Shown here: piece by piece, positions 1-64,000 of the stretch
Layout: each line of letters starts with the position of its first letter
Numbering within the stretch: position 1 is the first letter of the stretch
Assembly: GCA_016938235.1 (NCBI GenBank)
Contig: JAFGVA010000012.1
Coordinates: 1 to 64,000, forward strand
Direction of reading: 5' to 3'
Source: Bacteroidales bacterium
Lineage (GTDB): Bacteria; Bacteroidota; Bacteroidia; Bacteroidales; UBA10428
DNA length: 64,000 nucleotides
The notes under the pieces: model-generated
Seen by the model: only the letters and a program-made list of their open reading frames with translations
The model's database searches: none
What the model was told of the DNA's origin: nothing
Program-made: the position numbers and the translations under genes

Positions 1-131
1 ATTCTGAAATGTTGATAAGGCAAATAAACAAAACGTGATAAACAATAAATCAGATAGCTTTTTCATGGTTTTATGATTTAGTTAGTAGTTTGATTGCAAG
101 ATAGATAAAAATAAAATATCTGGTATGGATT

Positions 132-251
132 CTATATTAAATCATGAATTTTCTTGACGAACTCCGTTCTCCAATCTGTGTTTGCTTCCCGGTCGTTTTT
201 ATAAATAATGGCTAAATTATTTTTCAAATCCACATAATTCTTTGCAACGGT
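132..251 (-). pseudogene. GrpB-family C-terminal remnant
   Basis: The minus-strand reading frame ending at 132 contains a stretch that resembles the C-terminal end of GrpB/UPF0157 (nucleotidyltransferase-fold) proteins: YVDLKNNLAIIYKNDREA followed by TEFVKKI, matching the family pattern YxxLKxxLAxxYxxDxxxYxxxKxxFV from memory. Only about 38 residues fit; the frame stays open to 332 but has a TTG, not an ATG, at its upper end, and the extra residues do not look like the family. No intact gene is present. A second GrpB-like stretch lies on the same strand at 2173-2205, so the gene may have been split. The assignment is by eye. Confidence 0.45.
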
Positions 252-392
252 TTTGCAGTATGAAAGGTTTGGAAAAGCGGGCAGGGTTTGTATCAACCAA
301 TGTGAATAGTTGATGCGTGGCAGGATGCTCAAATAACCACGTCACCCCAAATGTTTTATGATCGCATGTTATGGCCAGTGCTTTATTTTCAA

Positions 393-1442
393 TTATCTAA
401 ATTTCTCAATAAAATTTATTATAGCAGTTGAAAATTCTCCAGGTTGTGTGGCTGATGGTGCATGACCCGATTCATTAAAAATAATTATCTCTTTATCTTC
501 TGATCCAACACAATTGTATGCTTCATAAATTACTTCATTTGGAACGATTAAATCATATTTACCCCCTGTAATTAAAACAGGAATAGTTACTTTTGATAAC
601 TGTGAAGAAAGGTTTAACTGTAAAATATTTTTTATCAGTGGGCTATTGGCAATCTGGACTTGATTAACACTTGATTGTTGAGATGATAAAGGCCCGAAAA
701 GCAAAAGCTGCAATATTTCTTGTTGATCATTATCGATTGGTGCAATGCTGTCTGTTATTAAATCGGTAGCTTCAATTGCATACTTGTTTATAGTAACAAA
801 ATTATCGGATGTAGCAATAGTATCGTGGGTATTGCACCAATCTAATATTTCCTGCCAACTATCTGTATTTATATTTTTGAGTATAAATTCATTTGCATAT
901 TTTATTAAGTTGCGCCTCTCGGCATTTCCAACCAATGAAAAGTTATGGGCACCGCTTTCGTCAATCCATCCTTTAATATTTTCCTGATTATTATCTTTTA
1001 CCAAATAAGCAAATCCTAAATAGCCACCCCAGCTTCCACCGTATAGAAAAAGGCTGATATCGTTACCATATTTGTTTTTTATTAAAACAATCAGTTTTTC
1101 TAAATCTTCGACATATTGATCTGCATTAATTTCTTCATTCCTATAATGACCCTGAGAAATACCTGAGGATCTTTGATCCCAATAAACCATTGCATATTTC
1201 TCTGTTAATGTTATATTAGATGTGATTTCGCTTTCACTACCTATCGCTCCGGAACCAGGCCCTCCATGAAGAACCAGGACAAATGTTTTTGATAGGGTAT
1301 TTCCTCTTACCCAGACGGGCATATCAGCACCATCATTTCGTAAAAAGAAATATTCATCGGCGTTTTCAGTTAGTTCAAAATCATTCTTCTCACAACCGAT
1401 AATTAAACCTGATAATATGATTGCATAAATAATTTTCTTCAT
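393..1442 (-). CDS. Alpha/beta-hydrolase lipoprotein (proline iminopeptidase-like)
   Basis: 349 residues with an SPII signal (MKKIIYAIILSGLIIGC), so probably a membrane-anchored periplasmic or surface hydrolase. The fold is shown by the oxyanion motif LHGGPGSG near residue 60, the strand VYWDQRSSGIS, the nucleophile elbow GGSWGG (Ser, about residue 137), the acid in GGKYDLIVP (about 295) and the catalytic His in ESGHAPS (about 326). HGGPG plus DQRGxGxS is typical of the proline iminopeptidase/tricorn-interacting (S33) group, but the substrate cannot be read from sequence. Its start directly abuts the stop of the upstream gene on the same strand (1443), so the two are probably co-transcribed. 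Confidence 0.8.
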   Translation of the reverse strand: MKKIIYAIILSGLIIGCEKNDFELTENADEYFFLRNDGADMPVWVRGNTLSKTFVLVLHGGPGSGAIGSESEITSNITLTEKYAMVYWDQRSSGISQGHYRNEEINADQYVEDLEKLIVLIKNKYGNDISLFLYGGSWGGYLGFAYLVKDNNQENIKGWIDESGAHNFSLVGNAERRNLIKYANEFILKNINTDSWQEILDWCNTHDTIATSDNFVTINKYAIEATDLITDSIAPIDNDQQEILQLLLFGPLSSQQSSVNQVQIANSPLIKNILQLNLSSQLSKVTIPVLITGGKYDLIVPNEVIYEAYNCVGSEDKEIIIFNESGHAPSATQPGEFSTAIINFIEKFR

Positions 1443-2081
1443 TTATTTTCTTATTTTATCATTACATTTCAAATAATATATAAGCCCAAATTCGACTGCG
1501 GAATAGCTGATATACTGAGATCCAAATGGGAACTGGATAAACTTTATAAATTTTGCATGCCACGCCCAGGGTTTTCCCATCTTAAAACTATAGTCTTTAC
1601 CGATTCCAAACGAATATAAAGAACTAAAATTGGATTGGCCGGCAAGTGGAATCCTACTAACTTCGTTATTATCGTTTACCGAATAGGTGTCGCCATTTAT
1701 GAATGTATGAAAATAGCCAAGCCCTAAAGCTGCTTCATACATAAAGCCTTTTTCCCGGATATATCGATATCCAATTTCACTATTTAAAAGCAACCCAACA
1801 TGATTCCTTGAGTGATAATAATTACTAATATTTTCACTAAGAAAAAAACTGTGTTTCCTATCTATTACATTTCCATTCTTTTTTGTGTGGACTTTGTCTA
1901 TTGACCAGAACTCATATTCAAATCCAACTTTATATCCAGGATGTGTTAGTGCCTGACCGAAATAAGATAAACAAACAGCTGTTCTTTTTGTTAAAGGTAT
2001 ATGTGTATTTGTAGTATCTGTTTGAGCTTGTAAAGTTATACAACCTAAAAAAATTAAAATTACAATTATCAAATTTCTCAT
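1443..2081 (-). CDS. Secreted hypothetical protein, outer-membrane barrel-like
   Basis: 212 residues with a cleavable signal peptide (MRNLIIVILIFLGCITLQAQ). The mature part has alternating aromatic and polar strands (for example VGFEYEFWSID, HVGLLLNSEIGYRYI, AALGLGYFHTF, AVEFGLIYYLK) and ends in an amphipathic strand, which suggests a small outer-membrane beta-barrel. I do not recognise a named family. It sits directly upstream of the alpha/beta hydrolase with no intergenic base, so a two-gene unit is likely. The possible insertion of this pair into an older GrpB-family gene is described under findings. Confidence 0.6.
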   Translation of the reverse strand: MRNLIIVILIFLGCITLQAQTDTTNTHIPLTKRTAVCLSYFGQALTHPGYKVGFEYEFWSIDKVHTKKNGNVIDRKHSFFLSENISNYYHSRNHVGLLLNSEIGYRYIREKGFMYEAALGLGYFHTFINGDTYSVNDNNEVSRIPLAGQSNFSSLYSFGIGKDYSFKMGKPWAWHAKFIKFIQFPFGSQYISYSAVEFGLIYYLKCNDKIRK

Positions 2082-2169
2082 TTTTCAACGCTATTAAAAA
2101 TTCAAAATATATTTGGGCTTTGGAGAATTCAAATATCATGCCAAATACAAAGTAGCTTTTAGCATTGGC

Positions 2170-2232
2170 CATAACATCAGGATGTTGAATGAGGTAATCC
2201 CTGAACCCGGGGTCATCACAATCGCCAAAATA
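2170..2232 (-). pseudogene. Second GrpB-like fragment, fused to a GNAT remnant
   Basis: In the minus-strand frame that passes through 2205-2173 the translation reads FRDYLIQHPDV, which matches the GrpB-family signature FRDYLxxHP preceding the YxxLK segment. It lies in a different frame from, and directly after, the GNAT remnant at 2222-2600. After the V codon the frame continues open down to 1930 but no longer looks like GrpB. The 132-251 remnant picks up precisely where this one leaves off (V-AKNYVDLK). Short, so evidence is limited. Confidence 0.35.
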
Positions 2233-2600
2233 CCTGTATAAATTCTGTTTAAGCCAAGTTTTTTTAAACCATAGTCGACAATTAATTTTACAACTTTTGT
2301 TGCTATTCCCTTATTCCAGTATGGCTCGCTTATGAGGTAGCCAACCTCGGCTGATTTACGATGAACATCAATACCAACTGAAAGGCTAATATTACCAACA
2401 TGTTAACTATTGAATTCAACAGCAAAACAGGTGAAAGGATCCTGATTCAGAGAATGATTAAAAAACCAAAATGCGTAATCAAGTATAAATGGACAGGCAA
2501 AACCATTTGAAAGATTCTGGGCAATCTTTTTGCTACTTTCCAGGAAAACGATTCGTTCAGCATCTTCCGGTTTAAATTTTTGAAGTGTGGCATCTTTCAT
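2222..2600 (-). pseudogene. GNAT acetyltransferase (RimJ/RimL-like), broken
   Basis: Reading from ATG at 2600 gives MKDATLQKFKPEDAERIVFL and GFACPFILDYAFWF, the usual start of a RimJ/RimL-type N-acetyltransferase. A TAA at 2403-2405 interrupts the frame (EFNS-stop-HVGNISLS). Past it the same frame continues with the acetyl-CoA binding region: AEVGYLISEPYWNKGIATKV and then YGLKKLGLNRIYTGILA. The C-terminal quarter of the domain is missing; the DNA passes into an unrelated frame at about 2222. So the gene carries a nonsense mutation and a 3' deletion. Family recognition is firm. Confidence 0.75.
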
Positions 2601-2667
2601 AGCAGACGCAATTGGAATAACAAAATTATTACCAGAGAAAGTCGGTCTGAAAAAACATATATAAATA

Positions 2668-2711
2668 TTTGGTTTGTAACACAAACTTAATTAGGTTTGC
2701 ACCACAAACTT
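2668..2711 (+). promoter_or_regulatory. Promoter with two tandem operators for the 2726-4190 operon
   Basis: A -33 TTTG (2668-2671) and a -7 TAGGTTTG (2692-2699) are 20 bases apart, a good match to the Bacteroidota TTTG/TAnnTTTG promoter. Two copies of an inverted repeat, GTTTG-N5-CAAAC, lie at 2672-2686 and 2695-2709. They form an 18-base direct repeat (2 mismatches) with a 23-base step. One copy sits between the promoter boxes and one overlaps the -7 box, an arrangement expected for repression. The nearest candidate regulator is the winged-helix protein at 3342-3641. Confidence 0.65.
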
Positions 2712-2725
2712 GTTTTATATATTAT

Positions 2726-3349
2726 ATGGAAACACATAAACAAAACACAAACAGTTTCAGCGAAGAATCTTCACTGAATGTTATTCTAAGTATGATTGAC
2801 ACCACCAAACGTAAGCTGTATGACAACGGCTTGCTGATTATACTATGGGGCTGGATGATGTCGATATCATACTCCTGGTCATTTGCTTCAAGGAAGTTTG
2901 CAATTCCATTAAGTATGCGACAAACTTTTAAATCTATCAGTATAGCTATATCTGCAGCTGTATTAATCTATACCCTCTATGTAATTTTCTTCAGCAGAAA
3001 GAAAGTAAAAACATATATAAGCACCTCGCTGAAATATATCTGGTTCTCTGTGGTAGCTTGTATGGTTTTAATAAATCTTATTCAGTTTAATGTATTGCAT
3101 GAAATAATATTTGAGCTGCAGCATCCCATTTTTATGGTGCTTGTTGGCTTTGCAATAGTTGCTACCGGCGGCATTCTGAGGTATAATTTATTAATTATCG
3201 GAGGCATAGTTTTTGGATTGCTGGCTTTTCTTTCATCCTATCTCCCACTGGCCGAACAGCTTTTAGTCGAATCGATTGCGTGGATTGTGTCTTTTGCTAT
3301 ACCCGGCCATATTTTTTATTCAAAACGAGAAAAAACTGATCATGTTTAA
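2726..3349 (+). CDS. Multi-pass membrane protein of a regulator operon
   Basis: 207 residues from ATG 2726 (METHKQNTNSFSEESSLNVI). A longer frame from 2669 would run through the promoter and operators, so the later start is preferred. After a polar N-terminus there are about six hydrophobic segments (beginning GLLIILWGWMMSIS, and including SIAISAAVLIYTLYVIFF and IFMVLVGFAIVATGG), so it is an integral inner-membrane protein. No catalytic motif is seen and I do not recognise a named family. Its last 8 bases overlap the start of the winged-helix regulator gene, which suggests translational coupling. It may sense or supply the signal for that regulator; this is inference. Confidence 0.7.
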   Translation: METHKQNTNSFSEESSLNVILSMIDTTKRKLYDNGLLIILWGWMMSISYSWSFASRKFAIPLSMRQTFKSISIAISAAVLIYTLYVIFFSRKKVKTYISTSLKYIWFSVVACMVLINLIQFNVLHEIIFELQHPIFMVLVGFAIVATGGILRYNLLIIGGIVFGLLAFLSSYLPLAEQLLVESIAWIVSFAIPGHIFYSKREKTDHV

Positions 3350-3641
3350 GGAACTGGATCCTATATTGCATTCCCAGGTACGACTGGCAATCATGTCGGT
3401 TTTAGTCAGTGTTAAATCAGCTGAGTTCGGTTATTTGTTGGAGAATATAAAAACAACCAAAGGAAACCTGAGCTTCCAGCTAAGCAAACTTAAAGATGCC
3501 GGATATATTGATATCAAAAAGTCTTTCAGGGGCAATTACCCGCTTACAACATGTAAATCAACAAAAAAAGGCATCAATGCTTTTGAAAAATATGTTAAAA
3601 CCATACAGGAATATTTTAAAGAATTTAAACCTCCAAAATAA
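3342..3641 (+). CDS. Winged-helix transcriptional regulator (ArsR/MarR-like)
   Basis: 99 residues from ATG 3342, which overlaps the stop of the preceding membrane-protein gene by 8 bases. The sequence is a single winged-helix domain: QVRLAIMSVL (helix 1), FGYLLENIKTTKGNLSFQLS (recognition helix with the N-L-S-x-Q/H-L pattern), KLKDAGYIDIKKSF (wing), TKKGINAFEKYV (C-terminal helix). This is the small DNA-binding type often annotated winged helix DNA-binding domain (HTH_34) in Bacteroidota, which commonly sits beside a small membrane protein. The likely target is its own promoter at 2668-2711. Confidence 0.85.
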   Translation: MFKELDPILHSQVRLAIMSVLVSVKSAEFGYLLENIKTTKGNLSFQLSKLKDAGYIDIKKSFRGNYPLTTCKSTKKGINAFEKYVKTIQEYFKEFKPPK

Positions 3642-3647
3642 AACATT

Positions 3648-4190
3648 ATGAAAAAAATTACATTTACAATGACCGTATTGCTTACAATACTTTTGGCCTG
3701 TTCAACAAATAAAACAGAGATGCTGTTGTCTGATTTTGAAGTTTGTGAAATAGTCCTCTCAAGTGAGATTCCATCTTCGATTATCGACTCGCTGAGTTAT
3801 TTAAACATAATTCCAGAAAACAATTCGGAAATGCAGAACTTTGGATACCTTGCTATTTCTGACAGCTCTGCTTTGAACGGGGCTATCAAATTTGATTCTA
3901 TTGAAATAATGAAATCTACTTTTAGGGTGGGTGATAATGAAAAATACTTTGCACTCTATGCCCTGAAGAATCAACTTAAAATTCCGGTATCTGAGATACA
4001 AAATTCATCCGTTAAAGACGGTAGTACGGAGATCCATTTCAAAATGAAAGGAACACAGAAATGGGCTGAATATACCGAAGCCCATACAGGGAAACACATA
4101 GCTTTTATAAAGAATCGGCGAGTTCAGGATGTAGTTCTAATTAATGGAAAAATAAATATTGGGGTAGCAATTATTAATAATCGCAAATAG
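3648..4190 (+). CDS. Lipoprotein with SecD P1-head-like domain
   Basis: 180 residues with an SPII signal (MKKITFTMTVLLTILLAC). The C-terminal part (about residues 120-175) reads KGTQKWAEYTEAHTGKHIAF then IKNRRVQDVVLINGKINIG, which has the pattern of the SecD/SecDF first periplasmic domain (L+GxxxFxxxTxxxxGxxIAivldgkVxSxPxIxxxIxxG). No transmembrane segments of SecD follow, so it is a free-standing version on a lipid anchor. It follows the winged-helix gene by 6 bases and is presumably the third gene of that operon. Its stop directly touches the stop of the convergent GH97 gene. Function unknown; domain match by eye. Confidence 0.6.
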   Translation: MKKITFTMTVLLTILLACSTNKTEMLLSDFEVCEIVLSSEIPSSIIDSLSYLNIIPENNSEMQNFGYLAISDSSALNGAIKFDSIEIMKSTFRVGDNEKYFALYALKNQLKIPVSEIQNSSVKDGSTEIHFKMKGTQKWAEYTEAHTGKHIAFIKNRRVQDVVLINGKINIGVAIINNRK

Positions 4191-6164
4191 TTATTTAGCC
4201 TTAATAATTGCAGCAAATCCTCCACCCGGAGCCATCCTGACCTCCATTTCGGTTTCTTTGTCGACAGGTATTTCTTCGTAAACATAATCGGAGCCATACC
4301 TGTCGGCATTAATCCCATCTTTCCAGATTTGCATGGTATACTCTCCTGCATCCAGAAAATCAAGTTTAATGTCAAGTATTCTCGGACTCCAGTCTGTCAT
4401 TCCACCAATGTACCACACATTGCCTTTTCTTCTGGCTGTAATAACATAATCACCTACTTTAGCCTGCTGAACAACTGTCTGATCCCATACCGAAGGTACT
4501 TCTGACAGAAACTGCATGCATTCGGGTTCACGATAATAATTAGATGGATTATCGGCCAGCATTTGCAAGGGACTCTCATAAACAACATACATACCTAACT
4601 GATGGCAGCGTGTTCCCAGGCTCATTGGCGAACTAAAAATATCTCTGAAATCAGCTTTTGTTGCATTTTTCATGGCTCCCGGGGTATAATCCATTGGACC
4701 GGCTACCATACGAATAAACGGCAAGGTTAGATTATGTTCCGGATCAGAATCAGCCGACCATTTGCAATGCTCCATACCCTGCACCCCCTCGCTGGTAATA
4801 ACATTCGGATAGGTTCGCAACCAACCGGTTGGTTTGTATGCCCCATGGTAGTCAACCAGCAAATGTCTTTGTGCTGCTGCTTCCGCCACTCTGTAATAAT
4901 AGTCAACCATCCATTGATCGTCTCGTTGCATAAAGTCAACCTTTATGCCTTTCGCACCCCAATCAGCAAATGCATCCAGTGCTTTAGCAAGCTGATCGTC
5001 CAGCGCTTTCCAGGTTACCCATAGAATTACACCCACATTTTTCTGTTTGCCATACTCAATAATCTGTTTCACATCAACCTGATCTTTGACATGCAAAACA
5101 TTATCAAGATGATACCAGCCCTCATCCAATACGATGTATTCTATGCCAAATTCTGAGGCAAAATCGATGTAATACTTGTATGTCTGAGTATTTATTCCCG
5201 ATTTAAAACCTACTCCATAAATATTATTGTCGTTCCACCAGTCCCAGGCAACTTTTCCGGGTTTAATCCACGAGGGATCTTCAATTCTGCATGGACTTGC
5301 AAGTTTATATATCATTTGTGAAGTCAGAAGTTGCTTATCTTCTGTAGTAATAATCATTACTCTCCAGGGAAAGCTCCTGCGGCCTGCTGTTCTTGCAATA
5401 TAATCAGCATATTCATTAACTTTTACAGTGCGATCGTCAACTTGTTGGGTTTTTAAAGGGTATCCTGCAAACTTGCCAACCAGGGCATTTTTAATCTCAG
5501 CACTTCCCTGCAGGTACATACCCGGATATGATTCTAAATCGGCCTCAGATATATATACTTTTACTACGTTTTCGAGATTAAGAAGAGTTCCTGTAGAACA
5601 AAAGCTGTCTGCGCTTACCTCAGAAAGATTCATATACTTGTATTTTCTTTCCTGATGCGTCAACAAGCTCTCCTCTTTTGGGAACCAGATTTCATAATCC
5701 TTATCAAAGTAAAAACCTGCCTGTTCTGATTTGACAATAATAGAATCCTGAAATTCGGTAATCCAACGGTATGCAATGCCATCATCGTAAGCCCTGAATA
5801 TAAGACTGTATCCATCTGAAAATTCCATTTGCAGCTCATTATATTCATCCTTAATTTCAGCCGATTTTTGCTGTACAACAGGCTTTATTACTTCAGAAAC
5901 CGAATTTTCCTTAAGCTTTTTTAATTCTGCATTTTTACCCAAAATCAAACCATTCATCAGCTCCATCGATATCGGTGAATTTTTTATAAAGGCATATCCC
6001 TTGATGCTGACTGAATAGTCAATAGATTGACCAATAAGGATATCAGCCTTTATTGAACCCGAAGGTGATTTTACTTCAAAAGTTTTCGTGTTATCGCTTT
6101 GTGCATACAAAATTCCGGAAGATGTTATTATTATCGCTGCTAACAGGAGATTCAACTTATTCAT
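4191..6164 (-). CDS. GH97 glycoside hydrolase (retaining type)
   Basis: 657 residues, signal peptide (MNKLNLLLAAIIITSSGILYAQ), full length for the SusB/GH97 family. The N-terminal beta-sandwich domain (about 27-290) contains FRAYDDGIAYRW; the (beta/alpha)8 barrel starts near KVAWDWWNDNNIYG and carries GIKVDFMQRDDQW and ITSEGVQGMEH; a C-terminal beta domain ends the protein. In GH97, retaining enzymes have an Asp nucleophile in KVDF, while inverting SusB lacks it; the Asp here supports a retaining enzyme (alpha-galactosidase or beta-L-arabinopyranosidase activity is known in that branch), from memory of the family. Ca2+ ligands are expected. It lies downstream of the CE12 operon and likely acts on pectin side chains in the periplasm. 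Confidence 0.9.
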   Translation of the reverse strand: MNKLNLLLAAIIITSSGILYAQSDNTKTFEVKSPSGSIKADILIGQSIDYSVSIKGYAFIKNSPISMELMNGLILGKNAELKKLKENSVSEVIKPVVQQKSAEIKDEYNELQMEFSDGYSLIFRAYDDGIAYRWITEFQDSIIVKSEQAGFYFDKDYEIWFPKEESLLTHQERKYKYMNLSEVSADSFCSTGTLLNLENVVKVYISEADLESYPGMYLQGSAEIKNALVGKFAGYPLKTQQVDDRTVKVNEYADYIARTAGRRSFPWRVMIITTEDKQLLTSQMIYKLASPCRIEDPSWIKPGKVAWDWWNDNNIYGVGFKSGINTQTYKYYIDFASEFGIEYIVLDEGWYHLDNVLHVKDQVDVKQIIEYGKQKNVGVILWVTWKALDDQLAKALDAFADWGAKGIKVDFMQRDDQWMVDYYYRVAEAAAQRHLLVDYHGAYKPTGWLRTYPNVITSEGVQGMEHCKWSADSDPEHNLTLPFIRMVAGPMDYTPGAMKNATKADFRDIFSSPMSLGTRCHQLGMYVVYESPLQMLADNPSNYYREPECMQFLSEVPSVWDQTVVQQAKVGDYVITARRKGNVWYIGGMTDWSPRILDIKLDFLDAGEYTMQIWKDGINADRYGSDYVYEEIPVDKETEMEVRMAPGGGFAAIIKAK

Positions 6165-6469
6165 TGCTGATATTTATTATTTCAATGCAAGGATAAAAAA
6201 AAATACCTAGAAAAAACAACCAGGAACCAGCTTTTAGCCGAATTGAAATTATGGGATTATTAATCGAATTATTTCTTCAAAAAAAAAGGTAATTTATCAA
6301 ATAGACTTAGATTCTTTCTATGTAGAGTTTGAAACAGCCTGACTGTTAATTCGAGCGGTTATCTGCCGACATTATAGAGTATGGATTCAGGATTAATAAT
6401 TTTCTATCCTAAACCATTCGATATTTGCATACCCGCTGTCGTTTGTTTTTTAATGCTTGTTTCATAATC
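6165..6469. other. Intergenic gap with one short remnant
   Basis: 305 bases between GH97 and the CE12 gene. Apart from the coding-like fragment at 6393-6449, I see no gene, RNA or clear terminator. The part next to 6164 presumably holds the GH97 promoter, but I could not find a confident TTTG/TAnnTTTG pair there. Confidence 0.5.
6393..6449 (-). pseudogene. C-terminal scrap of a carbohydrate-active protein
   Basis: Between two in-frame stops the minus strand reads KTNDSGYANIEWFRIENY and then stops. This resembles the last strand of CBM6/CBM35-like or similar jelly-roll modules, which often end in (S)GxxNIDWFRIE. It follows the CE12 stop (6470-6472) in another frame, so it could be what is left of a deleted neighbouring enzyme or of a lost C-terminal module. 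Eighteen residues only. Confidence 0.3.
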
Positions 6470-7237
6470 CTATTCCTTTAAATATTTCACAAGTTCGTGG
6501 TTTTTTTCTTTAAGTCCGGCAATAAAAAGACCGGCAACTTCCCTGGCTCCTTTTTCAACAAAATGTGTATTATCGGCACGACCATTGGGATAATTCGGAT
6601 ATTTACCCGGAGGAACATGCATAAATAGTTTTTTGGATTCCACAGGCCCATATTCTTGAATGAGCTTATGGGTTTTTTGCTGCAAATCAATAAGCAACAC
6701 GCCATTCTTCTGTGCTACTTTTCTTAAAACATCCGGATATTCACCATGTGTATCAACCAGCACTCCAATTGTATCAAATTTCCGACGTTCAACAGGAGTG
6801 CAAAGAATAGGTTTCACACCTTTACTTTTTGATTCCTTAATGAATTTTGAAAGATTATATTCAAACTCCTGAAGTGTGCAATAACGAGATAATTTGCTTT
6901 CGACCCCGTCGTTATGACAAAACTGAATTACCAGATAATCGCCTTTGTTCATCATTGCAAGAACCGAGTCCCAAAAGCCTTCATAAATAAACGATCGAGT
7001 ACTCCGACCGTTCCGGGCATGATTATCAATGGTAATAATTTTTTCGTTAAAAAACTCAGGTAATAGCTGTCCCCAACCTCTTTCCGGTTCAGCTTCTGCA
7101 GGTTTATAAGCCATAGTTGAATCTCCTGTCAGGTACAATACGGGTTTTTGATTACAGGATACTGCCAGCATGAATGGTAGTAGAAATAAAACAGTCTTGA
7201 GAAGCATTAATCTGTGCTTTATAACAGTCAGGTTCAT
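6470..7237 (-). CDS. Rhamnogalacturonan acetylesterase (CE12, SGNH hydrolase)
   Basis: 255 residues with an SPII-like signal ending in FMLAVSC. It removes acetyl groups from rhamnogalacturonan I. All SGNH/CE12 blocks are visible: block I GDSTMAY (catalytic Ser, about residue 40), block II NHARNGRSTRSF (Gly), block III QFCHNDG (Asn), and block V RADNTHFVEKG (catalytic Asp and His, about residue 222). The more usual FGHND is FCHND here. The start ATG overlaps the stop of the upstream gene (ATGA, 7234-7237), placing it as the last gene of the TonB-receptor/DUF4249 operon. The lipid anchor suggests a periplasmic or surface location. Confidence 0.9.
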   Translation of the reverse strand: MNLTVIKHRLMLLKTVLFLLPFMLAVSCNQKPVLYLTGDSTMAYKPAEAEPERGWGQLLPEFFNEKIITIDNHARNGRSTRSFIYEGFWDSVLAMMNKGDYLVIQFCHNDGVESKLSRYCTLQEFEYNLSKFIKESKSKGVKPILCTPVERRKFDTIGVLVDTHGEYPDVLRKVAQKNGVLLIDLQQKTHKLIQEYGPVESKKLFMHVPPGKYPNYPNGRADNTHFVEKGAREVAGLFIAGLKEKNHELVKYLKE

Positions 7238-7959
7238 TGTTTTTGTTTTAAATCACGAGGTATTTCAGCCATTTTCCCAAGTTGATTCAGCTGTCTGGCA
7301 AATTCTACCAAATCATTCTCTTTTTTTAAATTCAAATTATACTTTCTTATTATTTTGTTTACTTCAACTTTATTAAAAAAGCTATAGAAATTTCTTTTAT
7401 TCTGAGCTGTCATAAAACAATAGTCGCCCATGCAGGCATAATATTCGTTAGTTAAATAATAAACCGATTCGTTAAACCGGTTTTGCATAACAAGAGATGA
7501 GTTAACTTTCATCATTCGATTTGCAAAAATTGTTATATTACCATTAAACAAAAGCTCTACAAACATCTCAGAATTAAAAGATTTATTGATAATGTCTCCA
7601 TTAATTAGTATAAATTTTCTTTCCGGCGTACTGTTTAATATAATAAAATCACTTACCTGGAATTTTGATACCACTACTGCTGTATTACCATCGATAGCAT
7701 AAACCAAATCATTGGTATAGGCATTATAGTTAAGCTGCATGTTTTTCAGTTGCCGGCCATTTTTCAAAGTTATAGTTCCTGTTTGCCATTCATCGAAAAG
7801 AAATTCAGAGCCGGGATACATGTTTTGCTTTTGGTACATTGTTCCGGTTAATTTAGGTTTCATCCTAAAGTTATCTTTCTCTGAATTATGCTGAGCATTA
7901 AGGAAAGACCCTGCTCCCAGAAACCAAATTGATAATACTATTTTAACAGCATATTTCAT
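7234..7959 (-). CDS. Secreted hypothetical protein of the DUF4249 operon
   Basis: 241 residues from ATG 7959, chosen because it gives a clean signal peptide (MKYAVKIVLSIWFLGAGSFLNAQ) and starts 4 bases after the upstream stop; a longer start at 7983 would overlap it. The mature part includes GSEFLFDEWQTGTITLKNGR and LNYNAYTNDLVYAID, a pattern of repeated short beta strands seen in Bacteroidota secreted proteins of unknown function, and a basic helical C-terminus (VEVNKIIRKYNLNLKKENDL). Its stop overlaps the CE12 start by 4 bases. Function unknown; operon position suggests a role with the receptor system. Confidence 0.65.
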   Translation of the reverse strand: MKYAVKIVLSIWFLGAGSFLNAQHNSEKDNFRMKPKLTGTMYQKQNMYPGSEFLFDEWQTGTITLKNGRQLKNMQLNYNAYTNDLVYAIDGNTAVVVSKFQVSDFIILNSTPERKFILINGDIINKSFNSEMFVELLFNGNITIFANRMMKVNSSLVMQNRFNESVYYLTNEYYACMGDYCFMTAQNKRNFYSFFNKVEVNKIIRKYNLNLKKENDLVEFARQLNQLGKMAEIPRDLKQKQ

Positions 7960-7963
7960 TGTA

Positions 7964-9808
7964 CTAATACTTATCTTCCACATTAAATGTAATTGACTTA
8001 GAAACAGGAATACCGTTATTGATTACACCCACTATCGTAATTCTGAATTCGCCACTCATGTCAGAGGTGTAAAACTCAAAACTACTTCTATTAGCTGAGA
8101 GTATTATTTCCGGATTCCAATACAGCGTATTTCTAAAATCAGGAATTCGACTAGTCCTTTTTTCAGGTGTATCATATACAGGGAAATTAAAAATCAATTT
8201 CTGGTTTGAAATTTCATTTTGTAAAGCAATTAAAGTATTTGATTCTTCAATATGAAATGAAGAGTTTTGATTCAATGTTACAGAGAGTACTCCGTGGTAA
8301 ACTCTACTGCCAACAATAAAATATTTCGATACGATATCAATATGATGAATATCGTCACTGTTTAATACGGCCAGGTAATTATATTTCTTAACAGGCATAC
8401 CATTAATAAGGAGCAGGGGTGGCTGGGTAAAAAAAGCATTTTGATATTCGTTAAGAATCCGAATGGTGTACTCCCCATTTTCCAAGCGAAACCTTACTCC
8501 GGGAAGAATTTCTTTCGCTATCTCGTCAAATCCGCTCAGTTTTAAAAAATCTCTCGGATAAACAGTTTTATTTAAACCGTAATAACCCGGTCTTAAAGGA
8601 AAATTGTTATTGGATTTATTTTCAGCTATTTGAACAGTTCTGAAGGTATTATTGATTTCAAAAACCTTAACCTGGTCATCAAATTTCATGTTTATATATT
8701 CAGCAGTTAAAGTTTCAGCTTTATAAACCGAAGCTTTATTATCAACTTTTAAGTCAAGTAAGATTGTTGAATTTTCGACACCTGAAGGTGATTCCCATAC
8801 CTGGATAATCCCCGGTGATATACTCAAATTATCAGGCATGGCAAAAAAGAAACTTCCATTCTCATCAGTGATATCATAATCGAGGTATGACAGTGTATCG
8901 AAGAATGAAAAATACACCAGAGCTCCCGGCAGCCCCATACCTGTTATTATATCAGACACAACACCTGTTATTATGCGACCTTCAGTTTCTTTCGGGTAAA
9001 CAGTATTTATTTGTTTATTCCTGTTACTTAGGGTTTGCTGATTTTCTGTAAACCCATATTGTTCTGTTATATAACTGAACCAATTGTTTATAGAGGGTGT
9101 TTTTTGCTCTATACTCTTATCGGCTACATATTGCACAGAAACTGATAAATCAGAATCATTTATTAAACAATAATCGGATGGGACTTCAACATTCACCTGT
9201 ACCTTTTCCCGCTTGGAATACGTGTTTTTATTAACAGAAAGTATAAGAGGAATATCTTTAATCTGTTTAGAATAAAGTGAGGATTTTTGAATCTCATATT
9301 CGCTAGTTTTTGCAGTTCTTTCAGCATTTAAATACTGGTTATAAGAAGCTATACTTCCATACTTTCCAAAGCGATTAATTATTAGAATTTCTTTGGAAAA
9401 CAAAAGCTCATTCCCCTGGTTCTTTTGCCAATTTGTATAAGCTTTAATTATGTAAGAACCCGATGTTAATGAATCCGGAATCTGAATTACTCCTACGGCA
9501 CTATTTTCTGAAATATTAAGAATAACCTGGTTAATTTGATTGTAGGATAAATCATTAATCTCAACATACAAAATCTTACTTGGATCTTCAGCTTGCGGAA
9601 CAATATTGTAAAAGACCTTGAAGAAAACCTGTTCGCCAGAAACGTAATAGTCTCTGTCGGTATGCAGGTAAATCTTTTCAATAACCTGCTTGTTTGAATC
9701 AACACCAAAACTATTTAAGCTGATTATTAAGAATAGAAAGTATATCAGGGGCCATAGCGCACCCCTTCTAAAGTATTTACTATTGATTCTATATTCTCCT
9801 GATTTCAT
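7964..9808 (-). CDS. MG2/carboxypeptidase-regulatory-like envelope protein
   Basis: 614 residues from ATG 9808, 4 bases after the DUF4249 stop; the longer frame begins with TTG at 9820. A signal segment (LIYFLFLIISLNSFG) is followed by an alpha-2-macroglobulin MG2-like domain: EKIYLHTDRDYYVSGEQVFF, later SGSYIIKAYTNW. A second region (about 265-340) has the carboxypeptidase-regulatory-like pattern GVVSDIITGMGLPGALVYF and DENGSFFFAMP. The C-terminal half includes LLLINGMPVKKY and a plug-like VLNSDDIHHIDIVSK without any barrel, reminiscent of a TonB-receptor plug. Such proteins commonly accompany DUF4249 proteins. It probably helps the receptor at 11051-13783; exact role unknown. Confidence 0.7.
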   Translation of the reverse strand: MKSGEYRINSKYFRRGALWPLIYFLFLIISLNSFGVDSNKQVIEKIYLHTDRDYYVSGEQVFFKVFYNIVPQAEDPSKILYVEINDLSYNQINQVILNISENSAVGVIQIPDSLTSGSYIIKAYTNWQKNQGNELLFSKEILIINRFGKYGSIASYNQYLNAERTAKTSEYEIQKSSLYSKQIKDIPLILSVNKNTYSKREKVQVNVEVPSDYCLINDSDLSVSVQYVADKSIEQKTPSINNWFSYITEQYGFTENQQTLSNRNKQINTVYPKETEGRIITGVVSDIITGMGLPGALVYFSFFDTLSYLDYDITDENGSFFFAMPDNLSISPGIIQVWESPSGVENSTILLDLKVDNKASVYKAETLTAEYINMKFDDQVKVFEINNTFRTVQIAENKSNNNFPLRPGYYGLNKTVYPRDFLKLSGFDEIAKEILPGVRFRLENGEYTIRILNEYQNAFFTQPPLLLINGMPVKKYNYLAVLNSDDIHHIDIVSKYFIVGSRVYHGVLSVTLNQNSSFHIEESNTLIALQNEISNQKLIFNFPVYDTPEKRTSRIPDFRNTLYWNPEIILSANRSSFEFYTSDMSGEFRITIVGVINNGIPVSKSITFNVEDKY

Positions 9809-9812
9809 GGTC

Positions 9813-11051
9813 TTAATCAACTATTTTATTTACCCAGAAATAGGGTGGTATGCTATCGTTCCACCCACCTGTGGTTAATATTGGAAAAGCCTCATTAAGC
9901 AACCTGCCTTTATATGCTCCATTTATTACTTCGTAATTTACAAAAGCAGGAGTTATTATTTTTGAAGCTACCTCGAACAAGCCCAGCATTTGTTTTGTAT
10001 CATCAGTAACACAAGTCATATTCCCTCTAAGTTGGGTTGTTATGGGATCAAATATTTCACCTTCAGAACTCTCGAGTCTGTTTATATCTGACCAAAAAGT
10101 ATATGCATTACGGGTAATGGAGTACTGAGAAATATAGACTATCCAACCGATATAGTAGTTCCTGTCATGAAGCGTAATTGGAATACCATAAATAACTGAA
10201 TCCCGCTGGACAAAACCTGTATCTGTTTCTTCGAATAGAGTAATTGTATCAGAAACTGTTTTATCGTAAACAGAAGTTATCTTATCAAGAAACTTAAACT
10301 TATACTCGTCATAAATTGATTTATTGTCTTTAGTATGGGACAGCGGAAACTTATCAATCCTGTCGATATTAGTATTTGCCTCGAGTATTGAAAGGTTATC
10401 CGGAAAAAAGGACTCCCACATGTATAATTCTATAGTTTCTGCTTGTGGTGTACCGGGGTATACGATAATATTCGAAATAAACTCAAGAAACATCTGGCAA
10501 TCGAACCTGTAATAGGTATTCTCGTTTGCTGAAGGAATATTTGCATAAATCTGGTTAACTTCTTCCTGCTTCACAATAAACTCACCGTAAGTATTGTAAT
10601 ATTTAAGCTTAACCATTTCTGCAAAACCATAAACCGAATCAATTTTTGCATTGTTTACAGGCATAGTTTCAAGCCCTGATTCGTACCTGTTACCATCGCT
10701 TGTTTCGATAACTAACTGGTATGAGCTTCCAGGTTTAGCAATAAAATCAGAAACTTTACTTTTATAAACTCCACTTCCGGTTTCCTCAAAAGAATATTCA
10801 TTTGTTCCATTTTCAATAACCAGCACTAAAGCATTCTCTACAGCAGTAAATTCAGGTTTTGAATTAAAATTAACAGCATTTCTAAGTTGAATCTGGTATT
10901 GTTCTGAGGCATCAGATATCCCACCTTCCAGGTAAATAAGATTTTGATTAGTAATAACTTCAGGCGTATAAATCTCTGTACAGCTCCAGGATATTAAAAG
11001 CACTGCCACGTATACTGCTAACTGCTTTGTATGATTCAAAAAACGATTCAT
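9813..11051 (-). CDS. DUF4249 lipoprotein
   Basis: 412 residues with an SPII signal (LAVYVAVLLISWSC). The N-terminal beta region (NQNLIYLEGGISDASEQYQI, then YKSKVSDFIAKPGSSYQLVI) and the C-terminal part (NYYIGWIVYISQYSITRNAY and ITTQLRGNMTCV) fit DUF4249, a family of surface lipoproteins almost always encoded next to a TonB-dependent receptor in Bacteroidota. Its start overlaps the receptor stop by one base (TAATG at 11051). By analogy with SusD-like partners it may bind substrate at the receptor mouth, but no function is established that I know of. Confidence 0.8.
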   Translation of the reverse strand: MNRFLNHTKQLAVYVAVLLISWSCTEIYTPEVITNQNLIYLEGGISDASEQYQIQLRNAVNFNSKPEFTAVENALVLVIENGTNEYSFEETGSGVYKSKVSDFIAKPGSSYQLVIETSDGNRYESGLETMPVNNAKIDSVYGFAEMVKLKYYNTYGEFIVKQEEVNQIYANIPSANENTYYRFDCQMFLEFISNIIVYPGTPQAETIELYMWESFFPDNLSILEANTNIDRIDKFPLSHTKDNKSIYDEYKFKFLDKITSVYDKTVSDTITLFEETDTGFVQRDSVIYGIPITLHDRNYYIGWIVYISQYSITRNAYTFWSDINRLESSEGEIFDPITTQLRGNMTCVTDDTKQMLGLFEVASKIITPAFVNYEVINGAYKGRLLNEAFPILTTGGWNDSIPPYFWVNKIVD

Positions 11052-13783
11052 TAAAATTTGAAATTATAGGTTATGGTTGGAATGGGTCTGTTAACCACAG
11101 AAAGCTTATATAAAACATAATATTTATAGTTATTGGCTGCCGTTGGTTGATCTTTAGTATAATATACCGAGTAAGGATTATTTCGCCCATAAACATTGAA
11201 TACCGAAAGTGACCAGCTGCTTTTCCAGTTTTGTTCAGCTTTTAGGTGTCCGTGATAAGAAATTGATAAGTCCAGCCTGTGGTAATCCGGCAATCGGTAT
11301 TTGTTCCTGTCTGAAAAATACACCAGTTTTCTACCGTCAATTTCAAACTGGTATTCTGGTAAAGTAACCGGTCTGCCGCTACTATAAGTGAAATTTCCTG
11401 AAACACTCCACCTGCGTGAAAGTTTGTAGTTTAAACTGGCAGTAATATCATGTGGCTTATCATAAGCTGCCGGGTAGTATTCGCCCCGGTTAATCAGTTC
11501 CTCTGTAAAATCACTTATTGTATTCTTAAGTGTTCGTGAAAAAGTGTATCCTATCCAACCTGTTAATGTTCCTGAGTTTTTACGAATAAACAGCTCCAGC
11601 CCATAGGCTTTACCTTTGCCGTTTACAATATCTGTTTCAATGGTTTCATTCATTACTATGGTAGCACCGTTCTTATAATCGATCAGGTTTTCAATTTGTT
11701 TAAAATAAACCTCCGCCGAAGCCTCAATTGTGTTGTCTGAAAAATTTCTGAAATACCCCAGGCTATATTGTTTACTTTTTAAGGGTAAAACAAATTGATC
11801 GGCAAGCTTCCATACATCTGTTGGAGTTGCAGCAGAGGTATTTGACAACAATTGCAAATACTGAACACTGGCATTGAAGCCCAGCTTAACACTGCTCTTT
11901 TGATCAATTGAAAACCTTAAGGCAAGTCTGGGTTCCGGATTATTATAACTAACAATTTTATCTCCCTCGATGTAATGGTTTGTATCAATAATGGTACTGG
12001 CTGATTTAGGGGAATTTGGGTCGAATTCAAAAACCGATTTCGCGCCCAGGTACTGGTAAAAAGAATACCGTATACCCCCATTTATGCTCAGCCAGTTGGT
12101 TATTTCATAATTATCTGAAATATAAAATGCCCATTCTTTTGAGTGCTCCGATTCCAACACAATATTGCTTACAAATGTTTCTTTGGATAATGCTTCTTGT
12201 GCACCTGGTGAGAACTGATGTTGATTACCTTCAAACCCTATGTCAACTGTATTACCAATAAAGGGTAAATAGGTTATGTTAAACCTGGTGTTTAAAAGTT
12301 GAATTTCAGATCTGATCCTCATAGCCTCCGGATCGTCAACATATTTTTCACTTTCAAGTTTCAGTTTATACTTACTCAAGGAGGCCAAAGCAGAAATTGA
12401 TAGTCGGCTGGAGAAAATTTTATTATACCTCACATTGGCCAACTGATTTCCATAGGTGTATCGTGAAGTGCTGGCAAAATCAAAATCATCGTTGCTTTTA
12501 TATCCAAAAACCGAAATGGAATTCTTTTTATTGATACTCCATTTTATCTTAGCAATAAGATCGTAATAACCTGCTGTACTCTCTTTCAGGTTCACATCGG
12601 GCATTCTTTTAAGGATCCAGTCGGAATAAGTACTTCGGCCACCTGCAACAATTGAGAGCTTATTTTTAATGATTGGTACTTCGATTGTTGCTCTTGCATT
12701 AATGAAGCCAATTCCGCCTTCAATATCCGGCTTTTCAATATTTCCGTCCTTTACACCTATATCCATAACTGAAGATATTCTACCTCCGAAATTTGCAGGT
12801 ACATTACCCTTATAAAGTGTAACATTGCTTACTACACCGGGATGAATGGTTGAAAAGAAACCAAACAAATGTGCTGTATTAAAAATGGGTACATCTTCGA
12901 TAAGTATAAGGTTTTGATCAATATTGCCCCCACGAATATTAAACCCTGAAGCTGCTTCGCCTACAGTCTGAACACCGGGCATCAAAGTCATTGATTTTAT
13001 AAGGTCTGTTTCTCCCATGAGCGTGGGAATGGTAAGTAGCTCCTTTGCGTTGATCTCAATTGTACTCATTTGTGCCTGTGAAACGTTCTTGTCCGGTCGC
13101 TTTCGGGTAACTATTACCTCGGTTAGTTCAATAGATTCTTCAAACAATTCAATGTTCAAATCACCACTAGCCACAAGTTCAATTTCCTTTTCCTGCGATT
13201 CGAATCCGACAATAGAATATTTTATCATGTGCTTCCCTGCTTTAAGTTCAATGTTGTATTCCCCATTTATGTTACTTACTGCTCCTTTATCATCCACTAC
13301 TGAATACACAACAGCCCCAATAACCGGTTTCCCGGTTTTCCCATCAACAATTTTACCTGAGAGTTTGGCTGTTCGGTGCTTACCCCGTTCCCGCACATCG
13401 CCAATCAGCATTTCTTTATTTTGATTTTCCTGAACAACATTTGAAATATTATTGAGATGCTTAGGCAGAATTACGATATTCCCTTTTGGAATGTAAATAA
13501 AAGAATAAGCTGTTCCGTCGAGTAATCTTGATACTACTGTGCTGAGATTTAAATGATTGATTTCTTCAGAAAACACCAGGTTGGTAAGAATCTCATCGCC
13601 TTCATCAAAAAAGAACCTGATTGGGAATTGTGCTTCTAAATCGGATATTAATTGTATGAATGATTCCTGATTGTAGTGTTTAGTGATATAAACTGTATCA
13701 AGCAGGGTAATCTGGGAAAACAGGAAACTTGAGAATAAGCTGAAACCGAATGAGAACAGAAATACCTTTATTTTAAGCTTCAT
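11051..13783 (-). CDS. TonB-dependent receptor with STN-like N-terminal domain
   Basis: 910 residues from ATG 13783 (MKLKIKVFLFSFGFSLFSSF signal); an upstream start at 13828 lacks support. Domains in order: STN/secretin-like (about 25-90, QESFIQLISDLEAQFPIRFF); carboxypeptidase-regulatory-like (about 135-215, GKIVDGKTGKPVIGAVVYSV); plug (about 220-345, with SAGF-like SGFNIRGGNIDQNLILIEDV); 22-strand barrel ending in a terminal Phe (ITYNFKF). It is not a SusC (no VVGYG motif). The STN domain often signals to an anti-sigma factor, but none is adjacent. First gene of the operon that ends with CE12, so a rhamnogalacturonan-derived ligand is plausible (inference). Confidence 0.85.
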   Translation of the reverse strand: MKLKIKVFLFSFGFSLFSSFLFSQITLLDTVYITKHYNQESFIQLISDLEAQFPIRFFFDEGDEILTNLVFSEEINHLNLSTVVSRLLDGTAYSFIYIPKGNIVILPKHLNNISNVVQENQNKEMLIGDVRERGKHRTAKLSGKIVDGKTGKPVIGAVVYSVVDDKGAVSNINGEYNIELKAGKHMIKYSIVGFESQEKEIELVASGDLNIELFEESIELTEVIVTRKRPDKNVSQAQMSTIEINAKELLTIPTLMGETDLIKSMTLMPGVQTVGEAASGFNIRGGNIDQNLILIEDVPIFNTAHLFGFFSTIHPGVVSNVTLYKGNVPANFGGRISSVMDIGVKDGNIEKPDIEGGIGFINARATIEVPIIKNKLSIVAGGRSTYSDWILKRMPDVNLKESTAGYYDLIAKIKWSINKKNSISVFGYKSNDDFDFASTSRYTYGNQLANVRYNKIFSSRLSISALASLSKYKLKLESEKYVDDPEAMRIRSEIQLLNTRFNITYLPFIGNTVDIGFEGNQHQFSPGAQEALSKETFVSNIVLESEHSKEWAFYISDNYEITNWLSINGGIRYSFYQYLGAKSVFEFDPNSPKSASTIIDTNHYIEGDKIVSYNNPEPRLALRFSIDQKSSVKLGFNASVQYLQLLSNTSAATPTDVWKLADQFVLPLKSKQYSLGYFRNFSDNTIEASAEVYFKQIENLIDYKNGATIVMNETIETDIVNGKGKAYGLELFIRKNSGTLTGWIGYTFSRTLKNTISDFTEELINRGEYYPAAYDKPHDITASLNYKLSRRWSVSGNFTYSSGRPVTLPEYQFEIDGRKLVYFSDRNKYRLPDYHRLDLSISYHGHLKAEQNWKSSWSLSVFNVYGRNNPYSVYYTKDQPTAANNYKYYVLYKLSVVNRPIPTITYNFKF

Positions 13784-13837
13784 TTTTTTTATCAGAAAAG
13801 AATCACACACGCATTCATTTACTATCAAAGTAGAAAG

Positions 13838-13900
13838 AAAAGGAAGGTTAAGAATAAACCCATACAGCCTTAAAACACCCTATTATGTTACCTTCCTTTT
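13838..13900 (-). terminator. Long-loop hairpin downstream of the pectate lyase gene
   Basis: Arms at 13838-13850 (AAAAGGAAGGTTA) and 13888-13900 (TTACCTTCCTTTT) pair with one mismatch around a 37-base loop. It lies after the PL1 stop and before the receptor start, with T-rich sequence on the minus-strand 3' side. The large loop makes it a weak terminator candidate; it could also be an operator pair or mRNA-stability hairpin. Confidence 0.35.
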
Positions 13901-13927
13901 CAGATTTAAGATTCAACAAACATTGAT

Positions 13928-16465
13928 CTACAACTTAGCTATTTTACTAACTATACTGTTTTGATTTGATTTAATTGAAAGCAGATACAAACCTTTATTT
14001 AAATTCACATTCGTCCAATTGATATAGTTTTCACCGGCTGACAAAACACCTTCGTAAATACTGCTAATTTTCACACCAGACAGAGATAGAATTGTAATAG
14101 TAATATATTCAGCCTGCAATAAATTTAATTTAACACTAATGTGCTCGCTAAAAGGTATGGGATATACCTCAATATTAGAAGGCAACAGGGCCAAGTCGTT
14201 AACTCCCGAAACAAGTTTTACAAAGGCTGTGTGAGTATAGAATGATGTATCTGAATCGTTAAATGCCCTTAAACGGTAGGTAAAGTTATTAGGTTCTGTA
14301 AATTCATCTGTATACGATTCAGTGTTAGCAGGAATCACAGCTATAAGCTCATATTCACCTCCTTCTACTTTTCTTTCAAGCAGAAAACCAGTTTCATTGT
14401 CAATTGAGTCATTCCATGCCAGCAACACTTCAGTTTCACTTGATGAAGAAATTACAAAATTCAAAGGCCTGATGATATAAGTATATTGTTCAACCAGACT
14501 ATTCAGGTATTCCTCCAGGTTGGTGTATCCATCTGTATCGGCATCGCCATTCCTGTCTTGCGGATCATCAGGATTCAGGTTATTAGCTGTCTCCCAAGCA
14601 TCTGGCATACCATCATGATCTGTATCAACAGGAGGCGTGCCTTCCTCAAGTGAGGGATATCCACCTACATCAGAAGGAGTATCGATTATACCCTCTCCAG
14701 CTCCATATGAAGCACCATAAGTGGGTATTCCAGTCATGGTTTCCTGAACAATTCTTTGATCAATAGCATCGCGCCTTGGAATGCATGCACCGGACTGTGC
14801 CATTACATGCTCAAAGGCTATTTCAGCAGAATGTGTTGTAACTGAGTCAACATCAAACTCAACTTCTGATTTAATAAGATTTTTATCTGAAATAGTGGCA
14901 TTTACCCCGGCCCAATTATTCTCGCTGAAGTTATCGTAATTATGAACATGGTTTCCATTTACATAAAACATCCCCCAAACACCAGAAGGCTGATCATTAT
15001 CGCCATTATCGGCATTAGGTGCAATTATTCTGGTCTTAACACCCGAACTTGTTGCCGGCCCCGATTTGTAATAGTTATTTACAATATTATAATTGCCGCC
15101 TTCGGCACCATACACACTATTGCTTCCCCAATTGAAGATAACATTGTTGCGGTAATCTACTAATTCCAAATCGGGCTGATTTGAATACCTGCTACCACAG
15201 AAACGGGGATTCCGGCTAGTATGGTGAGCTATAAGGTTATGATGAAAAGTTGCGCCTTTTCCTCCCCATATTCCACCATAACCATGTTGACCTTTATCGT
15301 GAACTGAATTGTATAAACTTTCGCTAATCAGACAATATTGCATAGTGAATTTAGTGTTGTCATAGAATGATGCAGCTTCATCGACAGACCAACTCATGGT
15401 ACAATGGTCAATAAGTACATTTGAATTATTCCGGCCATTCATTGCATCATCTTCAATATCATTGACATCTCCCAGTCTCGATCTTATATATCTGATTATC
15501 ACATTATCAGCATCAACTGTAAGTGTATAGCCTGAAAGTGTTATACCTCCTCCTGGTGCTGTCTGACCAGCTATAGTTAAATCTCCGTGTGAGATTGACA
15601 ACCTGGACTTAAGTTCTATTGTTCCACCAACCCTGAAAACAATGGTACGCCTTACACTTTGGTTTATAGCATTCCTTAAGCTTCCTTCACCGGAATCATT
15701 AAGGTTTGTTACTTCAAATACAAGGCCTCCTCTTCCGCCGGTAATATTGCCGGCAAATCCGTCAGCACCCGGAAAAGCCTTCAGCACATTTAAAAATTTA
15801 GCACCTAAATTATAATCCTGATCAACCGTGAAGGACAAGGGGTTTAATGAGCCGGAAAAATTACCAGTCCAGTTATTAAAGATATTTCCACTCTCTGTTG
15901 AAGCCAAAACTTTTACTCTGGTGCCATACAAGAATGAATCTGCAACTGGTGAGATATCAATATTACCAGTTCCTTCAATTGAAGTGTTAATTTTAAAAAA
16001 AATATTAGTATCAAGCTTTACAGCCATATGATCCAGATTTGGAGCACCCTCTGCATTAATTGAAACCAGCTTAACCTTATTTGATCCAACAACTAATGTA
16101 CCTGTTGTATATTTACAGACATAATTTGTGAATTCCAGCGTATTATCGAAATCGATTGTATCAATCAACACATCATTCACATAAACCTGCATTGTTCTAT
16201 GCTCGTCTTTACCAAGAGCATAACGAAATTTAATGGAATCAGTAATTTCTTTAAGTGAATTAAATGTCCATTCGATATATACTCCCAATTCATTTTCGGT
16301 ATCGGCAAAACCATCGCCGGTAAATCCGGGATGTTTTGTATCGATTTTTCCATTTGAGATATATGCATCTTCAGCCTCGAAAATTACCTGTGCTTCGGAC
16401 GAAACACTATAAAAACCAAATAAGAAAATTAGTAATCCAACCAAAAGTATTTTATTCCTCTGCAT
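13928..16465 (-). CDS. Multidomain PL1 pectate lyase, T9SS cargo
   Basis: 845 residues. Domains: signal peptide (about 1-25); CBM35/CBM6-like jelly roll (26-155, starting VIFEAEDAYISNGKID); InlB-type B-repeat (about 160-225, WTGNFSGSLNPLSFTVD); parallel beta-helix pectate lyase (about 230-560) with GADGFAGNITGGRGG, RTIVFRVGGTIEL, VIIRYIRSRLGD, LIDHCTMSWSVDE and HHNLIAHHTSRNPRFCGSRY, typical of PL1 (Ca2+ site Asp residues and catalytic Arg in NPR); thrombospondin-3-like Ca2+ repeat (DTDHDGMPDAWE); FN3; and a type A T9SS sorting domain (VYPIPFSEHISVKLN to the C-terminus). It cleaves homogalacturonan outside the cell. Upstream genes GH105, DUF4861 and GH28 form one cluster. Confidence 0.92.
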   Translation of the reverse strand: MQRNKILLVGLLIFLFGFYSVSSEAQVIFEAEDAYISNGKIDTKHPGFTGDGFADTENELGVYIEWTFNSLKEITDSIKFRYALGKDEHRTMQVYVNDVLIDTIDFDNTLEFTNYVCKYTTGTLVVGSNKVKLVSINAEGAPNLDHMAVKLDTNIFFKINTSIEGTGNIDISPVADSFLYGTRVKVLASTESGNIFNNWTGNFSGSLNPLSFTVDQDYNLGAKFLNVLKAFPGADGFAGNITGGRGGLVFEVTNLNDSGEGSLRNAINQSVRRTIVFRVGGTIELKSRLSISHGDLTIAGQTAPGGGITLSGYTLTVDADNVIIRYIRSRLGDVNDIEDDAMNGRNNSNVLIDHCTMSWSVDEAASFYDNTKFTMQYCLISESLYNSVHDKGQHGYGGIWGGKGATFHHNLIAHHTSRNPRFCGSRYSNQPDLELVDYRNNVIFNWGSNSVYGAEGGNYNIVNNYYKSGPATSSGVKTRIIAPNADNGDNDQPSGVWGMFYVNGNHVHNYDNFSENNWAGVNATISDKNLIKSEVEFDVDSVTTHSAEIAFEHVMAQSGACIPRRDAIDQRIVQETMTGIPTYGASYGAGEGIIDTPSDVGGYPSLEEGTPPVDTDHDGMPDAWETANNLNPDDPQDRNGDADTDGYTNLEEYLNSLVEQYTYIIRPLNFVISSSSETEVLLAWNDSIDNETGFLLERKVEGGEYELIAVIPANTESYTDEFTEPNNFTYRLRAFNDSDTSFYTHTAFVKLVSGVNDLALLPSNIEVYPIPFSEHISVKLNLLQAEYITITILSLSGVKISSIYEGVLSAGENYINWTNVNLNKGLYLLSIKSNQNSIVSKIAKL

Positions 16466-16515
16466 CGCTTTTTATTTTATTTCAATTAATCAAGTGTTGG
16501 ATTCAGTTGAAAATT

Positions 16516-17736
16516 TTAATTTCTAAGCTTTTCATATTCAAGGGCAGCCATAATAAATGGCCCCACTGCTTTCGGATCATTATCCCTTCTCTTTTCATTG
16601 ATGTAATAATCAAAACTACCATCGCGATAAGGATCTCCACCTAAACCGGCAACGGCGCATACAGGTGTAATAACCAGGGTACCATCATCTGTTTTCTTAA
16701 TCAGGTTTTTCACTGTACCTTCAAATGCTTTAAAAGCAACAGGTTTATATGTATCCGCATCGATATAGCCTTTATTTACAGCTTTTAACAGAAAGTAAGA
16801 AAACATACTGCTAACTGAACCTTCGAGGTAATTCCCGGCGCGAACTTCCTGATCTAAAACCTGATACCAAATACCCGTTTCTTTATCCTGTACCTTGGTT
16901 ATAGCAACGGCCATTCGTTGAATAATAGCAACTATCTCTGTATAATTCGGGTGTTCGGAAGGAAGATAGTCAAGCAAATCAACGAGGGCCATGCCATACC
17001 AGCCCATTCCCCTACCCCAGAAATTTGGCGCACATCCGGTTTCTTTATCAGACCAGGCTTGTTCTCTCGATTCATCCCATGCATGATAAAGTAATCCGGT
17101 TTCAGGATCACGGGCAACTTTTTCCATATTTATATACCACCTGGTAACTTTGTTAAAATCCTCGGAATTATTAAAGACCTTTGCATATTGGGCAATAAAC
17201 GGGCCTCCCATATAGAGTCCATCCAGCCACATTTGATGGGGATACCGTTTTTTATGCCAATAGCCACCTATTTCGGTCTGCGGATGCTCTTCCAGCTGCT
17301 TATGTAAGGTATCTAATGCTGTTTTATACCGGAAATCTTTTGTGTCTTCATAAAAGATAAATAACAACTTGCCGGAATTAATCATATCAATGTTATAGTC
17401 GGTCTTTTTATACGTTTTAATCTGACCGTTTTCATCCAACAAAGTATCGATATAGGACTTTGCATAATTGTAGTACCTCAAATCACCGGTAGCATCATAC
17501 AATTTAACCATTGCAGCAGACACCAAACCAAAAGTATATGTCCACCGGGGTTTGTCTGCTTCTTCAATACTCCATAAATCGGGATATTGACTCAGAACTG
17601 TTTCCCCCATTTGAACTGAATAAGGCTTTTCGCTATAGGCATCAACTTGTTTTTTCTTTGCACCGGAATTACAAGAGACTCCAAGAATTAAGAAAAACAG
17701 TACTGTCGATATTATTTTTTTTCGCCTGAAAAACAT
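16516..17736 (-). CDS. GH105 unsaturated rhamnogalacturonyl/galacturonyl hydrolase
   Basis: 406 residues with an SPII signal (VLFFLILGVSC). Full-length (alpha/alpha)6 barrel of the YteR/YesR type: WTYTFGLVSAAMVKLYDATG, YPHQMWLDGLYMGGPFIAQY (catalytic Asp in LDG), HAWDESREQAWSDKETG and FWGRGMGWYGMALVDLL. It removes the unsaturated uronate left at the non-reducing end by PL1-type lyases. It lies directly between the PL1 and DUF4861 genes on the same strand with gaps of 50 and 6 bases, so co-expression is expected. The lipid anchor suggests the periplasm. Confidence 0.92.
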   Translation of the reverse strand: MFFRRKKIISTVLFFLILGVSCNSGAKKKQVDAYSEKPYSVQMGETVLSQYPDLWSIEEADKPRWTYTFGLVSAAMVKLYDATGDLRYYNYAKSYIDTLLDENGQIKTYKKTDYNIDMINSGKLLFIFYEDTKDFRYKTALDTLHKQLEEHPQTEIGGYWHKKRYPHQMWLDGLYMGGPFIAQYAKVFNNSEDFNKVTRWYINMEKVARDPETGLLYHAWDESREQAWSDKETGCAPNFWGRGMGWYGMALVDLLDYLPSEHPNYTEIVAIIQRMAVAITKVQDKETGIWYQVLDQEVRAGNYLEGSVSSMFSYFLLKAVNKGYIDADTYKPVAFKAFEGTVKNLIKKTDDGTLVITPVCAVAGLGGDPYRDGSFDYYINEKRRDNDPKAVGPFIMAALEYEKLRN

Positions 17737-17742
17737 ATAAGT

Positions 17743-19002
17743 TTAATATTTTATGGTTAATGGATTATTGAGCTTTAATAACTCAGTATCCAGGTATTTC
17801 TTAAAGTCCTCAATTGTTTTTATTTCACTATCGTCCATTTCCCAAAGTGCTCCATAGTAATATTCAAGCTTGTTATCTCTCGGTTTAAGTACAATAACTT
17901 TACTGTGCAGATCTTCTGTTAATTCTATTAAATCTGAATTTCTGAAAAACACAACCATACCCAGGTTATCGTTATTCAAACTTTGTTTTCCGAATGTTGC
18001 CAGATAAGTCCATTCAGACTCAGATTCTGAAGGCTGAAGCAATTCAGTTAAATCGGCTTTTACAATTCCTGTACAAAGATTATCCAGAACATCTGAAATA
18101 AAAATTTCCTGATGTGTCAAACGACTTCCTGCATCAATAGATATAATTGATTTTAAGTCAACCGGTATTTTAGTATCATTCCAGCCATAATATTTTGTTT
18201 TAACGGAAGAGCGAATAATACCATTATTTAGAATTTTGCATGTAATACTATCAGTAACAGCTACCCTTAAGGCGCTATTGCCATCCCAATATCCTATGGA
18301 ACCAATTCCCAGTGAACCTCCAACTTTTAGTATATCCATACCCCAGTTTTGTAATTCATGGTACGATTCAAATCCATCCTGTCCTACATTCTGTAAAACC
18401 ATTTCAGGTGTTCTCTTACCATAAATATCAACAGCATTTCTCCAGTCAAGGTAAAACCTGTAACCAACTTTATCTGACTCCCAGCCCGGACCCTCATACC
18501 GAATATAAAAAGAGTGGTCTGTATGCTTATCGGGAACCCTCAGGTAATCAACATTAACAAATTTACCTCCCTGATATTCATATTGTTGCACTCCACTATC
18601 TTTATGAACCTGAACCCACTCTCCCTCTTCTTTTACAGATAATTCGGCCTGTGTACGTTTTTTGAAAACAGGCAATTCTCTGTCAGACTCTTTAAAGCTT
18701 AATTTAGCACTTGATTTTTCTGATATTGATAACAAGACTAAAATTGAACTTAATTCATTTTCCTTTATAGTAAGTTGCATTGGAACTACTGTATCATTAA
18801 CTTCTGCAACAAGCTTTTCAATATCAAACATCTTTACTTTTTGAATAAAGTCTTTATCCTTTAATTCAAGAACAAGTTCATTGTATTCTTTATTTGCAGA
18901 ATTGCTAACTAATACTGAAACGGATTCATTATTAACCGGAGTCTTGCATGACAAAACAAACATACTCCATATAAAAAAAGCGGATAACAATTTGGTTTTC
19001 AT
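17743..19002 (-). CDS. DUF4861 lipoprotein of the pectin cluster
   Basis: 419 residues from ATG 19002 (MKTKLLSAFFIWSMFVLSC lipobox); a start at 19020 would add six residues. The region YIRYEGPGWESDKVGYRFYL, DWRNAVDIYGKRTPEMVLQN and GSLGIGSIGYWDGNSALRVA is the DUF4861 signature; the family is frequent in pectin loci of Bacteroidota, and related proteins have been linked to unsaturated uronate or rhamnogalacturonan processing, though I cannot assign a reaction. A beta-sandwich fold similar to galactose mutarotase-like domains is likely. Neighbours GH105 and GH28 support a pectin role. Confidence 0.8.
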   Translation of the reverse strand: MKTKLLSAFFIWSMFVLSCKTPVNNESVSVLVSNSANKEYNELVLELKDKDFIQKVKMFDIEKLVAEVNDTVVPMQLTIKENELSSILVLLSISEKSSAKLSFKESDRELPVFKKRTQAELSVKEEGEWVQVHKDSGVQQYEYQGGKFVNVDYLRVPDKHTDHSFYIRYEGPGWESDKVGYRFYLDWRNAVDIYGKRTPEMVLQNVGQDGFESYHELQNWGMDILKVGGSLGIGSIGYWDGNSALRVAVTDSITCKILNNGIIRSSVKTKYYGWNDTKIPVDLKSIISIDAGSRLTHQEIFISDVLDNLCTGIVKADLTELLQPSESESEWTYLATFGKQSLNNDNLGMVVFFRNSDLIELTEDLHSKVIVLKPRDNKLEYYYGALWEMDDSEIKTIEDFKKYLDTELLKLNNPLTIKY

Positions 19003-19076
19003 AATTTTAAGTATTAACATGATTTGTTGTAAATATTCGATAACACCAAAACTATTGATATTTTTTATTTAAAGGT

Positions 19077-20528
19077 CTATAAGTCCTTTATTACTTTACC
19101 ATTGATTTTTACATCTTCAAACCGGATGTTCTCGGCATTGATTATATGGTTTGGCTTCTCAATATTTTTCAAATCACAATTTTTCAGAATAATGTTAGTA
19201 GCCGGTTCCTGCTTATACGATTCAATCCAAACCGGATATTCTGATTTATAGGCATTGACCCTTTCCAGAACAATATTTCTTGCAATGGGCAGATTTTCAC
19301 CTTCCTCATTACTATAATACATATTAATCTTTAAAACTGCTTCTTTTACCTGCTTAACTTCAATATCACGAACATAAACATGTTCTACAATGCCACCCCT
19401 AAAAGAGTTTGATTTTATTCTTATGGCTCTTTCAAGATTAGGGCTATCCATCACACAGTTTTCGGCAAAAACATAGCTGATATTACCTGATATCTCGCTC
19501 CCCATAACAACACCGCCATGACCTTCAACCATGGTGCAGTTGCGCACATAAATATTCTTACTGGGCACTCCAATTCTACGACCGTCGTTATTTCTTCCTG
19601 ATTTTATTGCAATGCAATCGTCACCAGTATTAAAGTAGCAATCTTCGATTAGCACATTCTCACAACATTCCGGATCGCAACCATCGTTATTCGGGCCAAG
19701 CGATTCGATATGTAGTTTTCTGACAATAATGTTTTTGCTAAGAACGGGATGAATTATCCACATTGGCGAACCTATAACTTTTATCCCCTCTATCAGGACA
19801 TTTTCGCATAAATATGGCTGCACAAAACTTGGCCTCAGATAGTGCCCTTCGCCAAAAACACGGTTTTCAAGGGGTACATTTTCTTCCACCATTTTATAAA
19901 GTACTCCTATGTCAGATTGTTGGGTATTTCTTCCTGCTGCATCATAAGAGTGTTCCACCGAACCAGACCATTTTCCTTTCCAGTTCCACCATACTTCGCC
20001 CTGTCCATTAATAACCCCTTTTCCAGTAATTGCAATATTTTTTTGCTTATAAGCATAAATAAGTGGCGAATAGTTCATTAGCTCCATTCCCTCAAACCTG
20101 GTATGTACTGCAGGTAAATACTTACTTTTATCTTTTGTGAATAATAATTCGGCCTTTTCTGAAATATGCAGGTTTACATTATTCTTCAAATGCACAGCTC
20201 CGGTTAAGAAAGTTCCTTCGGGAACTATAACTCTGCCACCGCCTTCTTCAGAACACTTTTTTATTGCATCATTTATGGCTTTGCTGCAATCAGTGACTCC
20301 GTCGTTAATTGCACCAAAATCAGTAATATTGTAATCAGCATCTTTAAACAAGGGTTCAGGTATGCTATCCAAAATGCCTTTTGCATATTCCCAGGGAGAT
20401 TCTAATAAGGAATAGCTTACATTAACATCTTTTTTTTCAGTGTTTCCAGAACCGACCCCATTACAAGCATTGTTTACTAAACCTCCCAGCAAGAGAGATA
20501 TATAAAAAATATTCTTAAAAACTGTCAT
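19077..20528 (-). CDS. GH28 polygalacturonase
   Basis: 483 residues with a signal peptide, possibly SPII (Cys at about 22). Beta-helix of the GH28 family: DFGAINDGVTDCSKAINDAI and GGGRVIVPEGTFLTGAVHLK at the N-terminus, then the catalytic blocks NNDGCDPECC (canonical NTD; first Asp), NTGDDCIAIKSG (two catalytic Asp), GHGGVVMGSE (His) and RAIRIKSNSFRGG (RIK). It hydrolyses alpha-1,4-galacturonide bonds; bacterial members of this shape are often exo-acting on galacturonides, or act on rhamnogalacturonan. It begins the run GH28-DUF4861-GH105-PL1. It lies just below the hairpin terminator of the T9SS gene, so it probably has its own promoter. Confidence 0.92.
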   Translation of the reverse strand: MTVFKNIFYISLLLGGLVNNACNGVGSGNTEKKDVNVSYSLLESPWEYAKGILDSIPEPLFKDADYNITDFGAINDGVTDCSKAINDAIKKCSEEGGGRVIVPEGTFLTGAVHLKNNVNLHISEKAELLFTKDKSKYLPAVHTRFEGMELMNYSPLIYAYKQKNIAITGKGVINGQGEVWWNWKGKWSGSVEHSYDAAGRNTQQSDIGVLYKMVEENVPLENRVFGEGHYLRPSFVQPYLCENVLIEGIKVIGSPMWIIHPVLSKNIIVRKLHIESLGPNNDGCDPECCENVLIEDCYFNTGDDCIAIKSGRNNDGRRIGVPSKNIYVRNCTMVEGHGGVVMGSEISGNISYVFAENCVMDSPNLERAIRIKSNSFRGGIVEHVYVRDIEVKQVKEAVLKINMYYSNEEGENLPIARNIVLERVNAYKSEYPVWIESYKQEPATNIILKNCDLKNIEKPNHIINAENIRFEDVKINGKVIKDL

Positions 20529-20574
20529 ATCAGTCGGATATATGTTTTTGAACCTTTTTAAGTAAGAGAGAGAA

Positions 20575-20605
20575 AACAGGAAAGACCTTGTAAGTCTTTC
20601 CTGTT
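20575..20605 (-). terminator. Rho-independent terminator after the susC-susD-T9SS operon
   Basis: A perfect 12-bp stem, AACAGGAAAGAC (20575-20586) with GTCTTTCCTGTT (20594-20605), around a 7-base loop. On the minus strand it is followed by a T-rich tract. It lies 18 bases after the stop of the gene at 20624 and before the start of GH28. Confidence 0.8.
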
Positions 20606-20623
20606 AATGAAATAATATTTATT

Positions 20624-23600
20624 TTATTCAGCTTTAATTAAGGATCCTGTTGAGTATCCCATGCTTGTAGTTATTGTAAAGAAATAAGTGCCCGTATCAA
20701 TAGTAGAAGTATTTACTGAAACTCTGTTCATGCCTGATTCAAGTTCTACTGACTCAAGCATTATGGTTCTACCAGTAACATCTACAATAGATATTGTTAC
20801 ATTATCTGCTTTATCTAAAGGAATACTGAAGTTTACTACAGTATTAAATGGTATAGGATAAACCTCTACATTTAAATCTAAGCGAGTATCATTTACACCT
20901 ACTCCACCGCAGTTTTCACCATCAGGATAAAGATCACACATATAGTCAACAAAATCGGGATGCCAGTAGCGGGCACCTATTATTGAACCATCATCACCAG
21001 CTGCCAGGTAATCTGAATTTCCAATAGTAAAATCTTCTGAAGCCGGATTAGCAAATTGGGGATCAGCTTCCAGAATATTAACGTAATCAATAGTTCCGGA
21101 GCCACTTCTTTCATTTACTGCGTTAACATTATAAAGAACTAAATTCCTAATTGTAAGAACATTATCATCGCCGTTAGAGTTTTGAGTAGTAAAATACAAT
21201 GATGATAAATCAACTTCGGTACTAGCTGGTTGTTCAGAAAAAATTGAATTGGTAAGTGTGATATTATACTGTCCTCCACCATCGGAGTTACCAATTAATT
21301 CCTTATCGCCAAGTGTACTTAAATTGAAACCGGTCATATGATCCAAAACATAAGTCTGTGATGCTGTTTCCGGGAAATTCTGACACCATACCAATTGTTG
21401 AGCCAAATTCCAGAAGGTAATATCCTGCCATGTATAAGTATCATTGTTAACTCCTTCTTCGGCATACATATCTTTAATATAAGCACCATGTTCACCAGCT
21501 TCATACAAGAATGAGTTCTGAATTGTAAATTTCTTAACAATTACAGAGTCTGATCTTGTTCCCCCAATAAGGTCACCAGTTACATTATGTAAACGACAAC
21601 GGTTGATGTATAATTCGACTTTTGCATTTGTGGTTGATGCACGAAGAGAAACACAACGAGATGCTAAATCTGCTCCATCAAGATCAAGTCCGATAAGGGT
21701 AAGTTTTGCTCCATCTTCTAATTGGAATATGTTTTCAGCAGCAAAGTCATTCAGAATTACAGGAAGTCCGGCCAGGTATGGCAATTCAGGATCGTCCTGT
21801 GCTCTAAGAGTAATATCCTTATCAATAACCAAAGTTGACAAAGGCACATATTGACCTCCATTAATAAGCAGGAAAGTATCGCCATCGGCTGCCTGAGCCA
21901 GGTATTCTTCGATTGTACCCATGCCTTCAGGAATAACATTACCTACAATATTGATTTTTTCTTTAATCACTATTGTATATTGCATAACAGAACCTGCTTC
22001 AGAAGTAACTGTTATAACAACAGTAGTGTCGCTTCCGTCAAATGGAATAACACCACCTCCATCAAGAGTAGATTTAGCATCATTTAATGTTGGAGTTATA
22101 GTTACTTCGGTAGTTCCGGCATCGAGACTTAAAGTATAATTTACCTCTTCAGGGCTAAAATCTGGTGACAAAGTACCTGTTGAAACTGCTAAAGCAGACA
22201 ATAAATTATCGTCACTAATAGCAGGAACATCTAAGGTAAGCAAATAAAGGGCTTCATTTACAATAACCTGTTTCATTGCTTCTGAGAATACGTTCAAACC
22301 GTATTTTCTAATTGTATCGGTAGCAGTGTAATATGCATCATGGTCGTCTCCTGCAACAAAATATGTTCTCCAGCCAAAAGGACGAGCAGCAGCAGCACCA
22401 GCCGACAAACCTGTATACATTGAATCGGTAACAGGAGCCCAGCGAAGCATAAGTGGCATTCCGTCAGATTCAGCCAGATCAACAGTTTTTGTAGTATCTC
22501 CGGTTGATTCACTAATTTTATAAGCGATAGGTCCGTTAATTAATGAAATAAGAACTTCGCCTGATATTCTGCTTATCACTGAATCATAAATGTTTACCAT
22601 TCCAACATTATCGGAACAATAAGCAATAATTGAATCGGAAGCACCAACTGAAACACCTGTGAATGCAGCATCAGTAGGATCTGTGACCTTACCTGAAAGA
22701 ACTCCGAATCGGGCATAAGTTAATCCTGCATCTTTGGTCGGTAACCATCTTAAATGAGAAGACCTTGCTGCGTAGGGACTCATTAAAATAACAGGCTTCT
22801 GAAGTTTTTCCCAATACACACTGTTTTCACCCTGGAAATCACTGCTGCTTATATCACGTCCTATTACAACCAGATCGCTGGCAGTTATAGCTGTTTTAAA
22901 TTCGTCAGATAAAGCACCTGCACTTGCATAATCAGGAATAGTAACATTAAAACCAGCAGCTTTCAGGTTCTCAACATTCATCGAATCAGCAAAGAATCCA
23001 TCTGCATCAAAATGATCTACACGGGTAACATAGGCAATGTTTTTACCAAATCCGGGTAACATTTCGCCACCGGTTTCGCTTATCAGTGAATCAGGAATTG
23101 CTGATTCTGCAGGTGTATATCCTCCGGTTGTATCAATCATAATATAATCGACATATGCTCCATGTGTATCATCTCCCCGGTCGCCAAATTTTATATACTT
23201 ATTGGCGTCAGTTGAGGTTGTTTTTGATGCCAAAACAGGTGTTGTGTTTTCATCGAGAAAGACTGTTGCACTATCGCCCAGTACCTGAACCCGAATGATA
23301 TGCCACCTGGTTAAATCGGCATTAACTTTAACTGAACCACTTGATTTTCCAAATCTTAGGGTACTATCTCCAGCTTCAATATAAAGTTCGTCGCGGGAGT
23401 TTGCAGAACCGTTCCTCCATTGAATGTCGAATGCACTCTCTAAACCCTTTATAGCTGCTAACCTGATTAAAACTGTAAAGTTCGAATCGGCCCAATCACC
23501 AAAATTATGCTGATACATACCACGGGCAGTAGGTTTGGAAGAGCCCGGAGGTGATTCAACACTAGGTTCAGAATAGTATAAAATATTATTACCTTCATTC

Positions 23601-23815
23601 TGAGCATCGGAAATAATATCTTCGATAAAACCTGCTCCGTGTAACTTATCGCTCCATTTATGGAACATAAAAGCATGTGGCAAAACTTCGCCGCTCGCAG
23701 TGGTATCACCATCGGTATCCAGAGGCAATACATCAGCTTCGTAGATTCGCCAGTACTGTCCCTTTACCATTGTAAAGGATGCCAGTAAAATAAGCATTAC
23801 GTAAATTTTTCTCAT
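20624..23815 (-). CDS. Large multidomain secreted protein with beta-helix, T9SS cargo
   Basis: 1063 residues from ATG 23815 (MRKIYVMLILLASFTMVKGQ signal); the longer frame to 23878 adds 21 polar residues before it. Regions seen: LamG/concanavalin-like N-terminal domain (about 20-250, with TRWHIIRVQVLGDSATVFLD); a Rossmann-like domain similar to ThuA/GATase modules (about 280-540, GKNIAYVTRVDHFDADGFF, SDLVVIGRDIS); a cadherin-like beta-sandwich (about 545-625, YTLSLDAGTTEVTITPTLND); a right-handed beta-helix (about 640-950) that looks like the DUF4957/DUF5123 pair found in PULs (EYLAQAADGDTFLLINGGQY, ITLRAQDDPELP); and a T9SS type A domain (VEVYPIPFNTVVNFSIPLDK). As the third gene after susC-susD it is probably a surface glycan-binding protein or lyase. 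No catalytic residues assigned. Confidence 0.8.
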   Translation of the reverse strand: MRKIYVMLILLASFTMVKGQYWRIYEADVLPLDTDGDTTASGEVLPHAFMFHKWSDKLHGAGFIEDIISDAQNEGNNILYYSEPSVESPPGSSKPTARGMYQHNFGDWADSNFTVLIRLAAIKGLESAFDIQWRNGSANSRDELYIEAGDSTLRFGKSSGSVKVNADLTRWHIIRVQVLGDSATVFLDENTTPVLASKTTSTDANKYIKFGDRGDDTHGAYVDYIMIDTTGGYTPAESAIPDSLISETGGEMLPGFGKNIAYVTRVDHFDADGFFADSMNVENLKAAGFNVTIPDYASAGALSDEFKTAITASDLVVIGRDISSSDFQGENSVYWEKLQKPVILMSPYAARSSHLRWLPTKDAGLTYARFGVLSGKVTDPTDAAFTGVSVGASDSIIAYCSDNVGMVNIYDSVISRISGEVLISLINGPIAYKISESTGDTTKTVDLAESDGMPLMLRWAPVTDSMYTGLSAGAAAARPFGWRTYFVAGDDHDAYYTATDTIRKYGLNVFSEAMKQVIVNEALYLLTLDVPAISDDNLLSALAVSTGTLSPDFSPEEVNYTLSLDAGTTEVTITPTLNDAKSTLDGGGVIPFDGSDTTVVITVTSEAGSVMQYTIVIKEKINIVGNVIPEGMGTIEEYLAQAADGDTFLLINGGQYVPLSTLVIDKDITLRAQDDPELPYLAGLPVILNDFAAENIFQLEDGAKLTLIGLDLDGADLASRCVSLRASTTNAKVELYINRCRLHNVTGDLIGGTRSDSVIVKKFTIQNSFLYEAGEHGAYIKDMYAEEGVNNDTYTWQDITFWNLAQQLVWCQNFPETASQTYVLDHMTGFNLSTLGDKELIGNSDGGGQYNITLTNSIFSEQPASTEVDLSSLYFTTQNSNGDDNVLTIRNLVLYNVNAVNERSGSGTIDYVNILEADPQFANPASEDFTIGNSDYLAAGDDGSIIGARYWHPDFVDYMCDLYPDGENCGGVGVNDTRLDLNVEVYPIPFNTVVNFSIPLDKADNVTISIVDVTGRTIMLESVELESGMNRVSVNTSTIDTGTYFFTITTSMGYSTGSLIKAE

Positions 23816-23880
23816 AGCATTTGTAGATTTATTATTAGTATTACAAGAAAGTTTTTCTTGTGAGTTAGTATTTAACATAA

Positions 23881-25794
23881 TTAGTACCCCGGGTTTTGAG
23901 TAAATTCATCTTTATTATGTACTGCGTCTAATTGATCCTGCGGAATAAACCTAAGTTTATGGAAATCCTGAATATTAGCAGCAGCATCGAGGTTATAAGC
24001 TTTTACTCTTTCCAGAAGTTTATCTGTTCTTTTAAGATCGAAAAAGCGCAGCATTTCAGTTGCAAGTTCCCTTGCCCGCTCATCGAGAATAAAATCGATA
24101 TCAATATCATTGCCGTTGTTAACTCCATATGCAGCCAAAACTGCCGCTCCGTCACCATCAAATGAACGTGCATTAGCAAGTGTTTCAAGGTAGCTGAATG
24201 ATTCTGTGGAGTTTCCTAGTTTCATTGTAGCTTCGGCAGCAATCAGGTACATTTCCGATATACGGATAACAAAGAAATCTCTTTGTGAATATTCCTGTGG
24301 AATTTCAAGCTTTGTTAAATCCTGGTATCTTTTTGTAATCGGGAAGTAAAACTGACGATCAATATTATCGTTTACAGAACCATCCTCATTATACATATCG
24401 TCAATATCAAGAATCAGGTAACCAGCTTCCGGGTCGAAATCGAACCTTCGGCCTGACATTGTTGCCCTCTCTGAATCGGGAATTGGTTTTTTAGAGAAAT
24501 ATATTGCTGTATCGCCAAGGTCGAATAATGGCAGTTTCCAGAGATCCCTGTCTACATCAACTCTTGTAGAAGGAGCATCCTGCATGAAGTAAAATGGTTT
24601 CCAAACGGGTCTTGCATCAGAATTGCACAACCATGTATCTTTAAAAGAACCTTTAAAACGCTCATCAACATCTTCATTAAACAAATCAATAAAAAACCTT
24701 GTTGGCATCCATCGCTGGAATCCACGACCATTAGGTATATCGCGGGTCATAGCTCCATCTGTTATTTCTTCGTACCTGATTTCCCATAAAAGGTGCCCCT
24801 GATTGCCCCCCTCTCTTTGAATTATACCATCTCTCTGCCAATATCTTACATCTTCCCAAGTATAATCACTGTCTTCTAAATCTTCATCCCATGGATTAAC
24901 AAGACTCGGGTTAGTAGTTATTGAATTAGCACTATAAACAACTGCCCAGACAACTTCTGAGTTGTTTTCATTATCTAAATCAAAAATTTCGTTCCAATCA
25001 TCAACTAAGGCAAAACTGTAATTATTTATAACTGAGTCAGCAAAATTTTTCGCTAATGTAAAATGCTGCTGAGCCATACCTGCATCGGCGGTAATATAGG
25101 TGTTACCCAATATTTCAAGGCCTGTTTCGAGATAACTTGCCCATGTTAAGTGCATCCTTGCCAGAAAGGCCTGAACAACTGGTTTTATAACTCTGCCATA
25201 TTGCGTTGTTGTTTCAGGAGTCAATTTTAACGCCTGATCCAGGTCAGAGAAAATCTGTGCATATAAATCCGGTATAGGTGAATGATTTGCATCATAAACA
25301 GCGTCATTTATATAATCGGTTGTTAAAGGCACATCACCCCAGGTTTCGGTAAGCTGCCAGATATAATGAGCCCTGAGGAAATACAATTCTCCTTTTCTGT
25401 TTAGTTTTAATGTTTCATCCAGGTATTCAAGATCATCAATATTTTCCAGGGCCAGGTTAATCGAATTAATCGCTTTATAGAGTTCGTACCACATAGCTCC
25501 CAGACGGTCATCTTCTTCACCTACCCAGCTGGAGTAGGTACAAAATCCTCTTGTTCTGATATCAGCGGCCCAGGTATAAATATCTGTTCCCGCTTCTGTA
25601 AGATCCCATCCATTTTCACGACCATACCATAACCTCAGCGGAACATAATTAGCTACAACAAGCGATTCCATCATATCTTCGGATGAAACGATGGTACCGG
25701 AATTTGCTCCTCCCATAAATTCTTCTTCCAGAAAATCTTCGCAAGACTGCAGTGCAAAGAATATCAGGAACACTATTGATATATATTTTTTCAT
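23881..25794 (-). CDS. susD: SusD/RagB-family outer-membrane lipoprotein
   Basis: 637 residues from ATG 25794 (MKKYISIVFLIFFALQSC lipobox, then EDFLEE). The SusD fold is clear: TPR-like N-terminus with WYELYKAINSINLALENIDD and GELYFLRAHYIWQLTETWGD, then QPVVQAFLARMHLTWAS-type helices, and the C-terminal RDFFVIRISEMYLIAAEATM and ILDERARELATEMLRFFDLK. It is longer than many SusD proteins (about 550). It forms the lid of the SusC channel and binds oligosaccharides. It follows susC by 25 bases. Substrate inferred from the pectinase neighbours. Confidence 0.95.
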   Translation of the reverse strand: MKKYISIVFLIFFALQSCEDFLEEEFMGGANSGTIVSSEDMMESLVVANYVPLRLWYGRENGWDLTEAGTDIYTWAADIRTRGFCTYSSWVGEEDDRLGAMWYELYKAINSINLALENIDDLEYLDETLKLNRKGELYFLRAHYIWQLTETWGDVPLTTDYINDAVYDANHSPIPDLYAQIFSDLDQALKLTPETTTQYGRVIKPVVQAFLARMHLTWASYLETGLEILGNTYITADAGMAQQHFTLAKNFADSVINNYSFALVDDWNEIFDLDNENNSEVVWAVVYSANSITTNPSLVNPWDEDLEDSDYTWEDVRYWQRDGIIQREGGNQGHLLWEIRYEEITDGAMTRDIPNGRGFQRWMPTRFFIDLFNEDVDERFKGSFKDTWLCNSDARPVWKPFYFMQDAPSTRVDVDRDLWKLPLFDLGDTAIYFSKKPIPDSERATMSGRRFDFDPEAGYLILDIDDMYNEDGSVNDNIDRQFYFPITKRYQDLTKLEIPQEYSQRDFFVIRISEMYLIAAEATMKLGNSTESFSYLETLANARSFDGDGAAVLAAYGVNNGNDIDIDFILDERARELATEMLRFFDLKRTDKLLERVKAYNLDAAANIQDFHKLRFIPQDQLDAVHNKDEFTQNPGY

Positions 25795-25819
25795 TTCAAT
25801 TTTCATTTAAAGAATTCAA

Positions 25820-28800
25820 CTAAAATTCAAGATTTAAACCGAAAACGTATGTACGCGCCAAAGGCCAGTTAATACTACCTCCTCGTTCAGGATCCAGTCC
25901 TTCGTCAAGAAGGCTGTAAAGAATTAAAGGATTGTTTGATGTAAAGTATACTCTAAACGTGGAAATACGAGCTTTTTTAATCCATAACAGAGGTATATCG
26001 TACCCAAGTGTGATATTTTTGAGTTTAACAAACGAACCATCCTGATAACTAAGGGTTTCTTCATAATCGGCCTCTGCTGTATTTGCATCAAGCCTGGGAT
26101 AATCATTCGAACCATTATGAGGAGTCCAGTAATTAACTTTCTTCATATTATTATACATTCTGGGATCGAAATCATATGAAGCAGCATCAATCATATTCCC
26201 CATCCGGGCATATAGGTTAATTGTTAAATCGAAACCTTTGTATTTGAAAGTATTGGACCAGCTGCCAAAGAAAGTTGGATCAGTTGTACCCAGCACTACC
26301 CGGTCTGCAGTAGTTATTGTATCTTTTCCATCCGTTTTGTCGGTATCTTCAACTTTAATATCTCCGGGAACATAAGAACCATATGTTGCTGCTTCATCCC
26401 GTTCATCTAATTGCCAGATTCCTAACTTTTTATAGTCGTAGATTACATTAATCGGCTCACCAACAAACCAGTTGTTTACCTCATCTTCGGTTATGCCTGA
26501 TGCCAGACTAAGGATTTTATTGTGCTGTGTGCTAAAGGCTACATTCATGTTCCATTTAAAACCTCCGCGATTAACATTTACAGTTTTTAACATAACTTCA
26601 AAACCTTTGGTCTCTACAGAGGCTAAATTTGCATCGATATCGAAAGAACCTGTGTTTAAAGGCAATTGGACCGGCAAGATAACATCATCAGAAATCGAGG
26701 TATAAGCATCAATATTACCGGCTATCCTGTTACTAAATAATCCAAAATCAACTCCAAAATTGTATTGTGCTGTTCTTTCCCATGTTAACTTTTCGCTGGC
26801 AAGGTATTCTGGTCTGTATCCGGCAATAGCAATATCGTCGCTTTCCCCAAATTCATAATACATTGGAAATAGGTTTACCACACCTTTAGTATCATAAGGA
26901 TTGACAACCGGATTGCCGGAAACACCATAACCAATCCTTGCTTTTAAGTCAGAAATAACACCTGTGTTTGCAATAAAATCAAGATTATTTAATCTTAAAG
27001 CACCAGAAGCCGATGGGAAAAAACTCCATTTGTTTCCAGCAGTTAATACTGAAGCTCCATCATATCTTCCTGAAGTATTAAGAATTAAAAGGTTATGTAT
27101 ATTCAGACTTGCCCGGGCAAAAACAGAAAGTAAATGTTGTTCAATTAATCCACTGCTTACCCTTAATGTTGATGGTTCGGCCGATCCCATATTCCAGTAT
27201 TGATTACTGGAAAATGGCTGGCGTTCTCCATACATTGTCATGATTTCCTGCCTTTTAATTTGCATTTCCTGCCCCAGAGTTAAATTCAGCGTGTTTTCTG
27301 AAAACTCTTTGGTGAAATTTAAAAGGTTAGTCCAGTTTATTAAATAGTCATTATTTATATCTATTCCAGAAGTATTCGGTTCCTGATCTACAGCTTTATT
27401 GGGATATGAATAACCGTTTCTTTCATTTTCAAAATCTACACCAACATTAGATTTAAAAAATAAATCGGGAAGAATATTAAGCTGAACATATGCCGAAGAA
27501 AAAGTCCGGGTTGCCATTTCTTGTTCGAAATCGTATGTATAAGCTAAGGGGTGCCTGCGTGGGTTGGCCGGATCTGGTTGATAAATGTAATCACCCAATG
27601 AATCGTATGCCGGAACAATTGGAGACATTAATACCGCATCAACAAATCTTACACCCCGGCCATTTCGTTCACGGTATGTAATAATTGTTGAAGCTCCCAG
27701 GCTAACATAGTCATTTATTTTTCCATCAACATTTAATTTAAAAGTATACCTTTTAAAATCGTCTGCCAGGGTAACTCCTTTCTCATTAAAGTAGGTCATC
27801 GAAGAACCATAGGTCAGTTTTTCGCCTCCACCAAGAATCCCCAGGCTGTATTCCTGCCGGTAACCATTTCTGGTACAGATATCCTGCCAGTTATTATAGG
27901 TACCATCCCGCACCCCTTCAAGTTCAGCAACACTAAAAACAACCGCAGAATCAGGCAAATCATTCCAATGAGCATAATTATCAGTTGTGTCTCTGTTTGC
28001 ATCGAATTTTGCGTTTATATAGCTATCTCTGTCAAAGGTTGGAACTTTCTGATAGGGTTCGGTAAAACCGTAATATGCATTAAAGTAAACTTTTGTTTTA
28101 TTTACTGTTCCCTTCTTGGTTGTAATTAAGATAACACCATTTGCACCGCGTGAACCATAAATAGCTGTTGATGATGCATCCTTTAAGATCTCTACTGATT
28201 CTATGTCGCTGGGATTAATTGGTATATTGCTGCCGTAAGGAATACCATCTACTACAATCAGGGGGTCATTAGCTTCATCTCTTCCGAGAGATCTGGAACC
28301 TCTGATTTTAATATCTACTCCTGAACCTGAGCGCCCATCACTCACTCCAACATCAACACCGGCTGCTTTACCCTGCAAACTCTCCAGCACATTTGAACTT
28401 TTCACCTCTGATAATTCCTCTTCACCCACAGAAACAATTGAACCTGAGATATCACTTTTTTTCATGGTGCCGTATCCAACCACAATAACCTCATCTAGTC
28501 CGACTAAATCTTCGACCATTTTAAGGTTAATAGCAGTCTGTTGTCCAATCCGAAATTCTTCTGAAAGCATCCCAATCATAGAAAAAACAAGGATGTTATC
28601 ATCTGAACTGACCTCGATGGAAAAATTACCATCCAAATCGGTTATTGTTCCTGTTGTTGTTCCTTTAATAGAAATGTTTACTCCAGGCAAGGGCTTTTCA
28701 TCGATTCCCGAAATTACAGTTCCTGTCACAGTTCTTTGTGATAAGGCTCCGGGAACCGAAAAAACAAAAATTGACAACAACAATAGAAGGTATTGTTTCA

Positions 28801-28825
28801 ATTTGTATTTCTTGTTTCTTTTCAT
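25820..28825 (-). CDS. susC: SusC/RagA-family TonB-linked transporter
   Basis: 1001 residues, signal peptide ending ALSQ. CarboxypepD_reg-like domain (30-110, GTVISGIDEKPLPGVNISIK), the SusC signature VVGYGTMKKSDISGS (about 120-135), plug (to about 240, with SSTAIYGSRGANGVILITTK) and a long barrel ending ARTYVFGLNLEF with a terminal Phe. It imports oligosaccharides across the outer membrane with SusD. Expression is probably controlled by HTCS1 (29213-33358) through the repeats at 29061-29102. The neighbourhood predicts a pectin substrate. Confidence 0.97.
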   Translation of the reverse strand: MKRNKKYKLKQYLLLLLSIFVFSVPGALSQRTVTGTVISGIDEKPLPGVNISIKGTTTGTITDLDGNFSIEVSSDDNILVFSMIGMLSEEFRIGQQTAINLKMVEDLVGLDEVIVVGYGTMKKSDISGSIVSVGEEELSEVKSSNVLESLQGKAAGVDVGVSDGRSGSGVDIKIRGSRSLGRDEANDPLIVVDGIPYGSNIPINPSDIESVEILKDASSTAIYGSRGANGVILITTKKGTVNKTKVYFNAYYGFTEPYQKVPTFDRDSYINAKFDANRDTTDNYAHWNDLPDSAVVFSVAELEGVRDGTYNNWQDICTRNGYRQEYSLGILGGGEKLTYGSSMTYFNEKGVTLADDFKRYTFKLNVDGKINDYVSLGASTIITYRERNGRGVRFVDAVLMSPIVPAYDSLGDYIYQPDPANPRRHPLAYTYDFEQEMATRTFSSAYVQLNILPDLFFKSNVGVDFENERNGYSYPNKAVDQEPNTSGIDINNDYLINWTNLLNFTKEFSENTLNLTLGQEMQIKRQEIMTMYGERQPFSSNQYWNMGSAEPSTLRVSSGLIEQHLLSVFARASLNIHNLLILNTSGRYDGASVLTAGNKWSFFPSASGALRLNNLDFIANTGVISDLKARIGYGVSGNPVVNPYDTKGVVNLFPMYYEFGESDDIAIAGYRPEYLASEKLTWERTAQYNFGVDFGLFSNRIAGNIDAYTSISDDVILPVQLPLNTGSFDIDANLASVETKGFEVMLKTVNVNRGGFKWNMNVAFSTQHNKILSLASGITEDEVNNWFVGEPINVIYDYKKLGIWQLDERDEAATYGSYVPGDIKVEDTDKTDGKDTITTADRVVLGTTDPTFFGSWSNTFKYKGFDLTINLYARMGNMIDAASYDFDPRMYNNMKKVNYWTPHNGSNDYPRLDANTAEADYEETLSYQDGSFVKLKNITLGYDIPLLWIKKARISTFRVYFTSNNPLILYSLLDEGLDPERGGSINWPLARTYVFGLNLEF

Positions 28826-28868
28826 CTTGGAAGTTTTTAATAGTTTTATTTAGTTACCAGGGATACTC

Positions 28869-28973
28869 TTAAATCATCGTATCTATTAAAAATAGCACGG
28901 CAACAATGACCACAACTACACCTATAAAAATAAAATACGATAGGTTCTTAATCTTCTTCTTTGTTACATCCAT
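28869..28973 (-). CDS. 34-residue single-span membrane peptide ahead of susC
   Basis: ATG at 28971-28973, stop TAA at 28869-28871. The peptide reads MDVTKKKIKNLSYFIFIGVV and then VVIVAVLFLIDTMI: a lysine-rich start (positive inside) and one 20-24 residue hydrophobic helix. Too short for most gene finders. It sits 43 bases upstream of susC, downstream of the putative HTCS operators and in the same direction, so it is probably the first translated product of the PUL transcript. Evidence is the coding-like composition (basic start, uniform hydrophobic core) and position; a chance frame is possible. Confidence 0.55.
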   Translation of the reverse strand: MDVTKKKIKNLSYFIFIGVVVVIVAVLFLIDTMI

Positions 28974-29060
28974 CTGCTAAAATTCAAATTTGATCTCTAA
29001 CTGTTTTTCAGCACACTAATGTATCATCTATAATATTAAGGCTTGTGAATTAATATCCGT

Positions 29061-29102
29061 AAAACAGGGTAACAATGTACCAAAACAGGGTGACAGTATG
29101 CC
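29061..29102 (-). promoter_or_regulatory. Tandem 21-bp direct repeat, likely HTCS1 operator
   Basis: Two directly adjacent 21-base units (29061-29081 and 29082-29102) share the core AAAACAGGGT and differ at four positions, all transitions. A weak third copy ending in GTACC may follow to 29124. A 21-base step equals two helical turns and is the half-site spacing known for AraC-type regulators. It lies between HTCS1 (AraC-type output domain) and the susC transcript start region. Confidence 0.65.
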
Positions 29103-29212
29103 AATAAACCAGCATAAACGTACCACAGTCGGGTTTTTAGATTCTGATTATCTGATAGTTATAAATATTGACGTGAAATACGCAAATAAAATTGTCGGAA
29201 GAACAACAATGA

Positions 29213-32200
29213 CTATGAATTCGAAGTATTTTTATATTGCGACGGAAGCATTTTAAACTCCGATTTAAAGATTTTTGAAAAATAACGGGGATCTGAAAAA
29301 CCTACCTGGTAGGCTATTTCGCTTACCGTTAACTGACTCTCTCTTAATAACTGAGCAGCTCTTTTTAACCTGACTAAACGTATAAACTCAACCGGAGTTT
29401 TTCCGGTAATTGATGACATTTTTTTATAAAGATGCACGCGGCTAAATCCAAGTTCTGAACTCAGTTTCTCTACTGAAAACTCAGAATCTGTAATGTTTTC
29501 CTCAACAAGTTTCAGTGCTTTGTTCATTAATTTCTCATCAAGCGAAGTAATTCCGATTGACCCGGGTTCAATTTTAAAATTCTTTTGGTATTGTTTTTTC
29601 ATTAATTCCCTGCGCGCAACAAAGTTTCGGATACGGGCTTCAAGAATTTCGAAACTAAAAGGCTTGGTTATGTATGCATCGGCACCCGACTGGAATCCTT
29701 TAACCTCAAGCTCATGAGTTAGTGAGGCTGTAAGAATTAAAAAGGGTATGTGAGATGTTTTCTCATTTTGCTTGACTTTTGCACACAATTCAATACCATC
29801 TACTTCAGGCATCATTAAATCACTGACAATTAAGTCGGGCATATAACCTTTAATAACGGGCCAGGCTTCAGCACCATTCGAAGCTTCAAGAATTTTATAA
29901 TTGACTTTCAGGTTATCTCTGAGATAGAAACGAAAATCTTCGTTATCCTCAACCAGCAGAATTGTTATAAAGTTTGTATCGATTTCGGATTCCACTTCAT
30001 TGGCAGAGACAACTCTTTCATCTGATTTTTCTTCTGAAAGTCTTTCCTCAATCCTGCTCTTATCAACCGGTAAATAAACCGAAAAGGTACTTCCTTTATC
30101 AACTTTGCTTTCAAGTTTAATTACTCCATTATGCAGATTTACAAATTCCTGGGTTAGCGATAAACCTATTCCACTGCCGCGACTTAATGTCCCTGTTGGT
30201 TGCTCATTCTGAAAGAATCTTTCAAATATTTTATTGTGTTTCTCGTCAGAGATTCCAATACCAGTATCAACAACTTCAACTAGTAAAGATTCGTCAGTAC
30301 TAATGGGATTATCAACATTATCAAAAGGAATCAGGTTAATACGAAGCAGTATTTTCCCATTTTTTGGAGTGTATTTAAACGCATTCGACAGTAAATTAAA
30401 GACAATCTTTTCAAGTTTATCGTGATCAAACCTCATAAAGAACTCCTCTGCAAAGGATTCAAAATTATATTCAATCTCATTTGTCCGTGCCAGATCTTTA
30501 AAGGATTTAAATACCTCTTTCAGAAAAATTACAACGTTACCGTATTCCGGATTAAGTGCAAGTCTTTGCTCTTCCATCTTTCTGAAATCGAGAAGTTGAT
30601 TAATTAAACCCAGTAGTCTTTTTGCATTAGAATAAATAACATCAAGCTCACCTCCAAGTTCCATGTCGGAGTATTTCTTTTTCAGCCGTTCAAGGGGTGT
30701 TAATATTAAGGTTAAAGGAGTTCTGAATTCGTGACTAACATTCGTGAAAAACCGGGTTTTTATGGCATTTAATTCTTGTTGACGGAGTGCTTCCTGCTTT
30801 GCCTGTTCGTTCTGAAATTTCAATCGTTCACCCATTAGAGAAACTTGTCTGAAGAAAAACAAGAGGCTCACTATTAAAATAAAATAAAGTGAAATAGCTA
30901 CTTTGCTTCTCCAGAAAGGCGGCTTTATCAGAAGATTTAATATGGCTTCGTTGTAATTGTCGGTGTTGCCTTCTACAAAAGCTCTAACTTTAAAAACGTA
31001 TTTCCCCGGATCAAGGTTAGTATAGGTGATTTTTCTATCTGTATAACTCGTAGATATCCATTCATCATTAAATCCTTCCAATATATACTGGTATTTAATT
31101 CTCTCAGGATTCAGGAATGCCAGGGCACTGAATTCAATAGAAAAAACATTGTCAGAATACTGTAATTCAATATTTTCGGTGTAGAGAATAGACTTTTTCA
31201 GAATGGATGAGTTCTTCTTTTTAGAATCAACTTTTACCGACTCGCCGTGCAAATAAAAATTTACAATTTTTACGGGAGGAATTATGCTGATATCGGCCAG
31301 TTTTTCAGGTCTTAACAGATAAAAACCATTGGACCCTCCGATAACAATCTCTCCGGAACTGGTTTTGTAGGCAGAACGTTCATTAAAACTCTGGTTTTTG
31401 ATTCCGTTATCCTTATCGTAGTTTATGAACGAATATTCCTCTACAGCAAAATTCTTTCCAATCCGGATATCTAACCTGGAAACTCCCTCGTTTGTAACAA
31501 CCCATATATTTCCCAGATCATCATCTACGATAGATAATATGGTGTTGTCAAGTAAGCCGTTTTCTGTTCTGAATTTATAAAATGTTCCACTTTCGGGTAA
31601 AAAGAGGTTTAATCCATCACGCGTTCCTACCCAAACCAGCCCCCTTGAATCACACAGCATTGTAGTAATCAGATTATTACTTAGGGTATTCGGGTCATTT
31701 TCAGAATGACTGTAATGAACCACTTCGCCCATTGTCCATTTCATTACGTATACCCCTTCGCTGGTACCGATCCATAAATCACCGTAGTTATCTTCCTGAA
31801 TAGCTATAATATAATCAGATGGAATTGAAAAATTATCACCTGTATTATACCTGATAAAAGCATTATGTTTTCTGTCGAAAAGTGCTAACCCACCGCCCAA
31901 TGTACCAATCCACAGGTTTTCCCGGGAATCTTCAAAAATACTCCAAACCCGGTTGTCGGGTATACTTCTCGCATTATTAGGTTCATTCAGAAATCGATCA
32001 AACTTTACACCATCAAATTTATTCAAACCACCATGGTATGTTCCCACCCAAACATTCTTTCTCGAATCGGTATACAATGAAACTATTATATCATTGCTCA
32101 GACTGCCGGGAGACGGTGAATTTTGAAAAGTTACAAAGGTACCCGCTGAGCGGTCGAAATAATTTATACCGCCGCCATTTGTTCCAATTACCAGGTTTCC

Positions 32201-33358
32201 CTCAGCATCTTCGGTAAAACAATGTACATCGTTGTACTGTAAACTCTTCGGGTCAAATAAATCATTTACATAGGTTTCAAAAACAAACATTTGTTCATGA
32301 TAAAAATTCACTCCCTGCTTGTAGGTACCTACCCAGATAATATCGTTATTATCCCGATAAACTGAAGTTAAACTGTTCTGATTTAAAGACTTTTCATCAT
32401 TTCGCTTATACATAAGATAATGCACCGTCCTTAATTCCTTGTCGATAATATTAATTCCTCCATGATCGGTTGCAATCCAGATTTTTCCTTGCGAATCTTC
32501 AACAATACTTGATATTAAATCTGAATTTGTAGAGAACCCTTTCTTTCCACTTTTTATATATTCGAACCTATCTTGTGCAGCATGATACCAAACCAGATCT
32601 AATGGTATTGTTGCATTGTATATCCAGATATCGTTCTGGCTATCACAGAAAATGCTCAGGAAATATTGTTCGTCCTTTGCGGTAAAGACTTCTTTCCTGT
32701 AAACAACTTTCATGCTTTTGGGCTCAAGCTTCTCAATAAGTCCATCTGAATGAGCTATCCAATAATACCCTTCGTTATCCTGAATAATTGTTGATATTAC
32801 AGTATTTCTAAACGAGAAAGAGTCTTCCGGATTTGAAGCATATGTAATATATGTACCTGTAACTGCATTTTGTTTTACCAGTTCATTATTTGTTGTGATA
32901 ATCCAGAAATTCCCTTCCTTGTCTTTTCTTAAGTCAGATACTTCATGAAGAGAAAGCTGCCGATTATCCAGTGTCAAAATCCTATTACGCTGAAAAGATT
33001 CGGTAACAGGATCGAAAATACAAAATCCGACCGATGTGTTTACCCAAAGATTGCCCTCTAAATCTTCAATTACTGAATTCACAGAATTATCTAAAAGAGA
33101 GGCTGTGTCAAAAGGTTCTTTGTAGTAGCAGCTAAAATTGTATCCATCGTATCTGTTTAATCCCGATAAAGTTGAAATCCAGATAAAACCTCTACTATCT
33201 TGATAAAACGAACGTATTTGATTGTTTGATAATCCATTGTCGGCTGTAAGACTACCAAACCGATAATTATCATTCTGAACCTGTGGAAATGCCAAATAAC
33301 AAATACAGGAAGAAAGTATTGTCAATAGCAGTAAATGCAATTTTAATCTCAAAATCAT
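29213..33358 (-). CDS. Hybrid two-component system regulator (HTCS1)
   Basis: 1381 residues. Signal segment (about 1-25); two seven-bladed Reg_prop propellers (about 30-690) with repeated blades such as DNGLSNNQIRSFYQDSRGFI and NRVWSIFEDSRENLWIGTLG; Y_Y_Y domain (about 735-800, DPGKYVFKVRAF); one TM helix (VAISLYFILIVSLLFFF); HisKA with NVSHEFRTPLTLIL (phospho-His, about 870); HATPase_c (NLLSNAFKYTP, GTGIGISDEK, GSGIGLSL); receiver (ILLVEDNEDFRF, phospho-Asp in IVSDLMMPEVDG); AraC-type HTH (about 1285-1381). It senses an oligosaccharide in the periplasm and drives the neighbouring PUL. Divergent from the uxu operon across a 221-base gap. Confidence 0.97.
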   Translation of the reverse strand: MILRLKLHLLLLTILSSCICYLAFPQVQNDNYRFGSLTADNGLSNNQIRSFYQDSRGFIWISTLSGLNRYDGYNFSCYYKEPFDTASLLDNSVNSVIEDLEGNLWVNTSVGFCIFDPVTESFQRNRILTLDNRQLSLHEVSDLRKDKEGNFWIITTNNELVKQNAVTGTYITYASNPEDSFSFRNTVISTIIQDNEGYYWIAHSDGLIEKLEPKSMKVVYRKEVFTAKDEQYFLSIFCDSQNDIWIYNATIPLDLVWYHAAQDRFEYIKSGKKGFSTNSDLISSIVEDSQGKIWIATDHGGINIIDKELRTVHYLMYKRNDEKSLNQNSLTSVYRDNNDIIWVGTYKQGVNFYHEQMFVFETYVNDLFDPKSLQYNDVHCFTEDAEGNLVIGTNGGGINYFDRSAGTFVTFQNSPSPGSLSNDIIVSLYTDSRKNVWVGTYHGGLNKFDGVKFDRFLNEPNNARSIPDNRVWSIFEDSRENLWIGTLGGGLALFDRKHNAFIRYNTGDNFSIPSDYIIAIQEDNYGDLWIGTSEGVYVMKWTMGEVVHYSHSENDPNTLSNNLITTMLCDSRGLVWVGTRDGLNLFLPESGTFYKFRTENGLLDNTILSIVDDDLGNIWVVTNEGVSRLDIRIGKNFAVEEYSFINYDKDNGIKNQSFNERSAYKTSSGEIVIGGSNGFYLLRPEKLADISIIPPVKIVNFYLHGESVKVDSKKKNSSILKKSILYTENIELQYSDNVFSIEFSALAFLNPERIKYQYILEGFNDEWISTSYTDRKITYTNLDPGKYVFKVRAFVEGNTDNYNEAILNLLIKPPFWRSKVAISLYFILIVSLLFFFRQVSLMGERLKFQNEQAKQEALRQQELNAIKTRFFTNVSHEFRTPLTLILTPLERLKKKYSDMELGGELDVIYSNAKRLLGLINQLLDFRKMEEQRLALNPEYGNVVIFLKEVFKSFKDLARTNEIEYNFESFAEEFFMRFDHDKLEKIVFNLLSNAFKYTPKNGKILLRINLIPFDNVDNPISTDESLLVEVVDTGIGISDEKHNKIFERFFQNEQPTGTLSRGSGIGLSLTQEFVNLHNGVIKLESKVDKGSTFSVYLPVDKSRIEERLSEEKSDERVVSANEVESEIDTNFITILLVEDNEDFRFYLRDNLKVNYKILEASNGAEAWPVIKGYMPDLIVSDLMMPEVDGIELCAKVKQNEKTSHIPFLILTASLTHELEVKGFQSGADAYITKPFSFEILEARIRNFVARRELMKKQYQKNFKIEPGSIGITSLDEKLMNKALKLVEENITDSEFSVEKLSSELGFSRVHLYKKMSSITGKTPVEFIRLVRLKRAAQLLRESQLTVSEIAYQVGFSDPRYFSKIFKSEFKMLPSQYKNTSNS

Positions 33359-33492
33359 ACAAGTTCTCTTAGTAGAGAACGAAAATAGCCATTATTTTTT
33401 AATGAATAGTGACAATTCTTACAGTCTTAAATTATTAGAAAAACAGTATATACAAAAGATGAATTATACTCCTGAATTTTGATATAATAATG

Positions 33493-33512
33493 CAATGCAA
33501 TCGATTGCATTG
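33493..33512. promoter_or_regulatory. Perfect 20-bp palindrome, LacI-family-type operator
   Basis: CAATGCAATCGATTGCATTG is a perfect 20-base palindrome. Its core TGCAATCGATTGCA fits the general LacI-family operator TGNAANCGNTTNCA with the central CpG. It overlaps the putative -33 region (TTG 33505-33507), so a bound repressor would block the uxu operon promoter. No LacI-family gene lies in this window, so the regulator would act from elsewhere. Confidence 0.7.
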
Positions 33513-33533
33513 TGAAAATAATTACTATTTTTG
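33505..33533 (+). promoter_or_regulatory. Promoter of the mannonate/uxuA operon
   Basis: A -7 element TATTTTTG (33526-33533) matches TAnnTTTG exactly, with TTG (33505-33507) 18 bases upstream as the -33 element. Transcription would start around 33540, about 40 bases before the start codon at 33580. Confidence 0.6.
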
Positions 33534-33579
33534 CAGTCCAATTAATAATATGGTCGGGTCGTAAATACAAAAAAACACT

Positions 33580-34404
33580 ATGAATTATTTAGACAATTTA
33601 TTTAATCTGAAAGGGAAAACTGCTGTTATAACTGGTGGTGGTGGTGTTCTTGCTGGTTCTATTGGAATGGGGCTTTCAAAAGCCGGCGTTAACATTGTGA
33701 TGGCAGACATCAGAGTTGAGAATGCAGAAAACACAGCTGAGAAAATAAACAAGGAAGGTGGCAATGCAATAGGAGTTTCGTGTAATGTTTTAAGCCGTGA
33801 ATCTTTGGAAGAAACAAACAAGCTGGTTCTTGAAAAATTTCAGACAATTGACATTCTTGTAAATGCAGCCGGAGGAAATGTACCAGGTGCAACAATTAAT
33901 CCGGAAGACTCAGTTTTCGATGTAAACATCGACGATTTAGATAAAGTTACAAACCTAAATTACAAGGGTACCCTGCTGCCATCGTTGGTTTTTGGTAAAA
34001 CTATGGCCAAGCAAAAGAGCGGTAATATAATTAACATTTCAAGCATGGCGGCCATGCGCTCAATTACAAGGGTTTTAGGTTACTCGGTAGCTAAGGCTGC
34101 TGTATCAAACTTTACGCAGTGGATGGCAATGGAAATGTCAAGAAAATATGGCCATAAAATAAGGGTTAACGCTATCGCACCCGGTTTTTTTATTGGCGAT
34201 CAGAACAGAGCTCTGTTAACAAATACTGATGGCAGCTATACCGAACGAGGTAATCTTGTTGTACAAAACACACCCATGGGACGTTTTGGCGATGCCAGTG
34301 AGTTAATTGGAGCTGTTTTATACTTAACAAGCGATGCTTCAACATTTGTTACCGGAGTAATACTACCTGTGGATGGTGGCTTTAGTTTCTTTAGTGGTGT
34401 TTAA
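33580..34404 (+). CDS. SDR-family D-mannonate oxidoreductase (fructuronate reductase)
   Basis: 274 residues, classical short-chain dehydrogenase: TAVITGGGGVLAGSIG (NAD(P) loop, about 14-30), NAAGG (about 90), catalytic Ser in NISSMAAMRS and Tyr-x3-Lys in GYSVAKAA (about 170), then PGFFIGDQNRALLTNTDGSY and the C-terminal GAVLYLTSDASTFVTGVILP. This long SDR type in Bacteroidota is annotated as D-mannonate oxidoreductase and commonly precedes uxuA; here uxuA follows by 12 bases. It would reduce D-fructuronate to D-mannonate. A related reaction on another ketouronate cannot be excluded from sequence. Confidence 0.85.
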   Translation: MNYLDNLFNLKGKTAVITGGGGVLAGSIGMGLSKAGVNIVMADIRVENAENTAEKINKEGGNAIGVSCNVLSRESLEETNKLVLEKFQTIDILVNAAGGNVPGATINPEDSVFDVNIDDLDKVTNLNYKGTLLPSLVFGKTMAKQKSGNIINISSMAAMRSITRVLGYSVAKAAVSNFTQWMAMEMSRKYGHKIRVNAIAPGFFIGDQNRALLTNTDGSYTERGNLVVQNTPMGRFGDASELIGAVLYLTSDASTFVTGVILPVDGGFSFFSGV

Positions 34405-34416
34405 AATCTGAATAGT

Positions 34417-35601
34417 ATGTTAGAACAAACATGGAGATGGTTCGGACCTGCTGACAGGATTACACTGGAACAGGTAAGGCAAACCGGCGCAACCGGCATT
34501 GTTACTGCTTTGCATCAGATACCTACTGGGGATGTCTGGACACCCAAACTAATTGCTGAAAGAAAAGATCTTATTGAGAAGGCAGGCTTAACCTGGTCGG
34601 TAGTTGAAAGTGTGCCGGTACATGAGGATATAAAAAAACGAATCGGGATGTATAAGCAGTATATTGAAAATTACAAGCAAACAATAGTTAATCTCGGCAA
34701 TGCCGGTATGAAAACTATCTGCTATAATTTCATGCCTGTTACTGACTGGTCGAGAACAAACCTTAAGATGAAGTTTGCTGACGGTGCCCAAAGTTTGCAG
34801 TTCGAATATATTGCTTTTGTAGTTGTGGATGTATACATTCTGAACCGACCAAATGCAAGGGAATCGTACCCGGCCGATATTTTGAGTAGTGCCGATAGCT
34901 ACTTTAATAAGCTGAATGAAGAACAGCTAAATGAGCTTAAAGACACTTTCCTGCTTGGATTCCCGGGTTCGGGCGAAACATTTACTATTGAAGAGGTAAA
35001 TGAACGAATTAACGGGTATAAAGATATAAATAAAGAAAAATTTCAGGAACACCTGATAGCTTTTCTTAAAGAAATTATTCCGGCTGCTGAAAGTGTTGGG
35101 GTAAAAATGGCTATCCATCCCGACGATCCGCCCTGGTCACTCATGGGGCTACCGAGGATTGTAGGAACAATTGAGGATGCTGAAAAAATTATTAACGCTG
35201 TTGATTCGCCATCAAATGGTATTACATTCTGCACAGGTTCATTGGGTTCGGCCTATTTTAACAACCTCAACGAGATGGTTGAAAAACTGGCTCATCGAAT
35301 AAATTTTGCTCATTTGCGCAATGTTACTAGAGATGAGAACCTTAATTTTCACGAAGATTATCTATTTAACGGCGATATAGATATGTATTCTATAATGAAA
35401 ACACTCATTCTTGAAAATGAAAAAAGAAGGAAGAACGATTCAGAATATATTCCAATACCCTTAAGGCCAGACCATGGAGCACAAATTCTAGGTGATTTTA
35501 ATGAAACCAATTACCCGGGGTACTCCCTGTACGGAAGGATGAAAAACCTGGCTGAAATAAGAGGCCTGGAAATTGGAATCAGAAACAGTATTTTAAAATA
35601 A
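34417..35601 (+). CDS. uxuA: Mannonate dehydratase
   Basis: 394 residues, full length for UxuA. It dehydrates D-mannonate to 2-keto-3-deoxygluconate (KDG). Starts MLEQTWRWFGPADRITLEQV and has the TIM-barrel metal-site segments MAIHPDDPP (His), FCTGSLGS (Cys), NFAHLRNV (His) and PLRPDHGAQ (Asp/His), which bind Mn2+ or Fe2+ in the family. Ends with YPGYSLYGRMKNLAEIRGLE. Follows the SDR gene by 12 bases, followed by a terminator. The isomerase UxaC and the KDG kinase/aldolase are not in this window. Confidence 0.95.
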   Translation: MLEQTWRWFGPADRITLEQVRQTGATGIVTALHQIPTGDVWTPKLIAERKDLIEKAGLTWSVVESVPVHEDIKKRIGMYKQYIENYKQTIVNLGNAGMKTICYNFMPVTDWSRTNLKMKFADGAQSLQFEYIAFVVVDVYILNRPNARESYPADILSSADSYFNKLNEEQLNELKDTFLLGFPGSGETFTIEEVNERINGYKDINKEKFQEHLIAFLKEIIPAAESVGVKMAIHPDDPPWSLMGLPRIVGTIEDAEKIINAVDSPSNGITFCTGSLGSAYFNNLNEMVEKLAHRINFAHLRNVTRDENLNFHEDYLFNGDIDMYSIMKTLILENEKRRKNDSEYIPIPLRPDHGAQILGDFNETNYPGYSLYGRMKNLAEIRGLEIGIRNSILK

Positions 35602-35607
35602 ACACGT

Positions 35608-35643
35608 AGTCGGTATTAGTTTTTAATAGTACCGGCTTTTTTA
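35608..35643 (+). terminator. Terminator after uxuA
   Basis: Stem AGTCGGTA (35608-35615) with TACCGGCT (35630-35637), one G-T pair, followed by a run of T to 35642. It closes the two-gene SDR-uxuA unit, so GH67 probably has its own promoter. Confidence 0.65.
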
Positions 35644-35733
35644 TGCTTTAATGAATTTATTTTTTACTATATTATTCCCAACATAATAAAACATATTTCG
35701 CTGTGACAATATAAATCAAAAAATACTTATATT

Positions 35734-37902
35734 ATGAAGATAGCAAAGCTAATATTTATCACCGGTTTAATTCTGTTTATTCCCTTCCAAATGAAGGCTG
35801 AAGATGGATATAAATTGTGGCTCCGGTATTCAAAAATCAGCGACAAAGTTCTGGCAGAGAAATACTCAGGCATACTGAAAAGTATCTGTTTAACAAAAGA
35901 GATTTCGAACTCTGATGTTATCAAATCTGAAATAGAATTAGCTGCACATGATATGTTAGCGCATGCTCCCGAAATTACAAGTGAAATTACTGAAAACACC
36001 AGCCTAATAATTGGTATTAAAGGAAAATGTGACCTCCTGAAAACAAAGAACATGGAGCAAATATTATCCACACTTGGCGATGAAGGTTATTATATTGACC
36101 AGATATCTGATAAAAAAACCAATTATTTTGTTATTGCTGCCAACACGCCAGCAGGAGCACTTTACGGCACATTTCACCTCACAAGATTAATGCAAAGCTG
36201 TAGCGATTTTACTGAATTGCCTGTATCTGAATCGCCAAAAATAAAGCACCGTATTCTCAACCACTGGGATAATCTGGACAGAACTGTCGAAAGAGGTTAT
36301 GCCGGATTCTCAATCTGGGACTGGCATCGTTTGCCTAATCACATCTACCCAAGATATATCGATTATGCAAGAGCTAATGCCTCTGTAGGTATCAATGGTA
36401 CGGTACTAACCAATGTAAATGCAAATGCATTTGTATTAACACCACAATACATCGAAAAAGTAAAAGCCCTGGCCGATGTTTTCAGGCCCTATGGACTAAA
36501 AGTATATCTGACAGCCCGTTTTAGCTCTCCTATTGAAATCGGAGGATTAAAGACTGCGGATCCAACCGTTGCCGAAGTCAAACAATGGTGGAAAGATAAG
36601 GTCGATGAAATATATGAATCTATCCCCGACTTTGGTGGTTTCCTTGTTAAGGCTAATTCTGAAGGACAACCCGGCCCACAGAATTATGATCGATCGCATG
36701 CCGAAGGTGCAAACATGCTTGCTGAGGCTTTAGCTCCTCATGGAGGTATTGTTATGTGGAGAGCTTTTGTTTATAGTCATGAAGCTCCTGATGACAGAGC
36801 AAAACAGGCAAACAACGAATTTGTACCCTTAGATGGCCAGTTTAATGATAATGTGATGATACAGGTAAAAAACGGAGCCATTGATTTTCAACCCCGAGAG
36901 CCTTTTCATCCATTATTTGGCTCAATGCCCAACAGCTCGCTGGCTCTTGAATTACAAATTACCCAGGAATATCTTGGACAGGGAACTCACCTGGCCTACC
37001 TTGCTCCTTTATATAAAGAATGCCTTGATTCCGATACCTATAAAACAGGAAAAGGAACAACAGTAGCAAAGATTATTGATGGAACAATATACCAAAACGA
37101 ACATACGGCAATAGCTGGCGTTTCTAATATCGGGAATGACAAAAACTGGACTGGCCATTTGTTCGGACAGGCTAACTGGTATGCTTTTGGCAGACTGGCA
37201 TGGAATCATAATTTAAGCTCTGAGTTAATTGCCGAAGAATGGATAAGACAAACTTTTGGTAATACTCCAAGATTGGTTAATAGCATAACAGAAATTATGT
37301 TACCCTCGAGAGAAGCTGTTGTAAATTACATGACACCCATGGGTCTGCACCATATTATGGGCTGGGATCACCACTACGGACCGGGACCCTGGGTAAATAT
37401 CGGAAGGCCGGACTGGACCTCGTTATATTACCACCAGGCTGACTCATCAGGAATTGGTTTCGACCGAACAGCCACCGGTAGTGATGCGCTTTGCCAATAT
37501 GCTCCGGAAATAGAAAAGGAATATTCAAACCTCGAAACCTGTCCTGAGAAATTTCTGCTATGGTTCCATCATCTGCCGTGGGGTTACACCACAAAAGCGG
37601 GTAATACCCTCTGGAATGAGTTGTGTTATAAATACAATACCGGTGTAAGATCTGCAGAAAGTATGCATCAAACCTGGCTGAAACTTCAATCGGATATCGA
37701 TGCCGAGCGGTTTAACCAGGTTGCCGATTTTCTTATGATTCAGGAAAATGAAGCAAAATGGTGGCGAAATGCCTGTTTGTTGTATTTTCAGCAGTTTTCC
37801 GGAATGCCTTTCCCTGAGGATATTGAGCAACCTGAAGGAGAACTTGAGTATTATCAAAATTTAAAATTCCCCTATGCGCCCGGAATAAAACCTTCGTGGT
37901 AA
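35734..37902 (+). CDS. GH67 alpha-glucuronidase
   Basis: 722 residues with a signal peptide (MKIAKLIFITGLILFIPFQM). It releases (4-O-methyl)glucuronic acid from the terminal xylose of xylo-oligosaccharides. Full-length GH67: N-terminal beta domain, (beta/alpha)8 barrel and C-terminal helical part. The catalytic residues, numbered by the Cellvibrio enzyme, are all present: the acid Glu292 equivalent in VKANSEGQPGP, and the base pair Asp365/Glu393 in KNGAIDFQPREP and LQITQEYLGQ (28 residues apart, as in the reference). IMGWDHHYGPGPW is another family block. Placed between uxuA and the CE15 gene, it defines this segment as glucuronoxylan-related. Confidence 0.95.
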   Translation: MKIAKLIFITGLILFIPFQMKAEDGYKLWLRYSKISDKVLAEKYSGILKSICLTKEISNSDVIKSEIELAAHDMLAHAPEITSEITENTSLIIGIKGKCDLLKTKNMEQILSTLGDEGYYIDQISDKKTNYFVIAANTPAGALYGTFHLTRLMQSCSDFTELPVSESPKIKHRILNHWDNLDRTVERGYAGFSIWDWHRLPNHIYPRYIDYARANASVGINGTVLTNVNANAFVLTPQYIEKVKALADVFRPYGLKVYLTARFSSPIEIGGLKTADPTVAEVKQWWKDKVDEIYESIPDFGGFLVKANSEGQPGPQNYDRSHAEGANMLAEALAPHGGIVMWRAFVYSHEAPDDRAKQANNEFVPLDGQFNDNVMIQVKNGAIDFQPREPFHPLFGSMPNSSLALELQITQEYLGQGTHLAYLAPLYKECLDSDTYKTGKGTTVAKIIDGTIYQNEHTAIAGVSNIGNDKNWTGHLFGQANWYAFGRLAWNHNLSSELIAEEWIRQTFGNTPRLVNSITEIMLPSREAVVNYMTPMGLHHIMGWDHHYGPGPWVNIGRPDWTSLYYHQADSSGIGFDRTATGSDALCQYAPEIEKEYSNLETCPEKFLLWFHHLPWGYTTKAGNTLWNELCYKYNTGVRSAESMHQTWLKLQSDIDAERFNQVADFLMIQENEAKWWRNACLLYFQQFSGMPFPEDIEQPEGELEYYQNLKFPYAPGIKPSW

Positions 37903-37980
37903 TACATCCCAAAGAACAATTTTCAGATACTTACCGGATTCAAAACAGGTATTAAACTCTCGTTGACTGATTTGTATAAG

Positions 37981-37995
37981 CATTTGATTCAAATG
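37981..37995. promoter_or_regulatory. 15-base palindrome upstream of the CE15 gene
   Basis: CATTTGA-T-TCAAATG is a perfect inverted repeat with a one-base centre, about 100 bases before the CE15 start and 78 bases after the GH67 stop. It may be an operator. The sequence differs from the LacI-type site at 33493. I could not place a clear -33/-7 pair beside it. Confidence 0.35.
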
Positions 37996-38095
37996 TGAAA
38001 AAAAGATTAGTTGACTTTGTATTAATTTATACCTAATTCAAAAAAGAATTTATTATTGAATAAAAAACTTTAACACTTCTTTAATCCTTTGTATT

Positions 38096-40147
38096 ATGAA
38101 AAAGAAACTAACCCTTTCGAACCTTAAATTTACAATTGCCCTGTTTTTACTCTTCCTTTGTTTTCAGAATAATACTTTAAAAGCACAGGAAATTCCGCTG
38201 GTATATGATGTTGAATTTACGGGAGTTGATTGCACGAAGCCTCCGTATATTCCATTTGAAGATTTACCAGTTGTTGAACCCTTAACAGACCCGTTTGAGT
38301 GGTCTGACGGTAGCGGTCGCGACACTACCTTTGAAGCCTGGACTAAGCGCCGTGCCGAAATTAAGGCAGAACTGGAATATTATGAAGTAGGCACTAAACC
38401 TGACAAGCCTGACACTATGAGTGCCACTTACGAAAATGGTGTATTAACTGTGTATTGCGTAAGGCTTGGAGATACACTGAAACTCACCTCTAACATTAAC
38501 CTGCCAGAAGGTGAAGGACCTTTCCCGGTAATTATCGGAATGGGAAGCAGCACTGGTAGTCTTCCTGGTAGTATTTTTACCAGCCGCAATATTGCAACAA
38601 TGAATTTTGACTATACCCAGGTTATGGCTCATCAGCAGGTCAGAGGTTTTGAACCAATTAACAGACTTTATCCTGAATTAATTTATATGGGAGCCTATAG
38701 CGCATGGCCATGGGGTGTTAGCCGCCTTATTGATGGTTTAGAGTTGGTTGCTGAAGAACTACCCATCGATTTAAAACACATAGCAGTATCGGGCTGTTCA
38801 TTTGCCGGTAAAATGGCGCTTTGGGCAGGCGCTTTGGACGAGCGTATCGCACTAACCATCCCCCAGGAACCAGGTGGCGGTGGAGCAGCTGCCTGGCGTG
38901 TTTCAGAAGAAATGCCCGGAGTTGAAAAATTAGGAGAAACAGATGAACACTGGTTCATTAAAGACATGTGGGATTTTGAAGGTTCCAATGTAGCTAAATT
39001 ACCTACCGACCATCACGAGCTGGTTGCCTTAGTTGCACCCAGAGCCATACTTGTTTATGGAAATACAGACTATCAATGGCTGGCTGATGAATCTGGCTAT
39101 GTTTCGTGCGCAGCAGCCAGAAAAGTCTGGGAGAATTTTGGAATAGAAGACCGCATTGGCTATTCAATTTTAGGAGGTCATGGGCATTGTGCTTTACCTG
39201 AAGTTCAATATCCTGAATTAGAAGCCTTTGTTGATAAATTTCTTTTAGGTATTACAACAGTAAACACTGATGTGCAGATTCACCCATTTACAAGCACAGT
39301 CCCGGAATACTGGACTGACTGGTGGGGTTCCGGAGAACCTGAATTTGCTATTCTTGATCGTACCGGTGCCGAAGATTATTGGAATGAGGCAGAATGCTCA
39401 ATAGTTGGTACCGGCTGGAATACCAGGCTCGATGAAACGGCCTCAAACGGAAGTTATGTTGTACCAAAAGATGGATTATCCAATCTTTCATCGGCAGCAA
39501 CAGATTCTGGTTCCTGCCTGTATTTTACGTTTACTGCAGAAAAAGCCAGCACTTTTTATATTCATGGATTACAAAAAAGTGACGCAAAAACATATTATTC
39601 TCACTGGTTTCGGCTTGATAACAATGCCGTTAAAATTACTCAAGGCTCCATTACCAATAACTGGGAATGGTACGATTTTGGGAACACCTATTTAACTGCG
39701 GGTGAGCATACTTTAACTATCTCACTAAGAGCCGATGGCATTAAGTTAGATAAAATACTTATCACTTCTTTCCGCTATCCTCCGGGAGGAATGGGTGAAA
39801 CTCCCCAGAATCTTTGTGTTCCGGACACAACAACAAAAATATATGTTCCGCCGGTTTCAGGAATTTCCGACAGAACAAGTAATAATTTTGGTTTAAGTCA
39901 AAATTATCCGAATCCCATAACAAATAATACAACTATTGAGTTTGAAATACCACAAACAACTTTTGTTTCGCTTAAAGTATATTCATTACTTGGTGAAGAA
40001 GTAGGAGAACTTGCAGGGAAAATATACAACGCCGGAAAACACCGTGTTGAATTTAATCCGGAGAATCTGTCAGATGGTGTATACATATACATGCTGAAAG
40101 CTGATAAATTCATGAAAAGTAAAAGAATGATTCTCCTTTCGGAGTAA
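38096..40147 (+). CDS. CE15-type glucuronoyl esterase with CBM and T9SS domain
   Basis: 683 residues with a signal peptide. Esterase domain (about 45-385): INLPEGEGPFPVIIGMGSST, AYSAWPWGVSRLIDGLELV, the nucleophile motif SGCSFAGKMALWAGALDERI (Ser at about 237), IPQEPGGGGAAAWRVSEEMP, LVALVAPRAILVYGNTDYQW and the catalytic His in LGGHGHC. The family motif is usually GCSRxGK or GHSRxGK; Arg is replaced by Phe here. It then has a CBM35-like jelly roll (about 420-570, EAECSIVGTGWNTRL) and a T9SS type A domain (LSQNYPNPITNNTTIEFEIP). It would cleave ester links between lignin alcohols and glucuronoxylan outside the cell. Fits with GH67 and uxuA alongside. Confidence 0.88.
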   Translation: MKKKLTLSNLKFTIALFLLFLCFQNNTLKAQEIPLVYDVEFTGVDCTKPPYIPFEDLPVVEPLTDPFEWSDGSGRDTTFEAWTKRRAEIKAELEYYEVGTKPDKPDTMSATYENGVLTVYCVRLGDTLKLTSNINLPEGEGPFPVIIGMGSSTGSLPGSIFTSRNIATMNFDYTQVMAHQQVRGFEPINRLYPELIYMGAYSAWPWGVSRLIDGLELVAEELPIDLKHIAVSGCSFAGKMALWAGALDERIALTIPQEPGGGGAAAWRVSEEMPGVEKLGETDEHWFIKDMWDFEGSNVAKLPTDHHELVALVAPRAILVYGNTDYQWLADESGYVSCAAARKVWENFGIEDRIGYSILGGHGHCALPEVQYPELEAFVDKFLLGITTVNTDVQIHPFTSTVPEYWTDWWGSGEPEFAILDRTGAEDYWNEAECSIVGTGWNTRLDETASNGSYVVPKDGLSNLSSAATDSGSCLYFTFTAEKASTFYIHGLQKSDAKTYYSHWFRLDNNAVKITQGSITNNWEWYDFGNTYLTAGEHTLTISLRADGIKLDKILITSFRYPPGGMGETPQNLCVPDTTTKIYVPPVSGISDRTSNNFGLSQNYPNPITNNTTIEFEIPQTTFVSLKVYSLLGEEVGELAGKIYNAGKHRVEFNPENLSDGVYIYMLKADKFMKSKRMILLSE

Positions 40148-40169
40148 TACGATTAAATAAATAATTGAT

Positions 40170-40212
40170 AAAACCAGGTCTTGATAAATAAAGCATCAGC
40201 CCTGGTTTTTTT
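40170..40212 (+). terminator. Terminator between CE15 and the arsenic operon
   Basis: Stem AAAACCAGG (40170-40178) with CCTGGTTTT (40201-40209), long loop, followed by more T. It lies 22 bases after the CE15 stop. It faces the convergent arsenite transporter gene and could serve both directions weakly. Confidence 0.7.
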
Positions 40213-40353
40213 ATAAGCTATTCCGAAATTTCAAATTCTAAAACCAATAGCTTGCTGTTAAACAATGCATTTTTCCGAAGTATTTCTTCAACGAAAAACT
40301 TTCTGTTAATCATTCATTTTCCTGCTTTGATTAGTATTTTCGATTCACAAAAA

Positions 40354-41385
40354 TTAATACTTCCATTTATTAGCTAAAGCAACAAGCGATAACATCACTG
40401 GCACCTCAACAAGTACACCGACAACTGTTACCATTGCAGCGGGAGATTGTAGTCCAAACAAGGCAATTGCAACAGCTACAGCTAATTCAAAAAAGTTGCT
40501 TGCCCCAATCATAGCTGCAGGAGAACAAATGGCATGAGGCAGCTTTAGCTTTCTACCGCCAATCCAGGTAATAAAAAAGATAAAGTAGGTTTGAATAACC
40601 AAGGGTATTGCAACCAATAGAATTATTAAAGGATTCTTAAAAATAATATTTCCCTGGAAAGCAAACAATAAAACCAATGTTAGCAATAATGCAACGATTG
40701 AAACAGGCTTAAACCTGGGTAGGAATTCTTTTTTAAACCAATCTTCGCCTTTGTGTGTAATTAATATTTTGTGAGTGATGAAACCTGCTAAAAGCGGTAC
40801 AACAACAAAAACGATAATACTTGCAACCAAGGTATCGTATGGAATAGTAATATTTGTAATACCTAAAAGCAAACCCACAATTGGAATAAAAGCCACTAAA
40901 ATAATCAGGTCGTTTACCGAAACCTGAACCAGAGTATAATTTGGATCCCCATCAGTAAGGTAACTCCATACAAATACCATTGCGGTGCAGGGAGCCGCAC
41001 CCAATAAAATGGCTCCTGCAATGTATTCTCCGGCTTGTTGGGGAGAAATAAATGCCGAATACAACTTTGAGAAGAATATCCATGCAAAAAAAGCCATAGT
41101 AAATGGCTTAATCAGCCAGTTTACGACTAAAGTAAGTACCAGACCTTTGGGTCGTTTGCCTACATTTTTAATGCTTGAAAAATCTACCTGCAGCATCATT
41201 GGGTATATCATTAACCAAATAAGTATTGCAACAGGAATATTCACTTTGTAAATTTCCATGCGACTTAATGCCTGAATACTATCGCCGGCAAAATTACCGA
41301 TACCAATTCCAACAGCAATACAAATTGCTACCCAAAGGGTAAGGTATTTTTCAAAAAAGCCAATTTGTTTTTTCTCAGCACTCAT
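40354..41385 (-). CDS. acr3: ACR3-family arsenite efflux transporter
   Basis: 343 residues, about ten transmembrane segments. It exports arsenite using proton motive force. The ACR3 (BASS superfamily) core is clear: [40 protein letters not shown] with the conserved Cys required for arsenite transport, [18 protein letters not shown] and [20 protein letters not shown]. The start codon overlaps the arsC stop by 4 bases (ATGA), so the two are coupled. Last gene of the operon that starts with arsR at 45388. Confidence 0.95.
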
Positions 41386-41813
41386 ACCTTATATTGTGGT
41401 CTAATTTGTTCCTGATAAAATTTGTAGAATCCTTCTTTGATTTCGTCACGTACCCGAATAAATTCACTCCAGATAAATTCGTTGGTACCTGTTGCGTGGG
41501 ATGGGTCATCGAAACCAATATGCAAACGGTGTTTTACCTTTCCCATAAATGCCGGACATGCTTCGTTTGCACCACCACATACGGTTATCACATAATCCCA
41601 TTCCTCGTTCAGGTATATATTTACAGAATCGGACGTATGATGGCTTATGTCAATTCCTATTTCAGCCATTGCCTTAACAGCATTTTGATTTAATTTTCCC
41701 GAAGCTTCTGTACCTGCTGAGCAGACTTTTAATTCGGGGTCGAAAGATTGTAAAAATCCGTGGGCCATTTGGCTTCGGCAACTGTTGCCTGTGCATAAGA
41801 TTAAAACTTTCAT
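41382..41813 (-). CDS. arsC: Arsenate reductase (LMW protein-phosphatase type)
   Basis: 143 residues. N-terminal P-loop [14 protein letters not shown] (Cys10, Arg16 of the CX5R motif), then [15 protein letters not shown] with the two additional Cys used in the thioredoxin-coupled relay, and [16 protein letters not shown] with the Asp acid. It reduces arsenate to arsenite, which ACR3 exports. Coupled to acr3 by a 4-base overlap. Followed upstream by a 59-base gap to the DGC-type gene. Confidence 0.95.
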
Positions 41814-41872
41814 AATATTGCTTTAACTATTCTGATTATTTTAACAATTAAATACGATTAATGATTATAAAA

Positions 41873-42247
41873 TCAATAAATTATCTCCGCTTTCTCATAA
41901 ACTTCTTTACTTGCCTCATTTGAAGTTGGCATATTGTCTTTCTGATATCTCAAATCGGTCAATCGCATATACTTGTAATCTATTATTCCGCGCATGGCCA
42001 TAATCTTTTTACCGCAATATTCTGAAAATCCATCTATTACAAGGATATTACTCTTTTTAAAATCTTCTGTTTTTTCATCTGTACCTGTTGCAGCAAAGGT
42101 AAGGCAATTCATTTTGCGCACCCTATTGCGGGAAAACTTACGGGCAACCTGGTCTGAAATATAACCTAAATCGGAAGCCCCCGGACAGGCCCATACAATA
42201 TAGTTTTCCACTGCGCATGCACATGATAATTTTTGATTATTTTCCAT
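41873..42247 (-). CDS. DGC-family putative zinc-binding protein
   Basis: 124 residues, soluble. Cys-rich motifs at the family positions: KLSCACAVENYIVWACPGAS (Cys pair and ACxGxS), RKMNCLTFAAT and DGFSEYCGKKIM. This matches the DGC domain (PF08859), annotated as putative zinc-binding, which is frequently found in arsenic and mercury gene clusters. Its chemistry is not established; binding of a thiophilic metal(loid) is plausible. It sits between the permease and arsC in the ars operon. Confidence 0.75.
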   Translation of the reverse strand: MENNQKLSCACAVENYIVWACPGASDLGYISDQVARKFSRNRVRKMNCLTFAATGTDEKTEDFKKSNILVIDGFSEYCGKKIMAMRGIIDYKYMRLTDLRYQKDNMPTSNEASKEVYEKAEIIY

Positions 42248-42283
42248 GTTTCATGTTTTTAGATTTATGTTACAAATTACTTT

Positions 42284-43600
42284 CTATATTGCACCAAAGA
42301 TTAATCCTGAAAAGGTTGCCATTACAACCACCAATACAACATAAACCAGGGTTTTCTGGGTTCCCATAACCCCACGAATAACCAACATATTAGGTAGAGA
42401 TAAGGATGGACCGGCAAGTAACAATGCCAGGGCGGGGCCTTTACCCATTCCGGCGGCGATTAAGCCTTGTAAAATTGGAACTTCGGTTAAGGTGGCAAAG
42501 TACATAAATGCTCCTACAACAGATGCAAAGAAATTTGAGAATATTGAATTGCCTCCTACCAGATTGGCTATCCATTCATTTGGAATAATACCAGCCATTG
42601 CTATATCGTCGTGGGTAGAACCTAATAGAAACCCTGCTACCAAAACTCCAATTGCCAAAAGTGGCATAATTTGTTTTGCAAATCCCCAGGTTGATATTGT
42701 CCATTCTTTATTGTCGTGGTCTTTTTTATCGATTAAGGTGATAACACTTATTCCGGCAATACCAGTTACCATTGGAATTAAAGGGGAATTGCTTATTAAT
42801 GCAGATACGAAAGTTGCTATGGCAGCCAATAATACATGTTGCCATTTAATTTTCAGAATAAAAATAAGGGAATAAATGAGCAATAAACCAAATGCCGAGG
42901 TTATGTACCATTTGTTAGCCCATAGCCAAAACCATCCTCCACTTGTAACATCATTTCCCGGTTTGCCCCAATTAGCAAATACTAAAATCAAAACAAGAGT
43001 GAAAAAATGTAAGGCCGTTTGCCACATGGGTCTTTTTTCGGGCATGTCAGGAAAATTAATTTGCTCCTCTTTTTTTGCTTTTTCTTCTTTGCGGTATATC
43101 AACGACATGACTGAGCCAATAACAATAGCAAAAACAACTGCACCAATAATACGGGCAAGGCCCATTTCAAAACCTAATATTCTAGCTGTTAAAATAATAG
43201 CTAATATATTAATTGCTGGCCCTGAATACAGAAATGCAATGGCAGGTCCTAATCCTGCACCTCTTTTATGAATGCTGGAGAATAAAGGTAGTATAGTACA
43301 ACTGCAAACAGCTAAAATTGTCCCTGAAACAGACGCAACAGTATAGGCTACCCATTTTTTTGCTTTAGCCCCGAAGTATTTCATTACAGCTCCCTGGCTG
43401 ACAAAAACTGAAATTACACCGGCAATAAAAAAGGCAGGTAATAAACATAGGATAACATGTTCCCGGGCATACCATTTAGATAAGTCGAACATAGCCATGA
43501 TAGCTTCTTTAAACCTTGAGTTTTCAATAGGCATAAAGAAGGCAAATACGAATACAACTATTATCCAGGTCATTATTTTAATTTCTTTTTTCCATTCCAT
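42284..43600 (-). CDS. DUF318/ArsP-type permease
   Basis: 438 residues from ATG 43600 (MEWKKEIKIMTWIIVVFVFA). A longer frame to 43636 would cross the operator at 43617-43634, so the shorter start is chosen. About ten TM segments; motifs GTILAVCSCTILPLFSSIHK and FATLTEVPILQGLIAAGMGK, PALALLLAGPSLSLPNMLVI are typical of the DUF318/SO_0444/ArsP permease group that exports metal(loid)s or organoarsenicals; the CSCTILP Cys pair fits a thiophilic substrate. A charged loop (RKEEKAKKEEQ) lies in the middle. It has its own ArsR-type operator 17 bases upstream. Confidence 0.85.
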   Translation of the reverse strand: MEWKKEIKIMTWIIVVFVFAFFMPIENSRFKEAIMAMFDLSKWYAREHVILCLLPAFFIAGVISVFVSQGAVMKYFGAKAKKWVAYTVASVSGTILAVCSCTILPLFSSIHKRGAGLGPAIAFLYSGPAINILAIILTARILGFEMGLARIIGAVVFAIVIGSVMSLIYRKEEKAKKEEQINFPDMPEKRPMWQTALHFFTLVLILVFANWGKPGNDVTSGGWFWLWANKWYITSAFGLLLIYSLIFILKIKWQHVLLAAIATFVSALISNSPLIPMVTGIAGISVITLIDKKDHDNKEWTISTWGFAKQIMPLLAIGVLVAGFLLGSTHDDIAMAGIIPNEWIANLVGGNSIFSNFFASVVGAFMYFATLTEVPILQGLIAAGMGKGPALALLLAGPSLSLPNMLVIRGVMGTQKTLVYVVLVVVMATFSGLIFGAI

Positions 43601-43616
43601 ATGAATTTTTTTATTT

Positions 43617-43634
43617 GTTCGTGTATTACCGAAC
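43617..43634 (-). promoter_or_regulatory. ArsR-type operator 1 (upstream of the permease)
   Basis: GTTCGTGTATTACCGAAC: inverted repeat GTTCG-N8-CGAAC. Same pattern as the sites at 45053 and 45393. It lies between the arsG-like gene and the permease start, suggesting a second, internal ArsR-controlled promoter. Confidence 0.7.
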
Positions 43635-43651
43635 AATTGTTGTAAAATTTT

Positions 43652-44353
43652 TTAAAGCCAGACTGTTATAACATAATAAATACCTACCCCAATAAATAAT
43701 ACGGATATTACCCTGCGGAACCAGATTTCAAAGGTTTTTAGCCTTTGGTAAAGTTTGCCAACACCCGATACGGTATAAGCAATAAGCCATGCAAAAATAA
43801 TAACGGGTATTCCTGTCGCAATTGCGAATACTATGGGTAGGTATAATCCCGATGCACTACTAATAGTCATAGGAAGTAACATTCCAAAATATAATACACC
43901 ACTATATGGACAGAATGCTAAAGCAAATAAAACTCCCAATAGCAGAACTTCCCAATAACTGCTTGTGCCATTTTCCTGGAAACGTTTTGTTAATGAATTC
44001 ATTCCGGGAAATTTTATTTTAAGCACATCAAGCATAAGCAGCCCGATTACGATTAGCAATGGCCCTATAAATTTTTCGCCATATTGCTGAAACCACCCCG
44101 AAACTTTAAACTGGTCGGCTCCGATAAAGATTATTACCGCAAGCAATGTATAAGATGAAGCCCTGCCTAAAGTATATACCAATCCGTTGATAAATACTTT
44201 TTTCTGGTTTTCTACATCCCTACTAATGAAACCAATGGCTGTAATATTGGTTGCAAGAGGACATGGGCTGATGGCAGTCATCAACCCAAGTACAAATGCA
44301 GTAACAAAGGGTAACGAACTGTTGCCCATGATATTATTCAAAAATTCTTCCAT
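43652..44353 (-). CDS. CcdA-like membrane protein, ArsG family
   Basis: 233 residues with six TM helices in the CcdA/DsbD pattern: LGLMTAISPCPLATNITAIG and VLFALAFCPYSGVLYFGMLL each carry the Pro-Cys or Cys-Pro pair expected for the two redox Cys. Within arsenic clusters this type is annotated as ArsG (aromatic aminobenzylarsenical efflux permease family). It may instead move electrons across the membrane to the ArsF-like partner encoded 2 bases upstream; the conserved Cys favour this. Both roles are inference. Confidence 0.75.
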   Translation of the reverse strand: MEEFLNNIMGNSSLPFVTAFVLGLMTAISPCPLATNITAIGFISRDVENQKKVFINGLVYTLGRASSYTLLAVIIFIGADQFKVSGWFQQYGEKFIGPLLIVIGLLMLDVLKIKFPGMNSLTKRFQENGTSSYWEVLLLGVLFALAFCPYSGVLYFGMLLPMTISSASGLYLPIVFAIATGIPVIIFAWLIAYTVSGVGKLYQRLKTFEIWFRRVISVLFIGVGIYYVITVWL

Positions 44354-44355
44354 AC

Positions 44356-44763
44356 TTAAAGCAGTGGGTCAATGTTCTCTTTAATAATTTGTTTTAGTTT
44401 GTCTGGATTACTGCGGGCATTCATAAATCCTTCGTTGGTGATATTAATTTTTGTGTCACCAGCAACAATTAGAAGTGTTTGACCTGATACTGCTAATTCC
44501 TTTCCTTTTTCTTCGCCGGCTTTTTCATCCAGATTGTACCCTGCAAAGCTTACCTTTTCGCCATAGAGTTCGGCTATAGCATCTTTTGAAACACTTTCAA
44601 CAGCATTGCAGGTTGCACAACGGCGGGAATAGTGAAAATAATAAACTTGAACCTTGTCAGTTTTTGAAACTTTGGTTTCAACATTTTTGTTTGTTTGTGC
44701 CGAACAAGAAATATTCATGCTCAATGCCATTACTGCAAGTAAAAGAACTTTTATTGTTTTCAT
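44356..44763 (-). CDS. ArsF-like thioredoxin-fold lipoprotein
   Basis: 135 residues with an SPII-type signal (VLLLAVMALSMNISC). A thioredoxin-fold domain starts VQVYYFHYSRRCATCNAVES with a CATC redox pair (about residue 50), and ends EGFMNARSNPDKLKQIIKEN. The RRCATCN context matches proteins annotated as nitrophenyl compound nitroreductase subunit ArsF family. It lies directly before the arsG-like gene (2-base gap), and the pair probably works together in the periplasm as a redox couple. Confidence 0.75.
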   Translation of the reverse strand: MKTIKVLLLAVMALSMNISCSAQTNKNVETKVSKTDKVQVYYFHYSRRCATCNAVESVSKDAIAELYGEKVSFAGYNLDEKAGEEKGKELAVSGQTLLIVAGDTKINITNEGFMNARSNPDKLKQIIKENIDPLL

Positions 44764-44767
44764 ATCA

Positions 44768-45007
44768 TTAATTGTTTTGGGTAATAAGATTTTTTATTTC
44801 ATTCATTGATGGTACACGGCCGGAAACAACTACTTTTTCGTTAATTACCAGTCCCGGAGTTCGCATTATACCGTACCCCATAATTTTAACAATGTCTTCT
44901 TCTTTGGTAACACTGGCATCAATGTTTAGTTCTGCAACCGCATCTCTTGTGGCTTTTTCAAGCGACTTGCATTTGGGGCAGCCTGTTCCAAGTACTTTTA
45001 TTTCCAT
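44768..45007 (-). CDS. Small thioredoxin-like redox protein
   Basis: 79 residues from ATG 45007 (MEIKVLGTGCPKCKSLEKAT); a start at 45037 would add ten residues. CPKC redox motif, RTPGLVINEKVVVSGRVPS with the cis-Pro (TPG), typical of the redox-active disulfide protein 2/glutaredoxin-like family found in ars clusters. It may donate electrons to ArsC or to the ArsF/ArsG pair. It has an ArsR-type operator about 46 bases upstream and follows arsR. Confidence 0.85.
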   Translation of the reverse strand: MEIKVLGTGCPKCKSLEKATRDAVAELNIDASVTKEEDIVKIMGYGIMRTPGLVINEKVVVSGRVPSMNEIKNLITQNN

Positions 45008-45052
45008 TTTTATAATTTTTAAATCTTTGTAATCCATAATTTATTATTCGCC

Positions 45053-45070
45053 TTTCGTGAAACACCGAAC
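45053..45070 (-). promoter_or_regulatory. ArsR-type operator 2 (between arsR and trx)
   Basis: TTTCGTGAAACACCGAAC: the same repeat as at 45393 with one mismatch in the first arm. It lies in the 81-base gap between the arsR stop and the redox-protein start. Confidence 0.65.
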
Positions 45071-45088
45071 CAAATAGGTAATTTTTTT

Positions 45089-45388
45089 TTAGAACTTGAA
45101 AAACGTTTTAAACAGATTTTGTGCTTCATTCCAGTTTTCTTTATTGATACAATATTTTATTCGGGGTGCTTCTATTTCTCCTTGAATCAGACCAGCATCT
45201 TTTAATTCTTTCAAATGTTGTGACAAAGTTGATTTCACTATGGGTAATTCTTCTGTTAAATCGCCGCTGTAACAACAACTTTGATTTGAAAGCACTTCCA
45301 ATACATACATGCGTATCGGATGTCCCATTGCTTTGGCATATCGTGCTGTTTTTTTTTGCTGTTCTGTTATAATCTCTTTTTTTGACAT
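45089..45388 (-). CDS. arsR: ArsR-family metalloregulator
   Basis: 99 residues, winged helix. GHPIRMYVLEVLSNQSCCYS carries a Cys-Cys pair that could bind As(III); the recognition helix is ELPIVKSTLSQHLKELKDAG; wing region IEAPRIKYCI has a further Cys. As a dimer it would repress its own promoter until arsenite binds. First gene of the operon; the operator at 45393-45410 lies directly upstream and overlaps the -7 element. Confidence 0.93.
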   Translation of the reverse strand: MSKKEIITEQQKKTARYAKAMGHPIRMYVLEVLSNQSCCYSGDLTEELPIVKSTLSQHLKELKDAGLIQGEIEAPRIKYCINKENWNEAQNLFKTFFKF

Positions 45389-45392
45389 AACC

Positions 45393-45442
45393 GTTCGTTA
45401 ACTACCGAACAAAGGTATGTAAATTTTACATTTTAAACCAAA
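45393..45442 (-). promoter_or_regulatory. arsR promoter and ArsR-type operator 3
   Basis: On the minus strand a -33 TTTG (45439-45442) and a -7 TACCTTTG (45410-45417) are 21 bases apart. The operator GTTCGTTAACTACCGAAC (45393-45410) follows directly and shares a base with the -7 box. Bound ArsR would block the promoter, giving autoregulation. Confidence 0.8.
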
Positions 45443-45447
45443 TAATA

Positions 45448-47367
45448 TTACCAAATTATCTTTTCGGCCTGTATTGTTTTCCCATCCAAAATATGAATTA
45501 ATAAAATACGCGCATTGAAATTCCCTGCATCAATAGTTGTTGAACCTGACAAATTGGAATAATTTGAATAGAGTAAATCACCAAGCATATTGTAAATAGT
45601 TATTCGAACAGGTCTGTTTGTATCATATAAATTGGTTATTTGTAACTCCTTTGCTGATTGATTGTATTTTATTTCAAAACGAGATGGAGTTTCGGGCAAA
45701 GCAGTTGTTGATAAAATGCCTTGCTGATTGAATTGTACTCCGGTTCGATCCGGATATTCAGCAGTTAAAGTTATTGACTGACCTGCATTATTAAAACCCG
45801 GATATTCTGGATAAACTATATACTTACCAAAAGGCAATTCATTAAAATAAAATTCTCCCGACTTACCTGACAAAGTATATTTTAGTTGATGTCCGTTTTC
45901 TCCGGAAAGAATAATAGGGATGCCCTGTGTTGACTGATTTAAACTACCGCTAACTGAACCGGAACCTGAAATATCGTAAGGAATTGAATTTAGCTGTATA
46001 TCAACATCAAAAACATTGCCGTTCACGTTAATTAAATCGGATTCCTGCCAGTGTTCCTTATTTACAAAATAGCCTGGAAAACTATTATTATCTGTTTCCT
46101 CTGGCAGTGCATACAGCAGGTAGTTCCCTCTGTCGAGAGCCGGAAAACTAAAACCGGTTCCGGAAAGTTCATAGCTATCGAATAGCTGGTATTGACTACC
46201 AGCGTTTATAAATGCCAAAACTTTCCAATTGTTAGCAAAATTTAATTCCCCATGCACGTTACCCTCTAATGAGAACTGTTTGTTGGGAATGATAATGGAA
46301 TTACAATAACTTGAATTGCATCCGTTCCTGGTTGTTAAAAAAAGACAGGCGTTGATGTTTTCAGAAAAAGGATCGTAAATATGGTTTGGATTCTGGGTTG
46401 ATTGATTGTCGTTATCTCCAAACTCCCACGACCAATTGATTATTTCGTCGTTTGATGTTGACTGGTCGCTGAAATGAAAACCTACTCTGCCTTCACCGTT
46501 ATTTAAATAATCAGCATATTCAAAATCAGCAGAACAAGTAGGTTTGAAGGTTGCATTCAACTTCTTATCAAGGATAATATCGCGCATCAGTGTTGGGTTT
46601 TCCCAGACACTTACGTTCGGATCGTTCCACGACAAACGAAAATCCCTTCTACCCCAACCTTTGTCGTTATCCGAAATAACTGCTTCAAATCCAATGGTGT
46701 CTATGAATTGCAGATCAGAACTACCCATCAGAGTTTCAAAATTGAATAAAATTTCCATAAACCAACCGTCTGATGTAATGTTTTTATCTATTTTTTCTAT
46801 GTAAGAATAATCGCCAAGTCCAAAGCTGGTTTGACCAACGCGCCCCTGGTATTGTTCGGTTAAAGGAAAAAGCGCAAAAGTAGAATAGCCCCTGTTGTAA
46901 TAGGAAAATCCATCGTTAAACAAATCGAAATAGATGGTTATGTGATCGGCATAGTATAGAGAATCGGGATACACAAACTGCTCGCTGGTTATACTGTCAT
47001 CTTTTACATCAACTAATACATAAAACAGATGTGACTCCGGATTATATCCAGCTTTCCAATAACCTGACAAATCGCTTTCTTCGGGAAAAGTTTCTGTGTT
47101 GTATTCCAGAAGTTGATTGGCTTTAACCGTAGTCCACCTGCTATCAATAATTCCATCGTTAAAACTAATAGAAGTGCTGAAGGTGTCTATAACCGGATCC
47201 TGGGCATAAATGCTACCGGGAATTACTGATATTATAAAAAAAAACAGTAATATAAGGAATGATATGTTTTTTCGGTTTGAATTCAAAATTAGTTTTTTGT
47301 TATCATAAGTTAAGGAATCATGCCTATGTAGGAACGAATTTAATAAGTTGTTTTTTTTTGAATTCAT
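45448..47367 (-). CDS. CBM9-like/PKD T9SS surface protein
   Basis: 639 residues. After a long basic N-terminus comes the signal (ISFLILLFFFIISVIPGSIYAQ, about 35-55). Then a CBM9/DOMON-like domain (about 60-280, including SGYWKAGYNPESHLFYVLVD and ADHITIYFDLFNDG), a PKD domain (about 285-370, IINWSWEFGDNDNQSTQNPN), a carboxypeptidase-regulatory-like region (about 470-545, LSGKSGEFYFNELPFGKYIV) and a T9SS type A sorting domain (RITIYNMLGDLLYSNYSN to the end). No catalytic motif; it looks like a carbohydrate-binding or adhesive surface protein. Its start overlaps the stop of the STN-barrel gene by 4 bases, so it belongs to the sigma-FecR unit. Confidence 0.75.
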   Translation of the reverse strand: MNSKKNNLLNSFLHRHDSLTYDNKKLILNSNRKNISFLILLFFFIISVIPGSIYAQDPVIDTFSTSISFNDGIIDSRWTTVKANQLLEYNTETFPEESDLSGYWKAGYNPESHLFYVLVDVKDDSITSEQFVYPDSLYYADHITIYFDLFNDGFSYYNRGYSTFALFPLTEQYQGRVGQTSFGLGDYSYIEKIDKNITSDGWFMEILFNFETLMGSSDLQFIDTIGFEAVISDNDKGWGRRDFRLSWNDPNVSVWENPTLMRDIILDKKLNATFKPTCSADFEYADYLNNGEGRVGFHFSDQSTSNDEIINWSWEFGDNDNQSTQNPNHIYDPFSENINACLFLTTRNGCNSSYCNSIIIPNKQFSLEGNVHGELNFANNWKVLAFINAGSQYQLFDSYELSGTGFSFPALDRGNYLLYALPEETDNNSFPGYFVNKEHWQESDLINVNGNVFDVDIQLNSIPYDISGSGSVSGSLNQSTQGIPIILSGENGHQLKYTLSGKSGEFYFNELPFGKYIVYPEYPGFNNAGQSITLTAEYPDRTGVQFNQQGILSTTALPETPSRFEIKYNQSAKELQITNLYDTNRPVRITIYNMLGDLLYSNYSNLSGSTTIDAGNFNARILLIHILDGKTIQAEKIIW

Positions 47368-48761
47368 CTACTGTTTTTAAAAAAATAATATCGCATTCCT
47401 ATTGCGATGCTTCCATAATTGTTTTTCTGTTCTATTGCTTCTCTATTTGCATAAATGGAGCTAATGTTACCACAATAATATGGACGTACCACAAAACATA
47501 AATTCTTATTCAATAAATAGTTTACCGAAAGTGCAACTGAATATGAATAAGACGGATTTCGGGTTTTGAGTTCCAGGTTGTTGATGGAATTTGTTTCGGA
47601 ATAATTAAAATTTGTCGTATCGAAATAAACAGAAACTTTGTTTTGCAGGGGAACTTGAAATTTAACTCCTGCACTCAGTTCAAAACTAAAATTTTTATAC
47701 CTGGCATTGTATCCAAGCATTAAAGGTATCTGAATAAAACTAACATTAACTTTTGCTGTATTTCGAATAATTTCCGAAGTTTCAATCCAATTGGGTTCAG
47801 TTACATAAATCCAGTTAGTATCGGAGTTTTGAACAGTATAATAAGTTTCTATTGTATCGTTTCTGTTGTATGCGTTAATGGTTTCATTAATGTGATCGAA
47901 TTGTTGTGATAACTGACTGAACTCTATTCCTGACTGAACAAGCAACTGGTTATAATGAAGATTAAAATTTGCAGAAACCGAATAAGCCCTGACCCCCGAA
48001 ATACTTAATCTTTCACTTAGACTTTCGGAGAATAACCGATTGTCGCTATCTGTGATTTTATAATTAATTATTGGCTGATAAGAATATAGCAATCCGGCAG
48101 AAAACCATGTTTTTTTTTCGTTTGGCATTTTTGAGTATATCTTATCGAAAATTGTAGTTGAGTCGAACAGAATTAAAGTGTCAACAATGGTCTTTTCTAT
48201 AAAAACAGTGTCTTTCCTAATTTGTATTACGGTATCGAATCGAGTAAGAAAAACGGTATCATAATGATTCACAAAAACGGTATCGTTAGGTACAGGCTTC
48301 GGCTCTGGATCGGGTGTTGGTTTCTCTTTTTTTTCCTGAGCAACAATTGGCACTGATTTTTTAGTTGAATTTTTACTAACCGGGTTATTACCTGCGATGG
48401 GTTGCGGCAACTTCATAGGCATATAACTCACCTCTTTATCTGATTGAAAAAGAATAACCTGACCGCTTAATTCAACAAAACTAATGTTTAATCCAGAAAG
48501 AATATTGGATAAAATATATTTAACCGATTGATTTTTAAAGGATTTATTGATGGTTTTTTTGGGGATAATTGAGGGATTATAGCTAAAATTAATCGCTGAT
48601 ATTTCGCTGATTTTTTTTATTGATGCAATAAGGGATATGTTTTCGAACTGAATGCTGATTTCTTTTTCTAAAGATGTTTGGCAATAAGAAGAATATAATA
48701 AGCAAATCAGACCTAGAAAAGTGAAAATACTTTTGTATGAATGTTTAATTTTTGAAATCAT
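47364..48761 (-). CDS. STN-domain outer-membrane barrel protein
   Basis: 465 residues with a signal peptide (IFTFLGLICLLYSSYCQ). N-terminal STN domain (about 35-110: ISIQFENISLIASIKKISEI, INKSFKNQSVKYILSNILSG). A Pro/Lys linker (PTPDPEPKPVPN) leads to a striking run of DTV-type units (NDTVFVNHYDTVFLTRFDTV and onward to about 215). The remainder (about 220-465) is a small outer-membrane barrel ending IAIGMRYYFFKNSR. It has no plug or TonB-receptor barrel. The STN domain normally contacts a FecR-type anti-sigma factor, and a FecR gene is directly upstream (15-base gap), so it may be the surface signal receiver. Confidence 0.7.
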   Translation of the reverse strand: MISKIKHSYKSIFTFLGLICLLYSSYCQTSLEKEISIQFENISLIASIKKISEISAINFSYNPSIIPKKTINKSFKNQSVKYILSNILSGLNISFVELSGQVILFQSDKEVSYMPMKLPQPIAGNNPVSKNSTKKSVPIVAQEKKEKPTPDPEPKPVPNDTVFVNHYDTVFLTRFDTVIQIRKDTVFIEKTIVDTLILFDSTTIFDKIYSKMPNEKKTWFSAGLLYSYQPIINYKITDSDNRLFSESLSERLSISGVRAYSVSANFNLHYNQLLVQSGIEFSQLSQQFDHINETINAYNRNDTIETYYTVQNSDTNWIYVTEPNWIETSEIIRNTAKVNVSFIQIPLMLGYNARYKNFSFELSAGVKFQVPLQNKVSVYFDTTNFNYSETNSINNLELKTRNPSYSYSVALSVNYLLNKNLCFVVRPYYCGNISSIYANREAIEQKNNYGSIAIGMRYYFFKNSR

Positions 48762-48776
48762 TTAACAAAAATACAA

Positions 48777-49793
48777 CTAATTACAACCATTTCCATCGAC
48801 AAAAATAGTATCGTTGCTGCTTGACACCGAGATATTATGGGTGAGTTGTAATATCCAGAAAATCTGATTCAAACTTAAACTATCATATTTTGCTACTAAC
48901 ATGCAGTCATTGAAATCGGGGTTGTTTAAAATAATTGTTGTGTCGTATCCTTTTTGCAAAGATTCGATTACCTGTTCAATCCTGACACTGTCAAACACAT
49001 ACGATTCGGTTTTCCAGGATAAATAATTTGGATTATTGTTTGTCTCAACTACTAAACTATCTGAAACCTGATCGAGTTTAATTCTTTCTTCCTTTTTGAG
49101 TAAATAGGTGTTCCTGTGCTGGTTGGGAAGTAATTCTGTAACCTCCACTATTCCTGTTTTCACGGTAACTTCAACAGCTTCTCCCGGGTATGACCTGATA
49201 TTAAAGGAAGTACCTTTAACTTCAACTTTAACATGGTTGGTGTAAATAATAAAAGGTTTTTCGGGATTTGGAGCTATATCAAAAAAAGCCTCTCCTGAGA
49301 AATGAACAATTCGTGCCTTTTTCTTGTCGATTTTGGGGTGAAAGTCTATTTTCGAATAATTATTCAGGAATATTTTTGAGTTATCGGGTAAGATTATTTC
49401 TTCCTTAGCCAATTCAGTATTGAACGATATTTTCTCTGCATCAAATATTCCCGATTTCCATAATACAACACCAATTACAAAAACAGCAGCAATTCTTATT
49501 ATATAATTAACCAGACTTAACTTGCCTGTCTTCGCAACCTTATTTTCATTGTTATCAGTCAACCTGGTATTTTCAATAAAACGCTTCCAGCCCTTATCTG
49601 CCTGAAACGAATAAAATTCGTCAACAGACAGGTTATTGCTCCATATTTCTTTAATCCTGAAAAAATATGCTTTATTTTCATCAGAAGTATCAATCCATTT
49701 CTGAATGCGGTTCTGCTCTGCTTCGTTTGCCTCTCCGGCAAGGAAAGCAATTATTTCATGATTAATTTTTATGTCTTCTGTCAGCTCCTTCAT
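48777..49793 (-). CDS. FecR-type anti-sigma factor
   Basis: 338 residues. Cytoplasmic N-terminal part (about 1-85, FLAGEANEAEQNRIQKWIDT), one TM helix (about 92-112, IIRIAAVFVIGVVLW), periplasmic FecR domain (about 120-225, LPDNSKIFLNNYSKIDFHPK, VHFSGEAFFDIAPNPEKPFI, VEVKGTSFNIRSYPGEAVEV), and a C-terminal STN-like DUF4974 domain (about 260-335, SVRIEQVIESLQKGYDTTII). It would hold the neighbouring ECF sigma factor inactive until signalled from the periplasm. Starts 43 bases after the sigma gene. Confidence 0.93.
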   Translation of the reverse strand: MKELTEDIKINHEIIAFLAGEANEAEQNRIQKWIDTSDENKAYFFRIKEIWSNNLSVDEFYSFQADKGWKRFIENTRLTDNNENKVAKTGKLSLVNYIIRIAAVFVIGVVLWKSGIFDAEKISFNTELAKEEIILPDNSKIFLNNYSKIDFHPKIDKKKARIVHFSGEAFFDIAPNPEKPFIIYTNHVKVEVKGTSFNIRSYPGEAVEVTVKTGIVEVTELLPNQHRNTYLLKKEERIKLDQVSDSLVVETNNNPNYLSWKTESYVFDSVRIEQVIESLQKGYDTTIILNNPDFNDCMLVAKYDSLSLNQIFWILQLTHNISVSSSNDTIFVDGNGCN

Positions 49794-49836
49794 AATAACC
49801 TTATTATGAGAGTATATTTATATGATGTGCAAGTAT

Positions 49837-50415
49837 TCATAATCCCTTACATAATGTATAAAAAATTATCAATACTTTTATAATAGATAATGTCTTCAAC
49901 TTCTCTTTTAGTGCCAGGTTTGCCCTGTGCATATGCGTTTCAACCGTTTTAACTGATATATTCAGCTTTTTTGAAATTTCGGCATGGCTCATGTTTTCAA
50001 ATTTCCGAAGCTTAAAAACTTCACCGCATTTTTCCGGGAGTTCGTCAATTGCTTTGTAAATGGCGGTAATCAAATCAGAATCGGGTTGGTTGTTATCTGA
50101 GTTCTGCAGAGCTCTCAAATTATACTCCTTATATAAAATTTCGTTTTTGAGGGACCTGAGGAAATCAATTGAATTGTTATAGGTTGCTTTATACAAATAG
50201 GATTTCAGAGAAGTTGAAATGGAGAAATCCTCGCCTTTATTCCAAATCTTGAAGAATAGTTCCTGTACCAGGTCTTCGGCAATATCATTTCTTTTAACAA
50301 TAAGCTTGCTATACGCGCACAAAGCACCGTAATACTCCTTAAACAGATTCTCGAATACAGCCTCGTTTTTATGTTGTATCCCGGCAATTAATATCTTTTC
50401 TTCTGCAGCTCCCAA
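49837..50415 (-). CDS. ECF RNA polymerase sigma factor
   Basis: 192 residues. Region 2: VFENLFKEYYGALCAYSKLI and DIAEDLVQELFFKIWNKGED; region 4: LPEKCGEVFKLRKFENMSHA and EISKKLNISVKTVETHMHRA. This is the Bacteroidota FecI-like (sigma-70 family, expansion type) group. The frame has no ATG near its start: an in-frame stop lies five codons before a TTG at 50413-50415, so TTG is the likely start codon. The C-terminus carries a hydrophobic tail (IIKVLIIFYTLCKGL). First gene of the sigma-FecR-STN barrel-CBM9 unit, which it presumably directs. Confidence 0.9.
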   Translation of the reverse strand: MGAAEEKILIAGIQHKNEAVFENLFKEYYGALCAYSKLIVKRNDIAEDLVQELFFKIWNKGEDFSISTSLKSYLYKATYNNSIDFLRSLKNEILYKEYNLRALQNSDNNQPDSDLITAIYKAIDELPEKCGEVFKLRKFENMSHAEISKKLNISVKTVETHMHRANLALKEKLKTLSIIKVLIIFYTLCKGL

Positions 50416-50499
50416 AAAAAGTAAGAGTTATTGAACTTTGGAAGCTAAAAATACGACTAAATGATAAAGAATAAGAATTATTTTTAAGGAATTAACAAC

Positions 50500-50640
50500 T
50501 ATTTCTCACTATAAATTCATTGTAAGCCACAGCAACATTATCAGGGTTAGGAATTGTTTGTACCAATCCAAACCGCCCTCATGATCAGCTATGAAACCGT
50601 CGGTATTTTTGGCAATGAAAACACTGTTTTTGCTGTTCAC
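50500..50640 (-). pseudogene. Dihydrofolate reductase/RibD-family remnant
   Basis: The 236-base gap between the sigma gene and the T9SS peptidase holds a coding remnant. Reading down from GTG at 50638-50640 gives NSVFIAKNTDGFIADHEGGL and DW; a shift of one frame then gives IPNPDNVAVAYNEFI. This is the N-terminal pattern of the dihydrofolate reductase/RibD C-domain family (xIAxSxDGYIADxxGGxDWL...Y.xF). So it has a frameshift at about 50560 and lacks everything after about residue 45. The GTG start is uncertain. Confidence 0.55.
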
Positions 50641-50651
50641 GACAGATAAAA

Positions 50652-52778
50652 TTAATTCAATACAATAAATTTTGCACTAAAGGTATTTTCAGAAGTTACT
50701 ATTTTCAGGAAATAGATACCTGAGCTTAAATTAAAATATAACTTATTTTTCTCTACAGATTGTTCTAAGCTTATGTTCACGAGTTGTGCATTAATATCAT
50801 AGCATTTTATGTCATTAATAACCATTCCGCCAGGTATGTCTAATGTTAGTGAATTTGAGGCTGGATTAGGGTAAATGTTTATTATTTTTGTTGGAATAGT
50901 CTGTGACTTGCCATAACATTCTGATATACCTATACACAAGGAGGTATTAATCTGCAATGCATTCTGATTCTCCGCCTGATACCAGGTATCATCGTACAGG
51001 TACATCGAGGATGGCTTGTTATATCCTCTATCCATGGCATGAAATAGCGCAAATGTGTCTGCATCTGATTTGTAATTAATTTTATACCCTGCAAAAAATG
51101 AATCAGCTGTTTTTATTACGCTATCAAATGGAATATAATTTACCTTTTCAGGAATAATATCCTTAATAAACAATAATTCAGAATAACACTCTTTTTCCGG
51201 ATATTCGGCCCCTGCCCAAACCTTAATCTCTATGCTGGATAATGGTTCTGAAGAATAGGCCTTAGCTACATTAAGATAAATACCGGCAATTTGCAGACCT
51301 CCGGGTGATTCGAATTTTTCGGCAAATTGAGAAAAACCTTCTGAACTATGGCCTGAAATCCACCCCCATTCTAATCCTTCCTGGCTCAATCCTATTTTAT
51401 CACAGGGAAATATATTCCAGGCTGTATCACAGAATTCAGTATTAAAGCCATAAGGATCGTACCCGTCTAATACCAGTTGATTGGTTTGTGCTGAATCGAG
51501 CCAATATTTGAGCTGCTTAGCCGGATCTGAATAAGAATCCCAGGAAGTGCTGAATTTGGTAAAATAATCATCATAGGGATAACTGCAAGTTGACCGACCT
51601 CCGGACATGGTAGCGAAAATCCTGTGCTGCTCATTAAATAAAGGAGCTCCTGAAGACCCTAATTCAGTGGAACCTATTTCCCAGTGCGATACTTTCCATG
51701 TTGAATTTGCATCAAATCCTTTCCCGATATTTTCGTTTTTTACAGGGTGAAACTCAACTGCAATCTGTTTAACCTCCCCAAAAGGATGGTGTATACAAAC
51801 ACCCGACGGTGAGATTAAATTCCCTGCATCCCATCCTGCATAAAAAGGTATAAAATATGACGGAGGCGGCTCGTTAAGTTTCATTAAAGCAAAATCAACC
51901 TGATTATTTGTGTTTGCAATAAGAGTAGCGCCTGACAAGCTTTGTATTGTATTTACGGGCTCGCCCATGCAAGCTGTCGATTCATAGTTGAAAATAAACA
52001 ATGCTTCGGCAGCCATCTCGGCTGATGTTATCAGATGACCTGCTGTGAGAACATAGGGTGTATTATTTATGGCTGTATTTCCAACCAACGTACCTGTTCC
52101 CATTCCTCCCGCAGTAAGTACCTTGCAGACCGAGCGCTTTTCAGTTTGCCAGTATTTGCCGTTTAAGCAGTTTATATCTTCAAAGCACGCCCTCTCGTCT
52201 GTTGATTTAAGCGTATTACTTGGGAATATATTAATATAGTCGTGATATACTTGAGTAATGACTGCCTCACCAGGGGTTTTTTGTGAAGTTGGTATATTGA
52301 TTTCAATAATTACCCTGCTGCCCCTTACTGGTGCAATGGATAAAATTCCGGCAGAATTATTATTCTTACTGGTAAATGCCCCACGAAGATCTTCGTATTT
52401 CGGGCCATAAACGTACAGCCTTACACCCGGTAAAAGTTTATATTTCAATGTAAGATATATCGAATAGGCATTTTCTGAATGAATGCCCAATCTCCAGATT
52501 CGTCCACTGGAAGTTTCTGTCCATTCGCCTGAATTATCCGGGTCGAACTCCGTATGAAAGGGGCAGGCGAATTGAAAGTTTTTGGTATTGCTTTGAGCAG
52601 TTTCAGGTTTATGCAAACAAAACGTGCTGTCGATGGAAGGCATCTCTTCAAAACAGTTAAGGGCTGAAAGATTTTCAGTTACACTATACGGAACAGCATT
52701 TTCATGAACCTGGCCTGAGATTTTATATAACCAGCCATAGCAAAGGCAGAGGACTAATACAAGACGCAGAAACTTCAT
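50652..52778 (-). CDS. T9SS trypsin-like serine peptidase
   Basis: 708 residues with a signal peptide (MKFLRLVLVLCLCYGWLYKI). An N-terminal beta region (about 60-190) precedes a chymotrypsin-fold domain (about 205-430). The catalytic triad is visible: His in YVLTAGHLI, Asp in VDFALMKLNEP, Ser in LGSSGAPLFNEQ. Preceding CFEDINCLNGKYW with further Cys suggests disulfides, as in lysyl-endopeptidase-like secreted peptidases. A C-terminal beta region is followed by a T9SS type A domain (INIYPNPASNSLTLDIPGGM). Probably a secreted peptidase with Lys or other S1 specificity; specificity not assigned. Confidence 0.85.
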   Translation of the reverse strand: MKFLRLVLVLCLCYGWLYKISGQVHENAVPYSVTENLSALNCFEEMPSIDSTFCLHKPETAQSNTKNFQFACPFHTEFDPDNSGEWTETSSGRIWRLGIHSENAYSIYLTLKYKLLPGVRLYVYGPKYEDLRGAFTSKNNNSAGILSIAPVRGSRVIIEINIPTSQKTPGEAVITQVYHDYINIFPSNTLKSTDERACFEDINCLNGKYWQTEKRSVCKVLTAGGMGTGTLVGNTAINNTPYVLTAGHLITSAEMAAEALFIFNYESTACMGEPVNTIQSLSGATLIANTNNQVDFALMKLNEPPPSYFIPFYAGWDAGNLISPSGVCIHHPFGEVKQIAVEFHPVKNENIGKGFDANSTWKVSHWEIGSTELGSSGAPLFNEQHRIFATMSGGRSTCSYPYDDYFTKFSTSWDSYSDPAKQLKYWLDSAQTNQLVLDGYDPYGFNTEFCDTAWNIFPCDKIGLSQEGLEWGWISGHSSEGFSQFAEKFESPGGLQIAGIYLNVAKAYSSEPLSSIEIKVWAGAEYPEKECYSELLFIKDIIPEKVNYIPFDSVIKTADSFFAGYKINYKSDADTFALFHAMDRGYNKPSSMYLYDDTWYQAENQNALQINTSLCIGISECYGKSQTIPTKIINIYPNPASNSLTLDIPGGMVINDIKCYDINAQLVNISLEQSVEKNKLYFNLSSGIYFLKIVTSENTFSAKFIVLN

Positions 52779-52920
52779 TTAAAATCCCTTAGTAACTTTG
52801 TAAAGGTAATTAAGATATTTATAACCAATTCACCAATCCTGACTTCCATGCACAGAGCCGCGTTTTAAAGAATTTCAGGTTTCCTCATTCAGTGGTTTTA
52901 TATATTTTTTATTCTTGAAG

Positions 52921-53754
52921 CTATAGCTTAGAGCGACACACGCGGAAACCCTGATCCGGACCTTTGCCATTCGCTTCGAATTTACCCCGGTAAGAAGGTA
53001 TACAGGCATGTTCGCCACCTATCCAGCCACCACCTCTCCAGCAGCGGTAATAGCCTGAATCAATCTCAACATCAGCATACCAGTTTTCGCACCATTCCCG
53101 CACATTTCCTGACATGTCGTACAGACCCAGCTCATTTGGTTTTTTAAGGCCAACGGGTTTTGGGGTGCTGTTATTATTTTCAATATCAATCCACAGCCAT
53201 GAACCTGTTAAGGCAGAATCACCTGAATTTCTCCAATACCAACCGGCTTCATCTAAATCATTGCTTCCACAATAGATATAATCCCTGCTATGTTTACCTC
53301 CGCTTGCCGCATATTGCCACTCTGCTTCTGTTGGCAACCGATAACCATTGGCTCCTTTGTTAATTGTTATCGTCCATTTAATACTATCTAATTCACTTTT
53401 ATTATTGGTGTCCTTATTTTTTTTATCTATTGTATAATAGGGTTTGAAACCTTCTTTGATACTTCTTTTATTACAATATTCAATACAATCATACCAACTT
53501 ACCATTTCAACGGGTTGATTATCGCCTTTAAATGCTGATGGATTACTTTCCATAATTTTCATCCACTCTGTTTGAGTTATTTCATACTTACTCATATAAA
53601 AGTCGGATATAGCTGCACTTTTTTTATAAATTTTGGAATAATTGTTAAAAAAGGAATCTCCTTTAACTAAAACAAAATCTTCAGAATAATCTTTCACACA
53701 ACTGCTCATAAACGCCATTGTTGTCGCTAAAAGGAAATAATATAGCTTTCTCAT
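52921..53754 (-). CDS. SUMF1/formylglycine-generating-type lipoprotein
   Basis: 277 residues with an SPII signal (YFLLATTMAFMSSC). SUMF1 fold: FYMSKYEITQTEWMKIMESN, PVEMVSWYDCIEYCNKRSIK, GYRLPTEAEWQYAASGGKHS, LYDMSGNVREWCENWY, RCWRGGGWIGGEHACIPSYR and the closing DQGFRVCRS. Several Cys are present, but I cannot place the active-site Cys pair of true formylglycine-generating enzymes with confidence. The lipid anchor and lack of a sulfatase nearby favour a structural or binding role like GldJ/GldK-type proteins. Confidence 0.85.
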   Translation of the reverse strand: MRKLYYFLLATTMAFMSSCVKDYSEDFVLVKGDSFFNNYSKIYKKSAAISDFYMSKYEITQTEWMKIMESNPSAFKGDNQPVEMVSWYDCIEYCNKRSIKEGFKPYYTIDKKNKDTNNKSELDSIKWTITINKGANGYRLPTEAEWQYAASGGKHSRDYIYCGSNDLDEAGWYWRNSGDSALTGSWLWIDIENNNSTPKPVGLKKPNELGLYDMSGNVREWCENWYADVEIDSGYYRCWRGGGWIGGEHACIPSYRGKFEANGKGPDQGFRVCRSKL

Positions 53755-53796
53755 ATTTATATGCTTTTCTACTAAATTAACAAGATTTATTAAAAG

Positions 53797-53829
53797 AAAA
53801 GCTGCCCGTTTTTTACCGGGCAGCTTTTT
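53797..53829 (-). terminator. Strong terminator after the GH11 gene
   Basis: A 12-bp perfect stem, AAAAGCTGCCCG (53797-53808) with CGGGCAGCTTTT (53817-53828), and an 8-base loop. T tracts flank both sides, so it can end transcription in both directions. It lies 90 bases after the GH11 stop. Confidence 0.85.
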
Positions 53830-53919
53830 GTATAACTTTTGTTTGTCAGAAACATCATTTAAGTGAGCCTTAGTGTAAATATAAAGTTGCTCATCTCAAA
53901 TAATGAACCCCTTTCGTTT

Positions 53920-55092
53920 TTAATCTACAATTTGCCACTGTGCATTTACATGTGTGGTACCATTGTATTGAGCAAGGGCACTACCATTACTGGTTCTGCC
54001 GTATCCATCGAGTCTCATGTTGGTGCCTCGGTTTTGAATATAATAATAACCAGAACCGGCATCGATGAATTGCCATTGAGCATTTACATGTGTAGTGCTG
54101 TTTGAATATTGGGCACAAGCGCTGCCATTACTGGTTCTGCCATAACCATCAAGTTTCATGTTGGTGCCCTGGTTTACCAGGTAGTAGTAGCCTGAACCGG
54201 CAGAAACTATATTCCAATGTGCATTGCTGGATGATGAATTGTATTGTCCGGCATCAGAGCCATTGCTTGTTCTGCCCATACCATCGATAGATAAACCTGT
54301 TGCCCGGTTTACGAAACGTTTTGTTCCGGAGATGGGGCTGCTTGGTGGAGGAGTTGTGGTACCGCCACTACTGCTTCCACTTTCCCAAACTGTAACGTTA
54401 CAATATCCATTACTGGTACCCCAAGCCTCTGTTAATAATATGGCAGAAGGTGAAATATCGCTTCCAAGACCATATCCTGAAGCTGCCCATGCGTTTGCGT
54501 GGTTAGCGAAAGTAATGGTGTGGTTGGCACCGGTCGAATTCTGTGATGTTCTGGTGCTGTATATCTGCCTGAAGCTTTGAGTACCATCGATAGAAGGTGC
54601 ATTTGACCTCCACGATGTATATACATTGTATGTACCGCCGTCGCTTGTAATGGTGCGAAGAATGCCTCCGTCAGCAGGCCTGGTTGCGCCCCATTTTTCG
54701 TTTACATAATACTCCATTAGAGGATTTCTGGTCCATCCATAATAGGCCATGGAACCACCGCCGCCATTAAGACTAAAAGAGCCGCAATTGTAGCCAACTA
54801 CCCTGGTTCTTGATCCGGAACTCCAGCCTTTGCCGCATGTAAAGTTACCATTCATGTTCCAGGATACACTGTAATTACCTCCTGAGCCATTGGTATAATT
54901 TACTGAACCAGAAAGGCCATCACTTTTCCAAAGAGACCAGAAGTAGCCGTCGTGTGTGCCAGACTCGTAAGTTTTTAATTGAAGTTCAGGAACACCTTCA
55001 AGTAGATCCTCTTTTTCGCAACTAGACAGAAATGATGCAAATAAAAATACCAGCATCATAATTAAGGTTGAGTGAGTAAAACGATTGTTCAT
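53920..55092 (-). CDS. GH11 endo-1,4-beta-xylanase with beta-trefoil lectin module
   Basis: 390 residues, SPII signal (LVFLFASFLSSC) followed by acidic EKEDL, a possible surface-export signal. GH11 jelly roll (about 40-240): GYFWSLWKSDGLSGSVNYTN, GGNYSVSWNMNGNFTCGKGW, nucleophile Glu in NPLMEYYV, YTSWRSNAPSIDGTQSFRQI, NHTITFANHANAWAASGYGL, acid/base Glu in LLTEAWGTSNGYCNVTVW. A Ser/Thr/Pro linker (GGTTTPPPSSPISG) follows, then three ricin-B-like repeats (about 258-390), each with NxGTNMKLDGYGRTSNGS-type sequence. The last two are very alike. Probably a surface xylanase. Next to HTCS2; operator-like repeats lie upstream at 55197-55228. Confidence 0.93.
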   Translation of the reverse strand: MNNRFTHSTLIMMLVFLFASFLSSCEKEDLLEGVPELQLKTYESGTHDGYFWSLWKSDGLSGSVNYTNGSGGNYSVSWNMNGNFTCGKGWSSGSRTRVVGYNCGSFSLNGGGGSMAYYGWTRNPLMEYYVNEKWGATRPADGGILRTITSDGGTYNVYTSWRSNAPSIDGTQSFRQIYSTRTSQNSTGANHTITFANHANAWAASGYGLGSDISPSAILLTEAWGTSNGYCNVTVWESGSSSGGTTTPPPSSPISGTKRFVNRATGLSIDGMGRTSNGSDAGQYNSSSSNAHWNIVSAGSGYYYLVNQGTNMKLDGYGRTSNGSACAQYSNSTTHVNAQWQFIDAGSGYYYIQNRGTNMRLDGYGRTSNGSALAQYNGTTHVNAQWQIVD

Positions 55093-55196
55093 AATGTAGA
55101 AATTTTTGTTTGTAATAGTGTTTTTAAAAACTAGTTAGGTTAATCGTATTTTAGATTGATGGCGAAATGTAAGATGAGAAAACAAGGATTTCGTGG

Positions 55197-55228
55197 AAAA
55201 TTATCCCGAAAAACTGAAAAATTGTCCC
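55197..55228 (-). promoter_or_regulatory. Direct repeat with 21-bp step, likely HTCS2 operator
   Basis: The core AAAATTATCCC (55197-55207) recurs as AAAATTGTCCC (55218-55228), 21 bases apart. It lies about 105-136 bases upstream of the GH11 start and just below the 3' end of HTCS2. Same step as the repeats upstream of susC. The rest of the 224-base gap (55093-55316) shows no gene. Confidence 0.55.
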
Positions 55229-55316
55229 AATTTGAACTATTTGGATGATGATAAATTGTTCAAATGTAAACTCCGGGCTGAACAAAGCTGGAATAAAACT
55301 CATAACTAAGGATGAA

Positions 55317-58300
55317 TTATTTCTCCAATGATTTTTGAAAACTTTTCGGAGAAATATTATACTGTTCTTTAAATACCTTACTAAAATAACCCGGATCTGC
55401 AAATCCGCAATCGTATGCAATTTCGCTAATTGTATGGCTGTTTCCTTTTAAGAGCTCTTTTGCTTTTTTTAATCGGTAATTTTTAATCAGATCATTAATG
55501 GGCTGGTTCGATAATGATTTGAATTTTCTGTAAAACACACTTCGGCTCATACCAATATCATCAATAATAACATTCATATTAAATTCCTGATTCTGGTAGT
55601 TTTGTTCAATTATTGAAATAATTTTTTCAATAAAATCTTTGTCCAGTTCATTTACACCTAAACTGCCATCAACTATTCCATCGGAACCTATAAAATGTGT
55701 TTTTAGTTGTTCGCGTTGTTTTAATAAATTTCGAATTCTGGATCTCAGGAGATCTTCATCAAACGGCTTATAAATGTATTCATCAGCACCAATATCAAAA
55801 CCTGCTATGCGATTTTCGGTAGTGGCTTTGGCTGTAAGAAGTATTACAGGTATATGCGAAAACCGGATATCTGTTTTTATTTTTTTGCATAACTCAAAAC
55901 CATCCATTTCCGGCATCATTACATCACTAATGATAATATCCGGTAAGATTTCAAGAATTTTGTCCATTCCTTTCAAAGGATTGGTTTCGGTAGTTACATT
56001 GTAGTTATCTTTTAACAGCGTTTCGAGGTATGAACAGATATCGTTGTTGTCATCAATAATTAAGATGGAATATTCATGAGCAATGGCCTGAGGGATGAAC
56101 TGAGTTTTTGCTTCAGTTTCTGCGAATTTATTTTCAACAATCAATTCTTTTTGAAGGGCTGAACTCTGATATTTTTCAATGGGTATCAAAATTTTGAATT
56201 TCGAACCTTTCCCGGGCTTGCTTTTAACAGATATGCTACCTCCATGCAGCTCGATAAGTTTTTTTGTTAAATGAAGTCCTATTCCTGTTCCAACGGTACG
56301 ATTTGATAATTCATTGGAAGTAAAAAACAGGTCAAAAATCTTATCAATATTACCTTTTGATATTCCATAGCCGGTATCGTTTATTATAATTTTCAATAAA
56401 TCGTTATTTCCCGGCTGGGTATTTTCAATAGCTATTTTAAGTTTTATTGTACCTCCCTCAGGAGTGTATTTAATGGCATTTGAGGTAATATTCGAGATTA
56501 TTTTCTGAATTTTATCTTCGTCAACATCGATGATTAACTTATGAACAGGGGAATTGAAAACCAGATTAATACGTCTTTGCTCAGCCAAATCGTTGAAATT
56601 AAAAAAGGTATTATGTACGATTTCAATAACATCAGTTTTTTTAAGATTAAGTTCAACTTTATCGCTTTCGATTCTGCGAAAATCAAGTATTTGATCCACT
56701 AATGCGATTAAACGGGTAACATTATTTTTAATTAAATGCAGTTCTTTCCTGGCATAATCGGCTTGTAATAATCTGTTTACAGGCCCCGATATGAGTGTTA
56801 AGGGAGTTCGAAGCTCATGCGATATATTTGTAAAGAACTGGAATTTCAGGTTGTTTAATTCCTCACTTTTTTGATTTTCAATGTGTTCAAGCCATAATTT
56901 GTTTTTATCTGTGGTCGAAATAATCGTGTATTTTCTAAAAAAGTATAAGGCAATTAATCCTAATAATATATATATAGCTTTGGCAAGCGTTGTTTGCCAC
57001 CAGGCAGGTAAAATATTAATTGTTAATTCTTTTCCTGTTTCATTCCATATGCCATCGTTATTTGTTGCTCTGACCCTGAATATATATTTACCCGGATCGA
57101 GATTTGTATAAGTTGCTATACGTTTTGAACCAATGTAATTCCAGTCTTTATCAAATCCTTCTAACTTATATGCATACTCATTTTTCTCAGGGGAAATAAA
57201 GTTTAATGCGGCATATTCAATACTAAATACAGCATGTTTTCTTGTGAGGTTTACTTTATTGGCCATATTAATATGGCGTTGAAGGGGTGAATCTTTGGCT
57301 CCGGTGGTAATTGATTTATTAGATATTAAAAAGTCAGTAAATACAATTTCCGGTGCAAAAGGGTTTTCTTTAATCTTATCCGGATAAAATGCATTAAACC
57401 CATTAGAGCCCCCTATGTATATAATCCCATCTTTCCCTTTAAAAATCGAACGATCGGTAAATTCGTTTCCCTGAAGCCCATCTGTTATATCATAATTTAT
57501 AAATCGAAGGCTATCGGGGATATTTATTGCATCAATGAATTTAGATAAGCCATTATTTGTAGTTAACCATAAATTACCTTCATCGTCTTCACAAATTGCT
57601 TTAATAGAGTTGTTTGGCAATCCGTTTTTTACCTGGTAACATGAAAATGAACTGTCATCTCTGTGATAAAGATTTAAACCGTTGTTTGTACCCAACCAGA
57701 TATTCTGCTTACTGTCTTCGAAAATATCTGTAATTCCGTTATAACTAATACTGCCTGTGTTTTGTGGATTGTTTTTGAAAACCCTGAATTTTCCTGTTTT
57801 TCTGTCAAAGAGCGTGAGGGCTTCAGTAGTTGCAATCCAGAGTTCGTCATTAATGCTTTCATGAACTTCGCAAAGCCAATCTGTCGGAAGGCTGTTTCTG
57901 CCTGCTTTGTATTTATACCTTGTGAATTTACGGGTTTTATAATCGAAAGAATTTAACCCACCCAGCATGGACGCAATCCATATTAAGCCATTTTTATCTT
58001 CGGTTATTCCATAAATATTATTTCCTCCAATGCTGGCAGAATCGTTCTCATTAAACTGGTATCGTGTAAATTTTCCGGTTTTTTCGTTAAACAGGTTCAA
58101 TCCTCCTCCCCAGGTGCCAATCCACATTGATCCCCTGCTATCCCTGAAAATTGCCCACACGGCATTTGATCCAATTGAATGATCATCGTTGAAATCGTGC
58201 GTATAATGCAGGTATGTATCTGTTTTTATATCCCAGATATTTAATCCTTCCTCGGTTCCAATCCATAATTTATTTTCTTCTTCATACAAAACATTTACAT

Positions 58301-59408
58301 GATTATTATTCAAACTGTTAGGGGTGTTTGGATTTTGTTTGACATGTATAAATTTCTGCGATAAACTGTTGTAGTAATTAAGCCCTCCATCGTATACACC
58401 TAACCAGATTGTATTTTGGTTATCCCTGTAAATTGTATGAATGGAGTTATTGGATAAACTCGAATTATCGTTCGGATTATGCATGAAATAATGAAAGTTG
58501 CAGCGGGTTCTGTCAAAATTTTTTAAATCAATAATATTCAACCCGCCATTTTCTGTGCCTATCCACAATTGTTTGTCATTATCTTCCAAAAGTGCATAAA
58601 CTGCCCCCTGGCTAACACTTTTCTTATTAAAGGGGTCGGGTTTATATTGGTAAAATGCCGGGCTTAATGGGTTGCCCTCGGGATATTCCATTATAAACAA
58701 ACCCTGTTTACTTGTTCCAAGCCATATTCTTCCATCACTATCCTGAAATATTTTTTGTATGTTGTTTTCACCCGAATTTTCTTCGTCTCCGGGCAATTTT
58801 ATGGTATGGAATGAATAATCGGAGGTATCAAAAAGCAGGAGTCCGTTAAGCGTGGCTAACCAACAATTATTTTTATTATCTATAAAAATATCCATGACAT
58901 ACGAGTCACTATAAACCTGTTTTGCCGAAAGATCTTCTGGATTCATTACAAATAACCCTACAGGTGTTCCAACCAATTGTACGCCCTTTTCATATTCATA
59001 AACACAATCAACATAGGTTTGTATGGCAGTAGTAGGTATGAATTCATCCGTATCCCTGTTATAACTATTTAAACCTACCTGGGTACCTACCCAAAGTTTA
59101 CCTTTGGAATCTTCGTAAATTGTATTAATGTTGTTATGATTCAGACTGTTTTTTTGGGATGAACTATGCCTGTATATTTTAAAAGTATATCCATCGTATT
59201 TATTTAAACCATCGCTGGTTCCGAACCACAAAAAACCGTATTTATCCTGATAGATGCATTTCACCCAACTCCGGGAGAGTCCGTCCTGCACCGAAAGATG
59301 TTTAAACTCGATGGATTGAATTTGAGAAAATACATTTTGACCCGGAAATGACAACCGGATAATCAGAATAACCAAAAAAAACAATTTTATGCCTTTGTAT
59401 TTCAACAT
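55317..59408 (-). CDS. Hybrid two-component system regulator (HTCS2)
   Basis: 1363 residues, same architecture as HTCS1: signal (LIIRLSFPGQNVFSQ); Reg_prop propellers (about 30-690; LSVQDGLSRSWVKCIYQDKY, LRDSRGSMWIGTWGGGLNLF-type blades); Y_Y_Y (about 725-795, DPGKYIFRVRATNNDG); TM (AIYILLGLIALYFFRKY); HisKA with NISHELRTPLTLIS; HATPase (NITSNAIKYTP, GTGIGLHLTK); receiver (ILIIDDNNDICSYL, phospho-Asp in IISDVMMPEMDG); AraC HTH (GMSRSVFYRKFKSLSNQPIN, ISEIAYDCGFADPGYFSKVF). Located directly upstream of GH11 in the same direction, so a xylan-derived signal is plausible. Confidence 0.97.
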   Translation of the reverse strand: MLKYKGIKLFFLVILIIRLSFPGQNVFSQIQSIEFKHLSVQDGLSRSWVKCIYQDKYGFLWFGTSDGLNKYDGYTFKIYRHSSSQKNSLNHNNINTIYEDSKGKLWVGTQVGLNSYNRDTDEFIPTTAIQTYVDCVYEYEKGVQLVGTPVGLFVMNPEDLSAKQVYSDSYVMDIFIDNKNNCWLATLNGLLLFDTSDYSFHTIKLPGDEENSGENNIQKIFQDSDGRIWLGTSKQGLFIMEYPEGNPLSPAFYQYKPDPFNKKSVSQGAVYALLEDNDKQLWIGTENGGLNIIDLKNFDRTRCNFHYFMHNPNDNSSLSNNSIHTIYRDNQNTIWLGVYDGGLNYYNSLSQKFIHVKQNPNTPNSLNNNHVNVLYEEENKLWIGTEEGLNIWDIKTDTYLHYTHDFNDDHSIGSNAVWAIFRDSRGSMWIGTWGGGLNLFNEKTGKFTRYQFNENDSASIGGNNIYGITEDKNGLIWIASMLGGLNSFDYKTRKFTRYKYKAGRNSLPTDWLCEVHESINDELWIATTEALTLFDRKTGKFRVFKNNPQNTGSISYNGITDIFEDSKQNIWLGTNNGLNLYHRDDSSFSCYQVKNGLPNNSIKAICEDDEGNLWLTTNNGLSKFIDAINIPDSLRFINYDITDGLQGNEFTDRSIFKGKDGIIYIGGSNGFNAFYPDKIKENPFAPEIVFTDFLISNKSITTGAKDSPLQRHINMANKVNLTRKHAVFSIEYAALNFISPEKNEYAYKLEGFDKDWNYIGSKRIATYTNLDPGKYIFRVRATNNDGIWNETGKELTINILPAWWQTTLAKAIYILLGLIALYFFRKYTIISTTDKNKLWLEHIENQKSEELNNLKFQFFTNISHELRTPLTLISGPVNRLLQADYARKELHLIKNNVTRLIALVDQILDFRRIESDKVELNLKKTDVIEIVHNTFFNFNDLAEQRRINLVFNSPVHKLIIDVDEDKIQKIISNITSNAIKYTPEGGTIKLKIAIENTQPGNNDLLKIIINDTGYGISKGNIDKIFDLFFTSNELSNRTVGTGIGLHLTKKLIELHGGSISVKSKPGKGSKFKILIPIEKYQSSALQKELIVENKFAETEAKTQFIPQAIAHEYSILIIDDNNDICSYLETLLKDNYNVTTETNPLKGMDKILEILPDIIISDVMMPEMDGFELCKKIKTDIRFSHIPVILLTAKATTENRIAGFDIGADEYIYKPFDEDLLRSRIRNLLKQREQLKTHFIGSDGIVDGSLGVNELDKDFIEKIISIIEQNYQNQEFNMNVIIDDIGMSRSVFYRKFKSLSNQPINDLIKNYRLKKAKELLKGNSHTISEIAYDCGFADPGYFSKVFKEQYNISPKSFQKSLEK

Positions 59409-60251
59409 AAATGGGGTTAGGGATTACCGTTAAGTTTAACATTATACTGTTCAATAACAATAAAGTTTCATAAAAACCGGAAAGAAAACCAGCCGGCTTT
59501 TTTTGCAGCATACCTCTTGCAAAGTAGTTTATTTCAACCGGAATTCAAATGGTTTTTTAATAGCTATAATATATTTAGTTTTTCGAATTATAAATTTCTA
59601 AATCAAAATTCCTAAGTTGTAGTATGTTCTCCTTCCGGATAATCTCCTGTGGGTTCGAACCTGAATATGTATGTGCATAAAAAACTCAGGAATATAGTAT
59701 TCAGCTTTAGTGAAGTAATTGAAAAGCTTATTGATATTCCTATAAAATAAATATCCTGTTCGAGCCTGTATGGTAACTTAAAAGACTTTTGCATTCATAA
59801 ACATAGCTTGTGGCCAACTCAAAAACATAATCTTCCGCCAAATTGTAGTTTAGTACAACTCCTTTTCAGGATTACACTATCAAAAAGACAAATTTTTTCA
59901 TCAACTTACTCTTTTTTATAGTCTCTTTTCAGCATATTCCGACTATAAGAAAAAAAGTATTTTCGCCATAATTATGTTTTTTGATTAGTATTCATTCTTA
60001 AATTATCGAGATTTCAAACCTGCGGTTTTACCTTCTGCTTTCATCATCGAATATACATAAACTGCTTTCGTCTAAAATAGCTTTGCTATAACTCTAAGTT
60101 ACTCTTTTAAAATACGATAGAAACTTTATTATTACTGATTCTTCTTTTTTTTAATCAGATTTTCATTTTTTTTCTGCTGAAGTGAAGGGTTTTTATACTT
60201 AAGAACATCTTATTTCTGAATTCTTGATCTTATTGAATCAAAAGAAAGTTT
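59409..60251. other. 843-base gap without a recognisable gene
   Basis: No convincing gene in either strand. It must contain divergent promoters for HTCS2 and the plus-strand gene at 60252. An imperfect hairpin (TATAGTC 59917-59923 with GACTATA 59941-59947, flanked by T and A runs) is the only visible structure. A 60-codon minus-strand frame at 59612-59794 is not supported. Confidence 0.5.
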
Positions 60252-61095
60252 ATGAAACTTTATTCATTTTCAAAAATTACTCTTGCAATAGCAACACTTA
60301 TTATGTTGTTACATGCAAATAATATATACTCACAAATTGTTTTTCCATCGCAATCAACATACAAATACCTTAGAGGAAATGAAGCTCAAAGTCTGGGCAC
60401 CAATTGGGTGAACCCAGACTTTGATGATTCATTCTGGGATGAAGGATCAGCTCCATTCAGGTATGGCGATGGTGAGGGTGGTTCTGAACTTTCCGATATG
60501 AATGGTAATTATTCAACCTTGTTTCTACGTTCAAAATTCGAAGTAAATAATCTCGAAAATATTACAAATACCATAATCGCCATGGACTGGGATGACGGGT
60601 TTGCACTATGGATAAATGGTGTTGAAGTCCTCAGCCAGCAGCGACCTGAAACCATAACTTACGATGCCTTGTCTTCAGGTCAGCACGAATCAGGAACCAG
60701 TGAACTTTTTACCATAGACGTTGAAGACTTAAACCTTATTGAAGGTGAGAATACCCTGGCTGTATTTGCATGTAATACATCCTTGAGTGGCAGTTCCGAC
60801 TTCTATATAGACCTTAGCATATCGGCTGTCGCACAACTTTCCAATGTTTTGGATTATGTTGAAATTAGCATCAGTCACAATTCGGGATTTTATGGTTCAG
60901 CTTAATGGCTCTTCCGGTGAAGAATACGAGTTGCATCTTTATGATATAAGCGGATCGCTTGTTTATTCTCAATCTGTAATTGAAACAACTACAATTTCAT
61001 TATCAGAATTGAATATACCCGGAGGAATATATATGATAAAACTAAATACTGAGGTTAGTACAATTAGTAAGAAAATAGTTTATATGCCACAATAA
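60252..61095 (+). pseudogene. T9SS jelly-roll protein gene with a frameshift
   Basis: The first frame (60252-60905, 217 residues) has a signal peptide and a jelly-roll domain: NPDFDDSFWDEGSAPFRYGD and DWDDGFALWINGVEVLSQQR, like modules that adorn secreted hydrolases. It stops shortly after HNSGFYGSA. The +1 frame carries on in place: VQLNGSSGEEYELHLYDISG through IPGGIYMIKLNT, a T9SS type A sorting domain ending at 61095. Removing one T from the TTTT at 60888-60891 restores a single 280-residue frame. Either a real inactivating mutation, a phase-variable T run or a sequence error. Confidence 0.75.
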
Positions 61096-61131
61096 AAGTG
61101 CCTGATTAAACTATTCCCGGCTAAAACGATG

Positions 61132-61165
61132 GAGGTTGTCAGATTACTTTGACAGCCTCTTTTTT
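61132..61165 (+). terminator. Terminator after the T9SS jelly-roll gene
   Basis: Stem GAGGTTGTCA (61132-61141) with TGACAGCCTC (61150-61159), one G-T pair, followed by TTTTTT. It lies 36 bases after the plus-strand stop. Confidence 0.75.
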
Positions 61166-61262
61166 ATGTAACTTCAAGATAGTAATTCGAAATATACTTT
61201 ATTCGAAATGATAAGTGACCTGTCGAACCAGCCTTTAATATATTTTAAGTAACCCAACAACA

Positions 61263-62900
61263 CTATTTATATTCATAAAGTGTAAATCTTTGAATACAAA
61301 CATCATCAACAAATGAGCGAATGTGGCGTCCCTGGTGTGTCTGATCGCCATTAAGGTGCTGATAAACTACCCAGTTGCCATCTATAAAATTACCCCGATC
61401 TGTTTTAAGAATCCCTACCCTTTCGTTTGGTTTCTTAAGGTTTTTCATGGTTAATGTCACCCCGAAACCCGCATAATAAAATTCGTTCTTTCCGGTTTGA
61501 ATTACAATTGCACCGGCAGGTTCCCATTCTTCTGATTTTGAGTTAGGTTCCCAACCCAGGTTAAAAGTGTGCGCAGCTTTAAATTCATAATCGCCAAGTG
61601 TAAAAGTAACCTCATTAACATCTTTGTCAAGAAGAACTCCCTCCACTTTGTTTTGGCCCCTGCTTTTGTCGAGCAAGGGTTTGATTTGATAAATAATGTT
61701 GTATACCTGAGAAAGCTTTTCTTCTTTTGGAGAAAATGGATTACCGGGCATTTGCTCTATCGAGAAGGGCGAAAAGCCTAATGCTTCATAATGGCCAAAT
61801 GCAAATAAAGCTTTTGCGGCTACCGAATTATCGAATTTATGCTCGGGAATAAACAAAGGATTTCCTTGTCTTGTATACAAATCGTTCCAAAGTTTAAAGT
61901 CAGGATTATAAAAATCAGGGGAGTAAAAATCGATATTTGGTGAGGCAGCTTTCCAGATATCGAGTACATGCGGAAGCGGTCCTGCACTTGGATATTCGCC
62001 AGGCTTTCTTCCCGGTGCGTTTAAGGCAGCATTGACATAAGCAGGAAGGTTGTATTCGGCTTTACCGGCGGCACATATTTTATCGGTATATAGCGCAAAA
62101 TAATAAGCCATAAAAATTTCGTCTGTATGCAATCCCTTTCCAAAGACATCTTCCCAGTTGCCTGAGGTTTTATAACCGTTTGCTCCCCATATTTCAATGG
62201 TCTCCGGATTTAATTTTTCCTTATTATTTTGAAGGTAATTAATAAGGTCGGCTGGAACGTTTTCAGAAAATTTCTTGTTTGCTGCATCTGAGTAATCCCT
62301 GGCCGAAGGCAACATACCAATCTCGTTTTCAGGCTGCATAAGAATAACTGTCTGGTTTTCTTTATCAAATTCACCTAAATGCCTTAATAAATGTTTGTAT
62401 GCTTCTAAATCTGCATTGAGATTATTGTCTGAGAAAGCACTAAGTATCTCCTGGCTAATGCCTGATTCACTTTTCGAACGTGGAAATCTTTCCTGATCAA
62501 GTTTTACCCAGCCGGGAGCATGGCTCGACATGCTGTTTTTCCATGAACCAAACCACAAAAACACGAGTTTAAAATCGTATGCTCTTGCCTTAAGAATCAG
62601 CTCATCAACTAATCTGTAATCAAACTTACCTTCTTCGGGCTCCAGTAATTCCCAATAGACGGGTGTCAGAATGGTATTAATATTTAGTTGCTTAAGCCTT
62701 GACCATACCGGCTCCATTGATTCTAAGGTACTTGCAGTTGAATTCCCCAGCTCACCACCAAGCATTAAAAATGGCTCACCCTTTACAATTAATTCAAACC
62801 TATCGCCTACTTTATTCAAATGAGGAATATCTTTTTGTGCCACTAATAAATCCGAATGAAGAATAAAAGCTAAGAATATTAAAGCATAAAATTTTTTCAT
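61263..62900 (-). CDS. GH35-like beta-galactosidase with DUF5597 C-terminus
   Basis: 545 residues from ATG 62900 (MKKFYALIFLAFILHSDLLV signal); a start at 62918 adds six residues. TIM barrel: FELIVKGEPFLMLGGELGNS, LKQLNINTILTPVYWELLEP, FKLVFLWFGSWKNS, acid/base Glu in LMQPENEIG, nucleophile Glu in PLFIPEHKF. The C-terminal beta region (about 440-545) matches DUF5597, the usual companion of this GH35-like subgroup. It probably removes beta-galactose (or a related sugar) from pectin side chains or arabinogalactan. It stands alone between two unrelated genes. Confidence 0.85.
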   Translation of the reverse strand: MKKFYALIFLAFILHSDLLVAQKDIPHLNKVGDRFELIVKGEPFLMLGGELGNSTASTLESMEPVWSRLKQLNINTILTPVYWELLEPEEGKFDYRLVDELILKARAYDFKLVFLWFGSWKNSMSSHAPGWVKLDQERFPRSKSESGISQEILSAFSDNNLNADLEAYKHLLRHLGEFDKENQTVILMQPENEIGMLPSARDYSDAANKKFSENVPADLINYLQNNKEKLNPETIEIWGANGYKTSGNWEDVFGKGLHTDEIFMAYYFALYTDKICAAGKAEYNLPAYVNAALNAPGRKPGEYPSAGPLPHVLDIWKAASPNIDFYSPDFYNPDFKLWNDLYTRQGNPLFIPEHKFDNSVAAKALFAFGHYEALGFSPFSIEQMPGNPFSPKEEKLSQVYNIIYQIKPLLDKSRGQNKVEGVLLDKDVNEVTFTLGDYEFKAAHTFNLGWEPNSKSEEWEPAGAIVIQTGKNEFYYAGFGVTLTMKNLKKPNERVGILKTDRGNFIDGNWVVYQHLNGDQTHQGRHIRSFVDDVCIQRFTLYEYK

Positions 62901-63099
62901 AGAACTATGCATTTTCACTATACCAGCACTTATAAATACAGGTAATGAATTTTTGTTTTAAAGTTAGATATCATTGATTTATTTGCAAGTCTCCAAACTA
63001 CAATCTTTCCAGTCTATGGGTGCACATTCTCCGTTGATTAATCTTTTTATGCGCTTTTTTAAGATAAAATTATTCAAAATTATAATATTACTTTAACAC

Positions 63100-63225
63100 T
63101 TATGCAATTACTTCATTGGGGTTTTCAATTTTAGCTCTTTCTGATGAATTTAGCTTTAGATCTTCAGCAATTTTGAAAGGTGTGGGTTTGAGTACAGCAA
63201 AATAAGCAATTACAAAACCGGCCAT
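63100..63225 (-). other. Possible small membrane ORF or C-terminal remnant
   Basis: From ATG 63223-63225 the peptide is MAGFVIAYFAVLKPTPFKIA plus EDLKLNSSERAKIENPNEVI and A (41 residues). The same frame is open further up to about 63312 and adds hydrophobic residues (AFIAIIVYLLTADLAFII), but without a start codon and crossing the terminator. The hydrophobic stretch followed by a charged tail looks like coding DNA, either a micro-gene or the tail of a lost membrane protein. I recognise no family. Confidence 0.35.
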
Positions 63226-63271
63226 TATAATAAACGCTAAATCTGCTGTTAACAGATAAACAATAATTGCA

Positions 63272-63306
63272 ATAAAAGCGCCGGTATCTTTGAACGATAT
63301 CGGCGC
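63272..63306 (-). terminator. Terminator after the chemotaxis receptor gene
   Basis: Stem GCGCCGGTATC (63278-63288) with GATATCGGCGC (63296-63306), one G-T pair, 7-base loop, and TTTTATT following on the minus strand. It lies 36 bases after the MCP stop. Confidence 0.8.
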
Positions 63307-63342
63307 AAACCCTTAACATATTGAATCTTAATGTTAAATATT

Positions 63343-64000
63343 TTAGAATTGTTCAAACTCACTGTCTGAAGAACCTGATTGAGACATTTTAATATTTAAG
63401 CCACTTGTTTTTCTTACAGGGTTAAATTCAGAAGTCTTTTTCCTGCTCTTGTTCTCACTTAAGGGAACTGATGCTGCTTTTCTTGAGCGCAAACTACTCT
63501 TGTTATCAATAACAAAGAATGAGATAGCGTCTTTTAACTGCTCGGCCTGGCTTGCCAGCTCTTCTGAACTGGTTGCCATTTCTTCGCTTGCTGCAGCATT
63601 TTGCTGGGTTACATCGTTAAGTTGTTGTATGGCGTTATTTACCTGACCTGCACCGTTGTTTTGCTCTGCACTGGCAGCAGCTATTTCTTTTACAAGCTGC
63701 GCTGAGTTTTCAACCTTTGGCAATGTTTCCTTCATTTGTTCACCAGCCTCTTCGGATAACCGAAGACTCTTGGCTGCTAAATTAACAATTTCGTCGGCTG
63801 CTCCTTTGCTGTTTTCGGCAAGTTTTCGAACCTCAGCAGCAACAACAGCAAAACCTCTGCCATGTTCACCTGCTCTGGCAGCCTCAACAGCAGCATTTAG
63901 AGCCAGCAGATTAGTCTGAAAAGCAATGTCATTAATTATGTTAATCTTTTCGGCAATGGTTCTGTTTGCTTTAATTGCCTCGTCGGATTTTTCACTTACC
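63343..64000 (-). CDS. Methyl-accepting chemotaxis protein, C-terminal part
   Basis: The gene runs off the window edge, so only the cytoplasmic signalling domain is present (219 codons). The hairpin tip is visible: [20 protein letters not shown] followed by [20 protein letters not shown], then a coiled coil with [20 protein letters not shown]-type heptads and [20 protein letters not shown], the methylation-helix pattern, followed by a Ser/Lys-rich tail. It sends signals to CheA/CheW. Ligand domain and membrane segments are outside the window. Confidence 0.9.

Follow-up and report, generated by a model that had tools for sequence, protein, structure and literature searches.

HTCSs control much of the use of plant and host glycans in Bacteroidota and, to our knowledge, tests exist for only a few of the sites that they bind. 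Activators of the AraC/XylS family recognise two direct half-sites about two helical turns apart, the proximal one lying next to the promoter. The predicted sites of 16 HTCSs from Bacteroides thetaiotaomicron are direct repeats in which the mean distance between the two conserved sites is 21 bp, and which have been read as a dimer sitting on one DNA face; those of HTCS_Man consist of two 16-bp sites and a 5-bp spacer, i.e. 21 bp (Ravcheev et al. 2013, PMC3878776). In gel shifts, receiver-HTH fragments of BT4124 and BT4663 bind the susCD promoters bt4114 and bt4662, and the SHIP motif has been linked to a DNA binding that is suppressed until phosphorylation (mBio 2024, PMC11253607).

Here we describe a direct repeat at 29061-29102 of the window (the whole 64-kb stretch of DNA that was analysed), located in front of a susC/susD operon that has an HTCS gene associated with it. 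As with AraC/XylS-family activators, the predicted half-sites are about two helical turns apart with the proximal one by the promoter; unlike in those systems, the -7 box is the TAnnTTTG of Bacteroidota and not the sigma-70 consensus, and the regulator is a membrane-bound hybrid kinase. The repeat resembles the predicted operators of B. thetaiotaomicron in its direct orientation, its period of about 21 bp, its place in the promoter of a polysaccharide utilisation locus and its association with the HTCS of that locus, and differs from them in that the repetition extends over almost the entire 21-bp period, with the spacer, and in that further, degenerate copies may lie on either side; the source bacterium is apparently outside the genome set of that study (PMC3878776). 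The HTCS carries a SHIP motif as BT4124 and BT4663 do, and binding was demonstrated for those two whereas here the site is predicted from sequence (PMC11253607). The repeat is very probably the operator of the adjacent HTCS, whose phosphorylated dimer would activate susC/susD and the pectin genes; this reading is well supported and concerns a kind of site already described. Lying beside a pectin-type locus, the putative operator is a testable target.

The repeat and its genomic context

The two abutting 21-bp units (Table 1) are identical at 17 of 21 positions, share ACCCTGTTTT exactly and differ at four positions, all C/T. Read on the minus strand, which is the shared direction of HTCS, susC and susD, they form two similar sites in direct orientation with a centre-to-centre distance of exactly 21 bp, and Tandem Repeats Finder (TRF) returns the same array (29061-29104, period 21, score 60). 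The 387-bp region between HTCS and susC holds the repeat 110 bp from the HTCS stop codon, the susC ATG being 235 bp further on. Dinucleotide shuffles of this region reach 17/21 at period 21 once in 5000, and the same level of identity at any period from 18 to 24 in 11 of 5000; furthermore, the window has no other period-21 pair reaching at least 80%, and none appeared in 100 whole-window shuffles. The description given in the first-pass annotation, of two abutting 21-base units that differ by four transitions, is confirmed by sequence, TRF and shuffles. Its argument that differences consisting of transitions only betray a conserved functional core carries little weight, four out of four being common under ordinary transition bias. 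A weak third copy had also been mentioned: such copies are present 22 bp upstream and 22 bp downstream, both are poor, and neither convinces alone. Simple promoter and terminator scans returned nothing convincing.

Table 1. Features of the locus, and of the second HTCS repeat, with window coordinates
Feature	Position	Strand	Sequence	Remarks
HTCS	29213..33358	minus		Reg_prop, Y_Y_Y, HisKA, HATPase, receiver with SHIP, AraC-type HTH_18 (Pfam)
Weak upstream copy	29103..29124	minus	GGTACGTTTATGCTGGTTTATT	22 bp before unit 1; includes GGTACGTTTATGCTG (29124-29110); sequence reading
Unit 1	29102-29082	minus	GGCATACTGTCACCCTGTTTT	sequence, TRF
Unit 2	29081-29061	minus	GGTACATTGTTACCCTGTTTT	sequence, half-site model
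Candidate degenerate proximal half-site	29047..29062	minus	TTACGGATATTAATTC	22 bp after unit 2
Weak downstream copy	29059-29045		CGGATATTAATTCAC	at 22 bp
Candidate -7 element	29016..29023	minus	TACATTAG	one mismatch to TAnnTTTG; 58 bp after unit 2 start; presumed susC-operon promoter
Small ORF, 34 aa	28869..28973	minus	MDVTKKKIKNLSYFIFIGVVVVIVAVLFLIDTMI	one hydrophobic helix; between repeat and susC
susC, presumed target	25820..28825	minus		SusC/RagA-type TonB-dependent transporter; TIGR04056, 760 bits (cut-off 368)
susD-like lipoprotein	23881..25806	minus		PF07980, PF14322; 13 bp after susC
Second HTCS	55317-59408	minus
Second HTCS repeat	55194-55228		GGGACAATTTTTCA / GGGATAATTTTCCA	TACATTTC 36 bp after second unit start

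In the 5.2-Mb genome, the pattern formed by the paired shared cores has a single exact match, which is what a regulator acting on its own locus would lead one to expect. Three matches with one mismatch, each within a long ORF, were rejected as further copies, being coding sequence and looking like chance; among 23 related genomes, many core-pattern matches are probably fortuitous as well, and the CCCTG core pair was not found in genome G006 at one mismatch. The units are partly palindromic (GGTA..TACC), so that their orientation is not settled from sequence alone. For the same reason, a first half-site model built from six seeds is unusable as an orientation test: half-sites score on the opposite strand too, and the query was not significant in it (136/1000 shuffles).

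The regulator unites a propeller sensor, HisKA, HATPase, a receiver and an AraC HTH in one protein, with the SHIP motif of the receiver at residue 1202; the AraC output domain that had been ascribed to it corresponds to HTH_18 (Pfam, E 2e-21). The genes downstream of susC/susD encode a large protein that combines DUF4957/DUF5123-like domains with a sorting domain, as well as a GH28, a DUF4861 protein and a GH88, and we infer a polysaccharide utilisation locus of the pectin type. The opposite flank of the HTCS carries, on the plus strand, an SDR gene, UxuA, GH67 and a glucuronoyl-esterase-like gene.

Repeats and promoter geometry beside other HTCS genes

We collected the non-coding regions that adjoin HTCS genes, both in the genome to which the window belongs and in relatives, and scored them at all lags from 15 to 40. 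Lag 21 is the peak, with 16 of 181 non-redundant HTCS-adjacent regions scoring at least 17, a count to be read as about ten independent cases since some of these regions are mutually related and one (L016) is a 7-bp microsatellite; the next-best lags give 5, and control regions 1 of 147 at lag 21. The proposal that a 21-bp step suits the sites of AraC-type HTCSs agrees both with the published average and with this concentration of 21-bp repeats beside HTCS genes. In Pedobacter and a Sphingobacteriaceae MAG (L057, L058, L061 and L103), no other part of the intergenic region is as conserved as the 21-bp repeat, and more distant relatives keep the form of the repeat and not its letters. The second HTCS of the window also has its own 21-bp direct repeat with different letters, preceding a GH11 xylanase gene with a ricin-type lectin domain. 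By their DNA-binding domain, the closest HTCSs are L064/L018 (82% identity) and L003 (80%); none has a susC adjoining it, and the exact site is consequently not traceable in orthologues.

A box resembling TAnnTTTG (up to one mismatch allowed, background 0.0137 per base) is present in ten loci, where it starts 35-39 bp, mostly 36 bp, beyond the beginning of the second unit. When aligned on this -7 box, the half-sites of different families match up and share a core near AACATT. A model that combines the two half-sites, distal and proximal, with the -7 box, and whose training left out the query, recovers many more loci; under two-fold cross-validation, scores of at least 15 are reached by 21 of 304 held-out strands versus 6 of 912 shuffled ones. 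A narrow literature search yielded no paper stating a constant distance to the -7 box, and this distance is possibly new, as is the third half-site at the locus described here. If confirmed, the fixed spacing would help to find HTCS promoters from sequence alone.

Layout of the predicted operator

At 29061-29102, no fitting -7 box stands at 35-39 bp from the beginning of unit 2, and this spacing is obtained only if the degenerate copy at 29047-29062 is taken as the proximal half-site. The best arrangement has unit 2 as distal half-site, TTACGGATATTAATTC as proximal half-site and TACATTAG as -7 box; it scores 9.6, the next best in the region 2.1, and 34 of 1000 shuffles score as high. About ten other places across the whole window outscore it, so that the model by itself would miss the site. 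When anchored on TACATTAG, unit 2 falls on the distal half-site columns of the relatives with a score of 4.9, and it carries the ACATT core of the family. Unit 1 obtains a low score (about -1) with the half-site model of the family, and the proximal candidate, at -1.3, is weak by itself and owes its support chiefly to the fixed distance that separates it from the -7-like box. A layout with unit 2 as distal half-site, 29047-29062 as proximal one, a weak -7 box and unit 1 as an extra half-site is thus moderately supported. A third, degenerate half-site on the susC side is probably part of the operator, and the two strong units may for that reason not make up a complete dimer site; the promoter geometry of the relatives qualifies in this respect the earlier proposal that the repeat is the HTCS site, which is otherwise supported.

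The rival layout contests this arrangement and leaves the reading as an HTCS operator untouched: units 1 and 2 alone would constitute the full dimer operator, about one repeat further upstream, with class I-like activation at TACATTAG or at another promoter. It accounts for the mutual likeness of units 1 and 2, which is far above that of either to the putative proximal site, and for the fact that relatives usually show both half-sites recognisably, but it would make the locus an exception to their nearly constant 36 bp between second unit and -7 box, and we consider it a serious though somewhat improbable solution.

Returning to the three-half-site layout, we hold tentatively, with a little less than even confidence, a more general view in which HTCS promoters across Bacteroidota have one fixed layout in common, with two half-sites 21 bp apart and a -7 box whose start lies about 36 bp beyond that of the second half-site, the present locus being a variant in which a third, upstream half-site makes up for the weakness of both the proximal half-site and the -7 box. 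In the mechanism that we infer, as regards binding, activation, ligand and exact promoter alike, the sugar ligand would bind the periplasmic propeller domain and lead to phosphorylation of the HTCS dimer, whose two AraC-type DNA-binding domains would then occupy one face of the DNA, two turns apart. The bound HTCS would recruit RNA polymerase to the promoter just downstream on the minus strand and switch on susC/susD together with the pectin-degrading genes behind them. The degenerate proximal half-site would overlap the -33 region, with unit 2 as the distal half-site and TACATTAG as the -7 box, and unit 1, as an extra upstream half-site, may add affinity or cooperative binding.

Other explanations of the repeat

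The repeat could be bound by a regulator other than the HTCS, such as a global carbohydrate regulator or another AraC-type protein, and the half-site letters, unlike those of most relatives, as well as the partial palindromy that leaves orientation unfixed, would accommodate this. A global regulator would however have many sites whereas the pair is unique in the genome, and 21-bp direct repeats track HTCS genes, which makes such a protein an unlikely owner of the site. Even less probable is a neutral tandem duplication devoid of function: with just two good copies and four transitions the array would fit ordinary drift, yet period 21, so frequent beside HTCS genes, is rare in control intergenic regions, and unit 2 has the core of the family. 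An RNA element of the susC leader, conceivable because the intergenic region is leader-sized, is scarcely credible given that the repeat lies upstream of the most likely transcription start and that scans of Rfam and for terminators gave no family above its cut-off and no terminator-like hairpin.

Additional observations

In size and place, the 34-aa ORF between the repeat and susC resembles ORFs that directly follow HTCSs of the same subfamily (L004, L007, L009, L010, L023 and L008) and that have about 31-47 aa and a single hydrophobic helix. Its homology to them is not supported: the alignment search that found it included the 34-aa ORF by construction, and a leave-one-out profile does not recover it. 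NCBIfam gave no match above cut-off for the three small ORFs scanned. The ORFs of the relatives look like real genes, as third-position differences predominate between them (7, 1 and 13 by codon position for L010/L023; 6, 4 and 20 for L007/L009).

On the same contig as L003, a 22-bp direct repeat (L200, 5639-5787) is followed by TAAGTTTG near the usual place, upstream of an operon, and is compatible with the same promoter rule, with different letters. A strong 22-bp direct repeat in L205 (3115-3296; GTGAAGCCCTGAGT / CTGAAGCCCTGAGT), its second copy followed some 30 bp later by TACATTCG, lies upstream of a 396-aa ORF and more than 10 kb from the HTCS. The relative closest to the HTCS of the window's pectin-type locus, at 62% identity, is encoded by two overlapping ORFs (L202, 2149-4236 and 4221-6353; also L064), split between a sensor part and a kinase-output part, which may reflect a frameshift or a genuinely divided regulator. 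Finally, the GH11/lectin gene of the window contains a tandem repeat with a 141-bp period (2.1 copies, 53932-54225), which probably corresponds to repeated lectin subdomains.

Follow-up and report, generated by a model that had tools for sequence, protein, structure and literature searches.

How might a FecI/FecR-type sigma factor unit be coupled to the cell surface when its outer-membrane partner is not a TonB-dependent receptor? This question is raised by a four-gene unit (45448-50415) in a 64,000-nucleotide stretch of contig JAFGVA010000012.1 from a Bacteroidales bacterium, hereinafter the window. We confirmed the coordinates, strand and order of the unit, which codes successively for an ECF sigma factor, a FecR anti-sigma factor, a protein uniting an STN domain, a linker and a barrel (henceforth STN-barrel), and a surface protein; all features given below lie, like the unit, on the minus strand. 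An earlier note had proposed that a barrel lacking the features of TonB receptors takes the place of the receptor here, and Pfam searches, AlphaFold models and 29 further loci bear this out. It appears that a sigma factor is linked to the cell surface via a small, non-importing outer-membrane barrel, an arrangement whose gene order recurs across dozens of related bacteria.

The regulatory half of the unit is, by its sequence, of the FecI/FecR kind. The sigma factor (49837-50415; 192 aa with a TTG start) matches TIGR02985 above the cut-off (1.7e-42), and falls in a FecR-associated clade that is split from the Dma-associated sigma factors at 100/99 support in the sigma tree. The FecR protein (48777-49793) is recovered above the Pfam cut-offs by both PF04773 (1e-14) and PF16344 (9.7e-10), the latter covering its STN-like C-terminal domain, FecR_C (48798-49001). 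A single TM helix can be read from its sequence at about 49458-49514, and the N-terminus is cytosolic. Autoregulation via a shared ECF promoter is unsupported, as a search of 27 upstream regions for a shared bipartite motif yielded at most 7 loci, which barely exceeds the 4-6 obtained in shuffles. Many of these upstream regions display a housekeeping-like TAnnTTTG.

The third gene (47364-48761) codes for a plug-less protein of 465 aa, which is predicted to function as an outer-membrane transducer. It begins with a signal peptide (residues 1-28, 48678-48761; boundary placed by eye, ending in ..YSSYCQ, with an AlphaFold helix at 9-24), whose Gln28 is nearly invariant in the aligned family. The STN domain that follows (residues 34-106, 48444-48662) is below the Pfam threshold in the window protein itself (15.5 bits versus 28.4). 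The domain is recognizable from its confidently modeled beta-alpha-beta-beta-alpha-beta-beta topology (blocks mostly at 73-94 pLDDT), and PF07660 detects it in 15/20 members of the STN-barrel family (best 3.4e-10) as against 0/16 Dma-like proteins, where "Dma-like" denotes domain organization as described in PMC13088901 rather than alignment to the Bacteroides thetaiotaomicron proteins. Further, the family profile matches the STN domain of the putative anti-sigma factor 4m0n/4m0h (E 1.8e-4). Between the STN domain and the barrel lies a disordered linker (residues 107-217, 111 aa, 48111-48443; pLDDT about 33-48) with DT[VI] repeats at about 48141-48284. The DTV-rich character ascribed to it previously is genuine: five DT motifs occur in the window linker and 3-7 in each of the 20 aligned members; the alignments underlying this analysis are shallow throughout (18-20 rows). 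The linker spans ~60-110 residues across the STN-barrels and its DTV character is common to these and the nearest Dma-like proteins, while runs of at least four DT motifs are nearly restricted to the STN-barrel family among 626 ORFs of the examined loci.

The C-terminal barrel (residues 218-460, 47382-48110) is a predicted eight-stranded outer-membrane barrel of the Dma type, which is homologous to the barrels of Dma-like proteins and is not a reduced TonB receptor. It matches OMP_b-brl_2 (PF13568; 29.3 bits versus a cut-off of 27), and Pfam recovered no plug or TonB-receptor domain in the window protein or in family members. The AlphaFold model, whose confidence is good for the STN domain and the barrel only, has eight main strands, and of the structures in the PDB it most resembles the OmpA barrel (TM 0.68, scored by target). 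In profile comparisons with hhalign the STN-barrels align with the Dma-like barrels at a probability of 100% (E 3e-41 over 248 columns), whereas the match to generic PF13568 barrels encoded elsewhere in this genome is much weaker (91%, 1e-6, 88 columns), which rules out a generic PorT-like barrel. The models of the window barrel and the Dma-like L094 agree in the order of their strands, in having a helix that separates strand 1 from strand 2, and in their long hairpin. The barrel tree places the STN-barrels among the Dma-like barrels (split 95/85). The branch leading to the window sequence is long, and the barrel and sigma trees do not separate one from several origins of the STN-barrels. The linker aside, no part of the family is more highly conserved than the hairpin, which is presumably extracellular (residues 290-334, 47760-47894; strands 293-311 and 314-332 in the model) and bears the family motif DTxxxYYTxxxxDTxWxYxTDS. 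The Dma-type identity of the barrel had been missed in the earlier note, and it changes the nature of the system.

The last gene (45448-47367) overlaps the barrel gene by four bases (ATGA, 47364-47367) and codes for a 639-aa protein, hereinafter the cargo, previously described as a carbohydrate-binding protein of the T9SS. It contains a CBM9_1 domain (46567-47157; 66 bits in Pfam), a PKD domain (PKD_4, 46372-46485), a CarboxypepD_reg-like domain (45751-45963) and a putative, degenerate T9SS C-terminal domain (45454-45648). The latter scores weakly against Por_Secre_tail/TIGR04183 (14.8 bits versus a cut-off of 27), and matches a profile built from the tails of its relatives (E 5e-4). The genome encodes SprA along with about 110 T9SS tails. 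While the overlap and CBM9_1 domain thus stand, an input by glycan binding is not conserved, as the cargo heads vary among loci: the window cargo has CBM9 and PKD, that of L038 a lectin-like laminin-G head, those of one family RCC1 propellers, and those of most loci beta-helices. The cargo may plausibly supply a glycan signal.

The survey for triads of STN-barrel, FecR and T9SS protein that had been suggested recovered 30 STN-barrel loci, namely the window and 29 further ones of the same architecture, counts that overstate independence because many of the conserved loci come from related MAGs. The gene order, whose conservation had been set beforehand as the test for refutation, is kept in all 29 loci where it could be read: FecR lies directly upstream of the barrel gene in 29/29 loci where the contig reaches, as against its presence in 0/23 Dma-like loci, and the sigma factor is found in 28/28, likewise where the contig reaches (the sigma gene of L111 and the FecR genes of L217 and L218, missed by the ORF caller, were recovered by tblastn). 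The cargo directly follows the barrel in 20/23 complete STN-barrel loci and 16/22 Dma-like loci. Such conservation excludes chance for the gene arrangement. Split Dma loci were also observed, in which a short single-pass anti-sigma factor accompanies a secreted DTV barrel without an STN domain, and both partners bear DT-containing strands at their mutually facing ends.

We posit, with a probability of roughly 0.72, that the unit is a two-chain, TonB-independent cell-surface signaling system that merges two known designs. Its outer-membrane half is, as judged from domain content, a Dma-type eight-stranded barrel whose disordered DTV linker starts with an STN domain rather than a transmembrane anti-sigma domain. 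With the barrel in the outer membrane, the tether of ~110 residues would be long enough for the STN domain to cross the periplasm and engage FecR at its STN-like C-terminus, and FecR would keep the sigma factor held at the inner membrane; docking of an STN on an STN-like domain has been solved for PupB-PupR (PMC7186176). A change at the outer loops of the barrel, most simply the binding, loss or loading of the T9SS protein or its ligand, would alter the STN-FecR contact, exposing FecR to regulated proteolysis and releasing the sigma factor. By analogy with FoxA/FoxR (PMC11637429), the docked STN would protect FecR and undocking would activate. No transport, plug or TonB would be required, and the STN dock and disordered tether would stand in for the covalent link of Dma. 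A lectin-like T9SS CTD protein is proposed to feed an ECF sigma pathway in the PorA-SigP system (PMC7712824). More tentatively, and with somewhat less than even confidence, single-chain Dma, split Dma and FecR with an STN-barrel might represent a single surface sensor wired in three ways; with STN, the covalent inter-membrane link would become a reversible dock, giving TonB-independent signaling with the T9SS protein as an interchangeable input. The DT[VI] repeats may themselves constitute a periplasmic docking module.

Alternatively, the barrel might respond to the condition of the outer membrane as such (envelope or vesiculation stress), as the Dma1/Dma2 mutants suggest, with the T9SS protein being only an output of the same operon. 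The Dma type of the barrel, the control of vesicle formation and polysaccharide loci by Dma1/Dma2 (PMC13088901), and the wide variety of cargo heads, which is expected if the output evolves rather than the sensor, speak in favor of this. However, the most conserved feature of the barrel is its presumed extracellular hairpin motif, which suits contact with a protein or ligand, and the cargo gene almost always borders directly on the barrel gene, or even overlaps it, so we are inclined to doubt it. We consider it unlikely that the barrel chiefly serves to anchor or dock the cargo, with the sigma unit as a feedback gauge of mounted cargo: PorP-like barrels do act in this way, binding and anchoring the type B CTD proteins encoded alongside them (PMC9143113), and the regular position of the cargo after the barrel gene fits this, but the OmpA-like barrel has no PorP family match, and the Pfam-detectable tails beside STN-barrels are type A-like Por_Secre_tail domains, type A usually being fixed to A-LPS (PMC9143113). 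It is very improbable that the true unit comprises only sigma factor, FecR and STN-barrel with the T9SS gene as a chance neighbor, even given the abundance of T9SS tails in the genome and the further T9SS protein flanking the unit on its opposite side (50652-52778); cargo adjacency is 20/23 at complete STN-barrel loci against 0/17 at other FecR loci, which rules this out at the family level, and residues 242-547 of the window cargo are homologous, at 26-34% identity (E 4e-21 to 5e-33), to T9SS proteins beside Dma-like barrels. An ordinary FecI/FecR/TonB-receptor system with a degenerate but still transporting receptor, to which the STN and FecR parts would conform, is rejected as extremely improbable given the absence of a plug and large receptor barrel, the Dma-type homology and OmpA-like fold, and the presence of classical STN-plug receptors elsewhere in the same genome.

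The two-chain system proposed here joins two classes of Bacteroidota signaling that have been treated as separate, FecR surface signaling and Dma, and presents a clean test case for STN-FecR signaling without a TonB receptor or transport. How the receptor STN spans the periplasm has been stated as an open problem for FoxA/FoxR (PMC11637429); the STN-barrels have a tether of ~60-110 residues built in. At the loci seen, a barrel has an STN domain if and only if FecR adjoins it, a genetic rule that offers a means of locating sensors and exchanging them. As far as we could find, the FecR-coupled small STN-barrel is new, while both designs merged in it, FecI/FecR and Dma, are already known; the literature searched, whose coverage left out most subscription journals, yielded no description of it.

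Among known systems, PorP/SprF with type B CTD proteins likewise pairs an outer-membrane barrel with a T9SS surface protein, but uses another barrel family and has neither an STN domain nor a sigma/anti-sigma unit (PMC9143113). In the PorA/PorXY-SigP system of Porphyromonas gingivalis a lectin-like T9SS CTD surface protein is likewise proposed to relay to an ECF sigma factor, though by a two-component route without FecR, STN or a barrel transducer (PMC7712824). The FecI/FecR/FecA-type systems (PupI/PupR/PupB, FoxI/FoxR/FoxA) share with the window the ECF sigma factor, the single-pass FecR with an STN-like C-terminus, an outer-membrane protein with an N-terminal STN domain, and the order sigma-FecR-outer-membrane protein; they differ in that the window partner is an eight-stranded barrel without a plug or TonB-receptor homology, its STN being tethered by a DTV linker. 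Conversely, the Dma family shares the homologous C-terminal barrel, the long disordered tether, an adjacent ECF sigma factor and, in many cases, a neighboring T9SS surface protein. In Dma, however, that sigma factor is of ECF21, whereas the window sigma lies, by its position in the tree, outside the Dma-associated clade; and the anti-sigma domain and TM helix that Dma carries on one chain are found in the window on FecR, the barrel protein bearing instead a signal peptide and an STN domain, such that FecR and an STN dock would take the place of the covalent link.

The unit runs on the minus strand from 50415 to 45448 and codes for an ECF sigma factor (TIGR02985 match, 1.7e-42), a FecR anti-sigma factor (PF04773 and PF16344 both above cut-off), a 465-aa protein, and a 639-aa surface protein, with the last two genes joined by an ATGA overlap. 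The 465-aa protein displays a signal peptide, an STN-like domain scoring below the cut-off in this member (15.5 bits), and a linker in which the DT motif occurs five times; its barrel matches OMP_b-brl_2 above the cut-off. In its AlphaFold model, computed from an input alignment of 20 rows, residues 34-106 adopt a confident STN fold, residues 107-217 form the linker with pLDDT mostly below 50, and the small barrel has eight main strands and one long hairpin; OmpA barrels are its closest solved folds. Against the PDB, the family profile matched a putative anti-sigma factor in its STN part (1.8e-4) and, weakly, the signaling domain of a ferric-pseudobactin receptor. Pfam detects STN in 15/20 family members. 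The earlier proposal that an STN barrel replaces the TonB receptor is supported. Directly upstream of the unit on the same strand, after a gap of 236 bases, lies a gene whose product is a trypsin-like protease bearing a strong T9SS tail (50652-52778).

Family scans recovered 30 STN-barrel loci, counting the window. Wherever the contig allows, FecR lies directly upstream of the STN-barrel (29/29) and a sigma factor upstream of it (28/28). The arrangement is real and conserved. Full-length STN-barrels at E 5e-65 or better occur in 16 genomes of an order-level sample of 392, and divergent versions in at least three further genomes. In a phylum sample of 395 genomes, the only full-length match among those listed is the window's own gene, the other listed matches being receptors for the STN half and Dma-sized proteins for the barrel half. 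One locus on a 'Chlorobiota' MAG contig (L124), probably misbinned, is nearly identical to that on a Bacteroidetes MAG contig (L119).

Dma proteins combine an anti-sigma domain, a TM helix, a disordered tether, and a beta-barrel, and adjoin an ECF sigma gene (PMC13088901). The barrel half of our family retrieved a second set of loci with a sigma factor, no FecR, and a protein of 455-575 aa in which N-terminal helices and a single TM helix are followed by an extended disordered stretch and, at the C-terminus, a barrel; these share both the domain organization of Dma and its neighboring sigma, and are hence termed Dma-like. In the AlphaFold model of one such protein (L094), helices (8-46), a TM helix (50-69), and disorder (71-268) precede a barrel in which, as in the STN-barrel, strands 1 and 2 are separated by a helix and the long hairpin is present. 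The barrel profiles of the two sets match at E 3e-41 over 248 columns, versus 1e-6 over 88 columns with generic PF13568 barrels of the same genome. The earlier note, right about the STN barrel and, in outline, the signaling route, was incomplete in missing this link; the glycan sensing that it suggested is a hypothesis. In the barrel tree, STN-barrels fall among Dma-like barrels; in the sigma tree, their sigmas group with FecR-associated sigmas, split from Dma-associated ones at 100/99. By sequence, the unit is therefore a mosaic of FecI/FecR-type control and a Dma-type sensor.

The window genome has one Dma-like locus (G000:C144, contig C144, near 28-30 kb) and ten more FecR loci, several with STN-plug receptors. 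At another locus on C144 (L181, 1852-4201), the gene after a sigma-FecR pair codes not for an STN receptor but for a protein carrying a TonB C-terminal domain (PF03544). We also observed STN-less 'split Dma' loci (L225 4321-6004, L226 4746-6402, L227 3-1264, L100 4850-6520, L035 6304-7848), coding for a sigma factor, a short single-pass anti-sigma (155-240 aa; truncated in L227), a separate secreted DTV-linker barrel, and a T9SS protein. The closing strands of the anti-sigmas are K/R-rich and contain DT motifs, and DT[VI] repeats open the partner barrels; these ends might form a strand-pairing dock. No common ECF-type motif was found upstream of the sigma genes; a TAnnTTTG-like housekeeping promoter element lies shortly upstream of many of these operons (e.g. 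L113, L117, L120, L220).

A T9SS tail is present on the gene directly downstream in 20 of 23 complete STN-barrel loci, the window left out, using a profile built partly on these cargos, several of them Pfam-positive in their own right; the remaining three loci have RCC1-repeat proteins from a single family there. On the next gene of other FecR/STN loci it was seen in 0/17. The window cargo, which has a weak tail match in addition to CBM9_1, PKD, and CarboxypepD_reg-like domains, is homologous over ~300 residues (26-34% identity) to cargos adjoining Dma-like barrels. Cargo heads are CBM9+PKD in the window, laminin-G+fn3 in L038, beta-helices at most loci, RCC1 in one family, and PKD arrays at Dma-like loci. 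In one STN-barrel family (L222 3628-7494, L223 5051-8843, L224 4992-8820), the downstream RCC1-propeller proteins, with Ig_7 also present in L222 and L223, showed no detectable type A T9SS tail. Many STN-barrel loci further have, ~130-900 bases past the cargo, a very large gene for a secreted-looking protein of >1000 aa (L110 from 6871, L119 from 6579, L122 from 10001, and similar); a Pfam scan of one fragment (L080) gave no match. By analogy with two known cases, it is plausible that the cargo provides the input. In one, a signal from the surface is proposed to reach the sigma factor SigP by way of PorA, a CTD-bearing T9SS protein whose lectin fold is FimH-like (PMC7712824); in the other, CTD proteins are bound by PorP-like barrels (PMC9143113). 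The same arrangement would be explained nearly as well were the cargo an output of the sigma unit rather than its input, or were the barrel its anchor.

As for the STN domain, the strongest, albeit indirect, sign that it serves FecR is their co-occurrence: FecR is present in all 29 STN-barrel loci with room for it versus none of 23 Dma-like loci. The docking of a receptor STN domain on a FecR-type regulator, at its STN-like end, has been solved for PupB-PupR (PMC7186176). In FoxA-FoxR, the anti-sigma factor is shielded from proteolysis by the STN domain when signal is absent (PMC11637429). The latter study termed the crossing of the periplasm by the receptor domain unclear (PMC11637429); in the STN-barrels, the linker, 59-111 residues across the family, could as a disordered chain be long enough to span it.
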